Shown: in pieces, positions 1 to 64,000 of the stretch
How positions within the stretch are numbered: the stretch's first letter is position 1
Layout: every line of letters starts with the position of its first letter
DNA from: Spirochaetia bacterium
GTDB lineage: Bacteria; Spirochaetota; Spirochaetia; Sphaerochaetales; Sphaerochaetaceae
Assembly: GCA_022482625.1 (NCBI GenBank)
Contig: JAKVOU010000001.1
Coordinates: 1,722,784-1,786,783 of the forward strand
DNA: 64,000 nt
Direction: 5' to 3'
Position numbers and translations under genes: made by a program
Notes under the pieces: model-generated
Told to the model about the DNA's origin: nothing
Database searches by the model: none
The model's input: the letters and a program-made list of their open reading frames with translations, nothing else

Positions 1-257
1 GCAGCCGTGACGGTGTCCAGGCGGAAGAAGAGCAGCACCGCACGCACCGCCAGTATGTCCATCAGGCTGTAGCCCCTGCGCCCGGTACGCCCTCCCGCAG
101 GCCGTGAAAGCCGCGTGGGGACCAGGGCAACCAGTGCCTGCCAGTAGCGCAGGAACTCCACCTCCTTCGGGGTGGGCTCAAGGAAGAAGCAGCCGCACAG
201 GTCCTGCCGGTCGAAGAGGAGGGGTTGCAGTGAAAGGCGGTTCGGTGTACTATCCAT
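1..257 (-). CDS. DDE transposase, N-terminal part (copy A)
   Basis: This is the first ~85 codons of the transposase encoded by copy B, starting at the ATG whose complement is at 255-257, behind an AAAGGAG-type ribosome site. The protein begins MDSTPNRLSL, as in copies B and C. The catalytic part lies beyond the window start, so whether this copy is intact cannot be told. The reading frame is open throughout the visible part. Confidence 0.88.
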   Translation of the reverse strand, partial: MDSTPNRLSLQPLLFDRQDLCGCFFLEPTPKEVEFLRYWQALVALVPTRLSRPAGGRTGRRGYSLMDILAVRAVLLFFRLDTVTA

Positions 258-536
258 GGTAAAGGCTCCTTTTATTCTTTTTTACAATCAAAGTATATCA
301 AAAGCGAGCCTTTTTTCATACCCTAAAAAGAATTGTTTTTCAAGAAAAAGATGACGGTACACCTGTCCTTTGCCGTACGGGGCGGGGCTGTCCTCCCGGC
401 ACCATGGCATGCCGGTGCAGCCTTCCCCTCAGTTTCTCCCCTTTCTTTCCCTTCCGGGCACAGGCCGGGAATCCTGCTGAGAAAACTGCATATTTATGCA
501 CACTGACCCATCAGTTTCGAGTTTTGCAAAAACCTC
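1..536 (-). mobile_element. IS copy A (5' part, cut by window start)
   Basis: This is the left end of the same insertion sequence seen complete at 17330-18950 (copy B), here in reverse orientation. Bases 519-536 carry the 18-bp terminal repeat whose reverse complement is GAGGTTTTTGCAAAACTC, identical to the left terminus of copy B. Sequence match with copy B continues to base 1. The element is visibly G+C-rich in its transposase gene compared with the flanking host DNA. The other end and any target duplication lie outside the window. Confidence 0.93.
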
Positions 537-688
537 TTTGACAAAATAATTAACTCAAATATCAAAATCAGCACCATATGAAAAAACGGAATATTTATAC
601 AATTACATCAAAAAACAAACAAGAAAAAGAAAAAATCGTAGGTTTTCAGCAAGAAGATGATGTACAATGAATCCAATCGGAGGAATCA

Positions 689-2917
689 ATGAAACAACCG
701 GAGGAACTAGTCAGACAGATGACATTGGAAGAAAAAGCCAGCCTATGCAGCGGTGAAGATTTCTGGCATACCAAGGCAGTCGAAAGACTTGGCATACCAC
801 AGATAATGATGAGTGATGGCCCTCATGGATTGAGGACTCAAAAGGAAAGGGTCGATCAGCTCGGCATAAACGAAAGCATCGAGGCAATCTGCTTCCCTAC
901 CGGCTGTGCCCTTGCATCAAGTTTTGATCCGAAAGTCATGGCCTGTCTCGGAGAAAACCTTGCAGCAGAAGCCCAAAGCGAAGGTGTACATACGGTCCTG
1001 GGACCGGCCGTCAATATCAAACGAAGCCCATTGTGTGGTAGGAATTTTGAATACCTTTCTGAAGATCCCCTTGCCGCAGGCAAGATGGCTGCTTCATACG
1101 TCAAGGCCATGCAGGCAAAAGGCACCGGAGTAAGCCTCAAGCATTTTGCTGCAAACAACCAGGAGCTTTGCCGCATGCGTGTCGATGAGCACATCAGCGG
1201 GAGAGCCCTCCGTGAAATATATCTGGCAAATTTTGAAAAAGTCGTAAAAGAAGCATCGCCATGGACCATCATGTGCAGTTACAACAGGATCAACGGTACA
1301 TATTCAAGTGAAAATACATGGCTTCTCACTCAAGTCCTGCGTAAAGAATGGGGCTACACCGGTATCGTCATGACTGATTGGGGAGCAATGAACAGAAGGA
1401 CCATAGCCTTGAAGGCCGGTCTGGATCTTGAAATGCCGTCCAGCCATGGAGAAACTGACAAGCAGATAGTCAAGGCAGTACGAGAAGGAAAACTCGATGA
1501 GGCATTTGTAGACCAAACTGTAGTAAGGATGCTTGCCTATATCCAAAAATGCTTGGAAGGAATGCCAAAAGAAACCAGCCCATATGACAAGAATGCGCAC
1601 TCAGAACTGTCAGGAAAGCTTGAAGAGGAATGCGCAGTCCTTCTGAAGAACAAGAACAATCTGTTACCTTTGAAAAAAGGAATGAAACTGGCTGTCATCG
1701 GTGAGTTTGCCAAAAAACCACGATATCAGGGAGGAGGAAGCAGCCACATACATAGTACGAAGGTCGTAGGAGCCCTGGAAGCTTTTGATGCAATGGATAT
1801 TCCTTATACCTATGCAAAGGGATTTCCATATGATGAAGATAAAGAAGACGAAAAACTCTTTGAAGAAGCAATCAATGCCGCAAAAGATGCTGACATAGCC
1901 ATCATATTTGCAGGACTTCCTGAAAGTTTTGAAAGTGAAGGCTTTGACCGAAAAGACATGGAACTCCCTGCTTGTCAAAACCAGTTGATTGCACGTATTG
2001 CCGCAGTGCAGCCAAATATTGCAGTAGTCCTACATAATGGAAGTCCCGTAACCATACCATGGTTGGACAAAGTAAGTTCAATCTTGGAAATGTACCTCGG
2101 AGGGCAACAGGTAGGAACTGCAACCGTCAACCTGCTGACAGGCAAGGCAAATCCATCCGGCAGACTCAGCGAAACCTTTCCTGTCCGACTGGAAGATACT
2201 CCATGCTATCTTACCTATCCGGGCAACGGACGGACAGCATTGTATGGTGAAGATATATTCGTCGGTTACCGTTACTACGAAAAAAAAGGTATAGCTGTCA
2301 ATTTCCCATTTGGCTTCGGACTCTCATATACGACATTTACCCTTTCTGACCTTGTCCTTTCAAATGAGGAAATTACAGACAAAGATAGCCTTACTGTACA
2401 GGTAAAGATAAAAAATACAGGAAACCGCCTTGGAAAGGAAGTCGTACAACTTTATGTAGCAAATCCAAAAGACGGTGAAGAGCTTCGTCCTTTGAAGGAA
2501 TTGAGGGATTTTGCAAAGGTAGAGCTCAAGCCTCAGGAAGAAAAGACCGTTGCCTTCACCTTGGGGAAAAGAGCCTTTGCCTACTGGGAAGAAAGACTTC
2601 ATGACTGGTATGTCCCGGAAGGTACCTATACCATCTGCATCGGAACCTCCAGCAAAGACATAGCATTACAGAAGAAAATCCATATCAAGGCAACAACAGC
2701 TATTCCATTCAAGGTGGCTGATACGACAACCTGCGCTGATGTATGGAACTATGCATCAAATTCAGGGCTTCTCGATGACTTGCTCAGACGACATGGAAAA
2801 GATCCGACAGACCCCCAGGAAAAAGCCACATGGGTGGATATGCCATTGCACAGCATAGTCTCTTTTCTTCCCGTTTCAATGGAAGAAATTGACGAACTGA
2901 TACAAAAATTACATTGA
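689..2917 (+). CDS. Glycoside hydrolase family 3 beta-glucosidase-like enzyme
   Basis: This 742-residue protein has the normal length of a GH3 enzyme with an N-terminal TIM barrel, a central alpha/beta sandwich and a C-terminal fibronectin-III-like domain. The barrel signature VMTDWGAM contains the likely nucleophile at Asp230, and the substrate-binding LKHFAANNQE segment is present near residue 150. No signal peptide is visible, so a cytoplasmic enzyme cleaving imported beta-linked oligosaccharides or glycosides is expected. The start is set by GGAGG six bases upstream. Substrate cannot be assigned from sequence alone; beta-glucosidase, beta-xylosidase or a related exo-activity are all possible. 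It stands alone between IS copy A and an oxidoreductase. No sugar transporter sits beside it. Confidence 0.9.
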   Translation: MKQPEELVRQMTLEEKASLCSGEDFWHTKAVERLGIPQIMMSDGPHGLRTQKERVDQLGINESIEAICFPTGCALASSFDPKVMACLGENLAAEAQSEGVHTVLGPAVNIKRSPLCGRNFEYLSEDPLAAGKMAASYVKAMQAKGTGVSLKHFAANNQELCRMRVDEHISGRALREIYLANFEKVVKEASPWTIMCSYNRINGTYSSENTWLLTQVLRKEWGYTGIVMTDWGAMNRRTIALKAGLDLEMPSSHGETDKQIVKAVREGKLDEAFVDQTVVRMLAYIQKCLEGMPKETSPYDKNAHSELSGKLEEECAVLLKNKNNLLPLKKGMKLAVIGEFAKKPRYQGGGSSHIHSTKVVGALEAFDAMDIPYTYAKGFPYDEDKEDEKLFEEAINAAKDADIAIIFAGLPESFESEGFDRKDMELPACQNQLIARIAAVQPNIAVVLHNGSPVTIPWLDKVSSILEMYLGGQQVGTATVNLLTGKANPSGRLSETFPVRLEDTPCYLTYPGNGRTALYGEDIFVGYRYYEKKGIAVNFPFGFGLSYTTFTLSDLVLSNEEITDKDSLTVQVKIKNTGNRLGKEVVQLYVANPKDGEELRPLKELRDFAKVELKPQEEKTVAFTLGKRAFAYWEERLHDWYVPEGTYTICIGTSSKDIALQKKIHIKATTAIPFKVADTTTCADVWNYASNSGLLDDLLRRHGKDPTDPQEKATWVDMPLHSIVSFLPVSMEEIDELIQKLH

Positions 2918-2940
2918 GCAAAATCATACATCAAGGACTG

Positions 2941-2987
2941 ATGGTAGCCGATTGTCTGTTTTAACTTTATTTACAATCGGCAACCAT
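2941..2987. terminator. Long intergenic hairpin, probable terminator
   Basis: Arms at 2941-2955 and 2973-2987 are complementary over 15 positions with one mismatch, around a T-rich 17-base loop. It follows the GH3 stop by 24 bases. No clean T-run follows the stem on the plus strand, so a terminator is only the simplest reading. The stem contains GCCGATTG, and a similar CCGATTGCC stem recurs at 48528-48552. Confidence 0.5.
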
Positions 2988-3018
2988 TGGTCTATCATAT
3001 CCTCCATCGGAGGTTTAT

Positions 3019-4125
3019 ATGAAGACAATAGTAATCGGGAACGGGCCAGCGGGCAATGCCGCAGCTGCAATCCTGGCAAAGGCAGGAATGGATGTTACGC
3101 TTTATTCTGATGAAAAGGTGGGTTTCTACAGCAGGATAAAGTTGCCACAATGCCTTGAATCAATACAGACATTATCGGCTTTACCACAAAAAAGCGAGCC
3201 TCCGTATATACAACATAAAGCTATATTGCATATTGATAGGACACATAAGATGGTTATTCCAGCAGAGGGAAAGCCGGAATCTTATGATAAATTGATTTTA
3301 GCAACAGGAAGCAAGCCCAGACGGTTGTTTGTTGATTCCGGACTTGATGGTATCCTTACGTTACGTACCTATGAGGATGCCTGCCTGCTGCTTGACAGAC
3401 TGAAGGAACCGGCAGTGGTTCTCGGCGGAGGATTACTCGGGCTGGAAGCAGCCATTGCCCTGAAGAAAAAAGTCGACAAGGTATTTGTCATCGAAAATGC
3501 AAACCATATATTGGCTCGCCAGGTAAATGATGAGGTTGCAGCACTGATAAAAAAGGAATTGGAAAAAATCGGTATTGAAGTGTATTGCGGACAGGGCATT
3601 GCTTCCGTAACAGGCAAGGAAAAACTCAAATCCGTAGTGCTCTCTGGTGGCAAAGAAATAGAAGCCTCTACGCTTCTGCTCTCCATAGGTGTCATTCCTT
3701 CGACCAGCTTGGCAAAAGAATGTGGTCTCAAGACCGAAAGGGCAATCGAAGTCGATGCACATTGTGCAACAAGTGATCCCGATATTTTTGCAATCGGAGA
3801 CTGTGCTCAGTTCAATGGCAGCTGCCCTGGTCTTATGCCTGTAGCTCTTGCAATGGCCAAGGTTGCAGCTTCCTGTATCATGGGCAAAGAAGCAACCTAC
3901 CAGATTCCCACATTGCCAGCCCGCTTTGAAGTCGATGGTCTGAAGATTGCCTCATTCGGGCATCTTGATGGTCAAGAAACAACTATACGCAAAGATGGAG
4001 AAACCGAAGTATACTACTGTCAGAATGGTATTGTTTCCGGTATAGTCCTTGCAGGAAAACTGACCTCCCTTGCAAAGGCAAGCAAGCTCTTCGGGAAACC
4101 GTTTGATCCGGCTGCCATCTACTGA
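3019..4125 (+). CDS. FAD-dependent NAD(P)H oxidoreductase (rubredoxin/nitrite-reductase type)
   Basis: This 368-residue class II pyridine nucleotide-disulfide oxidoreductase-fold protein lacks the CxxxxC disulfide motif. An N-terminal FAD dinucleotide fold begins IVIGNGPAGNAAAA, followed by the ATGSKPR motif, a central NAD(P)H fold (LGGGLLGLEAAIALK) and the C-terminal FAD motif DIFAIGDCAQ. Such proteins transfer electrons from NAD(P)H to rubredoxin, ferredoxin-like partners or oxygen; no partner is encoded next to it. The start follows CGGAGG by six bases. The frame is uninterrupted and the length is normal for NADH:rubredoxin reductase-like members. The exact electron acceptor is unknown. 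Confidence 0.82.
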   Translation: MKTIVIGNGPAGNAAAAILAKAGMDVTLYSDEKVGFYSRIKLPQCLESIQTLSALPQKSEPPYIQHKAILHIDRTHKMVIPAEGKPESYDKLILATGSKPRRLFVDSGLDGILTLRTYEDACLLLDRLKEPAVVLGGGLLGLEAAIALKKKVDKVFVIENANHILARQVNDEVAALIKKELEKIGIEVYCGQGIASVTGKEKLKSVVLSGGKEIEASTLLLSIGVIPSTSLAKECGLKTERAIEVDAHCATSDPDIFAIGDCAQFNGSCPGLMPVALAMAKVAASCIMGKEATYQIPTLPARFEVDGLKIASFGHLDGQETTIRKDGETEVYYCQNGIVSGIVLAGKLTSLAKASKLFGKPFDPAAIY

Positions 4126-4589
4126 TAAGAACAAGACAGAGGACTATTATACTATCATCCTATGACTTTTGTAACGGTCCTTATGGTTTTTATTCGTAAC
4201 TACTCAGGTACTTTTACCCAGAACAAATACGTCAAAGATACCTGCAAACACTTGGAACAGTAGAGCAAAAGCTCTTGGGTTGTTCTTCCTTGCGGTATCA
4301 ATCACCGAGAAAATGAAGAAAAAGTGAACACCTCCGCCATCGGAACGGAAAGAATCTGCAATCTTTATCTTCAGATGTGCAAGCTGAATGATTTCTCGGC
4401 TATGTTAAAAGGCAATCAGTCAACCTGTTAACACCGCTACCAGAACTGTGCTTACCCTATCTTAATTCCATTGAGCCCCTTCCCTCTGCAGACATTTCTT
4501 ACTTCTCCACAGATTTCAAGCAGATATTGCAAACAGTATAGTCCGTAAATGTTTTTTATTTATCCTGCAATCAGATAAACATATGAATC
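4126..4589. other. 464-bp gap with no intact gene
   Basis: No reading frame of convincing length or start site is present. A short protein-like stretch at 4282-4431 on the plus strand (reading VLPCGINHREN and onward to a TAA) has no start or ribosome site, and may be the relic of a decayed gene. I do not recognise its family. Confidence 0.4.
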
Positions 4590-5780
4590 CTACCCTTTCA
4601 GCAACCATTCCAAGACATTGAGCTGTTTTATGCCGTTATATGACATCATCGGCGTATAGTCCATGGTGAGAAGATATTTGGGATTATGGTCCCTTATTGC
4701 ATCAAGCGGAGCAAGTTCCCGCTTCAAAGTCGACTCAGCCATTACCGTCTGTGCAACTTGATAGTATGAGGTTCCCTCTGAACCAATAGCAATGAAATCC
4801 ACTTCAGCATTTCCAACTTTTCCTATATGAATTTCATAACCACGTCGTAAAAGTTCAAGGTAAACAATATTCTCCAATATATGTCCCATATCCACCTGTT
4901 TTTGTCCTAGTATGAAATAGCGAAGTCCAATGTCTACCACATAGTATTTGGCTCCTGTCGCAAGGTACTGCTTTCCTTTTACATCATAGCGTCCCACTTT
5001 ATAGAGAATGAAACTGTCACACAGAGCGGAAAGGTAGCTCTCGACAGTTGGTACGCTAATCTTTCTCCCCTTCGATGCCATTGCATTGGCAATCTTAGAG
5101 GAAGAACAGAGGTTACCGATGCTGTCGAACATAAATTCCACTATATTCTGTAACATGGACGAATTGGATATATTTTTTCTAGTAATGACATCCTTGATCA
5201 AAATCGTATTGTAAACTCCTTCCAGATAGGTCCTTATATCTTGCTTTCTTATAAGTTCAAGAGTTCCAGGAAAAGAACTGTTCTGTAAGTAGTTCATATA
5301 CAACATCCCTGTATTGGTATCAGTAAACGCCGAAACATATTCTTTGAGGGAAAGCGGAAGCATCTTGATTTCTACATACCTTCCGGAAAGTAAGGTTGCA
5401 AGTTCCCCAGACAACAGAAAAGCATTGGATCCTGTGATATATAAGTCTACGTTTTTCTTTACATAAAGCCAGTCTACTGCTTCCTGAAAGTCTTTCACTT
5501 GCTGTACTTCATCTAGAAATACATAGTTCATTCTCTCCTTCTGCAGCCTGACTTCTACATAACGATACAGAGTTTCTGCCGTACGGATGTCACGATAGTC
5601 ACCATCTTCCAGATTGACTGCCAAAATCTGTTCATCCGCTATACCGATGGTTTTCAGATAAGCTTGGTACAGTTCAAGCATGGTTGATTTACCACAACGA
5701 CGGATTCCTGTCACGACTTTTATCAATTTCTTATCCTTGAAGCTTATCAAATCCTGAAGATATTCTTCCCTTTCTATCAT
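4590..5780 (-). CDS. AAA+ ATPase with DUF4143 domain (A)
   Basis: This 396-residue protein of the AAA_14/DUF4143 family has a Walker A at residues 24-33 (TGIRRCGKST), a Walker B-like VFLDEVQ, the sensor-like ITGSNA, and a C-terminal PD-(D/E)XK-like region (NAEVDFIA followed by a glutamine-containing strand). Families of this type are common in host-associated bacteria, often next to defence or mobile genes; their biochemical role is not settled. The start is fixed by an AAGGAG site and a good promoter at 5811-5839. It diverges from a second DUF4143 gene across a 307-bp spacer rich in inverted repeats. The frame is intact. The two paralogues are only distantly alike, so this is not a simple duplication. 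Confidence 0.88.
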   Translation of the reverse strand: MIEREEYLQDLISFKDKKLIKVVTGIRRCGKSTMLELYQAYLKTIGIADEQILAVNLEDGDYRDIRTAETLYRYVEVRLQKERMNYVFLDEVQQVKDFQEAVDWLYVKKNVDLYITGSNAFLLSGELATLLSGRYVEIKMLPLSLKEYVSAFTDTNTGMLYMNYLQNSSFPGTLELIRKQDIRTYLEGVYNTILIKDVITRKNISNSSMLQNIVEFMFDSIGNLCSSSKIANAMASKGRKISVPTVESYLSALCDSFILYKVGRYDVKGKQYLATGAKYYVVDIGLRYFILGQKQVDMGHILENIVYLELLRRGYEIHIGKVGNAEVDFIAIGSEGTSYYQVAQTVMAESTLKRELAPLDAIRDHNPKYLLTMDYTPMMSYNGIKQLNVLEWLLKG

Positions 5781-5810
5781 CCGTACAGCTCCTTATGATT
5801 TCATAAACTC

Positions 5811-5839
5811 AAAATAGCACAGCCCTATCTATTTGTCAA
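5811..5839 (-). promoter_or_regulatory. Sigma70-type promoter of DUF4143 gene A
   Basis: On the minus strand TTGACA (5834-5839) and TATTTT (5811-5816) are separated by 17 bases, about 35 bases before the start codon. A partial copy of the TTTATAAACT repeat found just upstream lies at 5800-5809, over the expected transcription start. Confidence 0.7.
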
Positions 5840-5840
5840 A

Positions 5841-5888
5841 TTTATAAACTAAATTTTATAAAAATATATTCTATACATAGTTTATAAA
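5841..5888. repeat. Inverted repeat TTTATAAACTA, candidate operator
   Basis: TTTATAAACTA at 5841-5851 is repeated exactly in inverted orientation at 5878-5888, with 26 A+T-rich bases between. A third copy with one mismatch sits at 5800-5809. The sites flank the -35 box and the start of transcription of DUF4143 gene A, which suggests binding sites for a regulator rather than an RNA hairpin. Confidence 0.5.
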
Positions 5889-5996
5889 TCATAACATTCA
5901 TTTTTATCTATACAAACAGCATCAAATCATAGTATATTAAAAAAATCTACAACGCCATCTTTGTAGCCAAAATCAAAAAAGCCAAACCTAGGAACA

Positions 5997-6051
5997 ACAT
6001 CAAGCCAAAGTTAGGAATACTGTTCCTAACTTTGGCTTGATGTGCTATACT
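5997..6051. promoter_or_regulatory. Perfect 21-bp inverted repeat abutting the promoter of DUF4143 gene B
   Basis: Arms 5997-6017 and 6023-6043 are perfect complements with a 5-base loop. A TATACT -10 element with an upstream TG lies at 6046-6051, immediately after the right arm, so the repeat covers the -35 region of DUF4143 gene B. A degenerate extra copy of the left arm lies at about 5979-5995. It could be an operator, a cruciform, or the relic of a small palindromic element. Confidence 0.6.
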
Positions 6052-6087
6052 CTGTCTTGAATAATTTGAATTGGAGAGGCCCCTGAT

Positions 6088-7362
6088 ATGCAAGAATACA
6101 AAAAACGTATTGCCGATGCACTACTTGCCGAAAAATTAGCAGGGAAAGGTGCAGTTTTGATAGAAGGTCCCAAATGGTGTGGCAAGACAACAACTGCAGA
6201 ACAGCAAGCAAAAAGTATCCTGTATATGGATGACCCCCAACGAGGAGCTACAAACCGTGTCCTAGCAGATGCAAATCCCCAATTACTTCTTGAAGGAAAA
6301 ACTCCAAGGCTTATTGATGAATGGCAGATTGCTCCGAAACTTTGGGATGTAATCCGCTTTGAGGTCGATCATCGCAGGGAATTTTCCCAGTTCATTCTTA
6401 CAGGTTCTGCAGTTCCTCCTTCAACGGAAGAAATTCACCATACAGGAACCGGCAGGTTTTCCTGGCTTAGAATGCGACCGATGAGTCTTATGGAATCCGG
6501 TGAATCAAACGCTTCCATTGGCCTTGGTTCATTATTTGAATCACCTGAGACTATTTATGCCGAAAACAAACTCAACCTGAACGATATCTGTTTTTTGATC
6601 TGTCGAGGCGGATGGCCACTTTCAACATATCTGGACGGAAAACTTGCTTTGAATCAAGCAAGAGATTATTTCGATGCTGTTGTAAACAGTGATATTTCCC
6701 GAGCGGATAATATCAGAAGGGATCCACAGCGGACTAAACGTTTGATGAGATCTTTTGCAAGACACCAAGGGCAACAAGTCGGCAATGCAACCATTTGCAA
6801 AGACATCAAAATAAATGATGTAGAATCCATAAGTCCGGATACCGTCCACTCATACATCGGAGCCCTGAAGAAAATATTCGTAATTGAAGATGCTCCCTCA
6901 TGGAATCCAAATCTACGTTCAAAGACAGCAATACGAACATCTGACACCCGCTATTTCGTGGACCCATCCATTGCCGCAGCTTCACTTGGATTCGGACCTG
7001 GAGATTTGGTTTCAGACATGGAGACCTGTGGCCTTATGTTTGAAACAATGGCTATCAGGGACCTACGGATTTATGCAGAAGCACTGGATGGTGCTGTATA
7101 TCATTACAGGGACAAGACCGGACTTGAATGTGATGCCGTAGTACATCTGCGAAATGGTTCATACGGCCTGATAGAAATCAAGATAGGCGGAGAAAAACTG
7201 ATTGACCAAGGTGCTACATCATTGAAGAAACTGGCAAATATCATCGATACGGAAAAAATGAAAAATCCATCATTCCTGATGATTCTTACAGCAACGTCTG
7301 AAATCGCATACAGACGGCCAGATGGCGTCTATGTAGTACCAATCGGTTGCCTCGGAGTATGA
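6088..7362 (+). CDS. AAA+ ATPase with DUF4143 domain (B)
   Basis: This 424-residue AAA_14/DUF4143 protein has a Walker A at residues 27-35 (GPKWCGKTT), a Walker B-like RLIDEWQ, FILTGSA, and a C-terminal PD-(D/E)XK-like motif in which GLECDAVV is followed by LIEIK. The retained acidic residues and lysine leave open a nuclease fold that is still catalytically complete, unlike gene A, where the last strand reads YYQVAQ. It diverges from gene A. A GGAGAGG site lies about nine bases before the ATG. The family has no firmly established function; roles in defence or in toxin-antitoxin-like behaviour have been suggested only from genomic context. Confidence 0.88.
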   Translation: MQEYKKRIADALLAEKLAGKGAVLIEGPKWCGKTTTAEQQAKSILYMDDPQRGATNRVLADANPQLLLEGKTPRLIDEWQIAPKLWDVIRFEVDHRREFSQFILTGSAVPPSTEEIHHTGTGRFSWLRMRPMSLMESGESNASIGLGSLFESPETIYAENKLNLNDICFLICRGGWPLSTYLDGKLALNQARDYFDAVVNSDISRADNIRRDPQRTKRLMRSFARHQGQQVGNATICKDIKINDVESISPDTVHSYIGALKKIFVIEDAPSWNPNLRSKTAIRTSDTRYFVDPSIAAASLGFGPGDLVSDMETCGLMFETMAIRDLRIYAEALDGAVYHYRDKTGLECDAVVHLRNGSYGLIEIKIGGEKLIDQGATSLKKLANIIDTEKMKNPSFLMILTATSEIAYRRPDGVYVVPIGCLGV

Positions 7363-7388
7363 TTGAGTATTTTCGTTTGGTCCTTACT

Positions 7389-7766
7389 TCAACTGCCAGA
7401 AGATTTCCATAACCTATGTATCGATTGTTCTCCGAAGTAAGCTTCTGCAATCTTATCAAGCTGTCCTGCAATCTGTGAAAAAGGCAAAGTCAGATCCAGT
7501 GTCTTGACACTGAACCTGTTGCCATGTATCTGAAACACACTATCCGGTTGGATTTCTTCATCTGTCTTAGCATAGAGAAGCAGGCCTGAAACATTCTTGT
7601 CAGATACGTAATGGCAATTTTTCACATAAGTAAAAATCTGATAAAGGTTATGAGAATACAATGTATGCTTGTCATAATGCCCCTGTGTTATATGATCATA
7701 GTATTTTATGTAAATAATCGGCGCTTCATTCCTTTTATTCAAGTCAAGGATAGCTTTCTCTACCAT
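7389..7766 (-). pseudogene. McrC-like restriction subunit, C-terminal remnant
   Basis: A 125-residue open frame resembles only the C-terminal end of McrC/LlaJI-type restriction subunits: HNLYQIFTYVKN, then VSGLLLYAKT, then a conserved NRFSVKTLDL segment. Full McrC proteins run to roughly 350-450 residues. The N-terminal part and any McrB partner are missing. At the position where the nuclease core normally reads DTKYY this frame reads YIKYY, so the catalytic aspartate appears lost. There is no ribosome site before the ATG. I read it as a decayed restriction system left beside the Wadjet operon. Confidence 0.65.
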
Positions 7767-7876
7767 AATTCAAAATATTACTTCAGGATCTTACTCCCGA
7801 CATTGTCAAAGCTATATATCATCACTTATCTCTTCATCTTAAAAGCACACACGTATAGCATGTAGCAGGAAAATCA

Positions 7877-7885
7877 TGATATACT
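7877..7885 (+). promoter_or_regulatory. Extended -10 element before jetA
   Basis: TGATATACT fits an extended -10 (TG-N-TATACT) 28 bases before the TTG start of jetA. No good -35 is present, which extended -10 promoters can tolerate. Confidence 0.4.
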
Positions 7886-7913
7886 CAGGACATCTATACT
7901 ATGGAGCAAGGAT

Positions 7914-9422
7914 TTGTTTTCAGACATCGATACAGTTGAAAACCTGATTCGTTCTGATGGTGGTCTGACATTACTGTCAAAGCGAAATGCAGCGTTCATC
8001 ATCTCTTTCCTTTCAGGAACCTTCAAGGAATATAATGAAGGAACCAGCAGTGCAATCGAACAGACTCATCTGGTCCAGCTCTTGGCTTCCTATATCACGG
8101 CAAACAAGGAAAGCAGGCAATACATCGATGATGGAGAACAACCAGAAGAAGGCACCTTGGATTGGGACAATCAGGCAAAAGCCCTTGCTATGATCAAATC
8201 ATGGTCAAGTCCTGAAAACAACTTCATATTCCGGTACTATGATGATATGCAACATGAAATGGTCGAGCTTTCGGCCGGTACAGAAAGACTGTTGCGCTAT
8301 CTGGATGAAGTCCAGGATTCCAAGAAACTTTTCGTAGGTACCGAATCACGCTTTGCACAGATCCTTACCATGTTCCAGCAACTTGATGAGAACACAATTG
8401 TCAATCCGAAGGCAAGGATTGACGAACTCGAAAGGAAAAAGCAACAGATAGACCGTCAGATCAAGGAAATCGAAGAGACAGGGCAAGCCACCACCTATAC
8501 CCAGCTTCAGGTCGCAGAAAGACTGCATGACCTTGAACGCCTGTCACAAGGACTGCTTGCTGATTTCAGGCAACTGAAAGACAACAACCATTTGATTTTT
8601 TCCGAACTATGCCACAGGCAACTGAAACCTACAGAAGACAGAGGGACACTCCTAGGCTATATCATCGACTCAACCGAAGCCTTGGAAAATTCCCCGCAAG
8701 GACAGAGTTTCACAGGATTCTGGAACTACCTCAGTGCCATGAGCAGCGGCGATTCCCTCGCATCGAAAGCTACTTTGATCCGGGAAAGAATGCCTGAACA
8801 GAAAATAAACATGGATTTCTTTTCTCACTTGGAAGAATCCCTTTACCAAGCAGGAAAATCAATCCTTGAAGAAAATCATCTCCTTTCTGAAAGACTGAAG
8901 AAAGTCATCACACGCAAGAATACTCCTGATTACCAGCTGATCGCGAGCTTGATCAGGCAAATCAAGACCTTGGCCGTAGATCCGAAAGTCCAGCTTCCCA
9001 AGTCCTCTGAACCCTTCCTTTCCATGGATGACAAGGTATATCTGAACGGGAACATGGCACGGCCCCCGATTCTTCCTCCGCTCAAGAGTGAAGCAACGGA
9101 TGAATATCTTATCGTAGATCCACCGAAGATTGACCTTGCAGAACTGGTTGCTGATATACATATCGATGAGGAAGAATTGCTGAATATCCTAGAAGAGGAA
9201 AGGAAAAAAGCCACAAGAGAAGGTCGTGGCCTTACAATTCAAGATATCCTTACACGTCATCCTCTACGCTATGGATTTGCAGAGTTGATCACCTATCTTG
9301 CCATTCTTTTCAAAGTTCCTTGGTGTCAGGTGCATGATGATGAACAGGACAGTATCTGTTATGAAAATGAAGAAGGGCAGCATATACGGCTGCATATACC
9401 GAAAGTGGAGATTTTGACATGA
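7914..9422 (+). CDS. jetA: Wadjet subunit JetA (DUF3375, kleisin-like)
   Basis: This 502-residue protein matches the DUF3375 family: an N-terminal region beginning with a short SGGL-like segment, a central coiled coil (about residues 160-230, rich in ELERKKQQIDRQ-type heptads) and a C-terminal winged-helix-like part. JetA is the MukF-like kleisin that links the JetC SMC heads in type I Wadjet, a system known to cleave closed circular plasmid DNA. The start is a TTG, chosen because GGAG lies seven bases upstream and no ATG fits. The jetB start overlaps its stop codon (ATGA). The order jetA-jetB-jetC-jetD is complete here and all frames are open. Confidence 0.93.
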   Translation: MFSDIDTVENLIRSDGGLTLLSKRNAAFIISFLSGTFKEYNEGTSSAIEQTHLVQLLASYITANKESRQYIDDGEQPEEGTLDWDNQAKALAMIKSWSSPENNFIFRYYDDMQHEMVELSAGTERLLRYLDEVQDSKKLFVGTESRFAQILTMFQQLDENTIVNPKARIDELERKKQQIDRQIKEIEETGQATTYTQLQVAERLHDLERLSQGLLADFRQLKDNNHLIFSELCHRQLKPTEDRGTLLGYIIDSTEALENSPQGQSFTGFWNYLSAMSSGDSLASKATLIRERMPEQKINMDFFSHLEESLYQAGKSILEENHLLSERLKKVITRKNTPDYQLIASLIRQIKTLAVDPKVQLPKSSEPFLSMDDKVYLNGNMARPPILPPLKSEATDEYLIVDPPKIDLAELVADIHIDEEELLNILEEERKKATREGRGLTIQDILTRHPLRYGFAELITYLAILFKVPWCQVHDDEQDSICYENEEGQHIRLHIPKVEILT

Positions 9423-10042
9423 ATGAAAATGACATTTTAAGTGACAGCAAAAGCTGGGGAGACCTATGCGTCCGTCTGATAAAGGGACCGATATTCCAAG
9501 ATGACACCCCTGATGTCTTTTCAAAAATTGTAACATGGAAAAACCAAATCGATGCCTACCTGCATGTAATCGGCTTGACGCTTGTCCTCGATACCACTGA
9601 TGATTACGCATATCTGGCCCAACTTGAAGATGAAGAAGGAAACGTAAAGGGATCATTGCAACGGTTGATGATCCGCCATCCTCTTTCCTATGAAGCATCT
9701 CTTATCCTTGTCATCCTAAGAGAAGAACTTGACAAGATGGATGCAGGAGAAAAGCATGATTTCGGTGCCATACTCAAGGAAAGCCAAATAGCAGAACTGG
9801 TAGAACCTTATTACGATCAGACAATGGACCGTATCCGTTACAAGAACATCATTGCATCAAATCTCAATATTTTGGAAAGCATGGACCTTATCAAACAAAT
9901 CAAGCGACCAACGGAAGGAACCCTGCCACTGGGACAGGACCGGGAATACTTGCTCCGTCCATTGATCAGAGCAAAAGTAAGTGCACAGTTCATGAATGAT
10001 TTCAAACTCAGGCTTGAAAAACGCAAGGAGGAAGAAGCATGA
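9419..10042 (+). CDS. jetB: Wadjet subunit JetB (DUF4194, MukE-like)
   Basis: This 207-residue DUF4194 protein is the usual size for JetB, the KITE/MukE-like winged-helix subunit that binds the JetA kleisin in the Wadjet condensin-like complex. Features seen are the acidic N-terminus, the VKGSLQRLMIRHPLSY segment and the C-terminal basic, coiled tail (RLEKRKEEE). It overlaps jetA and jetC by four bases each (ATGA), so translation is coupled. It has no catalytic motif, as expected for a structural subunit. Confidence 0.92.
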   Translation: MNENDILSDSKSWGDLCVRLIKGPIFQDDTPDVFSKIVTWKNQIDAYLHVIGLTLVLDTTDDYAYLAQLEDEEGNVKGSLQRLMIRHPLSYEASLILVILREELDKMDAGEKHDFGAILKESQIAELVEPYYDQTMDRIRYKNIIASNLNILESMDLIKQIKRPTEGTLPLGQDREYLLRPLIRAKVSAQFMNDFKLRLEKRKEEEA

Positions 10043-13000
10043 GCAACGACTTGGGACTGGACTTCGGACAAAAACATTCAGGTTATCGGCTTTCCTATGC
10101 ACAGATGTTCAATTGGGGTACCTTTGACCGTCATATTGTCACAATGGAAGTCGGAGGCAAAAATGCACTGCTCACAGGCTCCAATGGTTCAGGCAAGACG
10201 ACTCTGGTCGATGCATTGCTGACACTTCTGGTACCTTCTCAATTCAGGACATACAACCTTTCTTCCGGCATAGAAGGTAAAACAGGCAGGAATGAAGAAA
10301 GCTATGTACTGGGTGCATATTCAACCAGCAAGGATGAAGATGCCTATGCAGCTACCCATAGGTGCTTACGAGACCAAAGTTGCCACAGTATTCTCCTTGC
10401 CTGTTTTACAAATACGACAGCGACGACACCGCTGACACTGATGCAGATAAGGTATTTCTCGACACAAGGGATATTGCAACGCAAATATTTCCTTATCGAA
10501 GGTAGCATGACAATTGAAATGATCAAGAAAAAAGATGCCGGGTATAAACCAGGCACAAACTGGATCGATAATTTCAGAAATACCTTCAGGGAACTCAACA
10601 TCTTTGTCTATGATACATTCAAGGCTTACTGCAATGACTTTTCCCGACGCTTTGGCTTCCGTTCATCAGAAAAAGCTTTGAGAATCCTTGGACAGACCGT
10701 CGGCATGAAAGATTTGATGGATCTCAATGACTTCATACGGACAAAGATGCTCGATGAAGAGGATATCGGCTCCAATTTCAACAGTATCTTGGAAAACTAT
10801 CAGAACCTCATAGGTCTGAAAGATACCATTGACAAAGAAGAATACCAAATCAAGCAACTAAAAGAAATAAACCGATTCGGAAAAATCTATCTGAAGGCAG
10901 ACGAACACTACAAAGCGCTGCAGTTCCGTCGCGATACAGTGGCTTTGGTATGGCAGGCAAAAGCAAAAGTCGAACTTTGCCAGCAAAAACTGCAAAAAGA
11001 AGAAGAACAGCAACGTAGGGATATTGCAAAACAAATAACAATTGAAGAAAGCCAGGAGAGAATCAAGAAAGAAATAGAATCTATCCAGGCCACGCTAGCT
11101 TCTGATGAGCGGGAAACACAAATAAACAACCTGAAGGCTACCAGATACGAAAAGAACCGCAGACTTGAAGACTCAATACGTCCCAACAGGCATAGCTATG
11201 AAGATTGGGCCAAAAAGACATCACTTCAGATTCCACAGGACTTCGACAGCTTCCAAGCGAATAAAAAAGAGGCCTGTGCGCAAAAAGAAAAACTTTCGAC
11301 ACAGATTGCAGAAAGCGAAATTGAAAAGCAGGACTTCATAGTACAACGAGCCAAGCTGCAGGAAGTACTTGGTAAGATTGAACAGAGACTGCAGGCTTTG
11401 CAAATGAGAAAAAGCAACATGAGCCTTGAATACCTGCAACTGAGAGAGCAACTGGCAGCAGACACAGGTCTGGAGCTTAATCAATTGCCTTATCTTGGAG
11501 AATTGGTCCAAGTAGCAGCCAGTTGTCCTTACAATCGCACGGCAATTGAATCCATCATTGCTCCTCTTGCCCACATACTTCTGATATCGAAGGAAAACCT
11601 GCCTAAGATAATCGGATGGTTGGAAAAGCATAATCTGGAAGAAGCAGTCGAAGTCTGTACGGTACGTCAGGATTCCAAAGGTCCTTCAGCTATCAGGATA
11701 AGCAAGGAAGAAATTGAAGACAAAGAAGCCATAACCTTGAACCAACTGTTGGAAACAAAGGCAGACTGTCCGTTCCGCAAGGACCTCCAGAAACTATTGA
11801 AATCAAAACTCCATCTTGTCTTGGCAGAAGATCCTGTCTTCCTCTATGAAGGCAATGACAAATTCACGGCAGACGGCTTGGTTCACCAAGGACAGACCTA
11901 TGGCAAAGGCATTACGTCAGAAGAAAAAGACATACACATCACCGGTTGGGATATTGAAGAGAAGAAATCCCGGCTTGTTGCCTCCTCTGAAGAACTGAAC
12001 AGACAGATTGCCGATATCAACCGGCAGTATGAATTGCTCCAGAACCGCCTGCTCGCACAGCAAAGCAGACAAGAAGCTTTCTCCAGAATCCTTGAGTTTG
12101 TCGATTATAAACAGATTGACTGCAATGAAATCGAAACTGAAATTGCTACGCTTGACAGTCAGATAGAAGCCTTGTTGGAAGAAACGAAAGATCTGGAATC
12201 CTTAAGAAAGAAAATCGAAGAGCGTAGGGAAAAGGAACAGGAACTGGGCAATGAAAGGGACAAGCTGCTGAAAAGCCTCGGTAGACTGGAAGACAGTATC
12301 TTGCAACATAGGCAGATAGCTGAAGACAACAGGCATATCCTTGAGGAAAAAAAGGCAGGTTCTCTCCAGGATGCCATAGCAGAACTTGTTACAGCTTACA
12401 TGCTTCCGCAACAATTTCAGGAATTCCCAACACTCAAGGATTGCTATGATTCACTTGAAAAGAACATAAACAGCCAGATTGACAGCGTCACACGAGAACA
12501 GTCGGAAGCCCGTGGTAAAACTGTCGGTCTCATGGGAGAATTCAAGAAACCCAAGGAACAACGTTTTTCAACATGGGTAAGCGATGTAAATGATCTCGTC
12601 GTAGAAATCGGTGCACTGCCTGCTTACCAAGCCATGCTTGACAGACTGCAGAAGGAGGACCTTCCCAAATATAAGGAACAGTTCGGCAGGATGCAGGCAG
12701 ACAAAGTCAAGAAAGATATCCAGGACCTTAACATCTGTCTCAACAATTGGGAAAAGAAGATTGCAAGGAATATCAGCGAATTGAATGACAGCCTTTCTGA
12801 TATTACCTATGCAAAAAACCCTTCGACACGGATTCAGCTTGTCATGTCCACTGCACGGGACAAGGACATCAAGGAATTCAAATCCTTGCTCTCAAAGGCA
12901 CTTCCGGATGTCGGTATCGGAGCCAATACGGATGCCTCCGCTGCAGAACGTGCAAATACCTTGTTCCTTGAAGCTGTCCAGGCACTTGTTGACCGCCTGA

Positions 13001-13461
13001 AGAATGATGCATTGTTCAGAAACAAAGTCCTTGATGTACGTCGCTGGCATGATTTCGCAGCTGAGGAAACAGACATACAGACAGGAAAGCAGATACGGTT
13101 CTACCAAGACAGTGAAGGTATCAGCGGCGGGCAGAAAGCAAAGCTTGCCTATACCATCATGGCAGCCGCCATTGCCCATCAGTTTGATGTCTTTGATTTC
13201 GACAACGAAACAAAATCCTTCCGGTTTGTCATCGTAGATGAAGCTTTCAGCAAGAGTGACGATGAAAATTCCCGATATGCCATGAATCTCTTTGCAAAGA
13301 TGGACCTGCAGCTGATGGTGGTTACACCGATGGACAAGGTCAATCTTGTAGAACCTTTCATTGAAAATGTACAGGTAGCTGTCTGTGATGACGGCAAACA
13401 TTCCTATCTGCACAATATTTCCAAAGAAACCTTGGAAAATGCAAAGCAAGGACAGACATGA
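10039..13461 (+). CDS. jetC: Wadjet subunit JetC (SMC/MukB-like ATPase)
   Basis: This 1140-residue SMC-like ATPase is the motor of the Wadjet complex. The N-terminal head has a Walker A at residues 47-54 (GSNGSGKT). Long coiled coils span roughly residues 255-470 and 640-1000 around a hinge-like middle. The C-terminal head has the ABC signature SGGQKAKL near residue 1028 and the Walker B FVIVDEAFSK near 1063. All catalytic motifs look intact. In characterised Wadjet systems JetC extrudes DNA loops and senses small circular DNA for cutting by JetD. Four-base overlaps join it to jetB and jetD. Confidence 0.94.
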   Translation: MSNDLGLDFGQKHSGYRLSYAQMFNWGTFDRHIVTMEVGGKNALLTGSNGSGKTTLVDALLTLLVPSQFRTYNLSSGIEGKTGRNEESYVLGAYSTSKDEDAYAATHRCLRDQSCHSILLACFTNTTATTPLTLMQIRYFSTQGILQRKYFLIEGSMTIEMIKKKDAGYKPGTNWIDNFRNTFRELNIFVYDTFKAYCNDFSRRFGFRSSEKALRILGQTVGMKDLMDLNDFIRTKMLDEEDIGSNFNSILENYQNLIGLKDTIDKEEYQIKQLKEINRFGKIYLKADEHYKALQFRRDTVALVWQAKAKVELCQQKLQKEEEQQRRDIAKQITIEESQERIKKEIESIQATLASDERETQINNLKATRYEKNRRLEDSIRPNRHSYEDWAKKTSLQIPQDFDSFQANKKEACAQKEKLSTQIAESEIEKQDFIVQRAKLQEVLGKIEQRLQALQMRKSNMSLEYLQLREQLAADTGLELNQLPYLGELVQVAASCPYNRTAIESIIAPLAHILLISKENLPKIIGWLEKHNLEEAVEVCTVRQDSKGPSAIRISKEEIEDKEAITLNQLLETKADCPFRKDLQKLLKSKLHLVLAEDPVFLYEGNDKFTADGLVHQGQTYGKGITSEEKDIHITGWDIEEKKSRLVASSEELNRQIADINRQYELLQNRLLAQQSRQEAFSRILEFVDYKQIDCNEIETEIATLDSQIEALLEETKDLESLRKKIEERREKEQELGNERDKLLKSLGRLEDSILQHRQIAEDNRHILEEKKAGSLQDAIAELVTAYMLPQQFQEFPTLKDCYDSLEKNINSQIDSVTREQSEARGKTVGLMGEFKKPKEQRFSTWVSDVNDLVVEIGALPAYQAMLDRLQKEDLPKYKEQFGRMQADKVKKDIQDLNICLNNWEKKIARNISELNDSLSDITYAKNPSTRIQLVMSTARDKDIKEFKSLLSKALPDVGIGANTDASAAERANTLFLEAVQALVDRLKNDALFRNKVLDVRRWHDFAAEETDIQTGKQIRFYQDSEGISGGQKAKLAYTIMAAAIAHQFDVFDFDNETKSFRFVIVDEAFSKSDDENSRYAMNLFAKMDLQLMVVTPMDKVNLVEPFIENVQVAVCDDGKHSYLHNISKETLENAKQGQT

Positions 13462-14624
13462 TCGATAGCCAGGGAATCATAAGAAAGGCAAAGAATAAAT
13501 TTGACAGCTACCTTGCTGCCATCATCAATGAAAACGTAGATGAAGTCGTTCCATGGACAATACGTTGCAGCAAGCAACCGGGAAGTGCTGCTGACGAGGC
13601 AGAAGCAGCTTATGTGGAACTTGGGACACATTGTAAGGACAAGCTTGGTCAGGGCTATACCCTTGAGCTAAAAAAGGTCAAAGGCCAGACACGAATCAAA
13701 GAAATCCGAGTTGATACGCCTGAAGATCTGTCGTTCCTTTGTGGCTGCAGCAAGGAAACTGCAATATTCAAGGAAACAATTGCAGCATTCAAGGAAATGT
13801 TCCCAGATGAACGGACCGTTGCATGGTTGCTTGAAAACAGAAAAATGCTATTCAAATGGACAGCTGACCAACGAAACAGGTTCCTGGACCTTGCATGTTA
13901 TCTCCACGATCATCCGGATTCAGGCCTTTACCCTCGAGAACTTCCGGTCAAGGTGCCTACGAAATTCCTTGAACAGCATGCAGGAATACTTGTCTCTTTC
14001 CTTCAGATATTCGGCCCTCTCAGGACAGGTACTTCAGATTTGTCCAAGCTTGGACTTCTGGACAGAGATTTTACTTTGCTTGCCAGAGCCTACGCTCCTT
14101 TTACCCTTGTTCTCAACGATGCTCCCATATTAAGAACTACGGTCGCAAGCCTTACCCTTGATGAACTGGAAACCTGTACCTACCAGTTCAACGCTATTTT
14201 TATTCTTGAAAACGAAACGACTTTCAGATCTTTTCCGATTCCGAAGAACTGCCTGGCTCTTTATTTCGGAGGATTTGCAATCGGACGTATCCCAAAGGAT
14301 TTTTCATTCTTCAGCAACGCAAAGGTCTTTTATTTCGGTGATTTGGATGAACATGGGTTTGCCATACTTTCACTATGCAGAAGCAGATGTCCCAATACCC
14401 AGTCTTTCTGCATGGATAGACTGACACTATCCAAGTTCAACCGATATAGAAGCAAGGGAGAAACATGCAAGGAACCTGTCGACGGCCTGACAGATGAAGA
14501 ACGCCAGACCCTTGCCTTGCTTAAGGCTGAACCGAAAAGGAACCGGTTGGAACAGGAAAAGATAAGCAAGGAATGGGTGCTGGCAAGGCTTGAAAAGGAA
14601 AAAGTATTTACAACAGCTATTTAG
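13458..14624 (+). CDS. jetD: Wadjet nuclease subunit JetD (DUF3322/DUF2220, Toprim fold)
   Basis: This 388-residue protein with N-terminal DUF3322 and C-terminal DUF2220 domains is the topoisomerase VI-like nuclease of Wadjet. Toprim-type acidic residues are visible: a glutamate in IFILENET near residue 250 and the DxD pair in FGDLDEHG near residue 295. These are the metal-binding residues expected for DNA cleavage. The start codon overlaps the jetC stop (ATGA). No further gene follows on this strand, and convergent secreted-protein genes begin 57 bases downstream. Confidence 0.92.
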   Translation: MIDSQGIIRKAKNKFDSYLAAIINENVDEVVPWTIRCSKQPGSAADEAEAAYVELGTHCKDKLGQGYTLELKKVKGQTRIKEIRVDTPEDLSFLCGCSKETAIFKETIAAFKEMFPDERTVAWLLENRKMLFKWTADQRNRFLDLACYLHDHPDSGLYPRELPVKVPTKFLEQHAGILVSFLQIFGPLRTGTSDLSKLGLLDRDFTLLARAYAPFTLVLNDAPILRTTVASLTLDELETCTYQFNAIFILENETTFRSFPIPKNCLALYFGGFAIGRIPKDFSFFSNAKVFYFGDLDEHGFAILSLCRSRCPNTQSFCMDRLTLSKFNRYRSKGETCKEPVDGLTDEERQTLALLKAEPKRNRLEQEKISKEWVLARLEKEKVFTTAI

Positions 14625-14681
14625 CCAAAAAGATTATATTATGTTTATTCAAACAAAGATACTCAGTTTTTATTGCTTATA

Positions 14682-15542
14682 TCAATAAAGTAAAGGCCTA
14701 ATCTTTGTCGTATAAAATTTTTTATAAAATAGTTCTTCTCTTAACAAAAATGGCACAGATTTGGACATTTCAGAAAGTAGCTGCTGAGCATTTTCTGATT
14801 TATCATTTAAGGCATAAATAAGATTAGGATATTTTTTTATCTTTGAACCAAACAATATCTTAATATGATGTGTTAAATCAGGTCGCAGCTCTTCCATAGT
14901 GCTCCTCGTTTGCGCAGTCTTTTCAGAATTATTTTCAATATCGCCTAGTAAATGCACATAATACAATAATGCAGCCATACTATCAATTTTATTTCCAAAT
15001 GATTGAATAAAACTAGAAATCCAAGAAACCTGTGTTTTATTAATTGTAGCCTCTTTACAGGCAAATTTATACTTTGATTTTGATAACAAATCAAAATCAA
15101 ATACTTTCACTAAGGTATCTGTCAATAGTTTTTTTCTTTTTAACCATTGCGGTTGAACATAAAAATCGTATTTATCAGTATAGTCATAGTCCCATCCCAT
15201 ATGAGTATACTTTTCGTGATAAGGTCCCCCTTTTACACCACTACTCAGTTCCTCTAAGGAAGGTAAAAACTCTACTCCACCATCCTGTAAGGTTACTAGG
15301 GCTCGCGTACCAGCATAACGAGAAGATAGAGTAAAATCTGTAGTTAAATAAACTGCGTCACAAATCATTTCAATCTCTCGAACACGACTTTTTACGATCC
15401 TATAATAATTCCTATCACCGATTAGCATACTACATATATCTTTATCATGCTCATCTCGTGACTTAGCTCCAAGATTAAAAAGAAAGCAAAATACTAATAA
15501 AAAAAATAAAAATCTAGTTTTTTTATGATTAAAATGAATCAT
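14682..15542 (-). CDS. Secreted protein of unknown function
   Basis: This 286-residue protein has a clear N-terminal export signal: a basic start HKKTR, then a very hydrophobic LFFLLVFCFLFNL. No recognised domain is certain. The segment YYVHLLGDIENN near residue 200 loosely resembles the HxxGD helix of zinc phospholipase C/S1-type folds, but this is only a hint. The start overlaps the stop of the upstream secreted-protein gene (ATGA), so the two form an operon. Codon use and base composition are far more A+T-rich than the Wadjet genes, suggesting separate acquisition. With its partner interrupted by an IS, its expression may be lost or driven from within the element. Confidence 0.7.
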   Translation of the reverse strand: MIHFNHKKTRFLFFLLVFCFLFNLGAKSRDEHDKDICSMLIGDRNYYRIVKSRVREIEMICDAVYLTTDFTLSSRYAGTRALVTLQDGGVEFLPSLEELSSGVKGGPYHEKYTHMGWDYDYTDKYDFYVQPQWLKRKKLLTDTLVKVFDFDLLSKSKYKFACKEATINKTQVSWISSFIQSFGNKIDSMAALLYYVHLLGDIENNSEKTAQTRSTMEELRPDLTHHIKILFGSKIKKYPNLIYALNDKSENAQQLLSEMSKSVPFLLREELFYKKFYTTKIRPLLY

Positions 15543-17329
15543 AAAATATTGCTCAACAGAAATTTACCATTTCTTTCTTTTATAAAGGAAAACGTTAAAA
15601 ATTCATTACCCGTTGTAATTCTAACCGTATAGCCGTAACCATAATTTTCTGCTTTATAATTTTTATTATCTCCAAAAATGGTTGTAATAGTATTTCGTCC
15701 CAATCTATTGACATTCTGTAAAATATTTTTAATTGTCTTTTTTCTAAGGCCATCAACTGGAATTATTATTTTTGCTCTGAAATTCTGTAAATCTGTGTCA
15801 TTTTTTTCTCTTTCAATCATAATTTTTTTGGGAACAACTCTATAAAGATTGTCTTTTTCATCTAATCCCTTTATTTCAATTTTACTATCACTTGCAATGA
15901 AAGTAGCAGGTAAAGTCAAAACTAGAGAATTCCGTAAAGGATTAGTTTTAAGGTTAATACCAGATTTTGAAGGAAGCACATTAAACAGACTATGAAGTAA
16001 TTGGGGAACTATAAGTGACTGTTTGATTATCTGGTTAATTTTATAAATTTCATCTTGAGAAGATTTTTCTTCTCTTTGTATTTGTAAAAGAAACTGTATA
16101 TTTTGCAAATAAGCAGGGCTTAATGGAGGAAGTTCATGTTCTCTTGATTTTATCAATTGCTTATAGTCTTTTTCTACTGCATCTCGTCGCTCTTTTGTCA
16201 TTGCTTTTAATTTTTTCTCTGGAATTTTTTTAACTGGCATAACATAGGTCTGCAAAGAATTTTCTTGTTGTTTAGATAGTTCAATAATATTTGACCGCAC
16301 TAATACGTATGCTTTATCTATACAAGCGTTCTTATCAGAAAAATCATCTGAAGCTATTGATAAATAAGTCACAGCACAAAAATACCGTTGTAACCAATCA
16401 TCATTACTAGTATTGTCAAGAATCGTCTGTAACATTTGCAATATGGTTGCATGATATTTGACAGGATCATTACACACATATCCAAAAGCAACAACACCAC
16501 GAGTTAAAGCCTGCCCAAACTTAATATCTTTCCTATAAATATGATCATTATTGACAAGATTTTTATAGCTTTTCAAAGCATCCAGACAACCTTGATATTT
16601 GCCATTTTCATAATATGTTTTAGACAATGCTAACCAATAATCAGGTAATTTCGCATAAACTGCCTGATTATCAAGTAGCCATTGTAATCGTCGAACAATT
16701 ATTTTATCATTAGTATTTTTCACAAATTCGGAAAGAGATTCTTGACTAAGAGAATCAGTTTTATTCAAATTCCCCGCATTTGTCTGATAGATTATGTAAT
16801 CAAAAATACTTTCATTCAAATTATGGATTGTTGCTCTTTCTTGATCATCTAGTTTCCAATTCTTTTGCATAAATTCCAAATCTATAGAATCTTTAGCTGC
16901 GGCATAACTAGAAACAGAAGAGGATGCTGTACCAACAACAGCAACAATAGCTCTTAAAGGATCACGAATCATATAAGACATACCCATAATACTTATAGGC
17001 GAAGGAATTGCTTGCTTTATGGCTTGTGTTTCTTCATGTTCATATAAAATTTGAAGCCTTTGTCGCTCAATATCTGTAATTCGAAAATTTTCAATATCAT
17101 CTAGTAATTCATGAATATAAAATTGGGTTGTTTCATCTATTATGGAAGGATCATAATTATTTAAAAGTGATGAATATATATCATCAAGCATAAGACGATT
17201 GTCCTGTTCCTCTAATACCTGATTTGCCGTTAAAGTCAACTGATTTAATAAAGCTAAAGAAATATCAGAAGAATCTTTTGTATATCCCTTCATTAAGGAT
17301 ATAGCACCTAAAACTATAAACATTATAAT
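15539..17329 (-). pseudogene. Secreted repeat-like protein gene, 5' end cut off by IS copy B
   Basis: A 594-codon open frame from an apparent ATG at 17323 encodes a helical protein with a TPR-like middle (LSKTYYENGKYQGCLDALKSY) and a beta-rich C-terminus. I do not recognise the family. The ATG has no ribosome site because IS copy B lies seven bases upstream. If the IS and one TAAT duplicate are removed, the frame continues into 18951-18972 and gives a TTG start with N-terminus MKKFKCI joined to IMFIVLGAI, a proper signal peptide, with GGGA seven bases before the TTG. The gene was therefore probably whole and secreted before the insertion. It is translationally coupled to the 14682-15542 gene. 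Confidence 0.72.
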
Positions 17330-18950
17330 GAGGTTTTTGCAAAACTCGAAACTGATGGGTCAGTGTGCATAAATATGCAGTTTTCTCAGCAGGATTCCCG
17401 GCCTGTGCCCGGAAGGGAAAGAAAGGGGAGAAACTGAGGGGAAGGCTGCACCGGCATGCCATGGTGCCGGGAGGACAGCCCCGCCCCGTACGGCAAAGGA
17501 CAGGTGTACCGTCATCTTTTTCTTGAAAAACAATTCTTTTTAGGGTATGAAAAAAGGCTCGCTTTTGATATACTTTGATTGTAAAAAAGAATAAAAGGAG
17601 CCTTTACCATGGATAGTACACCGAACCGCCTTTCACTGCAACCCCTCCTCTTCGACCGGCAGGACCTGTGCGGCTGCTTCTTCCTTGAGCCCACCCCGAA
17701 GGAGGTGGAGTTCCTGCGCTACTGGCAGGCACTGGTTGCCCTGGTCCCCACGCGGCTTTCACGGCCTGCGGGAGGGCGTACCGGGCGCAGGGGCTACAGC
17801 CTGATGGACATACTGGCGGTGCGTGCGGTGCTGCTCTTCTTCCGCCTGGACACCGTCACGGCTGCGGTTGCCCTGCTGCAGTCGAGCCCGAACCTGAGGA
17901 CGGTGACACAGCTGGGGCGGGTACCCAGCCCGTCGTCGGTGAGCAGGCGGACGTCACGGCTGCTGGAGGAGATGGACTTCCGGGGGATCCATGACCGGCT
18001 GTGCAGGCAGTTCTATGCAGGCAGGACGGTGTGCCACCTGAGCCTTGACAGCACGCCCGTGGATGCACGGGAGAAGCCTGCGGTGAGGGCGAAGCGGCAG
18101 AAGGGCCGGAGGGGCCGCCCGAAGGCCGGCAGCGCAGAGGAGAAGGCGGTGCAGGAAAGGAAGGGGCAGGAGGCACGCCTGGTGCAGCTGCGCGACAGCG
18201 GGGACCCCCATGCCTACCTGGCCACGCTGGAACAGCGGTGCACGGTCACGGGGAAGCGGAACAGCAGGGGGCACATGCAGTGGCGCGTGGGCTACAAGGT
18301 ACACCTGGCAGTGGACGACAGCGGCATCCCGGTGGCCAGTGCGGTGACGGGGGCGTGCGTGCATGACACGCAGCCGGCGATCCCCCTGCTGCGCATCGCC
18401 GCAGGGCGGTGCACCTGGCTGTATGCCCTCATGGACGGTGGCTACAGCAGCGGGGCGATCAGGGACAGGGTGCTTGCCATGGGCAGGGTGCCGCTCATCG
18501 ACTTCAAGGCCGACCGCAACGGGGCCAAGGAGGAGATGGACCCTGCGGGACGCGCCAGGTACCGGGCACGGACCACGGTGGAGCGTACCAACAGCGAGCT
18601 GAAGGAGTGTTTCCTGCCGAAGGCGCTGTACGGCCGGGGGCCGAGGGCACGTTTCGACCTGCGGCTTGCGGTGCTGCTGCTGACCGTCAAGCGGATGGGC
18701 AAGGTGCTGGAAGCACGGCAGCAGGCGGCAAGGAAGAAGAGCGCATAGCAGGAAGGAATGGAAATGATGGCAGAGTGCAGGCACCCGGGAGGGCGTCCGT
18801 CCTGCGTGTGCGCGCAGGCCTGCGGCAGGCCATGAAGGCTACGTGATGCGGCCGGTTTCCATCCCCTGCAGCTGTCAGGCATGGCTTCTGCATGGATATG
18901 CATCATCCGTGAATATTTATTCAGGCATTCGTGAGTTTTGCAAAAACCTC
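17330..18950 (+). mobile_element. IS copy B, complete element (IS4/IS5-superfamily, DDE)
   Basis: This 1621-bp element is bounded by perfect 18-bp inverted repeats GAGGTTTTTGCAAAACTC (17330-17347, inverted at 18933-18950). It is flanked by the 4-bp direct repeat TAAT (17326-17329 and 18951-18954), a target duplication. One transposase gene is present. Copies A and C in this window share the same termini; C is flanked by TTTT, again four bases. The transposase gene is far richer in G+C than the neighbouring host DNA, pointing to recent arrival from a G+C-rich donor. Family placement within the IS4/IS5/IS1182 group is not resolved. Confidence 0.92.
17609..18748 (+). CDS. DDE transposase (copy B, intact)
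   Basis: This 379-residue transposase with an intact frame starts at an ATG preceded by AAAGGAG. The likely catalytic triad is Asp147 (SLDST), Asp276 (ALMDGGY) and Glu325 (TTVERTNSE, the Y/R-x-x-E-type motif of this superfamily). The N-terminal ~140 residues form a helical DNA-binding region, and a basic linker (RQKGRRGRPK) sits before the insertion domain. All motifs expected for activity are present, so this copy could move itself and could also act on the internally deleted copy C. Confidence 0.9.
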   Translation: MDSTPNRLSLQPLLFDRQDLCGCFFLEPTPKEVEFLRYWQALVALVPTRLSRPAGGRTGRRGYSLMDILAVRAVLLFFRLDTVTAAVALLQSSPNLRTVTQLGRVPSPSSVSRRTSRLLEEMDFRGIHDRLCRQFYAGRTVCHLSLDSTPVDAREKPAVRAKRQKGRRGRPKAGSAEEKAVQERKGQEARLVQLRDSGDPHAYLATLEQRCTVTGKRNSRGHMQWRVGYKVHLAVDDSGIPVASAVTGACVHDTQPAIPLLRIAAGRCTWLYALMDGGYSSGAIRDRVLAMGRVPLIDFKADRNGAKEEMDPAGRARYRARTTVERTNSELKECFLPKALYGRGPRARFDLRLAVLLLTVKRMGKVLEARQQAARKKSA

Positions 18951-18972
18951 TAATACATTTAAATTTTTTCAA
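18951..18972 (-). pseudogene. Severed 5' end of the secreted-protein gene
   Basis: This 22-base stretch beyond IS copy B holds the putative TTG start (18970-18972) and the first codons (MKKFKCI) of the gene whose body is 15539-17329. GGGA lies seven bases upstream of the TTG, and an A+T-rich TATAAT-containing promoter-like region fills 18973-19062. The joined sequence reads in frame across the TAAT target duplication. Confidence 0.6.
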
Positions 18973-19062
18973 AATTACATCCCAGAATTATCATAAATTA
19001 GCCAAAATAATGCATATAGAGTTTATTATATTCGATTTTTAAATAATATTTAAGCTAATAAC

Positions 19063-20573
19063 GGCTCAATCATAAAGTTTGTGGGTTTTTAAGGATTTTA
19101 TGTGACACTTGATTTCTCACATAACTTTTCCTACTTGCATCAAAGAGCTTTAGAAAGAAATATTCATCATCAGAATAGCCAAAAGCCTTGCGCCTGGCCG
19201 TCTTAATTTTGTTGTTAATTCCTTCTATCTTACCTGCAGATATATTATATGTAGCATGAGCTATTATACCTTCAAAGTGATTATCTAGAAGCCGATAAAA
19301 CCAAAGAAAATGTTTATTTTTGGTATTGCTACAAATATCCATAATCTCAGATATTTCGTTTGCCATTTTAGCTTCATCTGTCATCTTATATGCATCTGAG
19401 AGCTTTTCTTTAATTATATCTAGAGTAAAGAGAAGTTTGTTTTGTTTAATTAATTCTTCGTATCTATCAACATAACCAGATTTTCTAACAACTTCTCCTT
19501 TATGAAAGAGCGTGCTGCCTTTTGATATTACTTTCCCATCTTCTGCTTCTTTGTCTTTCTTTTGAAGAGTTTGCACAGAAGATGTAAGAATATATCTGCT
19601 CTTCTTAAGAGAAGCTGCAGCCTTGTTATCTCCCTCTGCAATTAACCTTCGAAATTCATCCTTTCTAACTTCTCCTACAACTTTATCATTCAAATTTTTT
19701 TTAATATGAAAGAAATCGAATATAGGTTGTATATGAGGGCAACGATGCTCAAAAGCTTCTTCAAAGTCACTGTTCATGTCGCATGCTATAGCTTCAACTC
19801 CATCCATCCAATCAAGACCTACATGGTCTATAAATGCATATACAGTTGCTTTCTTCTTGCCATGCGCTAACCAGAGGATATGACCTGTTTCCATATCAAT
19901 AATTACTACCGCATATTTATGACCATTATGTAGCTTAAATTCATCGATTCCAAGGAACCTTGCTTGCCTTTCTGGTTTGATGAGAGTTTTATCATCTATA
20001 GTATATTTTTCTTTCAATCGTTGTAAATCAATATCTTTAACAGTATTCTTTCCAAGGCCAGTAAGTTCTGCTATTTCTTTATTGGTAAAGCCATAAGCTA
20101 ATAGATCTCTAGTGTATTGGCAGAGCTCACAACTAATCCTGTGCCCTTTTGCTTGGAAAGGGACTTCCTGCATCTGTGTATAGCTGCATTCAGGGCATCT
20201 ATATCGAATCTTAGAAAATCTAATAGTACTTAATCTGCTTCCGAAACAAAGATGCTTTAAATTGACTTCATATTTATTATTAACATGCATTTTCTTATGA
20301 CAATAAGGACAAATACAAGGCTTTTTATCTTTTTTTAGAGTCCCATGAAGAAGATACATCTCTTTATTTGATACTGTATTTACGATTTCCGTAGTTTGAT
20401 TGTTAAAGCCTACCAATCTTGATGGTAATTTGATATATTTCATTTAGGGCAACTCTCTTATGTTTAATGTGTGGTAACTACAACATAAAGATGTTGCCCT
20501 TTTTTTACAACCTTTTAGAAAACACTATTTAGTAAATGTTAATTTAAAATCACACAAGAAAAGTGATTGAGCC
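19063..20573 (-). mobile_element. ISL3-family insertion sequence, complete
   Basis: This 1511-bp element has termini that share GGCTCAATCA (19063-19072, inverted at 20564-20573) and stay similar over about 22 bases. It is flanked by a perfect 8-bp target duplication CTAATAAC (19055-19062 and 20574-20581), the length typical of ISL3. It carries one intact transposase gene whose stop codon lies inside the terminal repeat. It sits 112 bp from IS copy B, in the promoter region of the interrupted secreted-protein gene. Confidence 0.95.
19070..20443 (-). CDS. ISL3-family transposase
   Basis: This 457-residue transposase has an N-terminal zinc-binding region (Cys45/Cys48 and Cys83/Cys86, CPYC and CPEC), a helix-turn-helix segment near 115-140 (NKEIAELTGLGKNTV), and a DDE catalytic domain with Asp167 (GIDEFK), Asp222 (CDMNSDF) and a glutamate near 410 (KIEGINNKIK). 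Order and length match ISL3 transposases. A GAGAG-like ribosome site precedes the ATG. The gene is A+T-rich, unlike IS copy B, so the two elements come from different sources. Confidence 0.95.
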   Translation of the reverse strand: MKYIKLPSRLVGFNNQTTEIVNTVSNKEMYLLHGTLKKDKKPCICPYCHKKMHVNNKYEVNLKHLCFGSRLSTIRFSKIRYRCPECSYTQMQEVPFQAKGHRISCELCQYTRDLLAYGFTNKEIAELTGLGKNTVKDIDLQRLKEKYTIDDKTLIKPERQARFLGIDEFKLHNGHKYAVVIIDMETGHILWLAHGKKKATVYAFIDHVGLDWMDGVEAIACDMNSDFEEAFEHRCPHIQPIFDFFHIKKNLNDKVVGEVRKDEFRRLIAEGDNKAAASLKKSRYILTSSVQTLQKKDKEAEDGKVISKGSTLFHKGEVVRKSGYVDRYEELIKQNKLLFTLDIIKEKLSDAYKMTDEAKMANEISEIMDICSNTKNKHFLWFYRLLDNHFEGIIAHATYNISAGKIEGINNKIKTARRKAFGYSDDEYFFLKLFDASRKSYVRNQVSHKILKNPQTL

Positions 20574-20629
20574 CTAATAACTCACAAATTCCTAAATTTT
20601 CAGGGACTTTGTATAATTAATCCGACAGC

Positions 20630-21915
20630 CTAGTCCTGGGCTGCATTTCTTTTCTTCCTTCCGGTTTTGGAACCGATATGCTTGGTTTCCAGTCCGCAGC
20701 CCTTCGGTAGCTCAAGATCGAGATACTTGCAGATCTCCAGCTGCCGTCCCATGAACGGGGTCACGATCCGAGCCTTGCCGTTGTGCTCGATGCACAGGAT
20801 GTCCTTCATCTCATCAATGACGGCGTCAACGGTCTCGAACCGGTCCTTCAGCTCCAGCTTTCTCCAGACGTGCTTGATATGGGAATAGACGGAAAGGCCG
20901 ACGAAGTGGACCAGAAGCCGACCTTCCTTTCCCTTCTCCGACCAGGCAGGATTCCTGTCATCGGGCATTGCCCCCTTCATGTCGGAGAATGTGCGCGGTA
21001 TGATGTTTTTATCGGTTCATAGTAAGGAGTTTTTTCAGTAATACAGTAAGGACTTTTCCATATCTGAAAAATCTTCTTGACATTCACACGGAGAAGTACT
21101 TCTCCTGTTCGTCACGGAGCCTGTAGGTCTCCCAGGCCTCGGCCGCATCGTAGCCAAGGTCGTTCTGGAGCAGCACGATGTAGCCCATCGTCCGCTTCCT
21201 TGACTCGACCCTCTTCAAACTGAATGCGAACGAATCCACATGGCTGCCTTGGTCAAGGACGATGTCATAAAGCGGGCAGTCATCCTTCAGGTCCTGCAGG
21301 ACGGGAACCTCCGTGCCCTGTTCCTTCAGATCTGAAAGGAGGAACCTCTGCTCCTTGATCGCGGCATCGAGCTCCCTCGTCTTCAATGCCTTCCGCACCG
21401 GGTCGAAATAGATGTCAGCCTTGAGCGTGGAGGATTTCCGGGGCTCCCCATGCAGGGTGTCCTCATACCAGTACCTCACATCAGACTGGCATTCGTAGTT
21501 CTTCGTGTCCTGGTACTTGTAGACGGTTCCCCTGTCGATGTCCAGGCTCCGTGCAATCTCCGTCGGCGTATAGCCATCCATTTTCAATTTCCGTATACTT
21601 TCTATTATGGGCATCTTGATCAACTCCTCGTTCCTCCTTGCTTGGATTTTGGTTTGCAAAGAGTAGAACCTCAGGGGATTCCGCATCAAGATGCTCCTTT
21701 TTCACCTCGATGAAAGTGTCGATTTCCACATGAGTATTCGTTGATTAAGAGACTACCATACACACATTGTCATCTACGATGGTGCCCCGGTCGACGATTC
21801 TGAAGCGATGCCTGCCGTCCTTCTCATAGGCTTCATTGGACGAGGCATAGAGATTTGCCCCGTTTTTCCTGGGATGAAGATGTATCTTCCCATCGTTACG
21901 TTGCGGCATTGCCAT
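20630..21915 (-). pseudogene. Decayed IS1634/IS4-like transposase gene
   Basis: On the minus strand a start ATG (21913-21915) behind a perfect AGGAGG reads MAMPQRNDGKIHLHPRKNG and stops at 21745. Homologous-looking sequence then continues in other frames: EIDTFIEVKKEH near 21720, an HTH segment (GYTPTEIARSLDIDRGTVYKY) and the C-terminal RLRDEQEKYFS, then after a 106-bp disruption MKGAMP and SEKGKEGRLLVHFVGL. At least two lesions (early stop, frameshift near 21630) and one insertion break the gene. The catalytic core between N- and C-terminal parts is largely missing, so the element is dead. Family assignment rests on the EKYF-to-MKGAM and EGRLLVHF segments and is moderate. Confidence 0.75.
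20990..21088. mobile_element. 99-bp insertion with 7-bp direct repeats in the dead transposase
   Basis: The minus-strand transposase frame ends ...EKYFS at TTCTCCG (21089-21095 on plus as CGGAGAA) and resumes at an identical TTCTCCG (20983-20989). Deleting 99 bases plus one repeat restores EKYFSDMKGAM in frame. The inserted DNA begins TGTG and ends CACA on either strand and contains the near-repeats CTCCTTACT and GTCCTTACT. It has no coding capacity. It behaves like a very small non-autonomous element or a filler insertion. Confidence 0.6.
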
Positions 21916-22099
21916 TCCGACCTCCTATATACTATCGTTCAAGTCATACGAGTGGAAGTCAATGAGAAAGCAGAGTATACAGAAGTGAGAATACCTTTTC
22001 TAATAAAGGAATTACTATCACCATGCGTTTGCCATGATTGAGTTAATTATACGAAGTAACTGAAAACTCAGGACAAATTAAGATATAATTTAACTTTTT

Positions 22100-23142
22100 G
22101 AGGTTTTTGCAAAACTCGAAGCTGATTGGTCAGTGTGCATAAATATGCAGTTTCCTCAGCAGGATTCCCGGCCTGTGTCCGGAAGGGAAAGAAAAGGGAG
22201 GAACTGAGGGAAAGGCTGCACCGGCATGCCATGGTGCCGGGAGGACAGCCCCGCCCCGTACGGCAAAGGACAGGTGTACCGTCATCTTTTTCTTGAAAAA
22301 CAATTCTTTTTAGGGTATGAAAAAAGGCTCGCTTTTGATATACTCTGATTGTAAAAGAAATAAAAAAAAGGAGCCTTTACCATGGATAGTACACCGAACC
22401 GCCTTTCACTGCAACCCCTCCTCTTCGACCGGCAGGACCTGTGCGGCTGCTTCTTCCTTGAGCCCACGCCGAAGGAGGTGGAGTTCCTGCGCTACTGGCA
22501 GGCACTGGCCGCCCTGGTCCCTCAGCGGCTTTCCCGGCCTGCGGGAGGGCGTACCGGGCGCAGGGGCTACAGCCTGACGGACATACTGGCGGTGCGTGCG
22601 GTGCTGCTCTTCTTCCGCCTGGACACCGTCACGGCGGCGGTTGCCCTGCTGCAGTCGAGCCCGAACCTGAGGACGGTGACACAGCTGGGGCGGGTACCCA
22701 GCCCGTCGTCGGTGAGCAGGCGGACGGCACGGCTGCTGGAGGAGATGGACTTCCGGGGGATCCATGACCGGCTGTGCAGGCAGTTCTATGCAGGCAGGAC
22801 GGTGTGCCACCTGAGCCTTGACAGCACGCCCGTGGATGCACGGGAGAGGCCTGCGGCTTGCGGTGTTGCTGCTGACCGTCAAGCGAATGGGAAAGGTGCT
22901 GGAAGCACGGCAGCAGGCAGCAAGGAAGAAGAGCGCATAACAGGAAGGAATGGAAATGATGGCAGAGTACAGGCACCCGGGAGGGTGTCCGTCCTGCGTG
23001 TGCGCGCAGGCCTGCGGCAGGCCATGAAGGCTACGTGATGCGGCCGGTTCCCATCCCCTGTAGCTGTCAGGCATGGCTTCTGCATGGATATGCATCATCC
23101 GTGAATATTTATTCAGGCATCCGTGAGTTTTGCAAAAACCTC
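22100..23142 (+). mobile_element. IS copy C, internally deleted derivative
   Basis: This copy has the same 18-bp termini as copy B (22100-22117 and 23125-23142), flanked by TTTT on both sides (22096-22099 and 23143-23146). Its length is 1043 bp. Relative to copy B it lacks 581 bp between two CCTGCGG repeats (18077-18083 and 18658-18664 in copy B), of which one remains. Termini and target duplication are intact, so it could be moved in trans by the copy B transposase. Confidence 0.92.
22382..23038 (+). pseudogene. Transposase remnant (copy C), frameshifted by internal deletion
   Basis: The first ~155 codons match the copy B transposase through the first catalytic aspartate (SLDST). The 581-bp deletion then joins the frame out of phase to the 3' end, so the second aspartate and the glutamate are gone and the last ~60 residues are junk. 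The protein cannot catalyse transposition. A few substitutions against copy B (for example VALVP to AALVP) show the copies have diverged slightly. Confidence 0.9.
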
Positions 23143-23197
23143 TTTTATTCATTTTTTAAATAATACTATACCCTATAAAATGTTAATCAAGCTATTG

Positions 23198-24163
23198 TTA
23201 CCTATTTTTCTTTCTCTTGTTAACCGACCGTTTATTTCCTGAGTACCCAGTAGTAGCTTCTTTCTTCAACTTCTCTATTTGGGCAATCTGTTTCTCATCC
23301 ATCCATGTAGGCAACAATTTATCGACCCATTGGTTCTGCTTGCCTCTATGAATCAAGTAATAATAGCCATAAAAGGAAAATACTATTGCTCCGATAAAAT
23401 TGACGAACAGATCTTTCATTGTATCAATCAGACCGATGTCAAGATAACCGTTGATAGGCAGTACGGTACCATTGACACTTGTCTGGGATATATCGGAAAC
23501 ATGTACTACCTGCATACCCTTCGAATCCAATGCAACAGAATTGATCGTATGGATAATCATATCTTTCTGCATATCTGTTCCTGTAAACTGGTCCATCAGA
23601 AATTCAACGAATTCCCATAAGACCCCCAGTGTCATTGAAAAACAAAATCCAGTAAAAACAACGAACATAGGAGATACCTTGAATGAAAATTTCTCATTCC
23701 GATTGAACAAATCAATGAGGGAAAACCCAACTGCTGCCATAACAAAGCCATTGATCGCATGCAATGCAGTATCCCAGAAAGGTACCAACAGGTAAAAGGA
23801 ACCAAGCTCACCGAGAATTGCAGAAGCAAATACGGAAGCCATGATCAGTATTTCCAACGTATCCGGTACATCAAGATGATAATTTATTTCGACAAAAGCT
23901 GGCAAAATGAAAACGATAAGTGTCAATATACATATGAACACACTTTCATAGGATCCTTTGAACAGGCTAAAGATCAGGACAGCTACAACAATACTGCGAA
24001 GCAAAAAATAAAATATTGCAGTTCTTTTGTGTTCATGAAACTGACGGAAAATTCCAAGATGCATCAGGTTCAATCGTCTGATTGGTTTCGATTCCTCTGT
24101 CCTGATGTCTTTTTCCCCAGTCTCCCCTGTTCCGTGCTTTTTGTCATCATGTTGCTTTGGCAT
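23198..24163 (-). CDS. Multi-pass membrane protein (DUF2238-like), overlaps the helicase gene
   Basis: This 321-residue protein has a charged N-terminal tail (~40 residues), about six hydrophobic segments and a basic C-terminal tail (KRSVNKRKKNR). The WDTALHAINGF and GVLWEFVEF segments resemble DUF2238/YjdF-type membrane proteins; function is unknown. I chose the ATG at 24161-24163 because GGAG lies eight bases upstream. A longer frame to 24223 has no ribosome site. Even so the gene overlaps the last 94 bases of the helicase gene in another frame, an unusually long overlap, which ties its translation to the defence-type operon. Whether it is a functional part of that operon is open. Confidence 0.75.
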   Translation of the reverse strand: MPKQHDDKKHGTGETGEKDIRTEESKPIRRLNLMHLGIFRQFHEHKRTAIFYFLLRSIVVAVLIFSLFKGSYESVFICILTLIVFILPAFVEINYHLDVPDTLEILIMASVFASAILGELGSFYLLVPFWDTALHAINGFVMAAVGFSLIDLFNRNEKFSFKVSPMFVVFTGFCFSMTLGVLWEFVEFLMDQFTGTDMQKDMIIHTINSVALDSKGMQVVHVSDISQTSVNGTVLPINGYLDIGLIDTMKDLFVNFIGAIVFSFYGYYYLIHRGKQNQWVDKLLPTWMDEKQIAQIEKLKKEATTGYSGNKRSVNKRKKNR

Positions 24164-26340
24164 CTTTGTTTCTCCATAAGCCTTCCAAGCCCTTTCTTCA
24201 TACCAGCAGGATCGTAAGCCCAAGTCACATAGGCTTCTTTCCGCAGTTCCATTGGCAAAAGTGTATCATATTTGAAATTACCCCGCATGGCTTGTTCATC
24301 CACATCAAGTTCCATCAAGTCAACGGGAGCATATCGGATTGCTTCCAAAGCTGTCCGAACTGCCTGCTCCGTCAAAGCTCCACGACCTTCTACGGCAAGG
24401 CAGAAATCATCTTCCATGATTGCGTCGATGCCGCGGCTCTTGAAACAGGCAGAAAGACAAGCAAGAGACCGACTGCCAAGCCAAGGATAAATTCTTACCA
24501 TATCCCTTTCAATCCGTACAACTACATCATTGCCGATACCAAGGGAGCGATAACGTTCACGGGCCTTACCCAGATAATCAACAGCACAGGGATCAAGATA
24601 AGGATAGCTTTCATCACTATCCAGAATTTCCTTGATCTTTACAAGGATCCTGTCGTCGACTTGCAGGCTACCGTTCCCTTCCCATTTGGCATAACCACCT
24701 TTTCCATCGGAAACAACAAATGCAATCATCCTGTCATAGTCTATCTCGGTAATTTTCCATTTGTAGCCAGAAAGTACAATCCTGTCCCCTTTCCTAAGGT
24801 CTCTTCCGACTGTCCCAAGGACCTTGTCTTGGAATTTGATAGTCATCTCAGGCATGACGAGAAAAACCGAATAAAAGTCATAGAAAGAAACCAGCTCTTC
24901 TCCCCGTTCTCCAAGATTTATCGTGCCATCTTCCATTGTCTCAAGCAGTTTTTCATCCAGCATACCATGCAATAGAGTACGGTAAGCATCAATAGTTATG
25001 GCCCTGAAAGGACTAAGGGTAAGTATATGGCGGGCAAGAGACTGTACCGAAAGTGCTCCCAAGCTCCTCAAAACTGAAAGAGTCTGATGCAGAGCAAGGA
25101 AATAACATTTTTCCAAGGGATGCACCGGCTCAATCCAATGCTCCTTCAGGTAAAGTTCAATAGTTGCAATCGTAGAAAGAAGATCAAAAGGCAAATAGGT
25201 AGGATCCGCTTTCCAGACAGCATCCCGACGTTTGAGAACAAAAGCCATATTACGATTCTGACCCTTACGTCCCGTCCGTCCTAACCTCTGGACAAAAGAA
25301 GAAACAGAAAGCGGAGCTCCTGTCTGTACAATCATATCCAAGGAGCCGACATCAATGCCAAGCTCAAGCGTTACCGTTGCTCCCACACACACAGAACCGG
25401 GATGGTTCTTCAATGCGTCTTCAGCTTCTCCTCGCTGCAAACGGCTCAATGAGCCATGATGGGCAAAGACCTCAAGGCAATTCCCACGGGCAGCCGACAT
25501 GTCATGCAAGCCGGCAACCGCAAATTCCACTTCATTCCTGGTATTTGCAAAAACGATGGAACGATGTCCTTTTACGAGGTGATAAAGTACTTCCATCCAT
25601 GGCTGTGTGGTATCGACGATATCGTTTTCTTCTTTCCGGATATATGGACATTCCTTCACCAAGAGATTGAGCTTACCCCCTGCGGCTCCAGAACTACAGA
25701 CTATACAGTCGAGTCCATTTCCTGCTTCCAACCATTTTGAAGCTTCGTCATAATCAGCAAGCGTAGCAGAAAGTCCGATATGTCGCACAGGATGACCAAT
25801 CATCTGTGCTATCCTGCCGATCAGCGATTGTACTTGCAGGCCTCTTTCACTGCCCATGAATGCATGGACTTCATCAATGATGATATAACGTAGATCACCG
25901 AACAACCGCCTGCAATGACGGCTTTCTCTGATCAGGAGAGCTTCAAGGGATTCCGGTGTAATCTGAATGATACCCTGAGGATGTGCAATAATCCTTTTCT
26001 TTGCGGAAGCAAGGGCTTGTCCATGCCATCGGACTATAGGCAGTTCCTCTTCTTCCAAGATATCCTGCAACCGTTCGAACTGATCATTGATCAATGCAAT
26101 CAAAGGGCTGATATACAGGACTGCTATGGTCGATGAAGGATGCATTTCCAAGTCACTGAGCACAGGAAAGAAAGCAGCTTCGGTCTTGCCGCTTGCAGTT
26201 CCGCTTGTCAGCAACACATTGTGCGATTCCGTAAGAATGGCAGGTATCGCCTTTTCTTGTATTTCCCTTAAGTCCATCCATCCTTTTTTATAGATATATT
26301 CCTGAATGGTCGGAGAAAGTAATTCATATGCCTGTTCCAT
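24070..26340 (-). CDS. Superfamily 2 helicase, Lhr/BrxHI-like
   Basis: This 756-residue helicase has DEAD/DEAH-box motifs in order: Walker A SGTASGKT (46-53), TPES near 128, DEVH (156-159), SAT (191-193), and motif VI QRLGRTGR (351-358), followed by an Lhr-like C-terminal domain. Helicases of this kind occur as BrxHI in BREX-related clusters and next to BrxD-type ATPases. Here it follows the BrxD-like gene with a TGATG stop/start overlap. All motifs look intact. The C-terminal end is encoded in DNA shared with the next membrane-protein gene. It probably unwinds DNA or RNA/DNA hybrids in a defence context (inference from neighbours). Confidence 0.88.
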   Translation of the reverse strand: MEQAYELLSPTIQEYIYKKGWMDLREIQEKAIPAILTESHNVLLTSGTASGKTEAAFFPVLSDLEMHPSSTIAVLYISPLIALINDQFERLQDILEEEELPIVRWHGQALASAKKRIIAHPQGIIQITPESLEALLIRESRHCRRLFGDLRYIIIDEVHAFMGSERGLQVQSLIGRIAQMIGHPVRHIGLSATLADYDEASKWLEAGNGLDCIVCSSGAAGGKLNLLVKECPYIRKEENDIVDTTQPWMEVLYHLVKGHRSIVFANTRNEVEFAVAGLHDMSAARGNCLEVFAHHGSLSRLQRGEAEDALKNHPGSVCVGATVTLELGIDVGSLDMIVQTGAPLSVSSFVQRLGRTGRKGQNRNMAFVLKRRDAVWKADPTYLPFDLLSTIATIELYLKEHWIEPVHPLEKCYFLALHQTLSVLRSLGALSVQSLARHILTLSPFRAITIDAYRTLLHGMLDEKLLETMEDGTINLGERGEELVSFYDFYSVFLVMPEMTIKFQDKVLGTVGRDLRKGDRIVLSGYKWKITEIDYDRMIAFVVSDGKGGYAKWEGNGSLQVDDRILVKIKEILDSDESYPYLDPCAVDYLGKARERYRSLGIGNDVVVRIERDMVRIYPWLGSRSLACLSACFKSRGIDAIMEDDFCLAVEGRGALTEQAVRTALEAIRYAPVDLMELDVDEQAMRGNFKYDTLLPMELRKEAYVTWAYDPAGMKKGLGRLMEKQRCQSNMMTKSTEQGRLGKKTSGQRNRNQSDD

Positions 26341-27689
26341 CAGAGTGTAAATGTGGAGAATTCATCTTCCGGCCCTTGCCCTTCACCTGCCATTCCAGAC
26401 TCATCATCCTTCAGTGGTTCAGCATAAGTAAAACCACTGCCTGACATGATTGACTGGACGGAGTCCCCTGGATTCTGCAATAACAGATTCATAAGCTCAA
26501 TGAAATCACGTATGATTTCTCGCGGAGTAAGCCTGTCAGCAGCACCGACACGCCCTAGTTCACAGCCAAGGAAGAACCGAATCTCTTCTGCAGAAAAATG
26601 CCTTCCTGTTGAAAAAAGATCGGCATGCAGCATACTCAGCCTTTCCATAAGAACAAAAAGTTCTTCTCCTGACAGTTTCTTTATCCTGATGATAGGAGAA
26701 AGCAAATCCTTCATGTCTTTCGTAGCCAAACGACCTGTTTCCAACCGCGACCGAAGAGCCTCATAGCTGAATACACCTCTTCTGGTATCTTCGACGCTTT
26801 TTGGTGTTGCACCCATCAGAATTCCAAGATAGCTTGCTTTTCCCTGAAGTGTATCATTGTACATCGCGAGCAATTTCTCATAATTATTCTGTCGGCTTAT
26901 CTTGTTGGATATCTTATACAGGTTGATCATTTCATCAATGAAGACAAAGGTACCCTTATAACCTGCCTGCTGACAGAAAACAGCCAGCAACTTGATATAA
27001 TCATACCAGTCCTTGTCCGTAATCACCAACGAAATGCCCAAATCAGTTTTTGCGTCCCTCCGATATTGGTATTCTCCCCGAAACCAACGAAGCACCTTGT
27101 CCCTAAGGTCATCATTTCCATCCCTATACGCCCTATAATAAGTAAGTAGCAAACCTGCAAATTCATACCCATGAACCAATTGTCGTATATCTGCACAACG
27201 GGAATAAATCTGCTGTTCCATCTCTTTGTCAAGCTCAGCGTCCACAAAACCCTTTGCCTTCGCCTCAAACAACAACTCATTAATCCATTTGTCCAAGACC
27301 AAAGGCAATGCACCACCTTCCGGATGTGCCGCAGTGGAAAGGTTCCTTACCAATTCCCTGTAAGTAGCAAGGCCTTCGTCATGAGTACCTACAAGCTTAC
27401 GATCCGGGGAAAGGTCCGCATCCATGACGACAAAGCCTTTCTTGGTGACATGGCTGCGAATGATGGAAAACAAAAAACTTTTCCCTGCTCCAAACGGACC
27501 TTCTATAAAACGAAAAGTGGCCCCACCGTCTTCGATAATTTCAACATCCCTTAATATGGCTTCAAGCTCTTCTGTTCTGCCGACGGCAATATACTCTGCA
27601 CCATCCCGAGGTACAACGCCGCCTCTCAGGGCATTCATCAGCCTGTTTGCAATCCTCTTAGGAGGCATCTTGAATTCGGCATCACTCAT
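26340..27689 (-). CDS. BrxD-like P-loop ATPase (DUF2791)
   Basis: This 449-residue ATPase has a Walker A at 64-71 (GPFGAGKS), a Walker B at 248-253 (FVFIDE) and an N-terminal RIANRLMNALRGG motif characteristic of the BREX ATP-binding family DUF2791 (BrxD). In type 2 BREX, brxD and brxHI accompany pglWXYZ; none of those are present here. Instead the gene sits between a TerB-N/TerB-C protein and an Lhr-like helicase, a small cassette noticed in comparative genomics of Ter-related stress systems. Its start overlaps the upstream stop (ATGA). The C-terminus is acidic. Confidence 0.87.
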   Translation of the reverse strand: MSDAEFKMPPKRIANRLMNALRGGVVPRDGAEYIAVGRTEELEAILRDVEIIEDGGATFRFIEGPFGAGKSFLFSIIRSHVTKKGFVVMDADLSPDRKLVGTHDEGLATYRELVRNLSTAAHPEGGALPLVLDKWINELLFEAKAKGFVDAELDKEMEQQIYSRCADIRQLVHGYEFAGLLLTYYRAYRDGNDDLRDKVLRWFRGEYQYRRDAKTDLGISLVITDKDWYDYIKLLAVFCQQAGYKGTFVFIDEMINLYKISNKISRQNNYEKLLAMYNDTLQGKASYLGILMGATPKSVEDTRRGVFSYEALRSRLETGRLATKDMKDLLSPIIRIKKLSGEELFVLMERLSMLHADLFSTGRHFSAEEIRFFLGCELGRVGAADRLTPREIIRDFIELMNLLLQNPGDSVQSIMSGSGFTYAEPLKDDESGMAGEGQGPEDEFSTFTL

Positions 27690-29344
27690 AATTTCCCCTG
27701 CTCCTTGACCAGTTCTCCGATTCTTCCACGATACTCATCCAACACACTGTTGTCTTCAATCAGCACATCATCATATATTGTAAGAGCTTTCTCATTGATT
27801 TGTTCAACCATAAGATTAAGCATCAGCCCATGGGAACGACAGAAGGCATCGGCCATCTTATCATCACCACCGCATAAGTAGCTGACTACCTGCGTCTCAT
27901 CAGGAGTGAAGGCTTTAGCCAGTGCCTCAAGAGAATCTGAAACAGCAGCAGGTAAGAAAGATCCTTCTTCTGTAAACTTGTTTTTCCCTTTTGCAGTTCC
28001 TTCAGGCAGAGGAAAGGAATGGGTATCCTTCAATTTCAAAAAATAAGTACGTGCCTCCTCTGGCTTTTCCTGTTCTGTTTTTTTGACGGTTTCTTCATCT
28101 TCGACAATCAATCTGTCCTGAATAACTGCACTATCTTTCCTTATCTCTGCTACATTCTCCAGGTTGATGCTGAATTCACAGACATGTTTTCTAGCTTTCA
28201 ATTCTTCAGGTGTCAGCCCATAGGCCTTCTTTGCATAGGGATGTTCAGATACCCATTGCATGACAACCTTGAGCATCGTATCCTGGTTCTTTTCCCTTCG
28301 GCCAGCATAGTAAGCAAAGTAGCTGTCATTTTCGCGTTGTGAAAAATTCTCCAATATATTACGAGGTCCCCCACAACAGTAGGTAAGTACTTTTCCCAAC
28401 AATTGTAGGTATATCCTGCAGTTCTCTGTACAGTCATACGACAAGGACATCACTACCTCTCGTAAACGTCCATTATGTACCTCATAGGTAACCTGATCAT
28501 CCATTGGAATAGAAAAATCAGGTAATACAGGAAAATCAACATACAGTGGCTTTGCTCCCTCACAAGGAGATCCTGCATCTTCCATTGCAAATAATTCACT
28601 TGAATCATTGAGATACCCCAACGAACCATAAAACCCTTCTGAAATGCATGGAACCGCCAAATCAAGATAGCATTCTTCCATTAGAAAAAGAATAGCCGAG
28701 TCAAAGCATTGATCCTTCAAATGAAGTACTTTATAAAGGTAGGAAAAACTAATAATATTTTCTCTTTGGGAAACAGTTTCAGGAAACAACTGCATATCTG
28801 TTTTTTTCTCAAGTCTGTTCAGTTCTTCAGATTGTCCGCCATAAAGAAAATACAGGTTACGATATGCAGACAACAGGAATCTCTTCATCTTGCTTTTCCC
28901 CACTGCAGGCAACAGCAACTGAAACGCCCGATCTAATTCTTTTTCGATATCGGCAGTGTTCCTGGAATATATGCCATTCAAAATTTCCATCAAGTAAAGA
29001 CTGATGAAAAAAGAATCAGGATAGGTCGGAGAAATCCCTTTTCTCAACGCAGTTCTGAAACCAAAGTATGCTACTAGATTTGCACGCTCAAGAAGGAAAT
29101 ACTGCGGACAGAACTTTGTCTTCGAAGTTAATCCCTTGACAGGTTTTTCCTTTTCAAAATCGATGCTTGCCAAATAGAAAGCATCGGATATAAAGCGAGC
29201 AATGCTCTTTTTCCGTTCGTTTCCCAAAGTCGTAAGCTTTGTTTTCCATTTGCCTGAAAAACTACTGGCTGTACGGAATGATTGGTATGACTGTATCCTG
29301 GACATATAGCCACTGATGATGGAATCAAGCGTCTGTTCATTCAT
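27686..29344 (-). CDS. TerB-N / TerB-C domain protein
   Basis: This 552-residue protein is from the ATG at 29342-29344, preceded by GAGGAAAGG; a longer frame to 29419 has no ribosome site. The first ~300 residues form a helical TerB-N-type region. The last ~100 include EALAKAFTPDE and end in QINEKALTIYDDVLIED and DEYRGRIGELV, the typical TerB-C finish. No full TerB core was recognised between them. Proteins of this architecture are linked by gene neighbourhood to BrxD-like ATPases and helicases and may scaffold or sense in a membrane- or metal-linked stress/defence complex (inference). It is the first gene of a tightly overlapping operon. Confidence 0.75.
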   Translation of the reverse strand: MNEQTLDSIISGYMSRIQSYQSFRTASSFSGKWKTKLTTLGNERKKSIARFISDAFYLASIDFEKEKPVKGLTSKTKFCPQYFLLERANLVAYFGFRTALRKGISPTYPDSFFISLYLMEILNGIYSRNTADIEKELDRAFQLLLPAVGKSKMKRFLLSAYRNLYFLYGGQSEELNRLEKKTDMQLFPETVSQRENIISFSYLYKVLHLKDQCFDSAILFLMEECYLDLAVPCISEGFYGSLGYLNDSSELFAMEDAGSPCEGAKPLYVDFPVLPDFSIPMDDQVTYEVHNGRLREVVMSLSYDCTENCRIYLQLLGKVLTYCCGGPRNILENFSQRENDSYFAYYAGRREKNQDTMLKVVMQWVSEHPYAKKAYGLTPEELKARKHVCEFSINLENVAEIRKDSAVIQDRLIVEDEETVKKTEQEKPEEARTYFLKLKDTHSFPLPEGTAKGKNKFTEEGSFLPAAVSDSLEALAKAFTPDETQVVSYLCGGDDKMADAFCRSHGLMLNLMVEQINEKALTIYDDVLIEDNSVLDEYRGRIGELVKEQGKL

Positions 29345-29467
29345 ACCTTTCCTCTTTCGCCTACAATACCATACACATGGAAATACCTCAAGCATTGTAC
29401 CAGAGAGACTCCCCTGCATTGCATCGACTTTTCATTTCCCATAGACTTGGAAAAGAGAGGATAACAA

Positions 29468-30253
29468 ATGAAACTGGCACTTGCAAAAAGGAATGAAGAG
29501 GACAGGATAAAACAGTTCTGGAAAGACAATCTCGCCGGAAATACACTACTGCTGGATAAATTCTTTGAAGCCAGAAGGGAAATTGACCATTGCTATATTG
29601 CAAAAGATGAAAACGGAAACATACTGAGCATGCTGCACTGTCTCCAACAGGGATTTACCAGGGAAATGCATACGACACCAACGGCTTACATCGTCGGTGC
29701 AGCAACAAGACCTGATTACCAGCGGCAGGGATTGATGAACGATCTGCTGGAACTGGCATATACCGAAGAACACAAGATATTGACGATCAATCCCGGATTT
29801 AATTCCTATTTCCTTCATCATGGATTCTATACTGCAGCACATATGGCTTGTTTCAGGCTTACCGGCAACAAAAACGGGGAATTGTGCAACGACAGCAAAT
29901 GTCCACTTGAAACAATCTATATAAATGCAACAGAAAAATCAGGAGCATTGGACCGAGACAGTTTTGCTTGGGATCTGCTCAAAGAAAGCATGTCCATTGT
30001 CTTTGCTGAAAGCAACAACGAAAAGGGATATGCTTTGGTAGCAGATGGCATAGCCTACGAAACCATGTGCGAGGGTCTTTGCAGTGCAAGGGCTCTGAAA
30101 GAAAAAATAGAACAAATGCCGATACAGCAGGTCTGGATGCCATCCGATTCGCCCATGGCATCCCTATTCGATCAAATTCCAGTACTCCTGCCGATCGGCA
30201 TGAGCAACGAAACATCAATCTGTGCAGGTGTATACATAGCACAGCAGCTTTAA
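29468..30253 (+). CDS. GNAT-family N-acetyltransferase
   Basis: This 261-residue protein has an N-terminal GNAT fold and a C-terminal extension. The acetyl-CoA binding loop is clear: RPDYQRQGLMNDLLELA near residue 90, preceded by the strand AYIVGAAT. The C-terminal part likely forms the second (sterol-carrier-like) half seen in Eis-type acetyltransferases. The start follows GAGAGGATAACA. It is divergent from the TerB/BrxD operon and convergent with apbE, with which it shares four bases at the stops. The substrate is unknown. Confidence 0.82.
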   Translation: MKLALAKRNEEDRIKQFWKDNLAGNTLLLDKFFEARREIDHCYIAKDENGNILSMLHCLQQGFTREMHTTPTAYIVGAATRPDYQRQGLMNDLLELAYTEEHKILTINPGFNSYFLHHGFYTAAHMACFRLTGNKNGELCNDSKCPLETIYINATEKSGALDRDSFAWDLLKESMSIVFAESNNEKGYALVADGIAYETMCEGLCSARALKEKIEQMPIQQVWMPSDSPMASLFDQIPVLLPIGMSNETSICAGVYIAQQL

Positions 30254-31242
30254 TTCCGACGTACGTCCTCATATACATAAGGAAATGACGGAGTCGTGGT
30301 GATCGATCCGTCATTCAACAGAAAAATGGCTGCTACCTGCGGAAATTTCTTCAGGAGAGCCAAAGCCTTGCTGCTACCAAGCACAAAGCAAGTCGTTGAG
30401 AGTACATCACAAAGAGTTGCATCCTTTCCTATGATAGTTGAACTAGCAATATCGGTTTCTGCCGGATACAAGGTCTTCGGATCAAGGATATGGCAGTATA
30501 CTTTTCCATCCTTGACAAAATACCGTTCATAGGCTCCGGAGGTAACGACAGCTACATCATCAAGAGAAAGCAGGACATAGGATTCTCCTCTTTCCTTGAA
30601 AGGAGCCTGCAAACCGATTTTCCAAGGCTTGTCCTTTGCTTTGCTACCAATTACCCTGACATTTCCGCCCAGATTGATAATGGCACGGCCAACACCTTTT
30701 TCCTTGAAGTAGCTGACCAGGCAATCTGTAGCATACCCCTTGCCTATGGCACCCAGATCAATTTCCATTCCTTTGGGAATTGTGATGGTATGCTCTGCCT
30801 TGTTGATGGAAACCTGGCTATAATCAGCATCAACCTGTGCAAGTTCTGCCTCGGATGGTATCCTTTCATGTTCTGTTCCGATTCCCCACAAGGCCACGGC
30901 CTTGCCTATAGCAGGATCAAAGGCTCCTCCGGTAGCATCTGCCAATTCAAAAGCCCGACAGAAAAGGTCAAAATAGGAAGTATCAGCAACCTTTATCTTT
31001 CCCGTATCATTGAGCGTCTTGACCAATGATCCTTCCTTGGTACGTGAAAGATTATCGTCAATATCCTGGAGCAAGTCAAAAGCTCCTAGGTAAAGATTCT
31101 CATCGCTCCCTTTAGGAAGGGATACTGCACAGACAGTTCCCATATATATACCGCTCTTTGCAACCATCGGTACTGTTGTCTGTTTGTTGCATGCAAATAG
31201 AAGCAAACAACAAGGAAACAGCAGGAACAGCTTATGCTTCAT
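30250..31242 (-). CDS. apbE: FAD:protein FMN transferase, lipoprotein
   Basis: This 330-residue ApbE-family protein attaches FMN covalently to threonines of exported flavoproteins such as Nqr/Rnf subunits. The start MKHKLFLLFP is chosen over the upstream ATG at 31278 because it gives a lipoprotein signal with lipobox LLFAC (Cys18) and has GAGG upstream. Family motifs seen: IDLGAIGKGYATD, INLGGNVRVIG and VVTSGAYERYF with HILDPKT. No flavoprotein target is encoded in this window. The gene overlaps the convergent GNAT gene by four bases at the 3' end. Confidence 0.92.
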   Translation of the reverse strand: MKHKLFLLFPCCLLLFACNKQTTVPMVAKSGIYMGTVCAVSLPKGSDENLYLGAFDLLQDIDDNLSRTKEGSLVKTLNDTGKIKVADTSYFDLFCRAFELADATGGAFDPAIGKAVALWGIGTEHERIPSEAELAQVDADYSQVSINKAEHTITIPKGMEIDLGAIGKGYATDCLVSYFKEKGVGRAIINLGGNVRVIGSKAKDKPWKIGLQAPFKERGESYVLLSLDDVAVVTSGAYERYFVKDGKVYCHILDPKTLYPAETDIASSTIIGKDATLCDVLSTTCFVLGSSKALALLKKFPQVAAIFLLNDGSITTTPSFPYVYEDVRRN

Positions 31243-31355
31243 TCTGTCTTGTCCTCGCTTTGATCTGAAATACGTCATTGTCAGAGTATAGAAGGTGTAC
31301 GAAAAAGATTGAAGACCATCAGCAAAAACAATGGAAAACAGAAACAGGACCTTTA

Positions 31356-33113
31356 CTATAATTTGAACAGACTAGGAGGAAATTCAGAAACAAACAGAAG
31401 TTTCAGATGACTGGTATTCCGATCAATCGTCTGTCTGTAAAGCTCCTGTTCCATTTCCTTCGGATAATCAGTTATGATACCATCAACATTCAACTTGAAG
31501 AATTTTCTGGCATCCTCCATATCATCGACATTCCAGACAAAGATCTGTTTGTTGATTTCATGTACCTGCTTGATTGCACTGGTTGTGGCAAAACTCTTTT
31601 CTATGCTGAAGAAATCGGCATACGGGAAATCTTGGAACTTTCCGGCAGCTACCACCATGATCAGACCTGTCTTTCGCATTGAATTCAGTTGCTTGACATA
31701 TCTGAGGGCATTGGCATCAAGGGAACTGATAAGATGTCTTGGATATTTCTTCAGCAAAGCAGTCACTTCCTCTGCCATAGCCTCGGCATTGGTACCACTG
31801 GTCTTAAGTTCTATGTTCAGCACGACCGTAGGCTTTACCAGAGGAAGCAGTTCTTCCAAGGTCATCAGATGACCGCTCTTGTCACCTACATGGATCGGCA
31901 CTGCCAATACCTGATCCAAATCCATATTCTCGATGTTCTTGTCAAGACCGGCAAGCCGCTTCAGGTTATGGTCATGGCAAATAACAAGCTTATGGTCCTT
32001 CGTTTCCACGACATCCAGTTCAATATAAGCCACACCATCAGCCATTGCACGCAAGAAAGCCGGTTTTGTATTCTCGATTTCAGTAATGCCGGCTCCACGA
32101 TGTGCCATTATCTTGGTTCGCAGATTCACACTGACAAAGGAAGTTGACAAAACAAAAACAAATAAGATAGCACCCAGAATACAGTTTCTGATGACACGGC
32201 CTTTATGCGACAGACGCCTTGGGCCGCAGAGGAACTGCACCTCAGGTACAGGTTCATGAGCAAAGAAGATGCTGGCAATGACATACATGATATATACTTT
32301 GACAATGACATTGACTGCAACGGTAATAACCAGATTCGCTGTCAGCAAGGCACTGCAGATAAGACGGAAAGGAAGTCCCTGTCCCAAATGCAGACTGATA
32401 TGATAAAAAGCCGTCTGGGTACCTAGGAGTCCAGTCAGCAACAGGAACGTAATAGCCGTACATTTCAGCAAAGCCGGAACGATTTCCTTGGCAGTATGGT
32501 GTACCAAGGTATTGCTTTTGGCTTCTGCAACTGCAAACCTTGGATTCTTGCTGACCAACAGGTAAAGAAAGGAAAACAGATTCAAGAAAGAATAGCGCAG
32601 TGCAGCGACGATGCCTACGATAAGACCGGACATCAACAGTGGATTTGCTTTTATATATTCCATGATGAAAGATGGGATCTTCAGGTTTTCAATAACCGGA
32701 TTCTGGTAAACGATGCCAGAAAACGGCAATAAAAGGCAAATATAGATATATAGACCTATATTGTGCCACCTGGGCATCTTGTCCGTGACATCAAATGTCT
32801 TTTGCAACAAACCAAGGATGCTGATCTCTCCCTTTTGCTGGACACCTGCCAGGTAAATCAGATTTATGGCATTGTAGTCAAACAGCGTTACAAGACTTAT
32901 GGCAAAAAAGAAAAAGAGCCAGGCAATGATTACCAAGGGGTTGCATAAAAAATGCAATACATTGCTTTGGTCCAGGAAAGGATAGCCAGCCAATCGGATG
33001 ACCGTGTTGATTCCCAATCGGAGCAATGGAGAAAAAATGAAAGAAATGAATGCAGTGTAAATAGCTTCAAAGACTACAAGAATAATTAAATTGTCTTTTA
33101 TTAGCTTGTACAT
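31356..33113 (-). CDS. Membrane-anchored glycerophosphodiester phosphodiesterase
   Basis: This 585-residue protein has an N-terminal half with multiple hydrophobic helices (GPDPase membrane domain) and a C-terminal GDPD catalytic domain from about residue 335. That domain begins MAHRGAGITEIENT and continues with AYIELDVVETKDHKLVICHD, which supplies the metal-binding Glu/Asp/His set. It probably hydrolyses glycerophosphodiesters at the membrane to glycerol-3-phosphate and an alcohol. The start is the ATG with AAGGAG five bases upstream, one codon inside the longest frame. It stands alone behind the amino-acid ABC operon, separated from it by a hairpin at 33210-33236. Confidence 0.9.
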   Translation of the reverse strand: MYKLIKDNLIILVVFEAIYTAFISFIFSPLLRLGINTVIRLAGYPFLDQSNVLHFLCNPLVIIAWLFFFFAISLVTLFDYNAINLIYLAGVQQKGEISILGLLQKTFDVTDKMPRWHNIGLYIYICLLLPFSGIVYQNPVIENLKIPSFIMEYIKANPLLMSGLIVGIVAALRYSFLNLFSFLYLLVSKNPRFAVAEAKSNTLVHHTAKEIVPALLKCTAITFLLLTGLLGTQTAFYHISLHLGQGLPFRLICSALLTANLVITVAVNVIVKVYIMYVIASIFFAHEPVPEVQFLCGPRRLSHKGRVIRNCILGAILFVFVLSTSFVSVNLRTKIMAHRGAGITEIENTKPAFLRAMADGVAYIELDVVETKDHKLVICHDHNLKRLAGLDKNIENMDLDQVLAVPIHVGDKSGHLMTLEELLPLVKPTVVLNIELKTSGTNAEAMAEEVTALLKKYPRHLISSLDANALRYVKQLNSMRKTGLIMVVAAGKFQDFPYADFFSIEKSFATTSAIKQVHEINKQIFVWNVDDMEDARKFFKLNVDGIITDYPKEMEQELYRQTIDRNTSHLKLLFVSEFPPSLFKL

Positions 33114-33209
33114 CAAAACTCCTTGCTACAACGGCCCCAGCATATCGCTTTTACACAGAGGAATCAATTCTATCATCAAGTCACAGGAAATAACAGCATA
33201 TAACCAGAA

Positions 33210-33236
33210 GGACAACGCTGTATGCCAACGTTGTCC
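33210..33236 (-). terminator. Intergenic hairpin behind the amino-acid ABC operon
   Basis: GGACAACG (33210-33217) pairs with CGTTGTCC (33229-33236) around an 11-base loop. It lies 30 bases past the stop of the ATPase gene, in the right place for a terminator of that operon, although the T-rich tract is on the plus-strand side. Confidence 0.45.
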
Positions 33237-33265
33237 TCCTTTTCTCAGTTTTTCTTTTTGCTTAA

Positions 33266-34009
33266 TTAACGTTCCTCATTGTATCGGGACAGGAACTCTT
33301 TGGTCCTCGGACTCTCAGGATGTCCGAATATCTGGCTCGGCGGACCTTCTTCCTCAATCTTCCCATCGGCCATATAGACGACATGACTGGAAATATCACG
33401 GGCAAAAGACATCTCATGGGTTACGACAAGCATCGTCATGCCTTCCTTTGCCAGTGTTTTCATGACATCCAAGACCTCTCCTACCATTTCAGGATCAAGC
33501 GCAGATGTAGGTTCATCAAACAAAAGGACTTCGGGTTCCATTGCCAGAGCCCTGGCAATGGCTACCCTTTGTTTCTGTCCGCCTGACAGATGATGCGGCT
33601 TGGCATTGATATAAGGAGCCATTCCGACCTTATGAAGATAATTCAAAGCTGACTTCTTTGCTTCTCCAGAAGATTTCTTGAGTACTTTTATCTGTCCCAA
33701 TGTACAGTTGCTCAGCACCGAATGGTTGTTGAACAGATTGAAGGATTGGAACACCATACCTACCTTCGCCCTATAGGCAGCTTCCGCAACCCCGCCGTTT
33801 ACGACATTTGTTCCATGGAACAGGACTTCACCAGAAGTCGGCTCCTCAAGCAGATTTATGCAACGCAGCAAGGTCGATTTTCCGGAACCGGATGCACCGA
33901 TTATGGAAGTAACATCCCCTGTATCAACGGTAAAATCAATATCCTTAAGAACCTCATTTGAGCCAAATGTTTTGGAAAGATGCTTGATTTTCAGTATTTC
34001 ACCCATCAA
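33266..34009 (-). CDS. Polar amino acid ABC transporter, ATPase
   Basis: This 247-residue GlnQ/HisP-type ATPase has Walker [10 protein letters not shown] near residue 38, signature [13 protein letters not shown], Walker [13 protein letters not shown] and the H-loop VVTHE. It energises uptake of a polar amino acid through the permease encoded just upstream, whose stop overlaps this start by four bases. Length and motifs are standard. It is the last gene of a binding protein-permease-ATPase operon lying directly downstream of the trp operon. Confidence 0.94.
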
Positions 34010-34803
34010 ATTTCCCCCCTTGCAGTCGGAAAATTGGTCATGCCACTGGTAAAAGCAAGCGTATCAGATGTCGCCAAATCAAAGCTTTCAGGACCATCCA
34101 TCTTTTTCTCCAGCCATCTCAGAATCCTGGAACAGGTAAAAGTAAGGATGAAATAGATGATCAGTGTAACAGTTGCAGCTTCAAAGTAGGTATATAGAGC
34201 TCCTGCAATGCTTTTGAAAGTAAAGAACAGTTCAACTGTACCAATGATGGAAAGCACACAGGTATCTTTGATGTTGATGATCAGGTTGTTGCCTATCTGG
34301 GGCATTATCAGACGAAGAGCCTGAGGAAGAATTACATAGATCATTGTCTGAAAATGATTCATGCCTATAGCCTTGGCACCTTCTGTCTGTCCGATATCGA
34401 CCGAAAGGATACCTCCTCTGACTGTCTCTGCCATATAGGCTCCTGTATTGATGGATACGATCAGAATGGCTGCATGCCACATGCCCATGTTCACATTGAA
34501 GAGCTGGCTGGCACCATAGTAGATAAAAGCAGCCTGCAGCATCATCGGTGTCCCTCTGAAAAACTCCACATAGGCAGTAAGGATCAACTTGACAATCTTG
34601 AGCAAGACCCTGCCTGCAGGGTTTGCACTCTTTTTCGGTTCAATCGTCTGGACGATACCTACGGCAAAGCCGATGAGACATCCGAGGGCCGTACAGATCA
34701 ACGCAAGAGCCATCGTGACACCGGTTCCCTTGATCAGGGAACCGCTGTATGTGTGCACGATGTACGCCATACGCTGAAGGAAATTCATATCAGCTATAGA
34801 CAT
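34006..34803 (-). CDS. Polar amino acid ABC transporter, permease
   Basis: This 265-residue HisMQ-type permease has about five membrane helices. The family motif is visible as [13 protein letters not shown] and, later, [18 protein letters not shown], the EAA-type loop that docks the ATPase. A single permease gene suggests a homodimeric channel. It is spaced 14 bases from the binding-protein gene and overlaps the ATPase gene by four bases. Confidence 0.93.
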
Positions 34804-34817
34804 GTTTACATCCTATA

Positions 34818-35666
34818 TTATTTTGACAAAGGCTGGACTGCTATAGCCTGCTCCATCATTTTGTTGAAATCATCAACTGTAAGTGTTGCAAGCACACCGT
34901 TGATTGCCTTTGTCAGCTCTGGGTTTTTCTTGGATACGGAAACACCGATGTTGATATCTTCCTGGCTTACATTGAAATCATCACCTGAATTTGCAAAATC
35001 AAGGATCTTCATATCAGGATAAGCAACCAATGCCGCCTGTGCTGTCGGCATATCAGTGCAAATGTAATCTACCCTCTTGCTTTCAAGTGCAACCAACATT
35101 GCAGGAGCAGATTCCTGTGCAGGAAGGATATTGGCATCTTTGATCTGAGGCAGACACTTGTCATACCAAATGGTTCCAAGCTGGCTGGTACAGGTACCGC
35201 CTGTAAGATCGGAAAGACCCTTGGCAGAAGCATATTTGCTGCTCTTCAATGTCAGACAAACGATGGAAGCATAATAATATGGTGCCGTGAAATCAACCAT
35301 CTGCTTTCTTTCGGAAGTAATTGATTGGCCTGCAATGACACAATCTACGGAACCAGACTGTACAGCAGGGACCAATGAATCCCAGTCAAGCTTGACAATG
35401 GAAAGCTTATATCCCAGTTTCTCTGCAATCAACTTAGCCATCATGACATCATATCCATAGGCATAGTCATTGGAATCAGCAATAGGAACAGCACCATTGG
35501 AATCGTCCGTCTGTGTCCAGTTATAAGGTGCGTAGCCACATTCCATAGCCACCCTCAGAGTTTTCTGTGCAGGAGCTGCGGAGGAAGCAGTTTCATCAGA
35601 ACCTTGAGCAAAGACAGAACTACAGGCAATTGCAATTGCCAATGCACCGACAAGGAATTTTTTCAT
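34818..35666 (-). CDS. Polar amino acid ABC transporter, substrate-binding protein
   Basis: This 282-residue SBP_bac_3 family protein has a signal peptide ending in CSSVFAQG; the cysteine in AIAC could be a lipobox, so lipidation is possible. The mature part starts LRVAMECGYAPYNW, the usual first strand of this family, and includes the LDWDSLVPAVQSGSVD segment. The ligand cannot be told from sequence. The GGAGAGGTG ribosome site sits five bases before the ATG. The gene is preceded by a near-palindromic leader hairpin and a TTGACA box. Confidence 0.92.
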   Translation of the reverse strand: MKKFLVGALAIAIACSSVFAQGSDETASSAAPAQKTLRVAMECGYAPYNWTQTDDSNGAVPIADSNDYAYGYDVMMAKLIAEKLGYKLSIVKLDWDSLVPAVQSGSVDCVIAGQSITSERKQMVDFTAPYYYASIVCLTLKSSKYASAKGLSDLTGGTCTSQLGTIWYDKCLPQIKDANILPAQESAPAMLVALESKRVDYICTDMPTAQAALVAYPDMKILDFANSGDDFNVSQEDINIGVSVSKKNPELTKAINGVLATLTVDDFNKMMEQAIAVQPLSK

Positions 35667-35695
35667 TTTTCACCTCTCCATTTGTGTATAAGACT

Positions 35696-35734
35696 GGAAG
35701 TTTGCCATCATCCAGTACAGGTGGTAAACCTTCC
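35696..35734 (-). promoter_or_regulatory. 5'-leader hairpin of the amino-acid ABC operon
   Basis: On the minus strand GGAAGGTTTACCA pairs with TGGCAAACTTCC (one bulge, one mismatch) around a 14-base loop. It ends 29 bases before the start codon of the binding protein. It may be a repressor site or an RNA structure that affects translation. It does not match a riboswitch class I know. Confidence 0.35.
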
Positions 35735-35752
35735 TTCTTTATGTATTAAGAA

Positions 35753-35779
35753 AGTATCAACATGTTAAACTGTTGTCAA
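35753..35779 (-). promoter_or_regulatory. Possible promoter of the amino-acid ABC operon
   Basis: TTGACA at 35774-35779 is a perfect -35 box. The best downstream hexamers are GATACT at 15 bases or TACTTT at 17 bases, so the -10 is poor. AACATGTT, an 8-base palindrome, fills part of the spacer and could bind a regulator. Confidence 0.35.
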
Positions 35780-35846
35780 TAGTGTTCTAAGTTCCAAGAG
35801 GCTGTTAAAATAAAAACATTTTTGACTTTTTTTGAAACAGTATTGC

Positions 35847-36632
35847 TTATTTTGCTCCTTCCTGTGCGGCAATCTTAAGTTCTTTTGCAAAATCAAGTAC
35901 AGCAGGAACACAATCCTTTCCTTGGTCAGCAATCAATTTGACGATTGCAGATCCGACGATGATTCCATCAGAAAGGGCAGCCATTTTTGATGCTTGCCCG
36001 GCATTGCCGATACCAAAACCGATGGCACAAGGAATGTCAGGCCTGACATTTCTTACCTGCTTGATCAGTGCCCCGATATCAGAAGACAACGTATTTCTGG
36101 TACCGGTAACACCAAGCGAGGAAACACAATAGATAAACCCTGTGGCTTCCTTGGCAATCTTTTTCACTCGGTCAGCAGAAGTAGGCGCAATCATTGAAAT
36201 CAAGTCAATATCATGAGCTTGAAATGCACTGGAAAATTCCTTCCGCTCTTCAAACGGAACATCAGGAAGGATCAAGGCATCTACACCGGCTTCCCCTGCT
36301 TTTGTAGCAAAACGTTCAATGCCATAAGAAAAAATGACATTCGCATAGGTCATGAAAGCAAGTGGTATGGAAGATTTCTTCCTGATCCGTTCCACCAGAG
36401 CAAACACTGCATCGGTCGTTACCCCGCCTTCCAGTGCCCTTCGGCTTGCAGCCATGATTACCGGACCTTCGGCAGTGGGGTCAGAAAAAGGGATGCCCAG
36501 CTCAATCAGGTCACTTCCGGCCTCTTCCAAGGCATAGACAAGTTTTTCTGTGGTTTCAATATCAGGATCACCGACAGTAATAAAAGGAATGAAAGCCTTG
36601 CCTTTCCCAAATGCATTGCTTACCCTACTCAT
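35847..36632 (-). CDS. trpA: Tryptophan synthase alpha subunit
   Basis: This 261-residue protein is the subunit that cleaves indole-3-glycerol phosphate to indole and glyceraldehyde-3-phosphate. The catalytic pair is visible as [12 protein letters not shown] (Glu) and [10 protein letters not shown] (Asp). The start MSRVSNAFG is chosen over the long upstream frame because it gives the normal N-terminus ([11 protein letters not shown] follows). It overlaps trpB by eight bases. It is the last gene of the trpEGDCFBA operon; no clear terminator follows. Confidence 0.96.
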
Positions 36633-37812
36633 TGATGTCTTCTCCTCTGTAACGTGCAATCTGTACGCAATCCTTGTCCCCGCGACCCGACAGATTGACG
36701 ACAATGATCTTGTCTTTGTCCATGGTCGGCGCCAGCTGCATGGCATAGGCAGCCGCATGGGCACTCTCTATTGCAGGGATTATGCCTTCCATCTTCGAAA
36801 GGTATTCAAAGGCTTCTACTGCCTGTTCATCCGTAATGGGGTAGTATTCAGCTCTTCCGATATCTTTCAGATGTGCATGCTCAGGTCCTATTCCAGGATA
36901 ATCCAACCCAGCAGAAATGGAATAGACCGGGGTAATCTGGCCATAGTCATCCTGACAGAAATAACTCTTCATTCCATGGAAGATGCCAAGCTTACCGACA
37001 GCAAGCGTAGCCGCAGTGTAAGGTGTATGGACACCCCTGCCCGCGGCTTCAAGTCCGATCAGGCGGACCTGCTTGTCAGGAATAAAATCATAGAAGGCTC
37101 CGATTGCATTTGAACCTCCGCCGACACAGGCAAGGATTGCATCAGGAAGCCGGCCTTCCTTTGCGAGGCATTGCTGTCGTATTTCCTTGGAAATGACAGA
37201 CTGAAAATCCCGTACGATAGTAGGAAAAGGATGAGGTCCCATTACAGAACCCAATACATAATGCGTATCACTGATACGTCCTGTCCATTCCCTCATGGCT
37301 TGGGATACCGCATCTTTCAGTGTCCCGGTTCCTGTAGTGACCGGCACGACCTTGGAACCCAGCAATTTCATCTTATATACATTCAGCGCCTGCCGTTCGA
37401 TATCCTTGCTTCCCATGAATATCTCGCACTCCAGTCCCATCAGCGCTGCGGCAGTTGCAGTTGCAACTCCATGCTGTCCTGCTCCGGTCTCAGCAATGAC
37501 CCGCGTCTTACCCATGCGTTTTGCAAGCAGGCACTGCCCCAGGACGTTGTTGATCTTATGGGCACCGGTATGGTTCATATCCTCACGTTTCAGATATATC
37601 TTGGCTCCACCCAAATCCTCACTCATCTTCTTCGCATAGTATAGACGAGATGGCCTTCCGGCATACTCATTCAGCAAGTAATCAAGTTCCTTCTTGAATG
37701 CCGGATCATCCTTGTAAGTAGCATAGGCTTCTTCAAGTTCAATCAAGGCATTCATCAAAGTTTCAGGCACATACTGTCCGCCATGAATTCCAAAATGACC
37801 TTTTTCCATCAT
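36625..37812 (-). CDS. trpB: Tryptophan synthase beta subunit
   Basis: This 395-residue PLP enzyme joins indole with serine. The PLP lysine lies in [13 protein letters not shown], and the glycine-rich phosphate loop GGGSNAIG is intact. Two adjacent ATGs (37812 and 37809) are possible; GGAG lies four and seven bases upstream respectively, so the second is slightly better. The start overlaps the trpF stop. This is the standard TrpB1 type that works with TrpA. Confidence 0.97.
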
Positions 37813-38420
37813 GATTCTCCAGTGAGACGATGCAACGTCTCTACCAATTTCCTGATTTTTTCCTCATCTTTATATCCATCAGTCTCTACAGAGCTACTGA
37901 CATCAACGGCATAGGGATGAAAAAACTCTATTGCAGCTTGCAGGTTGGAAGACCCGATGCCACCTGCAATAAACAAAGGCTTGTCTGTTACCGACTCTTT
38001 CTTCCAGTCAAATGTCTGCCCTGAGCCAGCTCCGCTATCCAGCAGGAAGCACGAAGCACTTGGAAAAGAAAGCAAGGAAACTTCTTCCTTACCGTTCATT
38101 CTCACTGCCTTGATGACTGGCACATCGCATTTGGCTTTCAACGTCTGTATGTAGCTTTCATCCTCATTTCCATGCAACTGGACCATACTGATGGCTCCTG
38201 ACTGTACGGCAGTTTCAACTTCTTCAAGCGAAGCATCGACAAAGACACCGACAGTCCTGATGCGAGCATCAAGCAAGGACCTCAATCTGACGGCAGTCTT
38301 CACATCTATCTGTCTTTTGCTAGAAGCAAAGACAAAGCCGGCATAATCAGGCAGGAACCGATTGAGCAAACCTACATCTTCATCTCTGCGGATACCACAG
38401 ATTTTCAACCTGACACTCAT
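37809..38420 (-). CDS. trpF: Phosphoribosylanthranilate isomerase
   Basis: This 203-residue TIM-barrel enzyme catalyses the Amadori rearrangement of phosphoribosylanthranilate. The N-terminal KICGI motif contains the catalytic cysteine, [12 protein letters not shown] follows, and the general acid is in [14 protein letters not shown]. It is encoded separately from trpC, which it follows with a four-base overlap. Confidence 0.95.
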
Positions 38421-39190
38421 GATTGCCCTCTCAAATTTGCCAGCAACACCTGTTTGTCATCGGCTCTCATGAAACTTTCTCCGATCAATACGGCATCTGC
38501 ACCAAAATCCTCTGCTCTTTTTATGTCATTTCTGGTAGCATAGCCGCTCTCACTGACCATCAGGCAATCAGATGGAATGTATTTCCTCAATCTGGCAGAA
38601 GTGGCCAAATCAACCTTGAAAGTCCTCAAATCCCTGTTATTGATCCCAATGATCCTTGCGTTGCAAGCAAGTGCCTTTTCAATCTCCACCTCATCATGGG
38701 CTTCCACCAAGGCATCAAGTCCAAGGCAGTCACACAATGAAATGAAAGCTTCCAAAGTCTGCCTGTCAAGCAAAGCACAGATAAGCAGCACACAGCTTGC
38801 ACCCAATACCTTTGCCTGATGGATCTGATAAGCATCAAGGACGAAGTCCTTGCGTAGCAAAGGCAGTGCAACAGATCCAGCAATCTGTTTGAGATACCTG
38901 CTGCTACCTTGGAAAAAATGTGGCTCGGTCAGGACTGACACAGCATCTATACCTATCCGCTCGTATTCTCTGGCTATTGCCACAGGATCAAACTGTGGAG
39001 CGATCAGTCCTTTTGATGGAGAAGCTTTCTTGACTTCAGCTATGAAAGACAGCCTCGGCCGTGACAGTGCCTGTGCAAAAGGAAACGACCTGTCCTTCCG
39101 AGAACTGAAAGCTTCCCGTTCCATTCCTTCCTTGTCAGTGACTGCAGCAAGCCGTTTTCTCGTATCGGCCGCAATCTCATCCAGAATCAC
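38417..39190 (-). CDS. trpC: Indole-3-glycerol phosphate synthase
   Basis: This 257-residue TIM-barrel enzyme closes the indole ring. The conserved FIAEVKKASPSKG (catalytic lysine) is present, as are LTEPHFFQGS, LLRKDFVLD and GINNRDLRTF. Overlaps of four bases join it to trpD and trpF. Length is normal for a monofunctional TrpC. Confidence 0.96.
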   Translation of the reverse strand: MILDEIAADTRKRLAAVTDKEGMEREAFSSRKDRSFPFAQALSRPRLSFIAEVKKASPSKGLIAPQFDPVAIAREYERIGIDAVSVLTEPHFFQGSSRYLKQIAGSVALPLLRKDFVLDAYQIHQAKVLGASCVLLICALLDRQTLEAFISLCDCLGLDALVEAHDEVEIEKALACNARIIGINNRDLRTFKVDLATSARLRKYIPSDCLMVSESGYATRNDIKRAEDFGADAVLIGESFMRADDKQVLLANLRGQS

Positions 39191-40206
39191 TGCTTTACCT
39201 CGTTGGTTGCCTTGATCATCTGCTGCAGTTTTGCAAGGGCCCTCCCACTGTCAATAGCCTTTTCTACTTCAGCAAGAGCCTGAGGGAATGTCAGATCGGC
39301 TTTTCCTACATACAGGCCTGCAGCACTGTTGAGCAGAACCGTATCACGTTTCGGACCTTTCCTGCCCTTCAGTATATCCAGTGTAATAGCTGCATTTTCC
39401 GCCGGAGTTCCCCCAACCAAATCTTCCTTCCTGCACAAACTGAAACCATATGATGTAGGATCAATGAAATAATTTTTTACCCAACCGTTCCTTATTTCAC
39501 AGACCTTGGTTTTGCCTACCATGGAAATCTCATCAAGGCCATCCAAACCGTACACGACCAAGCCTCTTTTTACCCCAAGGTTCAGCAACACCTGTGCCAG
39601 TGGTTCCACAAGGGATTCATCGTATACTCCCATTACCTGATAGGCAGCCCCTGCAGGATTGGACAAAGGTCCAAGGATATTGAAGATAGTCCTGATGGAC
39701 AACTGCTTCCGTACCGGTGCAACATACTTCATGGCAGTATGGTACTTCTGTGCAAACAGAAAGCAGATGCCGATTTTCTGCAGTATTTCCTTTGCCTGTT
39801 CAGGAATCAGGTCAATGTTGACACCCAAAGCTTCAAGGACATCAGCCGCTCCACATTTACTGGTTGCAGCCCTGTTGCCATGTTTTGCTACAGGAACACC
39901 GCAGGCGGCTACAACTATCGAGGATGTCGTGGAAATATTGAATGAATTGGAATGGTCTCCGCCTGTTCCGACGATTTCCAGCACATCCATATCATTGAGC
40001 AACTTCAATGCATGCGACCTCATCATTCGGGCAGATGCAGTAATTTCATCAATTGTTTCACCTTTCATCGAAAGTCCGAGCAGATATGCACCGATCTGCA
40101 ATTCACTCGCCTTGCCGCTCATGATCTCATCCATCACAGCCGAGGCAACGTCAGCCGCAAGGTCTTTCTTTTCACTTAATTGGATTATTGCTTCCTTTAT
40201 CATCAT
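39187..40206 (-). CDS. trpD: Anthranilate phosphoribosyltransferase
   Basis: This 339-residue enzyme transfers phosphoribose to anthranilate. The PRPP-binding GTGGDHSNSFNIST loop is intact, and HGNRAATSKCGAADVLEALG follows. The start is one of two adjacent ATGs at 40206 or 40203. It is encoded separately from the TrpG amidotransferase, which overlaps it by four bases. Confidence 0.96.
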   Translation of the reverse strand: MMIKEAIIQLSEKKDLAADVASAVMDEIMSGKASELQIGAYLLGLSMKGETIDEITASARMMRSHALKLLNDMDVLEIVGTGGDHSNSFNISTTSSIVVAACGVPVAKHGNRAATSKCGAADVLEALGVNIDLIPEQAKEILQKIGICFLFAQKYHTAMKYVAPVRKQLSIRTIFNILGPLSNPAGAAYQVMGVYDESLVEPLAQVLLNLGVKRGLVVYGLDGLDEISMVGKTKVCEIRNGWVKNYFIDPTSYGFSLCRKEDLVGGTPAENAAITLDILKGRKGPKRDTVLLNSAAGLYVGKADLTFPQALAEVEKAIDSGRALAKLQQMIKATNEVKQ

Positions 40207-40772
40207 CTTGCTCCCTTGAGAAAATTCTTGACTATATCTTTTCCATGTTCCGTCAATATTGATTCAGGATGGAACTGCAGACCGACTACATGACGTCCGA
40301 AATCTTCCACTGCCATGACTTCATCCATATCCGTACGGGCCGTCACGGTAAGGTCCGGAGGCAACGTGTCCTCAACAACTGCCAGTGAATGGTACCTTGC
40401 AACGGTCAAAGGAGAAGGAATCCCTGAAAATACCCCTTCATGGCTCAAGTTTGCCAAGGAACTTTTCCCATGCATCAGTCTCGGGGCATGTGCAACAGTT
40501 GCACCATAGGCACAGCAGATTGCCTGATGCCCAAGACAGACACCCAAGATGGGAATAAGCCCACGGAAATGCTTGACCACATTGATACAGATACCTGCAT
40601 CTTCCGGCTTTCCAGGCCCGGGGGAAATAAAGATATGAGTCGGTGCCAGCTCTGCGATCTCCTCCACCGACAGCTCATCATTGCGTATCGTCCTGATATG
40701 GGGATCCAATGTCCCGATCAGCTGATAAAGGTTATAGGAAAAACTGTCATAGTTATCTATAAGAAGTATCAT
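40203..40772 (-). CDS. trpG: Anthranilate synthase component II (glutamine amidotransferase)
   Basis: This 189-residue class I glutamine amidotransferase starts MILLIDNYDSFSYN; a longer frame reaching 40820 lies inside trpE and is not used. The catalytic cysteine is in GVCLGHQAI, and the His-Glu pair in QFHPESILTE. It supplies ammonia to TrpE. The ATG overlaps the trpE stop (ATGA). It could also serve para-aminobenzoate synthesis, as small TrpG/PabA proteins often do. Confidence 0.95.
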   Translation of the reverse strand: MILLIDNYDSFSYNLYQLIGTLDPHIRTIRNDELSVEEIAELAPTHIFISPGPGKPEDAGICINVVKHFRGLIPILGVCLGHQAICCAYGATVAHAPRLMHGKSSLANLSHEGVFSGIPSPLTVARYHSLAVVEDTLPPDLTVTARTDMDEVMAVEDFGRHVVGLQFHPESILTEHGKDIVKNFLKGAR

Positions 40773-42229
40773 GCTTCCTCCTCCAGGGCATTGATGACGG
40801 CCTGAGCCTTGTTCAGGCATTCCTGATGTTCTTTCTCTGGAACCGAATCAGCTACGATACCAGCCCCGCTTCTGACATAGACCTTTCCATGTTTCTTGAA
40901 CGCCAGCCGTATGGCAATGCAGGTATCCAAGCCACCGCTGAAGGAAAGGTAGCCGATTGCCCCGCCATAAATGCCTCTCTTGTTATGCTCAAGCTCATTG
41001 ATGAGCTGGCAGGCCCTGATCTTCGGAGCTCCCGAAAGGGTACCGGCAGGAAGAATCGAATCTATGGCATCAAGACTGTCCAGATCATCCCGCAAGGTTC
41101 CTGTTACAGTAGAGCCAAGATGCATTACATGTGAGAATTTCTCAACCTTCATATACTTCTCTACGTTGACACTCCCGAAACAGCTGATCTTGCCTATGTC
41201 ATTGCGGCCCAAGTCAACCAGCATGGTATGTTCGGCTTTTTCCTTCTCATCTGTCAGCAACTCCGTCTCAAGCCTGTCATCTTCTGCTTTGTCGCGTCCC
41301 CTGGGTTTCGTTCCAGCAAGAGGAAACGTACTCAGTTTCCTGTCTTCCAACTTGACCAGGGTCTCCGGTGATGCACCGGCAATTTCAATTTCATCGCTTG
41401 AAAAATAAAACATATATGGAGAAGGATTCATTTGCCTCAGAGCTGCATAGACTTGTTTGAGGCTTCCTTCGTATGGGGCAACCAACCTATTCGAAAGCAC
41501 TACCTGGAAAATATCCCCATCATAGATATGTTTTTTTGCCTTCTCGACCATCGTACAGTATTCGTCTTTCGAGAAAAGAGGTACAAGAGGTCCAAGCAGT
41601 CTCCCGTGCTTCTCTAGTTTCGGTTCTGTATGCTGTGTAAGCAGGTATTCCATGTTCTGCAAGGCAAGGACACCCTTGCTATAGCTGGTTTCGATATCGT
41701 TCCGCTTGATATTGACGATAAGGAAAATCTTCTGCTCAAGATTGTCAATGGCTATCAACTTGTCAAACAACATCAAGTCAAGGTCATTGAAGCCCTCTTC
41801 GTCCTCGGCATCAAGCCGTAGGACTGGTTCACTGTAGGCAATGAAATCATATGAAAAATAGCCGACCAATCCTCCTGTAAAAGGTGGCAGTCCCTCGACC
41901 AAGGGACTACGGTTCTCGCTGAGGATTTTTCGGAGATAGGGATGAGGTTTTTCAGCTTTGAGATGTAATTCTGTCCCTGATCTGATGCAGAGATCTTCCC
42001 CAAGCATGGTAATCTCAAGACTGGGATCGAAACCAAGAAAGGAATATCTTCCCCAATTCTTACTGTCTTCACAGGACTCCAACAGAAAACAATGCTTGCT
42101 CACCTGCTGAAGAATGGCAAGGATATCCGTGGCAGACCTTTTTTCCAAAGGAATGGTCCGCGAAATCGGTATGGTTGTAAAAGATGCCTCATAGCTTTTG
42201 GCTTGGGCAAGGCTCGGATAACACTTCAT
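40769..42229 (-). CDS. trpE: Anthranilate synthase component I
   Basis: This 486-residue chorismate-using enzyme is the first gene of the tryptophan operon. Conserved catalytic segments include LVDLGRNDIGKIS, GTLSGAPKIRACQLI and YGGAIGYLSFSG. The N-terminal ISRTIPLEKRSATD region resembles the tryptophan feedback site, but the LxxxS element cannot be judged with certainty. AGGAG precedes the ATG by seven bases. The promoter lies only about 40 bases upstream, with no room for a leader peptide. Confidence 0.96.
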   Translation of the reverse strand: MKCYPSLAQAKSYEASFTTIPISRTIPLEKRSATDILAILQQVSKHCFLLESCEDSKNWGRYSFLGFDPSLEITMLGEDLCIRSGTELHLKAEKPHPYLRKILSENRSPLVEGLPPFTGGLVGYFSYDFIAYSEPVLRLDAEDEEGFNDLDLMLFDKLIAIDNLEQKIFLIVNIKRNDIETSYSKGVLALQNMEYLLTQHTEPKLEKHGRLLGPLVPLFSKDEYCTMVEKAKKHIYDGDIFQVVLSNRLVAPYEGSLKQVYAALRQMNPSPYMFYFSSDEIEIAGASPETLVKLEDRKLSTFPLAGTKPRGRDKAEDDRLETELLTDEKEKAEHTMLVDLGRNDIGKISCFGSVNVEKYMKVEKFSHVMHLGSTVTGTLRDDLDSLDAIDSILPAGTLSGAPKIRACQLINELEHNKRGIYGGAIGYLSFSGGLDTCIAIRLAFKKHGKVYVRSGAGIVADSVPEKEHQECLNKAQAVINALEEEA

Positions 42230-42241
42230 GCTTGGCTCCTG

Positions 42242-42257
42242 TTTCTACATATAGAAA
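42242..42257. promoter_or_regulatory. Palindrome in the trpE leader
   Basis: TTTCTA-CATA-TAGAAA is a perfect 6-bp inverted repeat between the predicted transcription start and the trpE ribosome site. Its half-site resembles that of the palindrome inside the promoter spacer at 42277-42291, suggesting two sites for one repressor. Confidence 0.4.
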
Positions 42258-42267
42258 TACTGGTGTT

Positions 42268-42296
42268 ACTATAGAAAGAAACTTTGTTTCTGTCAA
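42268..42296 (-). promoter_or_regulatory. trp operon promoter with embedded palindrome
   Basis: On the minus strand TTGACA (42291-42296) and TATAGT (42268-42273) are exactly 17 bases apart, a near-consensus sigma70 promoter. The spacer contains AGAAAC-TTT-GTTTCT (42277-42291), a perfect 6-bp palindrome. The expected transcript start is about 32 bases before the trpE ATG, which rules out a classical leader-peptide attenuator and makes repressor control likely. The sequence does not match the E. coli TrpR operator. Confidence 0.75.
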
Positions 42297-42425
42297 CAGA
42301 ATCTAAGAAAAAGAAAAAAAATTCTTCATCGTACGGTAGAAGCAATATAAAACAAAAAATCAAATCACATAAAAAGATTTACAGGATATCGTTTTTCAGC
42401 TACCATTGATCAAGGATACCCCGAA

Positions 42426-44324
42426 ATGCAATATGATTTAAAATACAATATTACAGCCCTTGCTTTCCTCGTACTTCTTACTATTTCTTTTTTCAGGACG
42501 AAACGCTTTCCCAACAAAGCAAACAGAACCTATGGTCTTGTCCTTGTCATTACTTTTTTCTGTGTCAGTTTCGATTGTCTCACCGCCTATACCATTTCTT
42601 TTCCTTACCTGCTTCCCGTATGGTCCAACTATGTGCTGAATATCTTTTTCTTTATCATGCATACTTCTTTGGGTTTCCTGGCTTTGATCTATGTCCTGCT
42701 GATAACTGACAACAATATAAAACCCTTGAAGAGATTTCCAATCATAGTTTTCAGTGCTTTCTATATACTGTTGGTCCTGCTGATTCTGACTACCATGTTC
42801 CATCATGGTATTTTTTACTTTGACCGGAACAGGACCTACACACATGGAAAACTGTATGTTCCTTATTTCATTATCCTTTCATCTTTCCTGATCACAGGAT
42901 CAATCTACTCCATTGCAAGAAGAAATTTCCTTCAAAAGGACCAGAGGCTGACCATCCCGATCTATACTGCAATCTTGATAGGTGCAAACATCATACAATT
43001 TCGTACCCCATCCATCTTCATCAATGGGGTCTCAGTCATCTTGGCTGAGTATATGATGTATATTACCTTGCAAAACCCTTCTGAATATTTTGACCAGACT
43101 ACAGGACTTTATTCCCGCTATGCCTTGGATACCTACATGGAAGACTGCATACACGACAAAAAGCAGTTCCAAGTCGTCATGGTCAACATGAAACACACCA
43201 ATGCCATCAACAAGGCACTGGGTATTACATTTACAAATCAGATATTGAGGGAACTTGCTGCTACACTGGCTGCAATTGCGGGAAAGAAAAACCTCTGTTT
43301 CAATGTAACAGGAGATATTGCTGTCATTCTTACCCATGAGGAAAAAGAACATAAAAGAATTTATGAAAAACTACATACAGCCTTTCCTTCCATCATGGAA
43401 ATTGAACATAAGAAAGTAGAGGTAGAACTTCATTTAGGCTCCATCGACACCTTGGAAGGACTTTCCAATACTTCTGAATTTCATGAAATGCTACGGTTGT
43501 GCAACATAATGTCAAGGGATAAGAACAGTAAGAAGGAACTTACAACAGCAGAGCTGACAGGTATCAAGAAATACCAAAAAGCTGAAAAGAACTTAAAGGA
43601 TGCACTGCTTTTCAAGCAAATATTGCTCACTCTCCAGCCTATCTACAATTCGCAAACAAAGAAGATCATAGGGGCTGAAGCCCTAGCTCGGATTGAAAAC
43701 GAAAAAGGTCAATTGCTCCAACCCGCCAGTTTTATTCCCATTGCAGAAGACAACGGTCTTGTTACCGAACTTGATATGCAGATTTTTGCAAACGCATGCG
43801 AAGCTTTGAAGAAAATCAATAGGACGAATGCTGATTTCACAGTTTCAGTCAATCTTGCTGCCATCGATTTCCTATCTGATAAAATTGTTGAACGAATATT
43901 CCAGATCATAGACAAATATGACATTGACACCCAAAAATTGGTAATTGAGCTTACAGAAACAGGGGCTTCAATTTCCCCTATGATCCTACAAGTAATGCAA
44001 AGGCTAAAAGCAAAAGGCATCAGGTTGGCCATTGATGATTTCGGTATAGGTTTTGCCAACTATGATGCAATTCTCAGGCTTCCTGTCGACTTCATCAAGA
44101 TTGACAGGAACCTTCTCCTGCTTTGTCAGGAACAACCGAAATACCAAGTCATCCTGGAACATCTTGCCATTGCACTGAAACAAGTAGGGCGTCTGGTCTT
44201 GATCGAAGGCATAGAAACTCCAGAACAGGCAACACTAGCTAGCAAAATGGGTATCTGTCTCCAACAAGGTTTCCTCTATGGCAAGCCTGATTCAATAGAC
44301 AAGATGCTGCAATTGCTCCAGTGA
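42426..44324 (+). CDS. Membrane-bound EAL phosphodiesterase with degenerate GGDEF domain
   Basis: This 632-residue protein has about seven N-terminal hydrophobic helices (residues ~8-215), then a GGDEF-like domain in which the signature is reduced to NVTGDIAVIL, then an EAL domain. EAL residues are intact: the GAEALAR motif near residue 418, then ELTETGA, AIDDFGIG, KIDRNLL and LIEGIE. It probably hydrolyses cyclic-di-GMP, with the degenerate GGDEF acting as a sensor or GTP-binding regulator. It is divergent from trpE. The start has only a weak GGA site, so the first ATG is provisional. Confidence 0.88.
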   Translation: MQYDLKYNITALAFLVLLTISFFRTKRFPNKANRTYGLVLVITFFCVSFDCLTAYTISFPYLLPVWSNYVLNIFFFIMHTSLGFLALIYVLLITDNNIKPLKRFPIIVFSAFYILLVLLILTTMFHHGIFYFDRNRTYTHGKLYVPYFIILSSFLITGSIYSIARRNFLQKDQRLTIPIYTAILIGANIIQFRTPSIFINGVSVILAEYMMYITLQNPSEYFDQTTGLYSRYALDTYMEDCIHDKKQFQVVMVNMKHTNAINKALGITFTNQILRELAATLAAIAGKKNLCFNVTGDIAVILTHEEKEHKRIYEKLHTAFPSIMEIEHKKVEVELHLGSIDTLEGLSNTSEFHEMLRLCNIMSRDKNSKKELTTAELTGIKKYQKAEKNLKDALLFKQILLTLQPIYNSQTKKIIGAEALARIENEKGQLLQPASFIPIAEDNGLVTELDMQIFANACEALKKINRTNADFTVSVNLAAIDFLSDKIVERIFQIIDKYDIDTQKLVIELTETGASISPMILQVMQRLKAKGIRLAIDDFGIGFANYDAILRLPVDFIKIDRNLLLLCQEQPKYQVILEHLAIALKQVGRLVLIEGIETPEQATLASKMGICLQQGFLYGKPDSIDKMLQLLQ

Positions 44325-44457
44325 AGAGAGAAGACATGCTTCTTCAGCCTCTCGAAACTTATCCATTTCCATGGTATAGTAGCAACATTGTAGAGGGTTG
44401 TCATTTTCTTCATAGTAAACAGCAGCAACACAACCTTGGATCAACAAGGGGAAAAAC

Positions 44458-44895
44458 ATGAAATGTGTCATACAACGAGTCAAAGATGCCAGACTGACAG
44501 TAGAAGACAAACTGATAAGCAGCATCGATGAAGGGCTTTTGATCTACTGGGGAGTTGCCAAAGGCGATGGTCCTGAAAAAGTTACTTACCTCTGCAATAA
44601 GATAGCAAAGCTCAGGCTGTTTACCGATGCAGAAGGCAAACAGAATCTTTCCAGCTACGATGTACAGGCAAAACTCATGGTCGTCAGCCAATTTACGCTC
44701 TGTGCAGATCTTTTCAAAGGAAACCGCCCCTCCTATGACAAGGCAGCAAGCGGCCAAGAAGCAGAACCACTGTACGAACTTGCACTCAGGACCTTCAGGA
44801 AACTAGGGTTTCAGACTGTCGCAGGTGTCTTCGGAGCCCATATGATGATAAATTATACGAATGTCGGTCCACTTACCATGGTAATAGAGAAATAG
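44458..44895 (+). CDS. dtd: D-aminoacyl-tRNA deacylase
   Basis: This 145-residue Dtd removes D-amino acids mischarged onto tRNA. Both signature segments are present: VVSQFTLCAD near residue 78 and the C-terminal NVGPLTMVIE, which carries the cross-subunit Gly-Pro gate; the asparagine-valine before it replaces the more usual Asn-Asp/Ser. The start MKCVIQRVKDA is typical, with AAGGGG seven bases upstream. A dnaQ-like exonuclease gene follows after four bases. Confidence 0.95.
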   Translation: MKCVIQRVKDARLTVEDKLISSIDEGLLIYWGVAKGDGPEKVTYLCNKIAKLRLFTDAEGKQNLSSYDVQAKLMVVSQFTLCADLFKGNRPSYDKAASGQEAEPLYELALRTFRKLGFQTVAGVFGAHMMINYTNVGPLTMVIEK

Positions 44896-44899
44896 GATC

Positions 44900-45463
44900 A
44901 TGAACTATACAGCATTGGACTTTGAAACTGCAAATGCAAAACCAGGAGGTGCATGCTCCCTCGGACTGGCAAAATTCAACGGAGACGGAAAACTGATCGG
45001 CACATGGTACTCCCTTATCCGTCCGGTCATACCATACTTCAATCCCTATATGAGTGCCATCCATGGACTGGACAGCAGCAAATGCCTCTGTTCTCCTGAA
45101 TTTGACAGACTCTGGCCGGAAATACTTGATTTCATCCAGGACGATGTATTGGTCGCCCACAATGCCCAGTTCGACATGCGTGTGCTGAAAGGTTGCCTTG
45201 ACTGTTATGGATTGGGACTGCCGGTAAATCCGTATGCCTGTACCCTTCAGATCAGCCGAAAGGTCTGGCCTTGTCTGGAAAACCATAAATTGACTACGCT
45301 CAGCCAACATTTCGGTTTTGACTATAAGGCACACTATGCTTTGGATGATGCGATAAACTGTGGCTTGCTTTTGGCAAAAGCAGGGAATGGGCATCTTGGC
45401 AATCTTCACAGCTTCGAATGTTTTCTTGAACAGATACACCTGAACATCAGGTTCCTTCAGTAA
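44900..45463 (+). CDS. DnaQ-fold 3'-5' exonuclease
   Basis: This 187-residue DEDDh exonuclease is similar to the epsilon proofreading domain. The motifs are in order: ExoI ALDFETAN, ExoII HNAQFDMRVL near residue 95, and ExoIII HYALDDA near 150. It stands alone rather than fused to a polymerase, so repair or RNA turnover are as likely as proofreading. It forms a unit with dtd; the two stop and start codons are four bases apart. Confidence 0.9.
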   Translation: MNYTALDFETANAKPGGACSLGLAKFNGDGKLIGTWYSLIRPVIPYFNPYMSAIHGLDSSKCLCSPEFDRLWPEILDFIQDDVLVAHNAQFDMRVLKGCLDCYGLGLPVNPYACTLQISRKVWPCLENHKLTTLSQHFGFDYKAHYALDDAINCGLLLAKAGNGHLGNLHSFECFLEQIHLNIRFLQ

Positions 45464-45701
45464 CGGAAACGCCTGGGTTACGGCAATGAAAGCTGTCCAT
45501 CATACAGCATACATACAGCTCATGGAATTCCTTTATACAAGGAAAAGTTCCTATCACAGAAAACCTTCGTAAACATACCGATCTATGTTTACCTCCTAGA
45601 ATATAAAATGGTTTCACTTTATTCCTATATCTAGGATAATGCATTGCAAAAACCATCGTAATTTCATTTTAATCAAGTGATTATGCTCAGGAATCCCCCC
45701 C
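45464..45701. other. Gap with three stacked inverted repeats
   Basis: No gene is visible between the exonuclease stop and the osmolyte-operon promoter. The stretch holds TTCCTT-TATAC-AAGGAA (about 45530-45546), the perfect 9-bp repeat GTAAACATA/TATGTTTAC (45569-45577 and 45584-45592), and an imperfect pair at 45594-45605 and 45626-45636. They may end the dtd transcript or serve as protein-binding sites. Confidence 0.5.
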
Positions 45702-45744
45702 TTGACCAACTGACAACCTGTTAATATAATTAAGTTGTCAGTTG
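45702..45744 (+). promoter_or_regulatory. Osmolyte-operon promoter overlapped by an 11-bp inverted repeat
   Basis: TTGACC (45702-45707) and TATAAT (45725-45730) are 17 bases apart. The perfect inverted repeat CAACTGACAAC (45707-45717) and GTTGTCAGTTG (45734-45744) brackets the -10, with one arm in the spacer and the other just after it. This is the layout of a repressor operator. The obvious candidate repressor is the BusR-like protein encoded at the end of the same operon. Confidence 0.75.
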
Positions 45745-45821
45745 ATTTTATACAAATTCATTACGTCCCAAACAATCATTTCATTTTTTTTGATAGTAAA
45801 GAATTCATATCCGGAGGATAA

Positions 45822-46961
45822 ATGATAACATATAGTCATGTATATAAGTCCTATAAAAATGGGGCTTATGTCATCAAAGATTTAAATCTCCAGATCAAGG
45901 ATGGTGAACTTATCGTCCTTGTAGGAGAAAGTGGCTGCGGCAAGACCACCACAATGCAAATGCTGAACCGATTGATTGAACCTACAAAAGGCAGGATTTC
46001 AATCAATGGCAATGACATCATGGAAATGGATCCCATCGACTTAAGGAAACACATTGGATACGTCATTCAGAATACCGGTCTGTTTCCTCATTGGACCATT
46101 GAAGAAAACATAGCAACGCTACTACGATTGAGAAAAGTTTCAAAACAAGAAACTGAAATGAAAGTAAAGCAATTCATGGATCTGGTAAACTTGGAATATG
46201 ACCAATTTGCCAAACGTTATCCAAAGCAACTTTCAGGCGGGCAACAGCAACGGGTAGGAGTTGCTAGGGCACTGATAAACGAACCGGAAATCATACTGAT
46301 GGATGAGCCGTTTTCTGCTCTTGATCCCATCACCAGGGAACAGCTCCAGGATGAATTGCTAAAACTTCACGATGAACTGCACAAAACAATCATTTTCGTC
46401 ACTCATGATATTGACGAAGCCATAAAACTGGGAGATAGGATTGCGGTAATGCAACATGGCAAGATTTCCCAGATTGACACTGCAGAAAACATTCTCAAGA
46501 ATCCTGCAAATGAATTTGTAGAAAAATTCGTAGGAAAGAACCGGTTATGGAAAACACCGGATATGCTCACTGCACAGGATGTCATGGACACTGATTTCGT
46601 CACCATAGATCCTGACAGATCGGTCATACAGGCAATTGAACTGATGCAAGCACATAAGAAACCGATACTCTGTGTCGTTCAAAAAGCACCGAATGATCGT
46701 AAGAAACTAGTCGGTCTTATCGGTACAAACAGGCTTTGGAGCATAAAAGACAGGACTGTAAGAATAAAAGATGTCATGAAAACAAACCCAAAGGCTTTCC
46801 TCCCTTCTACCAGTCTGACCGAAATCATAGCAGAACGAGAAAAAAACAATGTAGTCTTCAGTGCGGTAGTTGATTCAGAAGGCATATTGCAAGGAATGAT
46901 CACAAATACTTCAATACTCAACATCCTAAGCCAGATCATGCCTGGGAAGGAGGATTACTGA
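45822..46961 (+). CDS. Osmolyte (betaine/choline-type) ABC transporter ATPase with CBS domains
   Basis: This 379-residue ATPase is of the OpuCA/ProV type: Walker A GESGCGKTT near residue 37, signature LSGGQQQRVGVARAL, Walker B ILMDEPFSALD, and a C-terminal pair of CBS domains from about residue 250. CBS domains in this family gate transport in response to ionic strength or cyclic-di-AMP. It belongs to a four-gene unit with one permease, a binding protein and a BusR-like regulator. The start follows CGGAGG by seven bases. It shares one base with the permease start. Confidence 0.93.
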   Translation: MITYSHVYKSYKNGAYVIKDLNLQIKDGELIVLVGESGCGKTTTMQMLNRLIEPTKGRISINGNDIMEMDPIDLRKHIGYVIQNTGLFPHWTIEENIATLLRLRKVSKQETEMKVKQFMDLVNLEYDQFAKRYPKQLSGGQQQRVGVARALINEPEIILMDEPFSALDPITREQLQDELLKLHDELHKTIIFVTHDIDEAIKLGDRIAVMQHGKISQIDTAENILKNPANEFVEKFVGKNRLWKTPDMLTAQDVMDTDFVTIDPDRSVIQAIELMQAHKKPILCVVQKAPNDRKKLVGLIGTNRLWSIKDRTVRIKDVMKTNPKAFLPSTSLTEIIAEREKNNVVFSAVVDSEGILQGMITNTSILNILSQIMPGKEDY

Positions 46962-47584
46962 TGTTCAATTTCATACTGACCCATGGTCCGGAAGTAGTAT
47001 CAAAGACTCTGGAACATATCTCACTTTCACTGTCTGCCGTCATCCTCGCCTGTATCATAGGTATTCCTGTCGGTTTTCTCATCGTCAATCATAAAAAGTT
47101 GTCAAACCTGGTCCTGGGCATTGCAAACATAATCCAGACAATTCCATCTCTGGCAATGTTTGCTTTTGCACTGCCTTTATTCGGGATCGGTGTCAAACCA
47201 GCCATCTTCGCCTTGTTCCTTTATGCATTGCTTCCTATCATCAAGAACACATTGCTCGGGATAAGAAGTGTTGATCCTGCCATCATCAAGGCAGCCAGAG
47301 GCATGGGGATGTCAAAGAAACAGATTATGTTCATGGTAGAAGTCCCTCTTTCCATATCCATAATCATGGGTGGTATCCGCATTGCGACGGTTACCAGCAT
47401 CGGCGTCACGACAATTGCCACCTTGATTGCGGCAGGAGGACTGGGAGATTTCATTTATCAAGGACTGAGTACCTTCAACCAACCGATGATACTTACAGGC
47501 GCTTTCCTTTCTGCCTTGCTTGCCCTTGTTTCCGATTTCTTCCTCGGACTGCTGGAAAAGAAGTTGACATCCAAAGGCCTATAA
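46961..47584 (+). CDS. Osmolyte ABC transporter permease
   Basis: This 207-residue OpuCB/ProW-type permease has five or six membrane helices. The docking-loop sequence AARGMGMSKKQIMFMVEVPLS is typical, as is IGVTTIATLIAAGGLGDFI. Only one permease gene is present instead of the opuCB/opuCD pair, so a homodimer is likely. The ribosome site GGAGG overlaps the end of the ATPase gene. Confidence 0.93.
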   Translation: MFNFILTHGPEVVSKTLEHISLSLSAVILACIIGIPVGFLIVNHKKLSNLVLGIANIIQTIPSLAMFAFALPLFGIGVKPAIFALFLYALLPIIKNTLLGIRSVDPAIIKAARGMGMSKKQIMFMVEVPLSISIIMGGIRIATVTSIGVTTIATLIAAGGLGDFIYQGLSTFNQPMILTGAFLSALLALVSDFFLGLLEKKLTSKGL

Positions 47585-47638
47585 CACAGGTCATAAGGTA
47601 TCGTCAATCTATTTTAATATAAATTTAGGAGTATACAT

Positions 47639-48517
47639 ATGAAAAACAAAATAAGATTATTCTTAGCAGGAACATTGCTGTTCATGACGGCAGTATCTTG
47701 CTCTTCACATGATAAGACAATCACTATCGTGCACAAGAATTTTACCGAACAGCGCCTGATCGGACAGGCAATGGGCATATACCTCAAGGACAAAGGATTC
47801 AAGACAGAAGTCAAGGAACTGGGTGGTTCCATGCTCTGTTTCAATGCCTTGGTCAGCGGGGAAGCAGATATGTATCCTGAATATACAGGTACGGTCTATT
47901 CAACGATATTCAAACATACGAAAATCTTGTCAGAGCAGGATACCTATGACATGGTCAAAAAAGAAAGTGAAGAAAAATATGGTATCACGTGGTTGGAACC
48001 GATGGGATTCAACAATACCTATGTTCTCTCTGTAACCAAGGAAACAGCAAAGAAATATAATCTGCACAACATTTCAGACCTTGCACCTTATGCAAAGGAT
48101 CTGGTTCTCGGTGGGGATTCTGAATTCGGAGTTAGGGAAATAGATGGATACCCGGCACTGATCAAGAAGTACGGATTCCAGTTCAAGAGCTACAAGAGCA
48201 TGGACCAAGGCCTGACCTACCAGGCATTGGTCAATGAAAAGATTGATATCAATGCATCCTATGCTACCGATGGTAGAATTGCAAAGTATGGACTGGTCAA
48301 TCTGAAGGATGACAAGCAGGTATTCCCACCCTATTACTGTACGCCGATCATGAAGCAAAGTTTCGTCGACAAGAATCCAAAGGTAGTCGCATACCTCAAC
48401 AAGCTGAAGGGTGTATGGAGCAACGAAGACATGCAAAAATACAACCAGATGGTTGACGATGGTAAAGATATTGACAAAGTAGCTACACAGATGTTACAAG
48501 ATAAAAATCTTATTTGA
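47639..48517 (+). CDS. Osmolyte-binding lipoprotein
   Basis: This 292-residue OpuAC/OpuCC-type substrate-binding protein is a lipoprotein: MKNKIRLFLAGTLLF, then the lipobox region TAVSC with Cys21. The mature domain starts ITIVHKNFTEQ, and the ligand-site segment EADMYPEYTGTVY is the usual one for quaternary-amine binders. Betaine, choline or carnitine are the likely ligands, not distinguishable here. GGAG lies about eight bases before the ATG. Confidence 0.92.
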   Translation: MKNKIRLFLAGTLLFMTAVSCSSHDKTITIVHKNFTEQRLIGQAMGIYLKDKGFKTEVKELGGSMLCFNALVSGEADMYPEYTGTVYSTIFKHTKILSEQDTYDMVKKESEEKYGITWLEPMGFNNTYVLSVTKETAKKYNLHNISDLAPYAKDLVLGGDSEFGVREIDGYPALIKKYGFQFKSYKSMDQGLTYQALVNEKIDINASYATDGRIAKYGLVNLKDDKQVFPPYYCTPIMKQSFVDKNPKVVAYLNKLKGVWSNEDMQKYNQMVDDGKDIDKVATQMLQDKNLI

Positions 48518-48527
48518 TTAAGTTACC

Positions 48528-48552
48528 TGGCAATCGGTACACCCGATTGCCA
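48528..48552 (+). promoter_or_regulatory. Perfect hairpin between binding-protein and busR-like genes
   Basis: TGGCAATCGG (48528-48537) and CCGATTGCCA (48543-48552) form a 10-bp stem with a five-base loop. No T-run follows, so complete termination is unlikely. It may stabilise the upstream mRNA or lower readthrough into the regulator gene. Its stem sequence resembles that of the hairpin at 2941-2987. Confidence 0.5.
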
Positions 48553-48570
48553 AATACAGGTGGCAATAAA

Positions 48571-49227
48571 TTGAACAGAATCAGGGCCACGGTTCCCAGT
48601 TATATGAAGATTGCAATTGATATTGCCCATTCCATCAGTGACGGGCAATATAGGGAAGGTGACTTGCTCCATATCCGTACGGCTTTAGTCGGTAAATACG
48701 GTGTTTCTGCGGAAACAGTCAGAAGAGCGATCAACATTCTCGGTGATGTCGGTGTCGTAGACATCAGAAAGAACTTCGGCGTATATGTCCTTTCGGAAAA
48801 GAAAGCATTGCAGTTCATGCTGGACATGGGAGACTTCGGCACTTTGACCAGTCTGGTAGACTCTCTCCAGAAAAAAATGAAAGCCGCAATTGATAATATA
48901 ACCAGCATGCAGGATACATTGATTGACTTGACGACAAGAATCGGCCATTACAGCAAGCTGTCTTCGATCTCTCCCCGGAAACTCCAGTTGTCTTCGGCCT
49001 GTCTGTACTTGGGAAAAACCATTGCAGACATCCAGCTTTGGCAGCATACAGGCGCTACAATCATAGCCATCCAGCATGGAAACGGCCTGACCTTATCTCC
49101 AGGTCCTTCCTACAGGTTTGTTATCGACGATATCTTGTACTATGTCGAAAGCCCGGATAAGAAAGAATGTATTGTTTCCTATCTGGGCCTGGCATCTCCA
49201 ACTGAAGGAACCGACAGTCAATCGTAA
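48571..49227 (+). CDS. BusR-like GntR/RCK_C transcriptional regulator
   Basis: This 218-residue protein has an N-terminal winged helix of the GntR/YtrA type (KYGVSAETVRRAINILGDVG), a short coiled coil (about residues 90-130) and a C-terminal RCK_C/TrkA_C domain (GKTIADIQLW, then TGATIIAIQ). This is the architecture of BusR, known from lactic acid bacteria and streptococci to repress betaine uptake when bound to cyclic-di-AMP. A TTG start is chosen because AGGTGG lies seven bases upstream; an in-frame ATG at 48514 lies inside the upstream gene. Co-transcription with an osmolyte transporter supports the assignment. Its end overlaps the convergent kinase gene by ten bases. Confidence 0.85.
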   Translation: MNRIRATVPSYMKIAIDIAHSISDGQYREGDLLHIRTALVGKYGVSAETVRRAINILGDVGVVDIRKNFGVYVLSEKKALQFMLDMGDFGTLTSLVDSLQKKMKAAIDNITSMQDTLIDLTTRIGHYSKLSSISPRKLQLSSACLYLGKTIADIQLWQHTGATIIAIQHGNGLTLSPGPSYRFVIDDILYYVESPDKKECIVSYLGLASPTEGTDSQS

Positions 49228-50534
49228 AACTTTTCCAGGGCCTCGCCATAAGAGTGGAACATGCCGATCCCCACACCAGCATGGATCACAGCCCCCATGG
49301 CACTGTCTTCGATTTCTTCATGGAATAAGATTTTCTTCCCATATGCCTGTTCTGCTTTCTGCCGCAGCAACAGATTCTTCTTCAAGCCGTTGCCGGCACC
49401 AAGCAACAGGGTCTTTTCCTTTTTTACTGCTTCTGGAAGCATCCTATAAAAGCGGAACAGCTCTTCCACCATGCCTTCGGTCAGGGCCAAGGTCATTGAT
49501 TCAGGTGTAAAGTTATCAACATCAATGTCCGTAAAAGAAGCATAGGCTCCTGGCTTTCCCCGCTCACCGAGGAACATGGGCTGGCATACCATAGGATGGC
49601 CCGATACTGAAAAATCAAATCCGTCCATATGCTTTATTATCCGAGCAATATCGCAGGTATATCCGAAACTTTCCAACACCTTGCAAAAGAACCTTGCAAG
49701 GATACGATAAGAATCACCACCGCACAGTGAAAAAGCAACATGAAGGAAACCGTCAGTTCCCAACGGACGTTTTTCAAAACCAGAAAAAGAAGCTTTTCCA
49801 CTCTGATAAAACGACAGTTGTCCTGATGTACCGTAATGCAGCAACAAGGTATGTTCCAAACCTTTTACAGAACCAAGAAAACTGGCCTGATTGTCTCCAA
49901 GAGGCTGGACCATAGGTACATCCCTGTAAATTCCTTGAATCTTTGGTTCTTCCGTCACAGAAGGGAACAGTACATCATCATAGACAAGTTCTTCCTTCTC
50001 TACATCCCAGATTCCAAGGCTCGCTGCAATCGAAACATCACATACGGGCCGAGTAGTTCCGATAAGCCGAAGAAGTACATAGTCACCGATATTGCAGAAA
50101 GATGTTGCTGTTGCAGGACGTGGAATACATGCATCAGTTACGATGCCATATCCAGTATAGACAGGAAATCCTAATTTTTCAGAAAGCAATTCTTCAGTAG
50201 AGATACCATCAGCATGTTTTTTTCTTCCCCATTGGTTCTGCCAGGTATAAAACGGCGAAACAGCATTGCCATGTGCGTCTACATAGACGATGCCATGCAT
50301 CTGGGATGAAATGGAACAGCCGACAATTTCATCATCTCCTTCATCTATCAAAGCATCAAGGATACGTTTTGTCTTCACATAAATAGCTTCAGGATCCTGA
50401 AGCGCATCCTGCAGGTCGCTGCCTTCGATATAGGCATTGTCACAGGACAAAGTGCGGCAGATTTTCTTAGTTTCAACGTCAACCGAAATTCCACAGATGC
50501 TCGTCGTTCCGATGTCCAATCCAATAAGCTTCAT
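49218..50534 (-). CDS. FGGY-family carbohydrate kinase (sedoheptulokinase-like)
   Basis: This 438-residue kinase starts MKLIGLDIGTTS, the FGGY phosphate-1 motif, with ISSQMHGIVYVD near residue 95 and the C-terminal LLLGAGNGLKKN loop. It is shorter than xylulokinases and resembles sedoheptulokinase-like members, but the substrate is unproven. AAGGAGG precedes the ATG. An IS1595 element inserted 56 bases upstream of the start cuts the likely -35 region. It has no sugar-specific neighbour on its own strand. Confidence 0.82.
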   Translation of the reverse strand: MKLIGLDIGTTSICGISVDVETKKICRTLSCDNAYIEGSDLQDALQDPEAIYVKTKRILDALIDEGDDEIVGCSISSQMHGIVYVDAHGNAVSPFYTWQNQWGRKKHADGISTEELLSEKLGFPVYTGYGIVTDACIPRPATATSFCNIGDYVLLRLIGTTRPVCDVSIAASLGIWDVEKEELVYDDVLFPSVTEEPKIQGIYRDVPMVQPLGDNQASFLGSVKGLEHTLLLHYGTSGQLSFYQSGKASFSGFEKRPLGTDGFLHVAFSLCGGDSYRILARFFCKVLESFGYTCDIARIIKHMDGFDFSVSGHPMVCQPMFLGERGKPGAYASFTDIDVDNFTPESMTLALTEGMVEELFRFYRMLPEAVKKEKTLLLGAGNGLKKNLLLRQKAEQAYGKKILFHEEIEDSAMGAVIHAGVGIGMFHSYGEALEKFYD

Positions 50535-50590
50535 TAATTATTTCCTCCTTAGCTTAAAGATCTTATCATAAGCTACAGATTAATAAATTA

Positions 50591-51666
50591 CCATCTGAAT
50601 TTGCACCGTGTTGTTAGCGGGTAATTGAAACAGGAGTATCCAAGCTGGTATCATCAGTCTTGCAGTTGCAAGACTGTGTTGCCGGCCGGTTGCGATGTGG
50701 TAGTCCTTCTGGCCGGCTTCCCTTTCTTGCAAAAAGGACTACCACCCATGAGTATCATCAAATCCAAATCCCGTAGGGAGACCCCGTGGAGCGGAGACGG
50801 CAATGCGTCTGCGCTCCAGCAGTTCATTGACGAAAGCAACCAGGCCAATTATGAACGGAGACATCCGTCAGAAATCGGTGCAACGGAGGCCGGGTTCATA
50901 AACTCCTTCATACCGGACGGATGCCCTTGGTGCGGATCATCGCAATACATTTCCTTCGGCAAGACCAGGACAAGGATCAGGAGATATCGCTGCCGCCAGT
51001 GCGGCAGGACATCCACTCCAATCACAGGCACCATCTTCGACAGCAGGAAGATCCCCTTGTCCCAGTGGCTGGATTTTCTGCTGTCCTTGTTTGGTTACGG
51101 AAGCTTCAGGATGGTATCGAAATCGAACAGGAATGCGTACAGTACGACCATGTACTGGCTCCACAAGGTGTTCCTGGTCCTCCGGGGAATCCAGGACGAT
51201 ATCGTCCTGGACTGCAAGGAAGTCCAGCTGGATGAAACCTGTTTCAAGGTACGCAAGCCGGACGTCCGGAAGAAACCAAACGGCAAGGAGTATGCAGGGC
51301 TCTCAAGGAACCAGATATGCATCGGCATAGCCTATGACGGTGTGCGTATGGTTGCCTTCGAGGAAGGGACCGGCAAGCCGGCAAAGACGAAGACGTACGG
51401 GCTTTTCCGAAGGCACATACCCCGGGGGACATTGATCGTCCATGACATGGAACATGCCCGTGACAAGCTCGTCCGGGAACTCGGACTCACCAGCAGGACC
51501 TACAGCTCCAAGGAAATGAAGAAGCTCCCCGAAGACAAGTTCAAAAAGGTCGAGATACTCATGAATCGGGCAATGCATTTCCGCGAAAGGCTAAAATTTA
51601 GGGATGGATTCCGCAAATAGAGCGTTCATTTGCAGTTTCGTAACAACACTGTGCAAATTCAGATGG
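50591..51666 (+). mobile_element. IS1595-family insertion sequence, complete
   Basis: This 1076-bp element has terminal repeats of 26 bases (50591-50616, inverted at 51641-51666) with one mismatch, beginning CCATCTGAATTTGCAC. The flanking ATAAATTA (50583-50590 and 51667-51674) is a perfect 8-bp target duplication, the usual length for IS1595. It carries one intact transposase gene. It lies between the kinase promoter and the 3' end of the hydrolase gene. Confidence 0.96.
50748..51620 (+). CDS. IS1595-family (ISXO2-like) transposase
   Basis: This 290-residue transposase starts at MSIIKSKSR; the upstream extension to 50625 lies in the terminal region and looks non-coding. An N-terminal zinc ribbon (CPWCGS and CRQCGRTS) is followed by the ISXO2-like DDE domain: Asp in QLDETCFK, Asp in IVHDMEHARD, and the late N/K pair in MNRAMHFRERLKF. 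The DDNK arrangement is one known for this family. The protein ends 46 bases before the IS end. The frame appears complete although short at the C-terminus. Confidence 0.9.
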   Translation: MSIIKSKSRRETPWSGDGNASALQQFIDESNQANYERRHPSEIGATEAGFINSFIPDGCPWCGSSQYISFGKTRTRIRRYRCRQCGRTSTPITGTIFDSRKIPLSQWLDFLLSLFGYGSFRMVSKSNRNAYSTTMYWLHKVFLVLRGIQDDIVLDCKEVQLDETCFKVRKPDVRKKPNGKEYAGLSRNQICIGIAYDGVRMVAFEEGTGKPAKTKTYGLFRRHIPRGTLIVHDMEHARDKLVRELGLTSRTYSSKEMKKLPEDKFKKVEILMNRAMHFRERLKFRDGFRK

Positions 51667-51687
51667 ATAAATTAAAATTGCAAATAA

Positions 51688-52653
51688 TCAACGTGGAACA
51701 CTTTCACAAATTAACTGAAGAGCTTCGAATGTTTTTTGATATGTCCGATTAATAAACCCATGGATCATTCCTAAAAACAAATGGTAATCAACGGTAACAC
51801 CAGAATCTTCAAGCTTTGCTGCATAAAATAATGCATGATCAAGCAAAGGGTCACATTCTGCTGAAATAATACATGCAGATGGCAAGCCCTTTAGATTTTT
51901 TGCAAGAAGAGGAGAAGCGTAGCAATTAAATTTTTCTTTTTTATTTTTTAAATAAAAAGAAAAATTCTCATCTCTTGCACTTGAATAAAGCAAAAAATAT
52001 CCTCCTTTACCATATCGATTCTCAGACGTAACTATATTATCAAAATAAAAACTAGTTACTGGATAAATTAAAATTTGTTTATGAATTTTAGGTCCATTTC
52101 GATCACGGGCAAGCAAACAAAGAGCAGCTACGAAATTTCCACCAGAACTATCTCCACATAATGTAACGCTATTAATATTTCCTGAAAAATTTTCAGCATG
52201 CTTTACTACCCATTGTATAGAAGCATAAGAATCTTCAAGACCTATAGGAAAAGGAAATTCTGGTGCCAATCTATATTCTACAGCAATAACGACAATCTTT
52301 CCAAAATTTGCAAAGAATCTTGGCACATAATCATATACGTCAAGGTTATTCATGCACCATTCTCCTCCATGAAAGAAAATCATAATAGGAAAAGGGCCTT
52401 TACCTTTAGGATGATAGATTCGTATAGGGATCATTGTACCATTACCTTCAATAAGCAAATCTGTTGTATCAATGGTCATTAAATCAAGATAACAATGACA
52501 TTTTTTCATCAATTCTGTCAATTCAGCAACAGACTCTAAGTTATTTCGCTTGCGCCAAGAAGCAGGACAAACTAAATCAATCTGCTGAGGTTGCGGAATA
52601 TTAACCTCAAATGATGGTTCACCATAAACAGGTTCAATGTATTTCCTATACAT
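51688..52653 (-). CDS. Alpha/beta hydrolase, hormone-sensitive lipase type
   Basis: This 321-residue cytoplasmic esterase has the HGGEW oxyanion motif (95-99), the nucleophile elbow GDSSGG (Ser169), an aspartate in SAECDPLLDHA near 275 and a histidine in IHGF near 300. It is the last gene of a ribose-type ABC operon and overlaps the permease gene by eight bases. It may deacylate an imported substrate before phosphorylation (inference). GGGG lies seven bases before the ATG. The whole operon is A+T-rich relative to the adjacent IS1595. Confidence 0.88.
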   Translation of the reverse strand: MYRKYIEPVYGEPSFEVNIPQPQQIDLVCPASWRKRNNLESVAELTELMKKCHCYLDLMTIDTTDLLIEGNGTMIPIRIYHPKGKGPFPIMIFFHGGEWCMNNLDVYDYVPRFFANFGKIVVIAVEYRLAPEFPFPIGLEDSYASIQWVVKHAENFSGNINSVTLCGDSSGGNFVAALCLLARDRNGPKIHKQILIYPVTSFYFDNIVTSENRYGKGGYFLLYSSARDENFSFYLKNKKEKFNCYASPLLAKNLKGLPSACIISAECDPLLDHALFYAAKLEDSGVTVDYHLFLGMIHGFINRTYQKTFEALQLICESVPR

Positions 52654-53644
52654 TTTGATGCCCCAAGTTTAAATCTTTTCCGGCAGTAATATCTGCAACT
52701 TTGACTTTTTTATCCATATGCTGATAACTATCCAAAATAACAGCAGCAACAAAAATTGCTCCTCGAATAACTCGTTGTGTGTATTCATCGATATTCATCA
52801 AAGTCAAACCATTAGTTAGCATTGAAATAAGAACAACACCACAACAAGCCTTAAAAACTTTTCCTTCGCCTCCTGCAAGACTTACTCCGCCTATTACTGT
52901 AGCTGTTAATGCATCCATTTCCATTCCTTCGCCACTCATTGGTTGTCCAGAACCAACACGACCATACATAATAATCCCAGCAATTCCACACAGGAACCCA
53001 CTCAATAAATAGGCGAATATACGAAGTCTATAAGTATTGATACCAGAAAGTCTTGCTGCTTCATCATTACTTCCAGAAGCATAAAATTGCCTACCAAGAT
53101 ATGTTTTATTCAACACAAATGAAGCAAATAGGGCAATTATTATGAATATGATAATTGGAATTGGTATACTACCTATAAATCCTTGTCCAAAAATTTTAGA
53201 ATTTTCAGGGATTCCATATACCGGTAATCCTCCACAAACGATATAAGCAAAACCACCAATAATAATGCTAAACGCATAAGTACCAATCATTGCTACAATT
53301 TTTGTTTTTTCGATAATCCATCCCATTATTGTACTTAATACTGTACAAATCAAAAGAGTCAGCAACATTGCATATCCCCAACTCATACCAGTGTTAACAC
53401 AGAAAATTGCAACTAAGACCGTAACAATAGAAATAAAAGAACCTATGGCTAAATTCAATCCTCCAGCAATCATAACAATCATACCACCTATACTGGCAAT
53501 TCCTAATATAGAGGATTGACGTAGTATAGTAATAATATTACTACCTTTAATAAATGCATGATTACCCATAAAGAACACAATTGCCAACAATAACATTACA
53601 AACACAATTGTATATTCCTTAAACCCATCAGCCAATTTTTTCAT
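52646..53644 (-). CDS. Ribose-type ABC transporter permease
   Basis: This 332-residue RbsC-like permease has about eight to ten membrane helices and the family segments GMIVMIAGGLNLAIGSF and GGVSLAGGEGKV. The start MKKLADGFKE is preferred over an ATG two codons earlier because AGGGG is then eight bases upstream. It overlaps the ATPase stop by four bases. It forms the channel for a sugar or polyol bound by the upstream binding protein. Confidence 0.9.
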   Translation of the reverse strand: MKKLADGFKEYTIVFVMLLLAIVFFMGNHAFIKGSNIITILRQSSILGIASIGGMIVMIAGGLNLAIGSFISIVTVLVAIFCVNTGMSWGYAMLLTLLICTVLSTIMGWIIEKTKIVAMIGTYAFSIIIGGFAYIVCGGLPVYGIPENSKIFGQGFIGSIPIPIIIFIIIALFASFVLNKTYLGRQFYASGSNDEAARLSGINTYRLRIFAYLLSGFLCGIAGIIMYGRVGSGQPMSGEGMEMDALTATVIGGVSLAGGEGKVFKACCGVVLISMLTNGLTLMNIDEYTQRVIRGAIFVAAVILDSYQHMDKKVKVADITAGKDLNLGHQNV

Positions 53645-55149
53645 TTGCATTTCCCCTTTTGGTTCTTTTCCCCAGAAGCATAAAATAAAATTTTTTCTTG
53701 TGAATAATTTCTTTTTTGCAATTCAGTCATCAACTTACCTTCATACAAAATCAGTAGCTTATCTGTAATGCCAATAATTTCCTGCATATCTGAAGACACA
53801 ACAACAATTGCCATTCCTTTCTCCGCAAGTTGATTAATTAATTTGTAAATCTCATATTTATTACCAACATCAATCCCACGTGTAGGTTCATCTAGAATTA
53901 GTATTTTAGCATCGCTTGCCAACCATTTTGCCAAAGCAACTTTTTGTTGATTTCCCCCAGATAAGTTAATTACCTTCTGTCTTTTGCTTGGTGTTTTAAT
54001 CGATAATTCACGTATTTGTTTTTCTACAATAGTTTCTTCTTTTTTGAGATCTACTATACCGTTATTAGAAATTTTCCTTAAAATGGGAAGAGAAATATTA
54101 TCATTGACTGATAATCGAAGTAAAACACCAAGATTTTTTCTATCTTCAGGTACTAATCCAATACCGAGTGCTACAGCATCTTCTGGTTTTTTTATCTCAA
54201 CTTCTTTGCCATCAATAAAGATTTGACCAGTTATTTTTGAATCTGCACCAAAAATCAATCTAGTTAATTCAGTTCGTCCAGCACCAACCAGTCCTCCCAA
54301 ACCAAGTATTTCACCTTGTCTGACGGAAAATGAAATAGGACTATTATGCTGACCTGAAAGTTCTTTTATTTCAAGCATAGTTCTTCCATAATGCAAATTT
54401 CTTTGAGGAAAGGTTTCTGTCAGTTTACGCCCTACCATATCGAAAATCAAATTTTCTTTATTTACATTGCAAATATTGTTGATTGAGACTAACGATCCAT
54501 CACGTAAAACAGCAACACGGTCTGCAATATCAAAAATTTCATCAAGTCGATGTGAAATATATATTATAGTTATTCCAGAGGTTTTTAACTCTTTGATAAT
54601 TTTCCCAAGTACAATAACTTCATCATCTGTTAAAGGTGCAGTAGGTTCATCCATAATGATAAATCGGGCATTTTTGGCCAATGCTTTACCTATTTCAACT
54701 AATTGCATTTGTGCAACTGAAAGATTTTTCACCAGTGTTGAAGGTTTCATACTTGCATGCAAACGTAAAAGTATTTCATTAGCTTTTGATTGTAGCAATT
54801 TTTTATCTATAATTATTCCAGAATTCAACTTTTGTCCCAAAAATAAATTCTCAGCGACAGTCAATGTCGGAGCCAAAGTAAACTCTTGATAAATTGCGGC
54901 AATACCAATACGTTGAGAAAGTTGTGGAGTTAATTTAAAAAAGTGATTTCCATTAAAAAAAATTTCACCTTTATCAGGTTCAATCGCACCTGTAATTATT
55001 TTTATCAAAGTTGATTTTCCTGCTCCATTTTCTCCGGCTAAAGCTAGTATTTCTCCAGGATACACATCAATCGATATGCTATCCAAAGCCATAACCCCTG
55101 GATATTGCTTTGAAACTTGTCTCATTGACAAAATTGGAGTTCCTATCAT
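53641..55149 (-). CDS. Ribose-type ABC transporter ATPase (two domains)
   Basis: This 502-residue RbsA/XylG-like duplicated ATPase has an N-terminal domain with an intact Walker A GENGAGKST and Walker B FIIMDEPTAPL. The second domain has the usual weakened GLVGAGRTEL P-loop but an intact LSGGNQQKVALAKWL signature and ILILDEPTRGID. AAAGGTGG precedes the ATG. It energises uptake together with the RbsC-like permease. Confidence 0.94.
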   Translation of the reverse strand: MIGTPILSMRQVSKQYPGVMALDSISIDVYPGEILALAGENGAGKSTLIKIITGAIEPDKGEIFFNGNHFFKLTPQLSQRIGIAAIYQEFTLAPTLTVAENLFLGQKLNSGIIIDKKLLQSKANEILLRLHASMKPSTLVKNLSVAQMQLVEIGKALAKNARFIIMDEPTAPLTDDEVIVLGKIIKELKTSGITIIYISHRLDEIFDIADRVAVLRDGSLVSINNICNVNKENLIFDMVGRKLTETFPQRNLHYGRTMLEIKELSGQHNSPISFSVRQGEILGLGGLVGAGRTELTRLIFGADSKITGQIFIDGKEVEIKKPEDAVALGIGLVPEDRKNLGVLLRLSVNDNISLPILRKISNNGIVDLKKEETIVEKQIRELSIKTPSKRQKVINLSGGNQQKVALAKWLASDAKILILDEPTRGIDVGNKYEIYKLINQLAEKGMAIVVVSSDMQEIIGITDKLLILYEGKLMTELQKRNYSQEKILFYASGEKNQKGKCK

Positions 55150-55164
55150 TTTTCCACCTTTTTA

Positions 55165-55186
55165 CGAGGAGGATTCCCCCCCCTCG
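55165..55186 (-). promoter_or_regulatory. Hairpin between binding-protein and ATPase genes
   Basis: On the minus strand CGAGG and CCTCG arms, extended by a G-run facing CCT, flank a short loop in the 47-base gap. Such hairpins commonly protect the abundant binding-protein mRNA and reduce downstream expression. Confidence 0.45.
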
Positions 55187-55196
55187 CAAATAAATT

Positions 55197-56165
55197 TTAT
55201 AGGTAATCTTGAATATTATCCTGTGTAATTGCAATAAATGGAGAAGTATAATTACCTCCTCCCTTATCTTGGGCCAGCTTGACAGCAATATCAATAAATT
55301 GCGGAGCAGCAGCAACTAAACCAGTTGTAATGGTTCCTCGATATATTTCTTTTTCTGCAATCGCCTTTAAAGCATCATTTGTTGCATCACATCCAAAAAT
55401 ACCCACTTTATCATTACCATAATTTGCAGCTTTAAAAGCTTCATAGACACCAAGACAACCAGCATCATTAATTCCTACAATAAGATTAAGTTTTTTTCCT
55501 GATTGAAGGAAATTTTCACCGGAGGTAACTCCCTTAGGGGTATATCCACCTTCCCCTTGGATTACAAATTGGACATTTGGACATAAGTCTTTCATAGCTG
55601 CCAAATAACCATTTTCTCTAATTTTTAAAAAATTATAACTTGGATAGTTGCAAGAAGCTGCTAATACTGTTTCTTTATCAGAAAAAGTTTTTTTGACCCA
55701 ATTTGCTGCATTCTTACCTATTGCATAGCCCATTTGATAATTATCATACCCAAAATAAGCATCAGCGCCTTCAACATTCGTATCATAGGCAAAAAACTTG
55801 ACTCCAGCCTTCTGAGCCTCCTTCATCACAGACTCCATAGCTGGTCCATCATTAACATGAACAATAATAGTATCAACTCCTGCAGAAATATAATTTTCAC
55901 AAGCAGTAATCTTATCTCCTGTAGTGCTACAAGCTTTATAAACGAATTTGACACCAATTTTCTTTGCATAGTCTTGCATTGCTTTGACTTGCATAGCAAA
56001 AATCTCATCACTCAGTTCTGAACACACATATGCAATCGTTATGTCAGACATTTTTTTGTCAGTGGCAGTTGCTACAGATGTAGTAGCTTGTTCCTTCGTT
56101 CCTTGTGCAAATACATTTGAAGAAAACATCAAAGCAATTAAAACAAAGCAAAAAAGTTTTCTCAT
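55197..56165 (-). CDS. Ribose-type ABC transporter substrate-binding protein
   Basis: This 322-residue periplasmic-binding protein of the RbsB class has the signal peptide MRKLFCFVLIALMFSSNVFAQG. The mature domain starts ITIAYVCSELSDEIFA and includes DTIIVHVNDG and GIFGCDATNDALKAI. Ligand is probably a pentose or polyol, judging from the adjacent catabolic locus (inference). GGGAG lies six bases before the ATG, and a palindromic LacI-type site (56185-56195) sits just upstream in the leader. Confidence 0.92.
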   Translation of the reverse strand: MRKLFCFVLIALMFSSNVFAQGTKEQATTSVATATDKKMSDITIAYVCSELSDEIFAMQVKAMQDYAKKIGVKFVYKACSTTGDKITACENYISAGVDTIIVHVNDGPAMESVMKEAQKAGVKFFAYDTNVEGADAYFGYDNYQMGYAIGKNAANWVKKTFSDKETVLAASCNYPSYNFLKIRENGYLAAMKDLCPNVQFVIQGEGGYTPKGVTSGENFLQSGKKLNLIVGINDAGCLGVYEAFKAANYGNDKVGIFGCDATNDALKAIAEKEIYRGTITTGLVAAAPQFIDIAVKLAQDKGGGNYTSPFIAITQDNIQDYL

Positions 56166-56184
56166 TTTTTTCTCCCTTATAAAA

Positions 56185-56195
56185 TTAATCGATTA
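56185..56195. promoter_or_regulatory. LacI-type operator in the ABC operon leader
   Basis: TTAATCGATTA contains the perfect palindrome TAATCGATTA and lies 20 bases before the binding-protein start. The same AATCGATT core occurs at 59281-59292 and 59459-59466, on both sides of the polyol locus, pointing to the LacI regulator at 57186-58226. Confidence 0.6.
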
Positions 56196-56342
56196 CCTAA
56201 ATAGAAAAATATAATTTTCACATTTTATAAAAAATGTTATAAAATATTACACTGAAATAAAAAAATAACTCTAAGTTTCAAACAAATCATTTCCATTCAC
56301 TTTATCTGTTTTCATTTTGTGTGTAACAGAAGACAATCAGTT

Positions 56343-56361
56343 ATTATAATAAATTTAATCG
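56343..56361 (-). promoter_or_regulatory. Possible promoter of the ABC operon with operator half-site
   Basis: On the minus strand a TATAAT hexamer lies at 56343-56348, about 180 bases before the binding-protein gene, with a TAATCG half-site (56356-56361) in the spacer region. No good -35 is seen. The remaining leader up to 56196 is A+T-rich and non-coding. Confidence 0.35.
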
Positions 56362-56440
56362 TTTGAAATTAAAATATCATGGATTTATGTAACTGTCAAG
56401 AAAATATTTACAACACTTTCTATCCTCATGAAATCACAAA

Positions 56441-57193
56441 TTATATGCAGGTAAAAGCCCCATCTACAACCACATCACATCCGGTTGTATAAGACGATTC
56501 ATCACTTGCCAGATATATAATGGCACTGACTAGCTCCTCAGGAGTTCCCAAACGATGTATAGGTATCTGTTGCTTCCAACTTTCCTTCCAGGCATCGCAG
56601 GCTCGTTGGGTAATTGCGGTACCAATATATCCAGGACTTATGCAATTTACCCTTACGCCCTTGTTAACCCATTCAACAGCCAAGGATTTCGTCAAGAGAA
56701 TGACACCAGCTTTAGAAGCATTGTATGAACACTGGGGCTGAGGAAAATTGACAATATGTCCCGACATAGATGCAGTATTGATGATACTTCCTTTTCCCTG
56801 GGCAATCATAACCTTTCCTACTTCCTTACATGTAAGGAAAATGCTACTCAAATTAACATCAATTACTTTCTTCCATTGTGCATAGGACATATTCTCAGCA
56901 TCTTCATTTATGCAGATACCTGCATTGTTATGGGCAATGTCAATCCTTCCCCATCTGCCCACGATCGCCTTGATCATGCCCTGGACCTGATCTTCCTTTG
57001 TTACATCACATTCTATAGCAAAGGAATCTACTCCTTTAGCTTTCACTTCTTCGGCAACCTGCCTGGCCGTATCCACAGCAAGATCCACTATGGCGACATC
57101 AGCACCTCTTTCTGCAAGACCGAGGGAAACGGCTCTGCCGATTCCTCCTGCCCCGCCTGTTACGTAAGCTTTCTTACCCGTCAAATCAAACAT
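56441..57193 (-). CDS. Short-chain dehydrogenase/reductase (polyol or sugar type)
   Basis: This 250-residue classical SDR starts at MFDLTGKKAY, where AAAGGAG is nine bases upstream; upstream in-frame ATGs are too close to that site. The cofactor motif TGGAGGIG, the NNAG motif, and the catalytic Ser (NTASMSG), Tyr and Lys (YNASK) are intact. An aspartate after beta-2 (VAIVDLA) indicates NAD(H). It likely oxidises a polyol or sugar alcohol to a ketose. It is the last gene of the dehydrogenase-LacI-SDR operon. Confidence 0.9.
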   Translation of the reverse strand: MFDLTGKKAYVTGGAGGIGRAVSLGLAERGADVAIVDLAVDTARQVAEEVKAKGVDSFAIECDVTKEDQVQGMIKAIVGRWGRIDIAHNNAGICINEDAENMSYAQWKKVIDVNLSSIFLTCKEVGKVMIAQGKGSIINTASMSGHIVNFPQPQCSYNASKAGVILLTKSLAVEWVNKGVRVNCISPGYIGTAITQRACDAWKESWKQQIPIHRLGTPEELVSAIIYLASDESSYTTGCDVVVDGAFTCI

Positions 57194-58226
57194 GTTGCTC
57201 ATCTCCTTTATTTCCAACCAAAACCAACTTGGTATGAATTCTGTATTCAGATGTCAGGAATATTTCACCATTCATGCGTCTGAGCAAAGTCTTCGCAGCA
57301 ACCGTTCCAAGAGCTTTCTCATCTTGCTTGACTGCCAGGAATGGCATCTGGACTCCAAACATCCAAAATGAAGCATCAAATGTTGCAAACAACAGGTCCC
57401 TGCCTGTAATCAAATGATTTCTATTAAAATAATTTATTGCAGTAAAGGCAAATATTTCATTACCTGAAAAAATTCCATCAACTCTTTTCTTCTGTAATAC
57501 ATAAGTCAATGACTCGTCCCAATCACCTCCCTGAAGCATTTCTCCGAATGTCTTCGGATGTTCAACACCAAAGATCTCACATTCGTGGTCAACTTCAAGC
57601 CCATTTTGTACAATGGCATCCTCAAATCCCTCGACCCGTTCCCGCATCGTGGCATCAAAACGGGGAGAAAGAAATGCAAGTTTCCTAGCTCCCAGCTCCA
57701 CCAGTTTTTGCGTACCGAGAAAGGCCCCATTGTTGTTGGTAGACAGAACCGTATCCCGTCGGACTCCCTTTGGTTTCCTATCAAGAAACACACAGGGGAT
57801 ATCTTCCAATAGAGATGCAAGATCCTGCCATTGCTTGGCAACAGGAACAATGATGATACCTGCGAAGTTTTCTCTTACACAGTTCTGTATGTGCAGGGCC
57901 TCCTTTTCCTCTGATTCCTCACTGTTCATATAAAACAGGTGATATCCAGCCTGATTCAATACATTTACTATTGCATTTCCTATCTCAATATAAAAATAGT
58001 TTGAAAGATTCGAAACAAGGAACCCGACTATATTTGACCTGCCATTCCTGAGCTTTCGAGCGGTAGGATTGACTTGATAAGACAAGACATTGATTGCCTC
58101 CGCTACTTTTTTTTGCGTCCGGACACTCACGCCCGGGTTCCCGTTGATTACATGGGAAACCGTTGCCGTTGACACGCCGGCAAGACGGGCCACATCCTTC
58201 ATCGATGCATCGGAACTACTGTTCAT
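57186..58226 (-). CDS. LacI-family transcriptional regulator
   Basis: This 346-residue regulator has an N-terminal LacI helix-turn-helix (MKDVARLAGVSTATVSHVING) followed by a periplasmic-binding-protein-like sensor domain. It probably controls the surrounding polyol genes through the AATCGATT palindromes at 56185, 59281 and 59459. Its start overlaps the dehydrogenase stop (TGATG), so it is co-translated and would regulate its own operon. The inducer is unknown, most likely a polyol or ketose. Confidence 0.93.
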   Translation of the reverse strand: MNSSSDASMKDVARLAGVSTATVSHVINGNPGVSVRTQKKVAEAINVLSYQVNPTARKLRNGRSNIVGFLVSNLSNYFYIEIGNAIVNVLNQAGYHLFYMNSEESEEKEALHIQNCVRENFAGIIIVPVAKQWQDLASLLEDIPCVFLDRKPKGVRRDTVLSTNNNGAFLGTQKLVELGARKLAFLSPRFDATMRERVEGFEDAIVQNGLEVDHECEIFGVEHPKTFGEMLQGGDWDESLTYVLQKKRVDGIFSGNEIFAFTAINYFNRNHLITGRDLLFATFDASFWMFGVQMPFLAVKQDEKALGTVAAKTLLRRMNGEIFLTSEYRIHTKLVLVGNKGDEQHV

Positions 58227-59260
58227 CAGAAAACAATCTGCACCTTGACGGCAGTCGATCCTTTTGCCGAAGCAAACTCATATGCTTCTATGCTTTTATC
58301 GAAAGGATACACAGCAGAAACAAGCGGCTTCACGTCAATATTCCCCGAAGCAACCAAATCAATGGCACGAGGATACTTATGTGCATACCTGAACACCGTC
58401 TCCATACGCAGTTCCTTAGCCTGCAAGCCCGTAATGCTGAATATGCCTTCCCCGGCTGCAGGAATGCCGACCAAAACCACACAGCCACCGGGACAGGCAT
58501 ACTGATGGATATCCCGATAAAGCAAATCGGTACCTGTTGCCTCAAATACAACATTTGCGCCCCAACCATCAGTAGCGGTATTGATGATCTGTGCCAAGTC
58601 CTCTCTTTTCGTATCTATAGGAATCAAGTTCTTATACCTGTTACAAATCTTCAGTTTTTCACTGTTGATATCAGCAACGAACACTTTGCTGCAACCACCG
58701 GCCAAAGCGGAAAGTGCAGTTACAATGCCAATAGTTCCGCAACCAAGTACAATCGCTATATCCCCAGGTCTTATGGCAGCCTTCGTTGCAGCCTGCAACC
58801 CGATTGCAAGCGGTTCAACCATAGCACCCTCAGCAAAGCTGACAGAATCAGGAAGTTTAAATGTAAAAGCTTCAGGGTGCACTACTTCTTCACAAAGGCA
58901 ACCATCAATCGGGGGAGTTGCCCAAAAACGTACCGAAGGGTCCAGATTATACATCCCAAGGGATGTTTCCCTGCTGTGGGAATCAGGAATGCCAGGTTCC
59001 ATGCACACGCGGTCCCCCACATGCAGATGTTCTACTCGTTTTCCTGTTGCGACGACAACACCAGAGGCTTCATGTCCCATTACCATAGGTTTCTTTACTA
59101 CATAGTCCCCGATTGCGCCATGCAGATAGTAATGGATATCACTGCCACAGATACCGACATTTTTTATCTTGATTCTGACATCAAAATCGCCCATCTTTTC
59201 ATAGAGACTGACGTCATCAATAGATAGAGTCTTTGCCTTATGCAATACAAGAGCTTTCAC
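58226..59260 (-). CDS. Zinc-dependent polyol dehydrogenase (sorbitol/xylitol type)
   Basis: This 344-residue medium-chain dehydrogenase has a GTG start chosen because GGAGG lies five bases upstream; a TTG four codons earlier overlaps that site. Catalytic zinc ligands are visible in GICGSD (Cys) and MGHEASG (His-Glu). The four cysteines of the structural zinc site are absent from the EPGIPDSHSRETSLGMYNLDP region, as in many sorbitol/xylitol dehydrogenases. The NAD fold is LGCGTIGIV, followed by an acidic residue in VADINSEK. It would oxidise a polyol to a ketose for the xylulokinase-like enzyme encoded divergently. Confidence 0.9.
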   Translation of the reverse strand: MKALVLHKAKTLSIDDVSLYEKMGDFDVRIKIKNVGICGSDIHYYLHGAIGDYVVKKPMVMGHEASGVVVATGKRVEHLHVGDRVCMEPGIPDSHSRETSLGMYNLDPSVRFWATPPIDGCLCEEVVHPEAFTFKLPDSVSFAEGAMVEPLAIGLQAATKAAIRPGDIAIVLGCGTIGIVTALSALAGGCSKVFVADINSEKLKICNRYKNLIPIDTKREDLAQIINTATDGWGANVVFEATGTDLLYRDIHQYACPGGCVVLVGIPAAGEGIFSITGLQAKELRMETVFRYAHKYPRAIDLVASGNIDVKPLVSAVYPFDKSIEAYEFASAKGSTAVKVQIVF

Positions 59261-59280
59261 AGATACCTCCAAAAGAGTTG

Positions 59281-59299
59281 TTAATCGATTAATATTATA
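59281..59299 (-). promoter_or_regulatory. LacI-type operator and -10 of the dehydrogenase operon
   Basis: The perfect palindrome TTAATCGATTAA (59281-59292) directly follows a TATAAT hexamer on the minus strand (59294-59299), covering the expected transcript start of the dehydrogenase-LacI-SDR operon. A -35 is not clear. Confidence 0.6.
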
Positions 59300-59458
59300 C
59301 TACACCTTGCTTCTTAGTTTTGCAATGAATATTTCTTTATTTATTCATCCAGACTAATATCGAGTTTTATGCGTAGTCATGATTTTTGTTTTTTATACCA
59401 TTCAGGTATCAAAAACATGCTATAATCGCAAACAAGACTTATTTATTTGATAGATATC

Positions 59459-59502
59459 AATCGATTAAATTTTCTTGATTTTCCGCTTTCCGGTGGTATA
59501 AT
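59459..59502 (+). promoter_or_regulatory. Kinase-operon promoter with upstream operator
   Basis: TTGATT (59475-59480) and TATAAT (59497-59502) are 16 bases apart. The palindromic core AATCGATT (59459-59466) lies just upstream of the -35. The 375-bp intergenic region also holds a further TATAAT near 59430 and an imperfect ATACC/GGTAT repeat near 59397. No gene is seen in it. Confidence 0.6.
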
Positions 59503-59635
59503 TCATCAAGAAAAGTCTAAGGAAATATATATGCTTGTTACACTCAAAAAAATTCTTGCTGAAGTCCTATAAAACTTTCCAAAGCCATGAAAACAAAAAG
59601 AAATATGATGGATCAACATCGAGGAGATAACAACT

Positions 59636-61156
59636 ATGTCAACCTACGTCCTTGCCCATGATCTCGGCACTTCGGGAAACAAAGCAACCTTATTTGATGA
59701 CAAAGGCAGGCTTACTGATTCAGTAACAGATCATTACAAGCTAGTGTTTCTTCATCAGAATTGGGCAGAACAGCAGGCAGAGGACTGGTGGAATTCAGTC
59801 TGCAGGACAACAAAGAAACTACTGGAAGGCCATAATCCGTCGGGAATTGCTGCAGTTTCCTTCAGCGGGCAGATGCAAGGTTGTCTATGTGTGGACAAAC
59901 AAGGACATCCCCTTCATCCGTCATTGATCTATTGTGACCAAAGAGCTACAGACCAGGCAGATATACTGATACGCAAGCTGTCACTGCCGTATATCTATCG
60001 CATCACAGGACATCGGGCAAGCGCTACCTACACCCTTGAAAAACTGATGTGGATCAGAGAACATGCTCCTGAAATCTATGCCAGTACACGTTATGTCCTG
60101 CAAGCAAAGGACTACATACTTTTTAAGCTCACCGGAAATTTCGTTACCGAAGGCAACGACGCCTCAGGGACAAATGCATTCGATCTGCAAAAATTTACAT
60201 GGTCTGATGAAATTATCAAGGCATCAGGCATAGACAAAGACAAATTTCCTCGTGTAGCACATTCGAGTGATATCATTGGGGCAGTTACAAAAGAAGCAGC
60301 TGAAACAACCGGCCTCATGGAAGGAACTCCTGTAATAGCAGGTGCCGGTGACGGAGGATGTGCAACTTTAGGGGGAGGATCAATCAACCCAGGAGAAGTC
60401 TACAGCTATATAGGCTCCTCTGCATGGACCTCGGCAACTGCGACAAAACCTATTTCCGAGCCATCAATGAAGACTTTTACCTGGGCTCATCCGATTACGG
60501 GACTTTACCAGCTGTGTGGTACCATGCAGACAGCAGGCAACAGTTACCGTTGGTATATTGATGATATCCTGGAAGGATCGGACAATACAGATGCCTATGA
60601 ACAGCTCAATAAGAAGATCCTGACTTCCACTGTCCCAGGAGCTGGCGGTTTGCTTTTCCTTCCTTACCTTCTCGGAGAAAGGACTCCTTGGTGGAACGAA
60701 AAAGCAAAGGGTTGTTTCATAGGCTTGTCCTTGCAAACAAAAAGAGAAGATATGGCAAGGGCAATACTGGAAGGCATTGCCATGAACCTGAACTACTCAT
60801 ACAAGGAATATGAGAAAATCCTGGATTTCAAAAGAGCAACCATCATCGGAGGAGGTGCCAGGAATACTTCCTTGATCCAAATCCTGTGTGATGTCATAGG
60901 GAAACCGATCGATGCACTGCAATACCTTGAAGAATCGACCAGCATGGGAGCTGCCCTGTTGGCAGGAGTCGGTTGCGGGCTTTACGAATCTTTTACACAG
61001 ATACGGACAATGAATCCGATCAGCAGACATTACGAACCGATAGAAAACCACACAAAACTCTATGCTGAATTATCAAAGCTATTTGAACAGGCATATTTCG
61101 GCAACAAACAGCTTTTTGATGAAATCTACAGATTCAAGGAAGACTTTCCAGAATAG
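59636..61156 (+). CDS. Xylulokinase-like FGGY kinase
   Basis: This 506-residue FGGY kinase is similar in length to xylulokinase. The phosphate-binding motif is AHDLGTSGNKATLFD; the substrate-site segment FSGQMQGCLCVD and the loop IIGGGARNTSLIQ are intact. Proposed role: phosphorylation of a ketose (xylulose or similar) made by the divergently encoded polyol dehydrogenase. GAGGAG lies about ten bases before the ATG. It is the first gene of a plus-strand series followed by an MFS transporter and another FGGY kinase. Confidence 0.88.
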   Translation: MSTYVLAHDLGTSGNKATLFDDKGRLTDSVTDHYKLVFLHQNWAEQQAEDWWNSVCRTTKKLLEGHNPSGIAAVSFSGQMQGCLCVDKQGHPLHPSLIYCDQRATDQADILIRKLSLPYIYRITGHRASATYTLEKLMWIREHAPEIYASTRYVLQAKDYILFKLTGNFVTEGNDASGTNAFDLQKFTWSDEIIKASGIDKDKFPRVAHSSDIIGAVTKEAAETTGLMEGTPVIAGAGDGGCATLGGGSINPGEVYSYIGSSAWTSATATKPISEPSMKTFTWAHPITGLYQLCGTMQTAGNSYRWYIDDILEGSDNTDAYEQLNKKILTSTVPGAGGLLFLPYLLGERTPWWNEKAKGCFIGLSLQTKREDMARAILEGIAMNLNYSYKEYEKILDFKRATIIGGGARNTSLIQILCDVIGKPIDALQYLEESTSMGAALLAGVGCGLYESFTQIRTMNPISRHYEPIENHTKLYAELSKLFEQAYFGNKQLFDEIYRFKEDFPE

Positions 61157-61341
61157 AGAAAAATCATAACACAGCTATGGGGTGATATTTTCTGAGTCAA
61201 AAAGACCGAGTATACCAGCAATTCTCCCAGAAAATTGAAATTAGAGAAAGTAATAAGTCTGTAACTATGACAAGGTGTGGACATAACTATTTTTCTTGCT
61301 TTAGAATATCTCAACTATATCTGTCATCATCAGGAGTCCAC

Positions 61342-62586
61342 ATGTCCTTTCTGTCCAACTTCGGCAAAAAAAATATTATATCAACCTTTCAGGAAGGATA
61401 TTCTCCTTGGCCTTTTCTCATAACCACATTATGCTATGGACTGACGTTCGGCCTCACAAAAGGCATCATGGACAACTACCTGGCTGAGATAGCAAATGTC
61501 ATGGAATTTGAACGTGGCGTCATCGAATTCTGCAGGGAATTGCCCGGTTTGTTCCTTATTTTCATTTTGGCTGCCATGTACCGAAACTCAGATAAAAAGA
61601 ATTACCAGATTGCATTGGGCATTGCAATGATAGGACTAAGCGGCTTAGCTTTTGCACGTAGCAGCAAATGGATCATCGTTGTTTTCCTGGTCATCAACAG
61701 CCTGGGAGAACATATCGTCATGCAAGTGAGACAAAGTCTTTCCATTGAAATGGCGAAACCCGGCAAAAGCGGCAAATCACTGGGAATCATGACAGGGTTC
61801 CGTTCATTGGGACGAATTACAGGTTTCCTCTTGATTCCGGTCTTCTATCTTATCTTTGCTCGATTTTCGCTGGGGAGAAGTGACGCCAGAAGTTATAAGC
61901 TGATCTATCTGTTCGCACTTTGCATAACCATCATTGCATTTTTCCTTTCGACTAAGATCCCAGAAATAAAGGAAAAACAATCAAATGCACCCATTGCCAA
62001 GATTTACTTTAATAAAAAATTCGGAAAATATTATGTACTTTCTGTTTTCTACGGAGCACGAAAACAAGTTTTCCTGACTTTTGCACCTTATGTCCTCGTA
62101 CTTCAATATGGTGCAAGCGCTTCCGTTATGTCCATGCTTTTTGCCATCACTGCCGGCATGTCCATCATATTCAGCCCTATCATTGGACGAATCATCGATC
62201 GAATCGGATATAGGACAGTCATGATTGCCGATACCCTCATTCTTATCATCGTATGCTTCTTTTACGGCTTTGCACATCGGCTATTCCCTGAACACATAGC
62301 TTTTTATGTTGTCTGTAGCAACTACGTATTCGATTCCATTCTTTCACTGTGCAGCATGGCAAGCTTGGTCTATATCAAAGACCTTGCAGACAACCAAAAG
62401 GAAGTCAGCCAGACCATTTCCTCAGGAATTTCCGTCAATCATCTCATCAGTATCATCATTGCCCTATGCGGTGGCCTGATCTGGGAAAAAGCCGGTATAG
62501 AGCTGTTGTTCTCACTTTCTGCTCTTCTTGGTTTGATAAACAGTATTGTTGCTGCTACCATACCCAAGACTAGGAAAGGCCTTTAA
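61342..62586 (+). CDS. MFS transporter
   Basis: This 414-residue major facilitator has about 12 hydrophobic helices. The start MSFLSNFGKK has AGGAG five bases upstream; a longer frame from 61267 has none. The conserved loop IIGRIIDRIGYRTVM after helix 8 fits the family. The cargo is unknown; its place between two sugar kinases suggests a sugar or polyol. The 185-bp gap upstream of it shows no clear promoter, so it may be read from the kinase promoter. Confidence 0.88.
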   Translation: MSFLSNFGKKNIISTFQEGYSPWPFLITTLCYGLTFGLTKGIMDNYLAEIANVMEFERGVIEFCRELPGLFLIFILAAMYRNSDKKNYQIALGIAMIGLSGLAFARSSKWIIVVFLVINSLGEHIVMQVRQSLSIEMAKPGKSGKSLGIMTGFRSLGRITGFLLIPVFYLIFARFSLGRSDARSYKLIYLFALCITIIAFFLSTKIPEIKEKQSNAPIAKIYFNKKFGKYYVLSVFYGARKQVFLTFAPYVLVLQYGASASVMSMLFAITAGMSIIFSPIIGRIIDRIGYRTVMIADTLILIIVCFFYGFAHRLFPEHIAFYVVCSNYVFDSILSLCSMASLVYIKDLADNQKEVSQTISSGISVNHLISIIIALCGGLIWEKAGIELLFSLSALLGLINSIVAATIPKTRKGL

Positions 62587-62652
62587 CTGTCAACAAAGCG
62601 GCAAATAGGAAAATTCTCCAAATTGAACGGAAAATAATACCATTCATTCTGC

Positions 62653-62681
62653 TTGTTGTAAGCTTTTTTTCGGCTTATACT
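62653..62681 (+). promoter_or_regulatory. Promoter of the terminal FGGY kinase gene
   Basis: TTGTTG (62653-62658) and TATACT (62676-62681) are 17 bases apart, about 65 bases before the proposed kinase start. TAAGC/GCTTA half-sites flank the spacer. Confidence 0.5.
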
Positions 62682-62746
62682 TATTGTAACTCGATAATGA
62701 AGGAGGAAGGGCAACGCCATCACAGATGCTTCGTTGTCTATCACTA

Positions 62747-64000
62747 ATGGATCGTATACAGAAAGAACTCACGGAAGGCAAGACGGTACTTGGCATTGAA
62801 TTTGGTTCTACGCGAATCAAAGCCATTCTCATAGATACAAAAAACGAACCGATTGCCCAAGGAAGCTTTGATTGGGAAAACTCCCTTATCGATGGAGTAT
62901 GGACATACTCCTTGGAAGAAATAAGGCAGGGCCTTCAGACTTGCTATGGTAACCTGAAACAGGACGTCATGGACAAATATGAAGTAAAACTGACAAAGTT
63001 AAAGGCAATGGGTATCAGCGCCATGATGCATGGATACCTTGCTTTTGACAAAAATGGCAAGTTGCTCACTCCTTTCAGGACATGGAGAAATACATTCACC
63101 CATGAAGCTTCAAATGTCCTAGCTCAGTTGTTTGATTATCCTGTTCCCGAGCGATGGAGTATCTCCCATCTCTATTATTCAGTCATGAAGGACCAGCCTC
63201 ATCTCAAATCCCTTGACTATATCTGTACCCTTGCAGGGTATGTGCACTGGCTGCTTACAGGTAAGAAAGTACTTGGAATCGGTGATGCATCCGGCATGTT
63301 TCCTATCAATGACAAGACAAGGGATTACGATCAGCAATTCATCGATAAATTCGAAGCACTCATCAAAGATAAGCAGTATGGTTGGAATCTGAGAAGTATT
63401 CTTCCCAAGGTATTGCTTGCAGGTGAAGATGCCGGAACCTTAAGTAAGGAAGGAGCAAAACTGCTCGATCCTTCCATGGAACTAGCAACCGGCATCCCGT
63501 TCTGCCCTCCTGAAGGCGATGCGGGGACAGGTATGGTGGCAACCAACAGCGTGGCACCGAAAACAGGCAATGTTTCCGCAGGTACTTCAGTATTTGCTAT
63601 GGTAGTCTTGGAAAGACCACTTTCAAAGAGCTATCATAACCTGATCGACCTTGTAACGACTCCTGACGGTTCCCCTGTTGCCATGGCACATGCAAACAAC
63701 TGCACAGGCGAATATGACAAATGGATAGGGCTTTTCAACGAAGTGCTTGAAGCCACTGGCAGACCGATCAAGAAAGGAGAGCTCTATGATATCCTCCTAG
63801 GCAAGGCATTGGAAGGTGACAATGACTGCGGAGGCCTGATACCCTTCAATTATCTTTCGGGAGAAACCATGGTAGGAGTAAAAAGCGGAAGACCGTTGTT
63901 TGTCCGCACCTCTTCATGCCATTTCAGTCTTCCGAATTTCATGAGAGCACAGTTGTTTACTTCTCTTGCCGCATTGCGAACTGGTATGGATATCCTATTT
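62747..64000 (+). CDS. FGGY-family carbohydrate kinase, 3' end outside the window
   Basis: 418 codons are visible before the window end. The N-terminal motif is GIEFGSTRIKAILID, then AMMHGYLAFDKNG, then LAGYVHWLLTGKKVLGIGDASG and PEGDAGTGMVATNSVA. This subgroup often accompanies pentose genes such as arabinose isomerase and ribulose-phosphate epimerase, so a pentulokinase is likely (inference). The start is uncertain: ATG at 62747 gives the usual N-terminus but has no close ribosome site; an in-frame ATG at 62726 lies about 17 bases after GGAGGAAGG. Confidence 0.85.
   Translation, partial: MDRIQKELTEGKTVLGIEFGSTRIKAILIDTKNEPIAQGSFDWENSLIDGVWTYSLEEIRQGLQTCYGNLKQDVMDKYEVKLTKLKAMGISAMMHGYLAFDKNGKLLTPFRTWRNTFTHEASNVLAQLFDYPVPERWSISHLYYSVMKDQPHLKSLDYICTLAGYVHWLLTGKKVLGIGDASGMFPINDKTRDYDQQFIDKFEALIKDKQYGWNLRSILPKVLLAGEDAGTLSKEGAKLLDPSMELATGIPFCPPEGDAGTGMVATNSVAPKTGNVSAGTSVFAMVVLERPLSKSYHNLIDLVTTPDGSPVAMAHANNCTGEYDKWIGLFNEVLEATGRPIKKGELYDILLGKALEGDNDCGGLIPFNYLSGETMVGVKSGRPLFVRTSSCHFSLPNFMRAQLFTSLAALRTGMDILF

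Follow-up and report, generated by a model that had tools for sequence, protein, structure and literature searches.

The window, i.e. the whole stretch of 64,000 nucleotides analysed here, carries on its minus strand three adjacent genes, sngA, sngB and sngC, which are listed below together with the features that surround them.

4590-5780 and 6088-7362: two DUF4143 ATPases (PADLOC candidate PDC-S01)
7914-14624, plus strand: type I Wadjet jetABCD (PADLOC JetA-D), with homologues near sngC in the locus L016
14682-17323, minus strand: unknown pair of overlapping genes (286 and 594 amino acids), low in GC, for which neither Pfam nor NCBIfam gave a significant match
23198-24163, minus strand: multi-pass membrane protein as judged by eye, its start being probably at 24163 (321 amino acids)
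24070-26340, minus strand: sngC, SF2 helicase of the Lhr/BrxHI type (756 amino acids), with the motifs TASGKTEA, DEVH, SAT and QRLGRTGR
26340-27689, minus strand: sngB, AAA+ ATPase of the BrxC/BrxD family (449 amino acids), with the Walker A motif GPFGAGKS and the Walker B motif VFIDE
27686-29344, minus strand: sngA, protein with a degenerate TerB-N and a TerB-C but without the TerB core PF05099 (552 amino acids from the ATG at 29344)
29468-30253, plus strand: GNAT acetyltransferase, flanking sngA also in the loci L016 and L018 of the same genus (49-50% identity)

The open reading frame of sngA runs on past the ATG at 29344 up to 29419. The three genes are joined by overlaps, i.e. the 4-base ATGA between sngA and sngB and the 1-base TGATG between sngB and sngC, exactly as given in a preliminary description made from the letters of the window. 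They are long and conserved, have their motifs intact and are genuine genes, not chance open reading frames; the key glycines, the lysine and the DE of SngB are invariant in 17 sequences and the motif residues of SngC in 14, in line with the intact ATPase and helicase motifs noted at the outset.

Concerning the individual proteins, SngB matches the PADLOC profile SngB with 534 bits and the Pfam family PF10923 (BrxC_BrxD) with 471.6 bits, whereas SngC scores 663 bits with the PADLOC profile SngC vs. 438 bits with BrxHI, and carries, according to Pfam, DEAD and Helicase_C plus a weakly matched Lhr winged helix; the original domain reading—a BrxD-like ATPase and an Lhr/BrxHI helicase—thus holds. 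The assignment of SngA as a TerB-N/TerB-C protein holds for its C-terminal part, where TerB_C reaches 54.7 bits, above the Pfam cut-off of 26.3, but not fully for the N-terminal one, since the match of TerB_N (16.8 bits) remains below the cut-off of 25. The TerB core (PF05099) gave no match in this SngA in Pfam at E 1, the single copy in the genome being located ~290 kb away from sngA. SngA matches the PADLOC SngA profile with 99 bits (E 9.5e-29) in two stretches, the best one covering the positions 377-525 of 528, and the profile built from the C-termini of other SngA proteins with 1.8e-15. Its AlphaFold2 prediction, made together with three viral homologues, had a mean pLDDT of 37.8, and only the residues ~470-540 reached 60-75. 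Neither the operon nor any other SngA scanned showed a recognisable nuclease domain, which agrees with the preliminary view that a known effector is lacking.

Based on the profiles, the gene order and the homologues, the operon can almost certainly be identified as the anti-phage operon sngABC of Shango. All three proteins match the PADLOC Shango profiles best, SngB and SngC far above the BREX models, and the features of membership are present, i.e. the match to the SngA profile, the SngB with Walker motifs, the motifs of SngC and the adjacent order A-B-C. Shango comprises three genes, the products of which have TerB, helicase and ATPase domains; when cloned from Pseudomonas aeruginosa PA14, it cut the plating of many phages 10-100-fold and protected liquid cultures (PMC10250203); a second report, in E. 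coli, is known here from its citation in that paper. The PA14 system comprises the same three protein families and PADLOC profiles and is also found in defence-rich regions. The TerB core (PF05099), which PMC10952713 lists for Shango, is absent here; it should be pointed out, however, that it is present in some members only and was therefore not used as defining. The SngA of the E. coli and archaeal systems has 769-829 amino acids including the TerB core, whereas that of the window has 552 without it and with the degenerate TerB-N; a short SngA is known also from Paenibacillus and from relatives, and the copy in the window is thus not unique. The locus is thus an uncatalogued and rather divergent copy of an already known system. 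The stand-alone defence operon supposed at first was borne out in the form of Shango, but it is not a new minimal module, the set having already been named, and the link of its proteins to defence does not rest on gene neighbourhood only, Shango having been tested with phages (PMC10250203). With the operon named and its relatives tested, there is no need to chase it as a new system.

In order to describe the distribution, 33 loci—the window included and some of them closely related—were collected by their SngB. SngC is the direct neighbour of SngB in all of them except for L039, where it was not recognised, and L044, which reaches the contig end, while a gene for an SngA-like or TerB-N protein lies upstream of sngB in nearly all; the recurrent co-occurrence, proposed in the preliminary description as a check, was thus confirmed. 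Among the irregular loci, L024 has its SngA one open reading frame further upstream, and the contig end truncates L045. In L056 (1799-12619), from a plasmid of Burkholderia contaminans, sngB-sngC are preceded by an unrelated gene of 254 amino acids with an apparent N-terminal membrane helix, a TerB-N gene being located ~5 kb upstream. In L017 (G002:C26:9000-20430), belonging to the same genus as the window, sngB-sngC have no recognisable sngA upstream, the place being taken by methyltransferase-like and ferredoxin-like genes; the gene of 195 amino acids preceding sngB there was considered as a substitute for sngA and rejected, as it looks by eye methyltransferase-like and is separated from sngB by the ferredoxin-like gene.

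The loci include members of Bacillota, Pseudomonadota, Actinomycetota and a haloarchaeon, the order A-B-C being retained across bacteria and the archaeon, and the occurrence of Shango is patchy, with 10 of 150 relatives and, within the phylum, 13 of 393 genomes. Homologues of SngB were found on 691 plasmid records (449 from Klebsiella and 144 from Salmonella), 542 of which are predicted conjugative, the weakest among the matches listed being a BrxD of BREX; eight viral contigs carry Shango homologues, and no SngB was found in the INPHARED phage records. The tree distances of sngA, sngB and sngC agree with each other (rank correlations 0.84-0.92), so that the three genes travel as one unit.

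With regard to the surroundings, the island described preliminarily does contain Wadjet (JetABCD) and the two DUF4143 ATPases, but not McrC, since no match to McrBC/McrC (PF10117) was found anywhere in the genome of 3.47 Mb. Two transposase genes lie beyond the gene pair at 14682-17323, and this pair, positioned between Wadjet and transposase, may represent an uncharacterised unit of the island. From 30250 on, the genes scanned are ordinary ones (ApbE, glycerophosphodiesterase, tryptophan-type genes and transporters). The GNAT gene is found beside sngA in two congeners, and in one of these Shango is flanked by Wadjet at its opposite end; the site is thus a shared defence spot. At a threshold of 1e-25, 41 PADLOC profiles were matched in 100 proteins neighbouring Shango vs. 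14 in 100 proteins from arbitrary sites of six of the genomes; this defence enrichment, proposed in the preliminary description as a check, is modest and informal, given that several profiles match one protein and that one locus contains Wadjet. The neighbours include genes of Wadjet, Mokosh-like and AbiP2-like systems and type III methylases, and the Shango of a Roseobacter plasmid adjoins CBASS-type genes.

The homology to components of type 2 BREX offers another explanation, namely that the operon is a remnant of such a system keeping only BrxD and BrxHI. SngB is homologous to BrxD (132 bits) and SngC to BrxHI, the ATPase and helicase genes being adjacent in both cases and BrxD and BrxHI forming a tight pair in BREX (PMC12839542). 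The SngB and SngC profiles win, however, by wide margins, the NCBIfam model of BrxD giving SngB 134.7 bits, i.e. below its cut-off of 350; no PglZ (PF08665) was found across the genome, and none of PglX, PglW and BrxC among the neighbouring genes scanned. Moreover, the same three-gene set exists without BREX genes in many lineages, and its conserved partner SngA contradicts a remnant, so that this explanation is hardly credible and the early statement that the locus is not BREX stands. A role other than immunity, in stress response (tellurite-type) or in DNA repair (Lhr-like), is also very improbable. It would fit the TerB-type domains, which take their name from tellurite resistance, as well as the closest solved relatives of SngC by sequence—5v9x and 7lhl, annotated as ATP-dependent DNA helicases and presumably Lhr—which have the helicase core in common with SngC, the Lhr-type winged helix being detected in the latter weakly. 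It is opposed by the patchy spread, by the homologues on plasmids and viral contigs and by the defence genes near Shango. SngC differs from Lhr also in that it may form a clade of defence helicases together with BrxHI, DruE and DpdJ (PMC12278908), and the anti-phage activity of the family has been measured (PMC10250203).

The membrane gene at 23198-24163 was considered, already in the preliminary description, as a possible partner, and could make the operon a four-gene variant of Shango with this protein as the missing effector, i.e. a pore. It lies on the same strand, overlaps the 3' end of sngC by ~94 bp, has a plausible ribosome-binding site and encodes a product that is multi-pass by eye. 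In the other loci compared, however, sngC is nowhere followed by a homologue of it, and the next gene varies, so that the membrane partner was not supported. Its family was found in 53 of 150 relatives, most of which lack Shango; three genomes that do carry Shango, G031, G060 and G086, encode it on a different contig, and it occurs on plasmids of other organisms. The gene is a real open reading frame, but, because its family is located elsewhere in the relatives, it is, as judged from sequence comparison, a bystander outside Shango, and the four-gene variant has only a slight chance of being correct.

A Shango anti-phage operon is very probably the best explanation overall. As to the mechanism itself, the favoured model—held with somewhat less than even confidence—is that SngB would load or activate SngC on invading DNA under the control of SngA. 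It is drawn by analogy with BrxD, which has been classed as ORC-Cdc6-like and proposed as a possible loader of BrxHI on DNA (PMC12839542). An oligomer of SngB, as a BrxC/BrxD-type AAA+ protein, would thus act on the DNA helicase SngC, while SngA may confer specificity or licensing, with a constant TerB-C end that probably attaches it to the SngBC motor and a variable front that would recognise the phage or position the complex; the translocation or unwinding by SngC might then block the replication of phage DNA or open the DNA to host nucleases. A point against the overall explanation is the locus L017, with SngB-SngC but without recognisable SngA, and no paper resolving the steps of the Shango mechanism was found in the literature search. 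A likeness can also be seen to Hachiman (HamAB), in which a DNA-surveying defence helicase has a smaller partner protein; HamA is, however, a nuclease, whereas no such domain was seen in SngA, and HamB is Ski2-like and groups apart from SngC (PMC12278908).

Judging from the sequences compared, SngA is the fast-evolving subunit of Shango. Across 22 loci pairwise identity averages 20% for SngA, 48% for SngB and 40% for SngC, SngA being the least conserved in all 231 of the 231 pairs; between the window and its genus it is 23% for SngA and 65% for SngB, compared with the 49-50% of the flanking GNAT gene. In the trees, distances are 2.6 times as large for SngA as for SngB, and SngA also has the higher dN/dS (0.12-0.46 vs. 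0.04-0.12) in six of six close pairs, which are not independent, three of them being among L021-L023. Relaxed constraint can explain this fast evolution too, dN/dS staying below 1.

The long SngA with TerB-N, TerB and TerB-C is found in E. coli, Bradyrhizobium and the haloarchaeon, the short one without the TerB core in the relatives, Paenibacillus and the window; in other full SngABC loci, including that of Paenibacillus, the short SngA matches the profile over most of its length. The front of SngA contains a TM2 domain in the archaeon, and one group of relatives has a PSPTO_3016-like domain there. The position of SngA in L015 (9327-9926) is occupied by a coiled-coil-like protein of 199 amino acids, which aligns solely to the final third of the profile (positions 340-527) and is a possible minimal SngA; the PADLOC SngA gives it 1.8e-7, whereas its match to our own C-terminal profile was not significant, with a full-sequence E of 3.6 and a best domain of 0.0041. 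The C-terminal end is the most widely shared part of SngA, and the whole pattern fits a protein that docks by a constant end and recognises by a variable one. One may go further and regard SngA, rather speculatively, as a swappable recognition subunit, the TerB-C of which would dock on the conserved loader-helicase motor and the lineage-specific fronts of which would set the phages sensed, the genus of the window then holding an extreme TerB-free branch; the fronts would, again with considerable doubt, be TerB-N (accompanied by TerB or lacking it), membrane helices, the PSPTO_3016-like domain, or a coiled coil only. The fast evolution of SngA, its common TerB-C end and its often missing TerB core show the experimenter what to swap or mutate first.

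Apart from Shango and far from it, two adjacent genes for ATPases of the BrxC/BrxD family (400 and 395 amino acids; 80 and 97 bits), among the scanned neighbours of which no helicase or TerB gene was recognised, were observed in L004 at 8601-10992 (G000:C1 ~3093600-3095992), beside an unknown gene of 257 amino acids.
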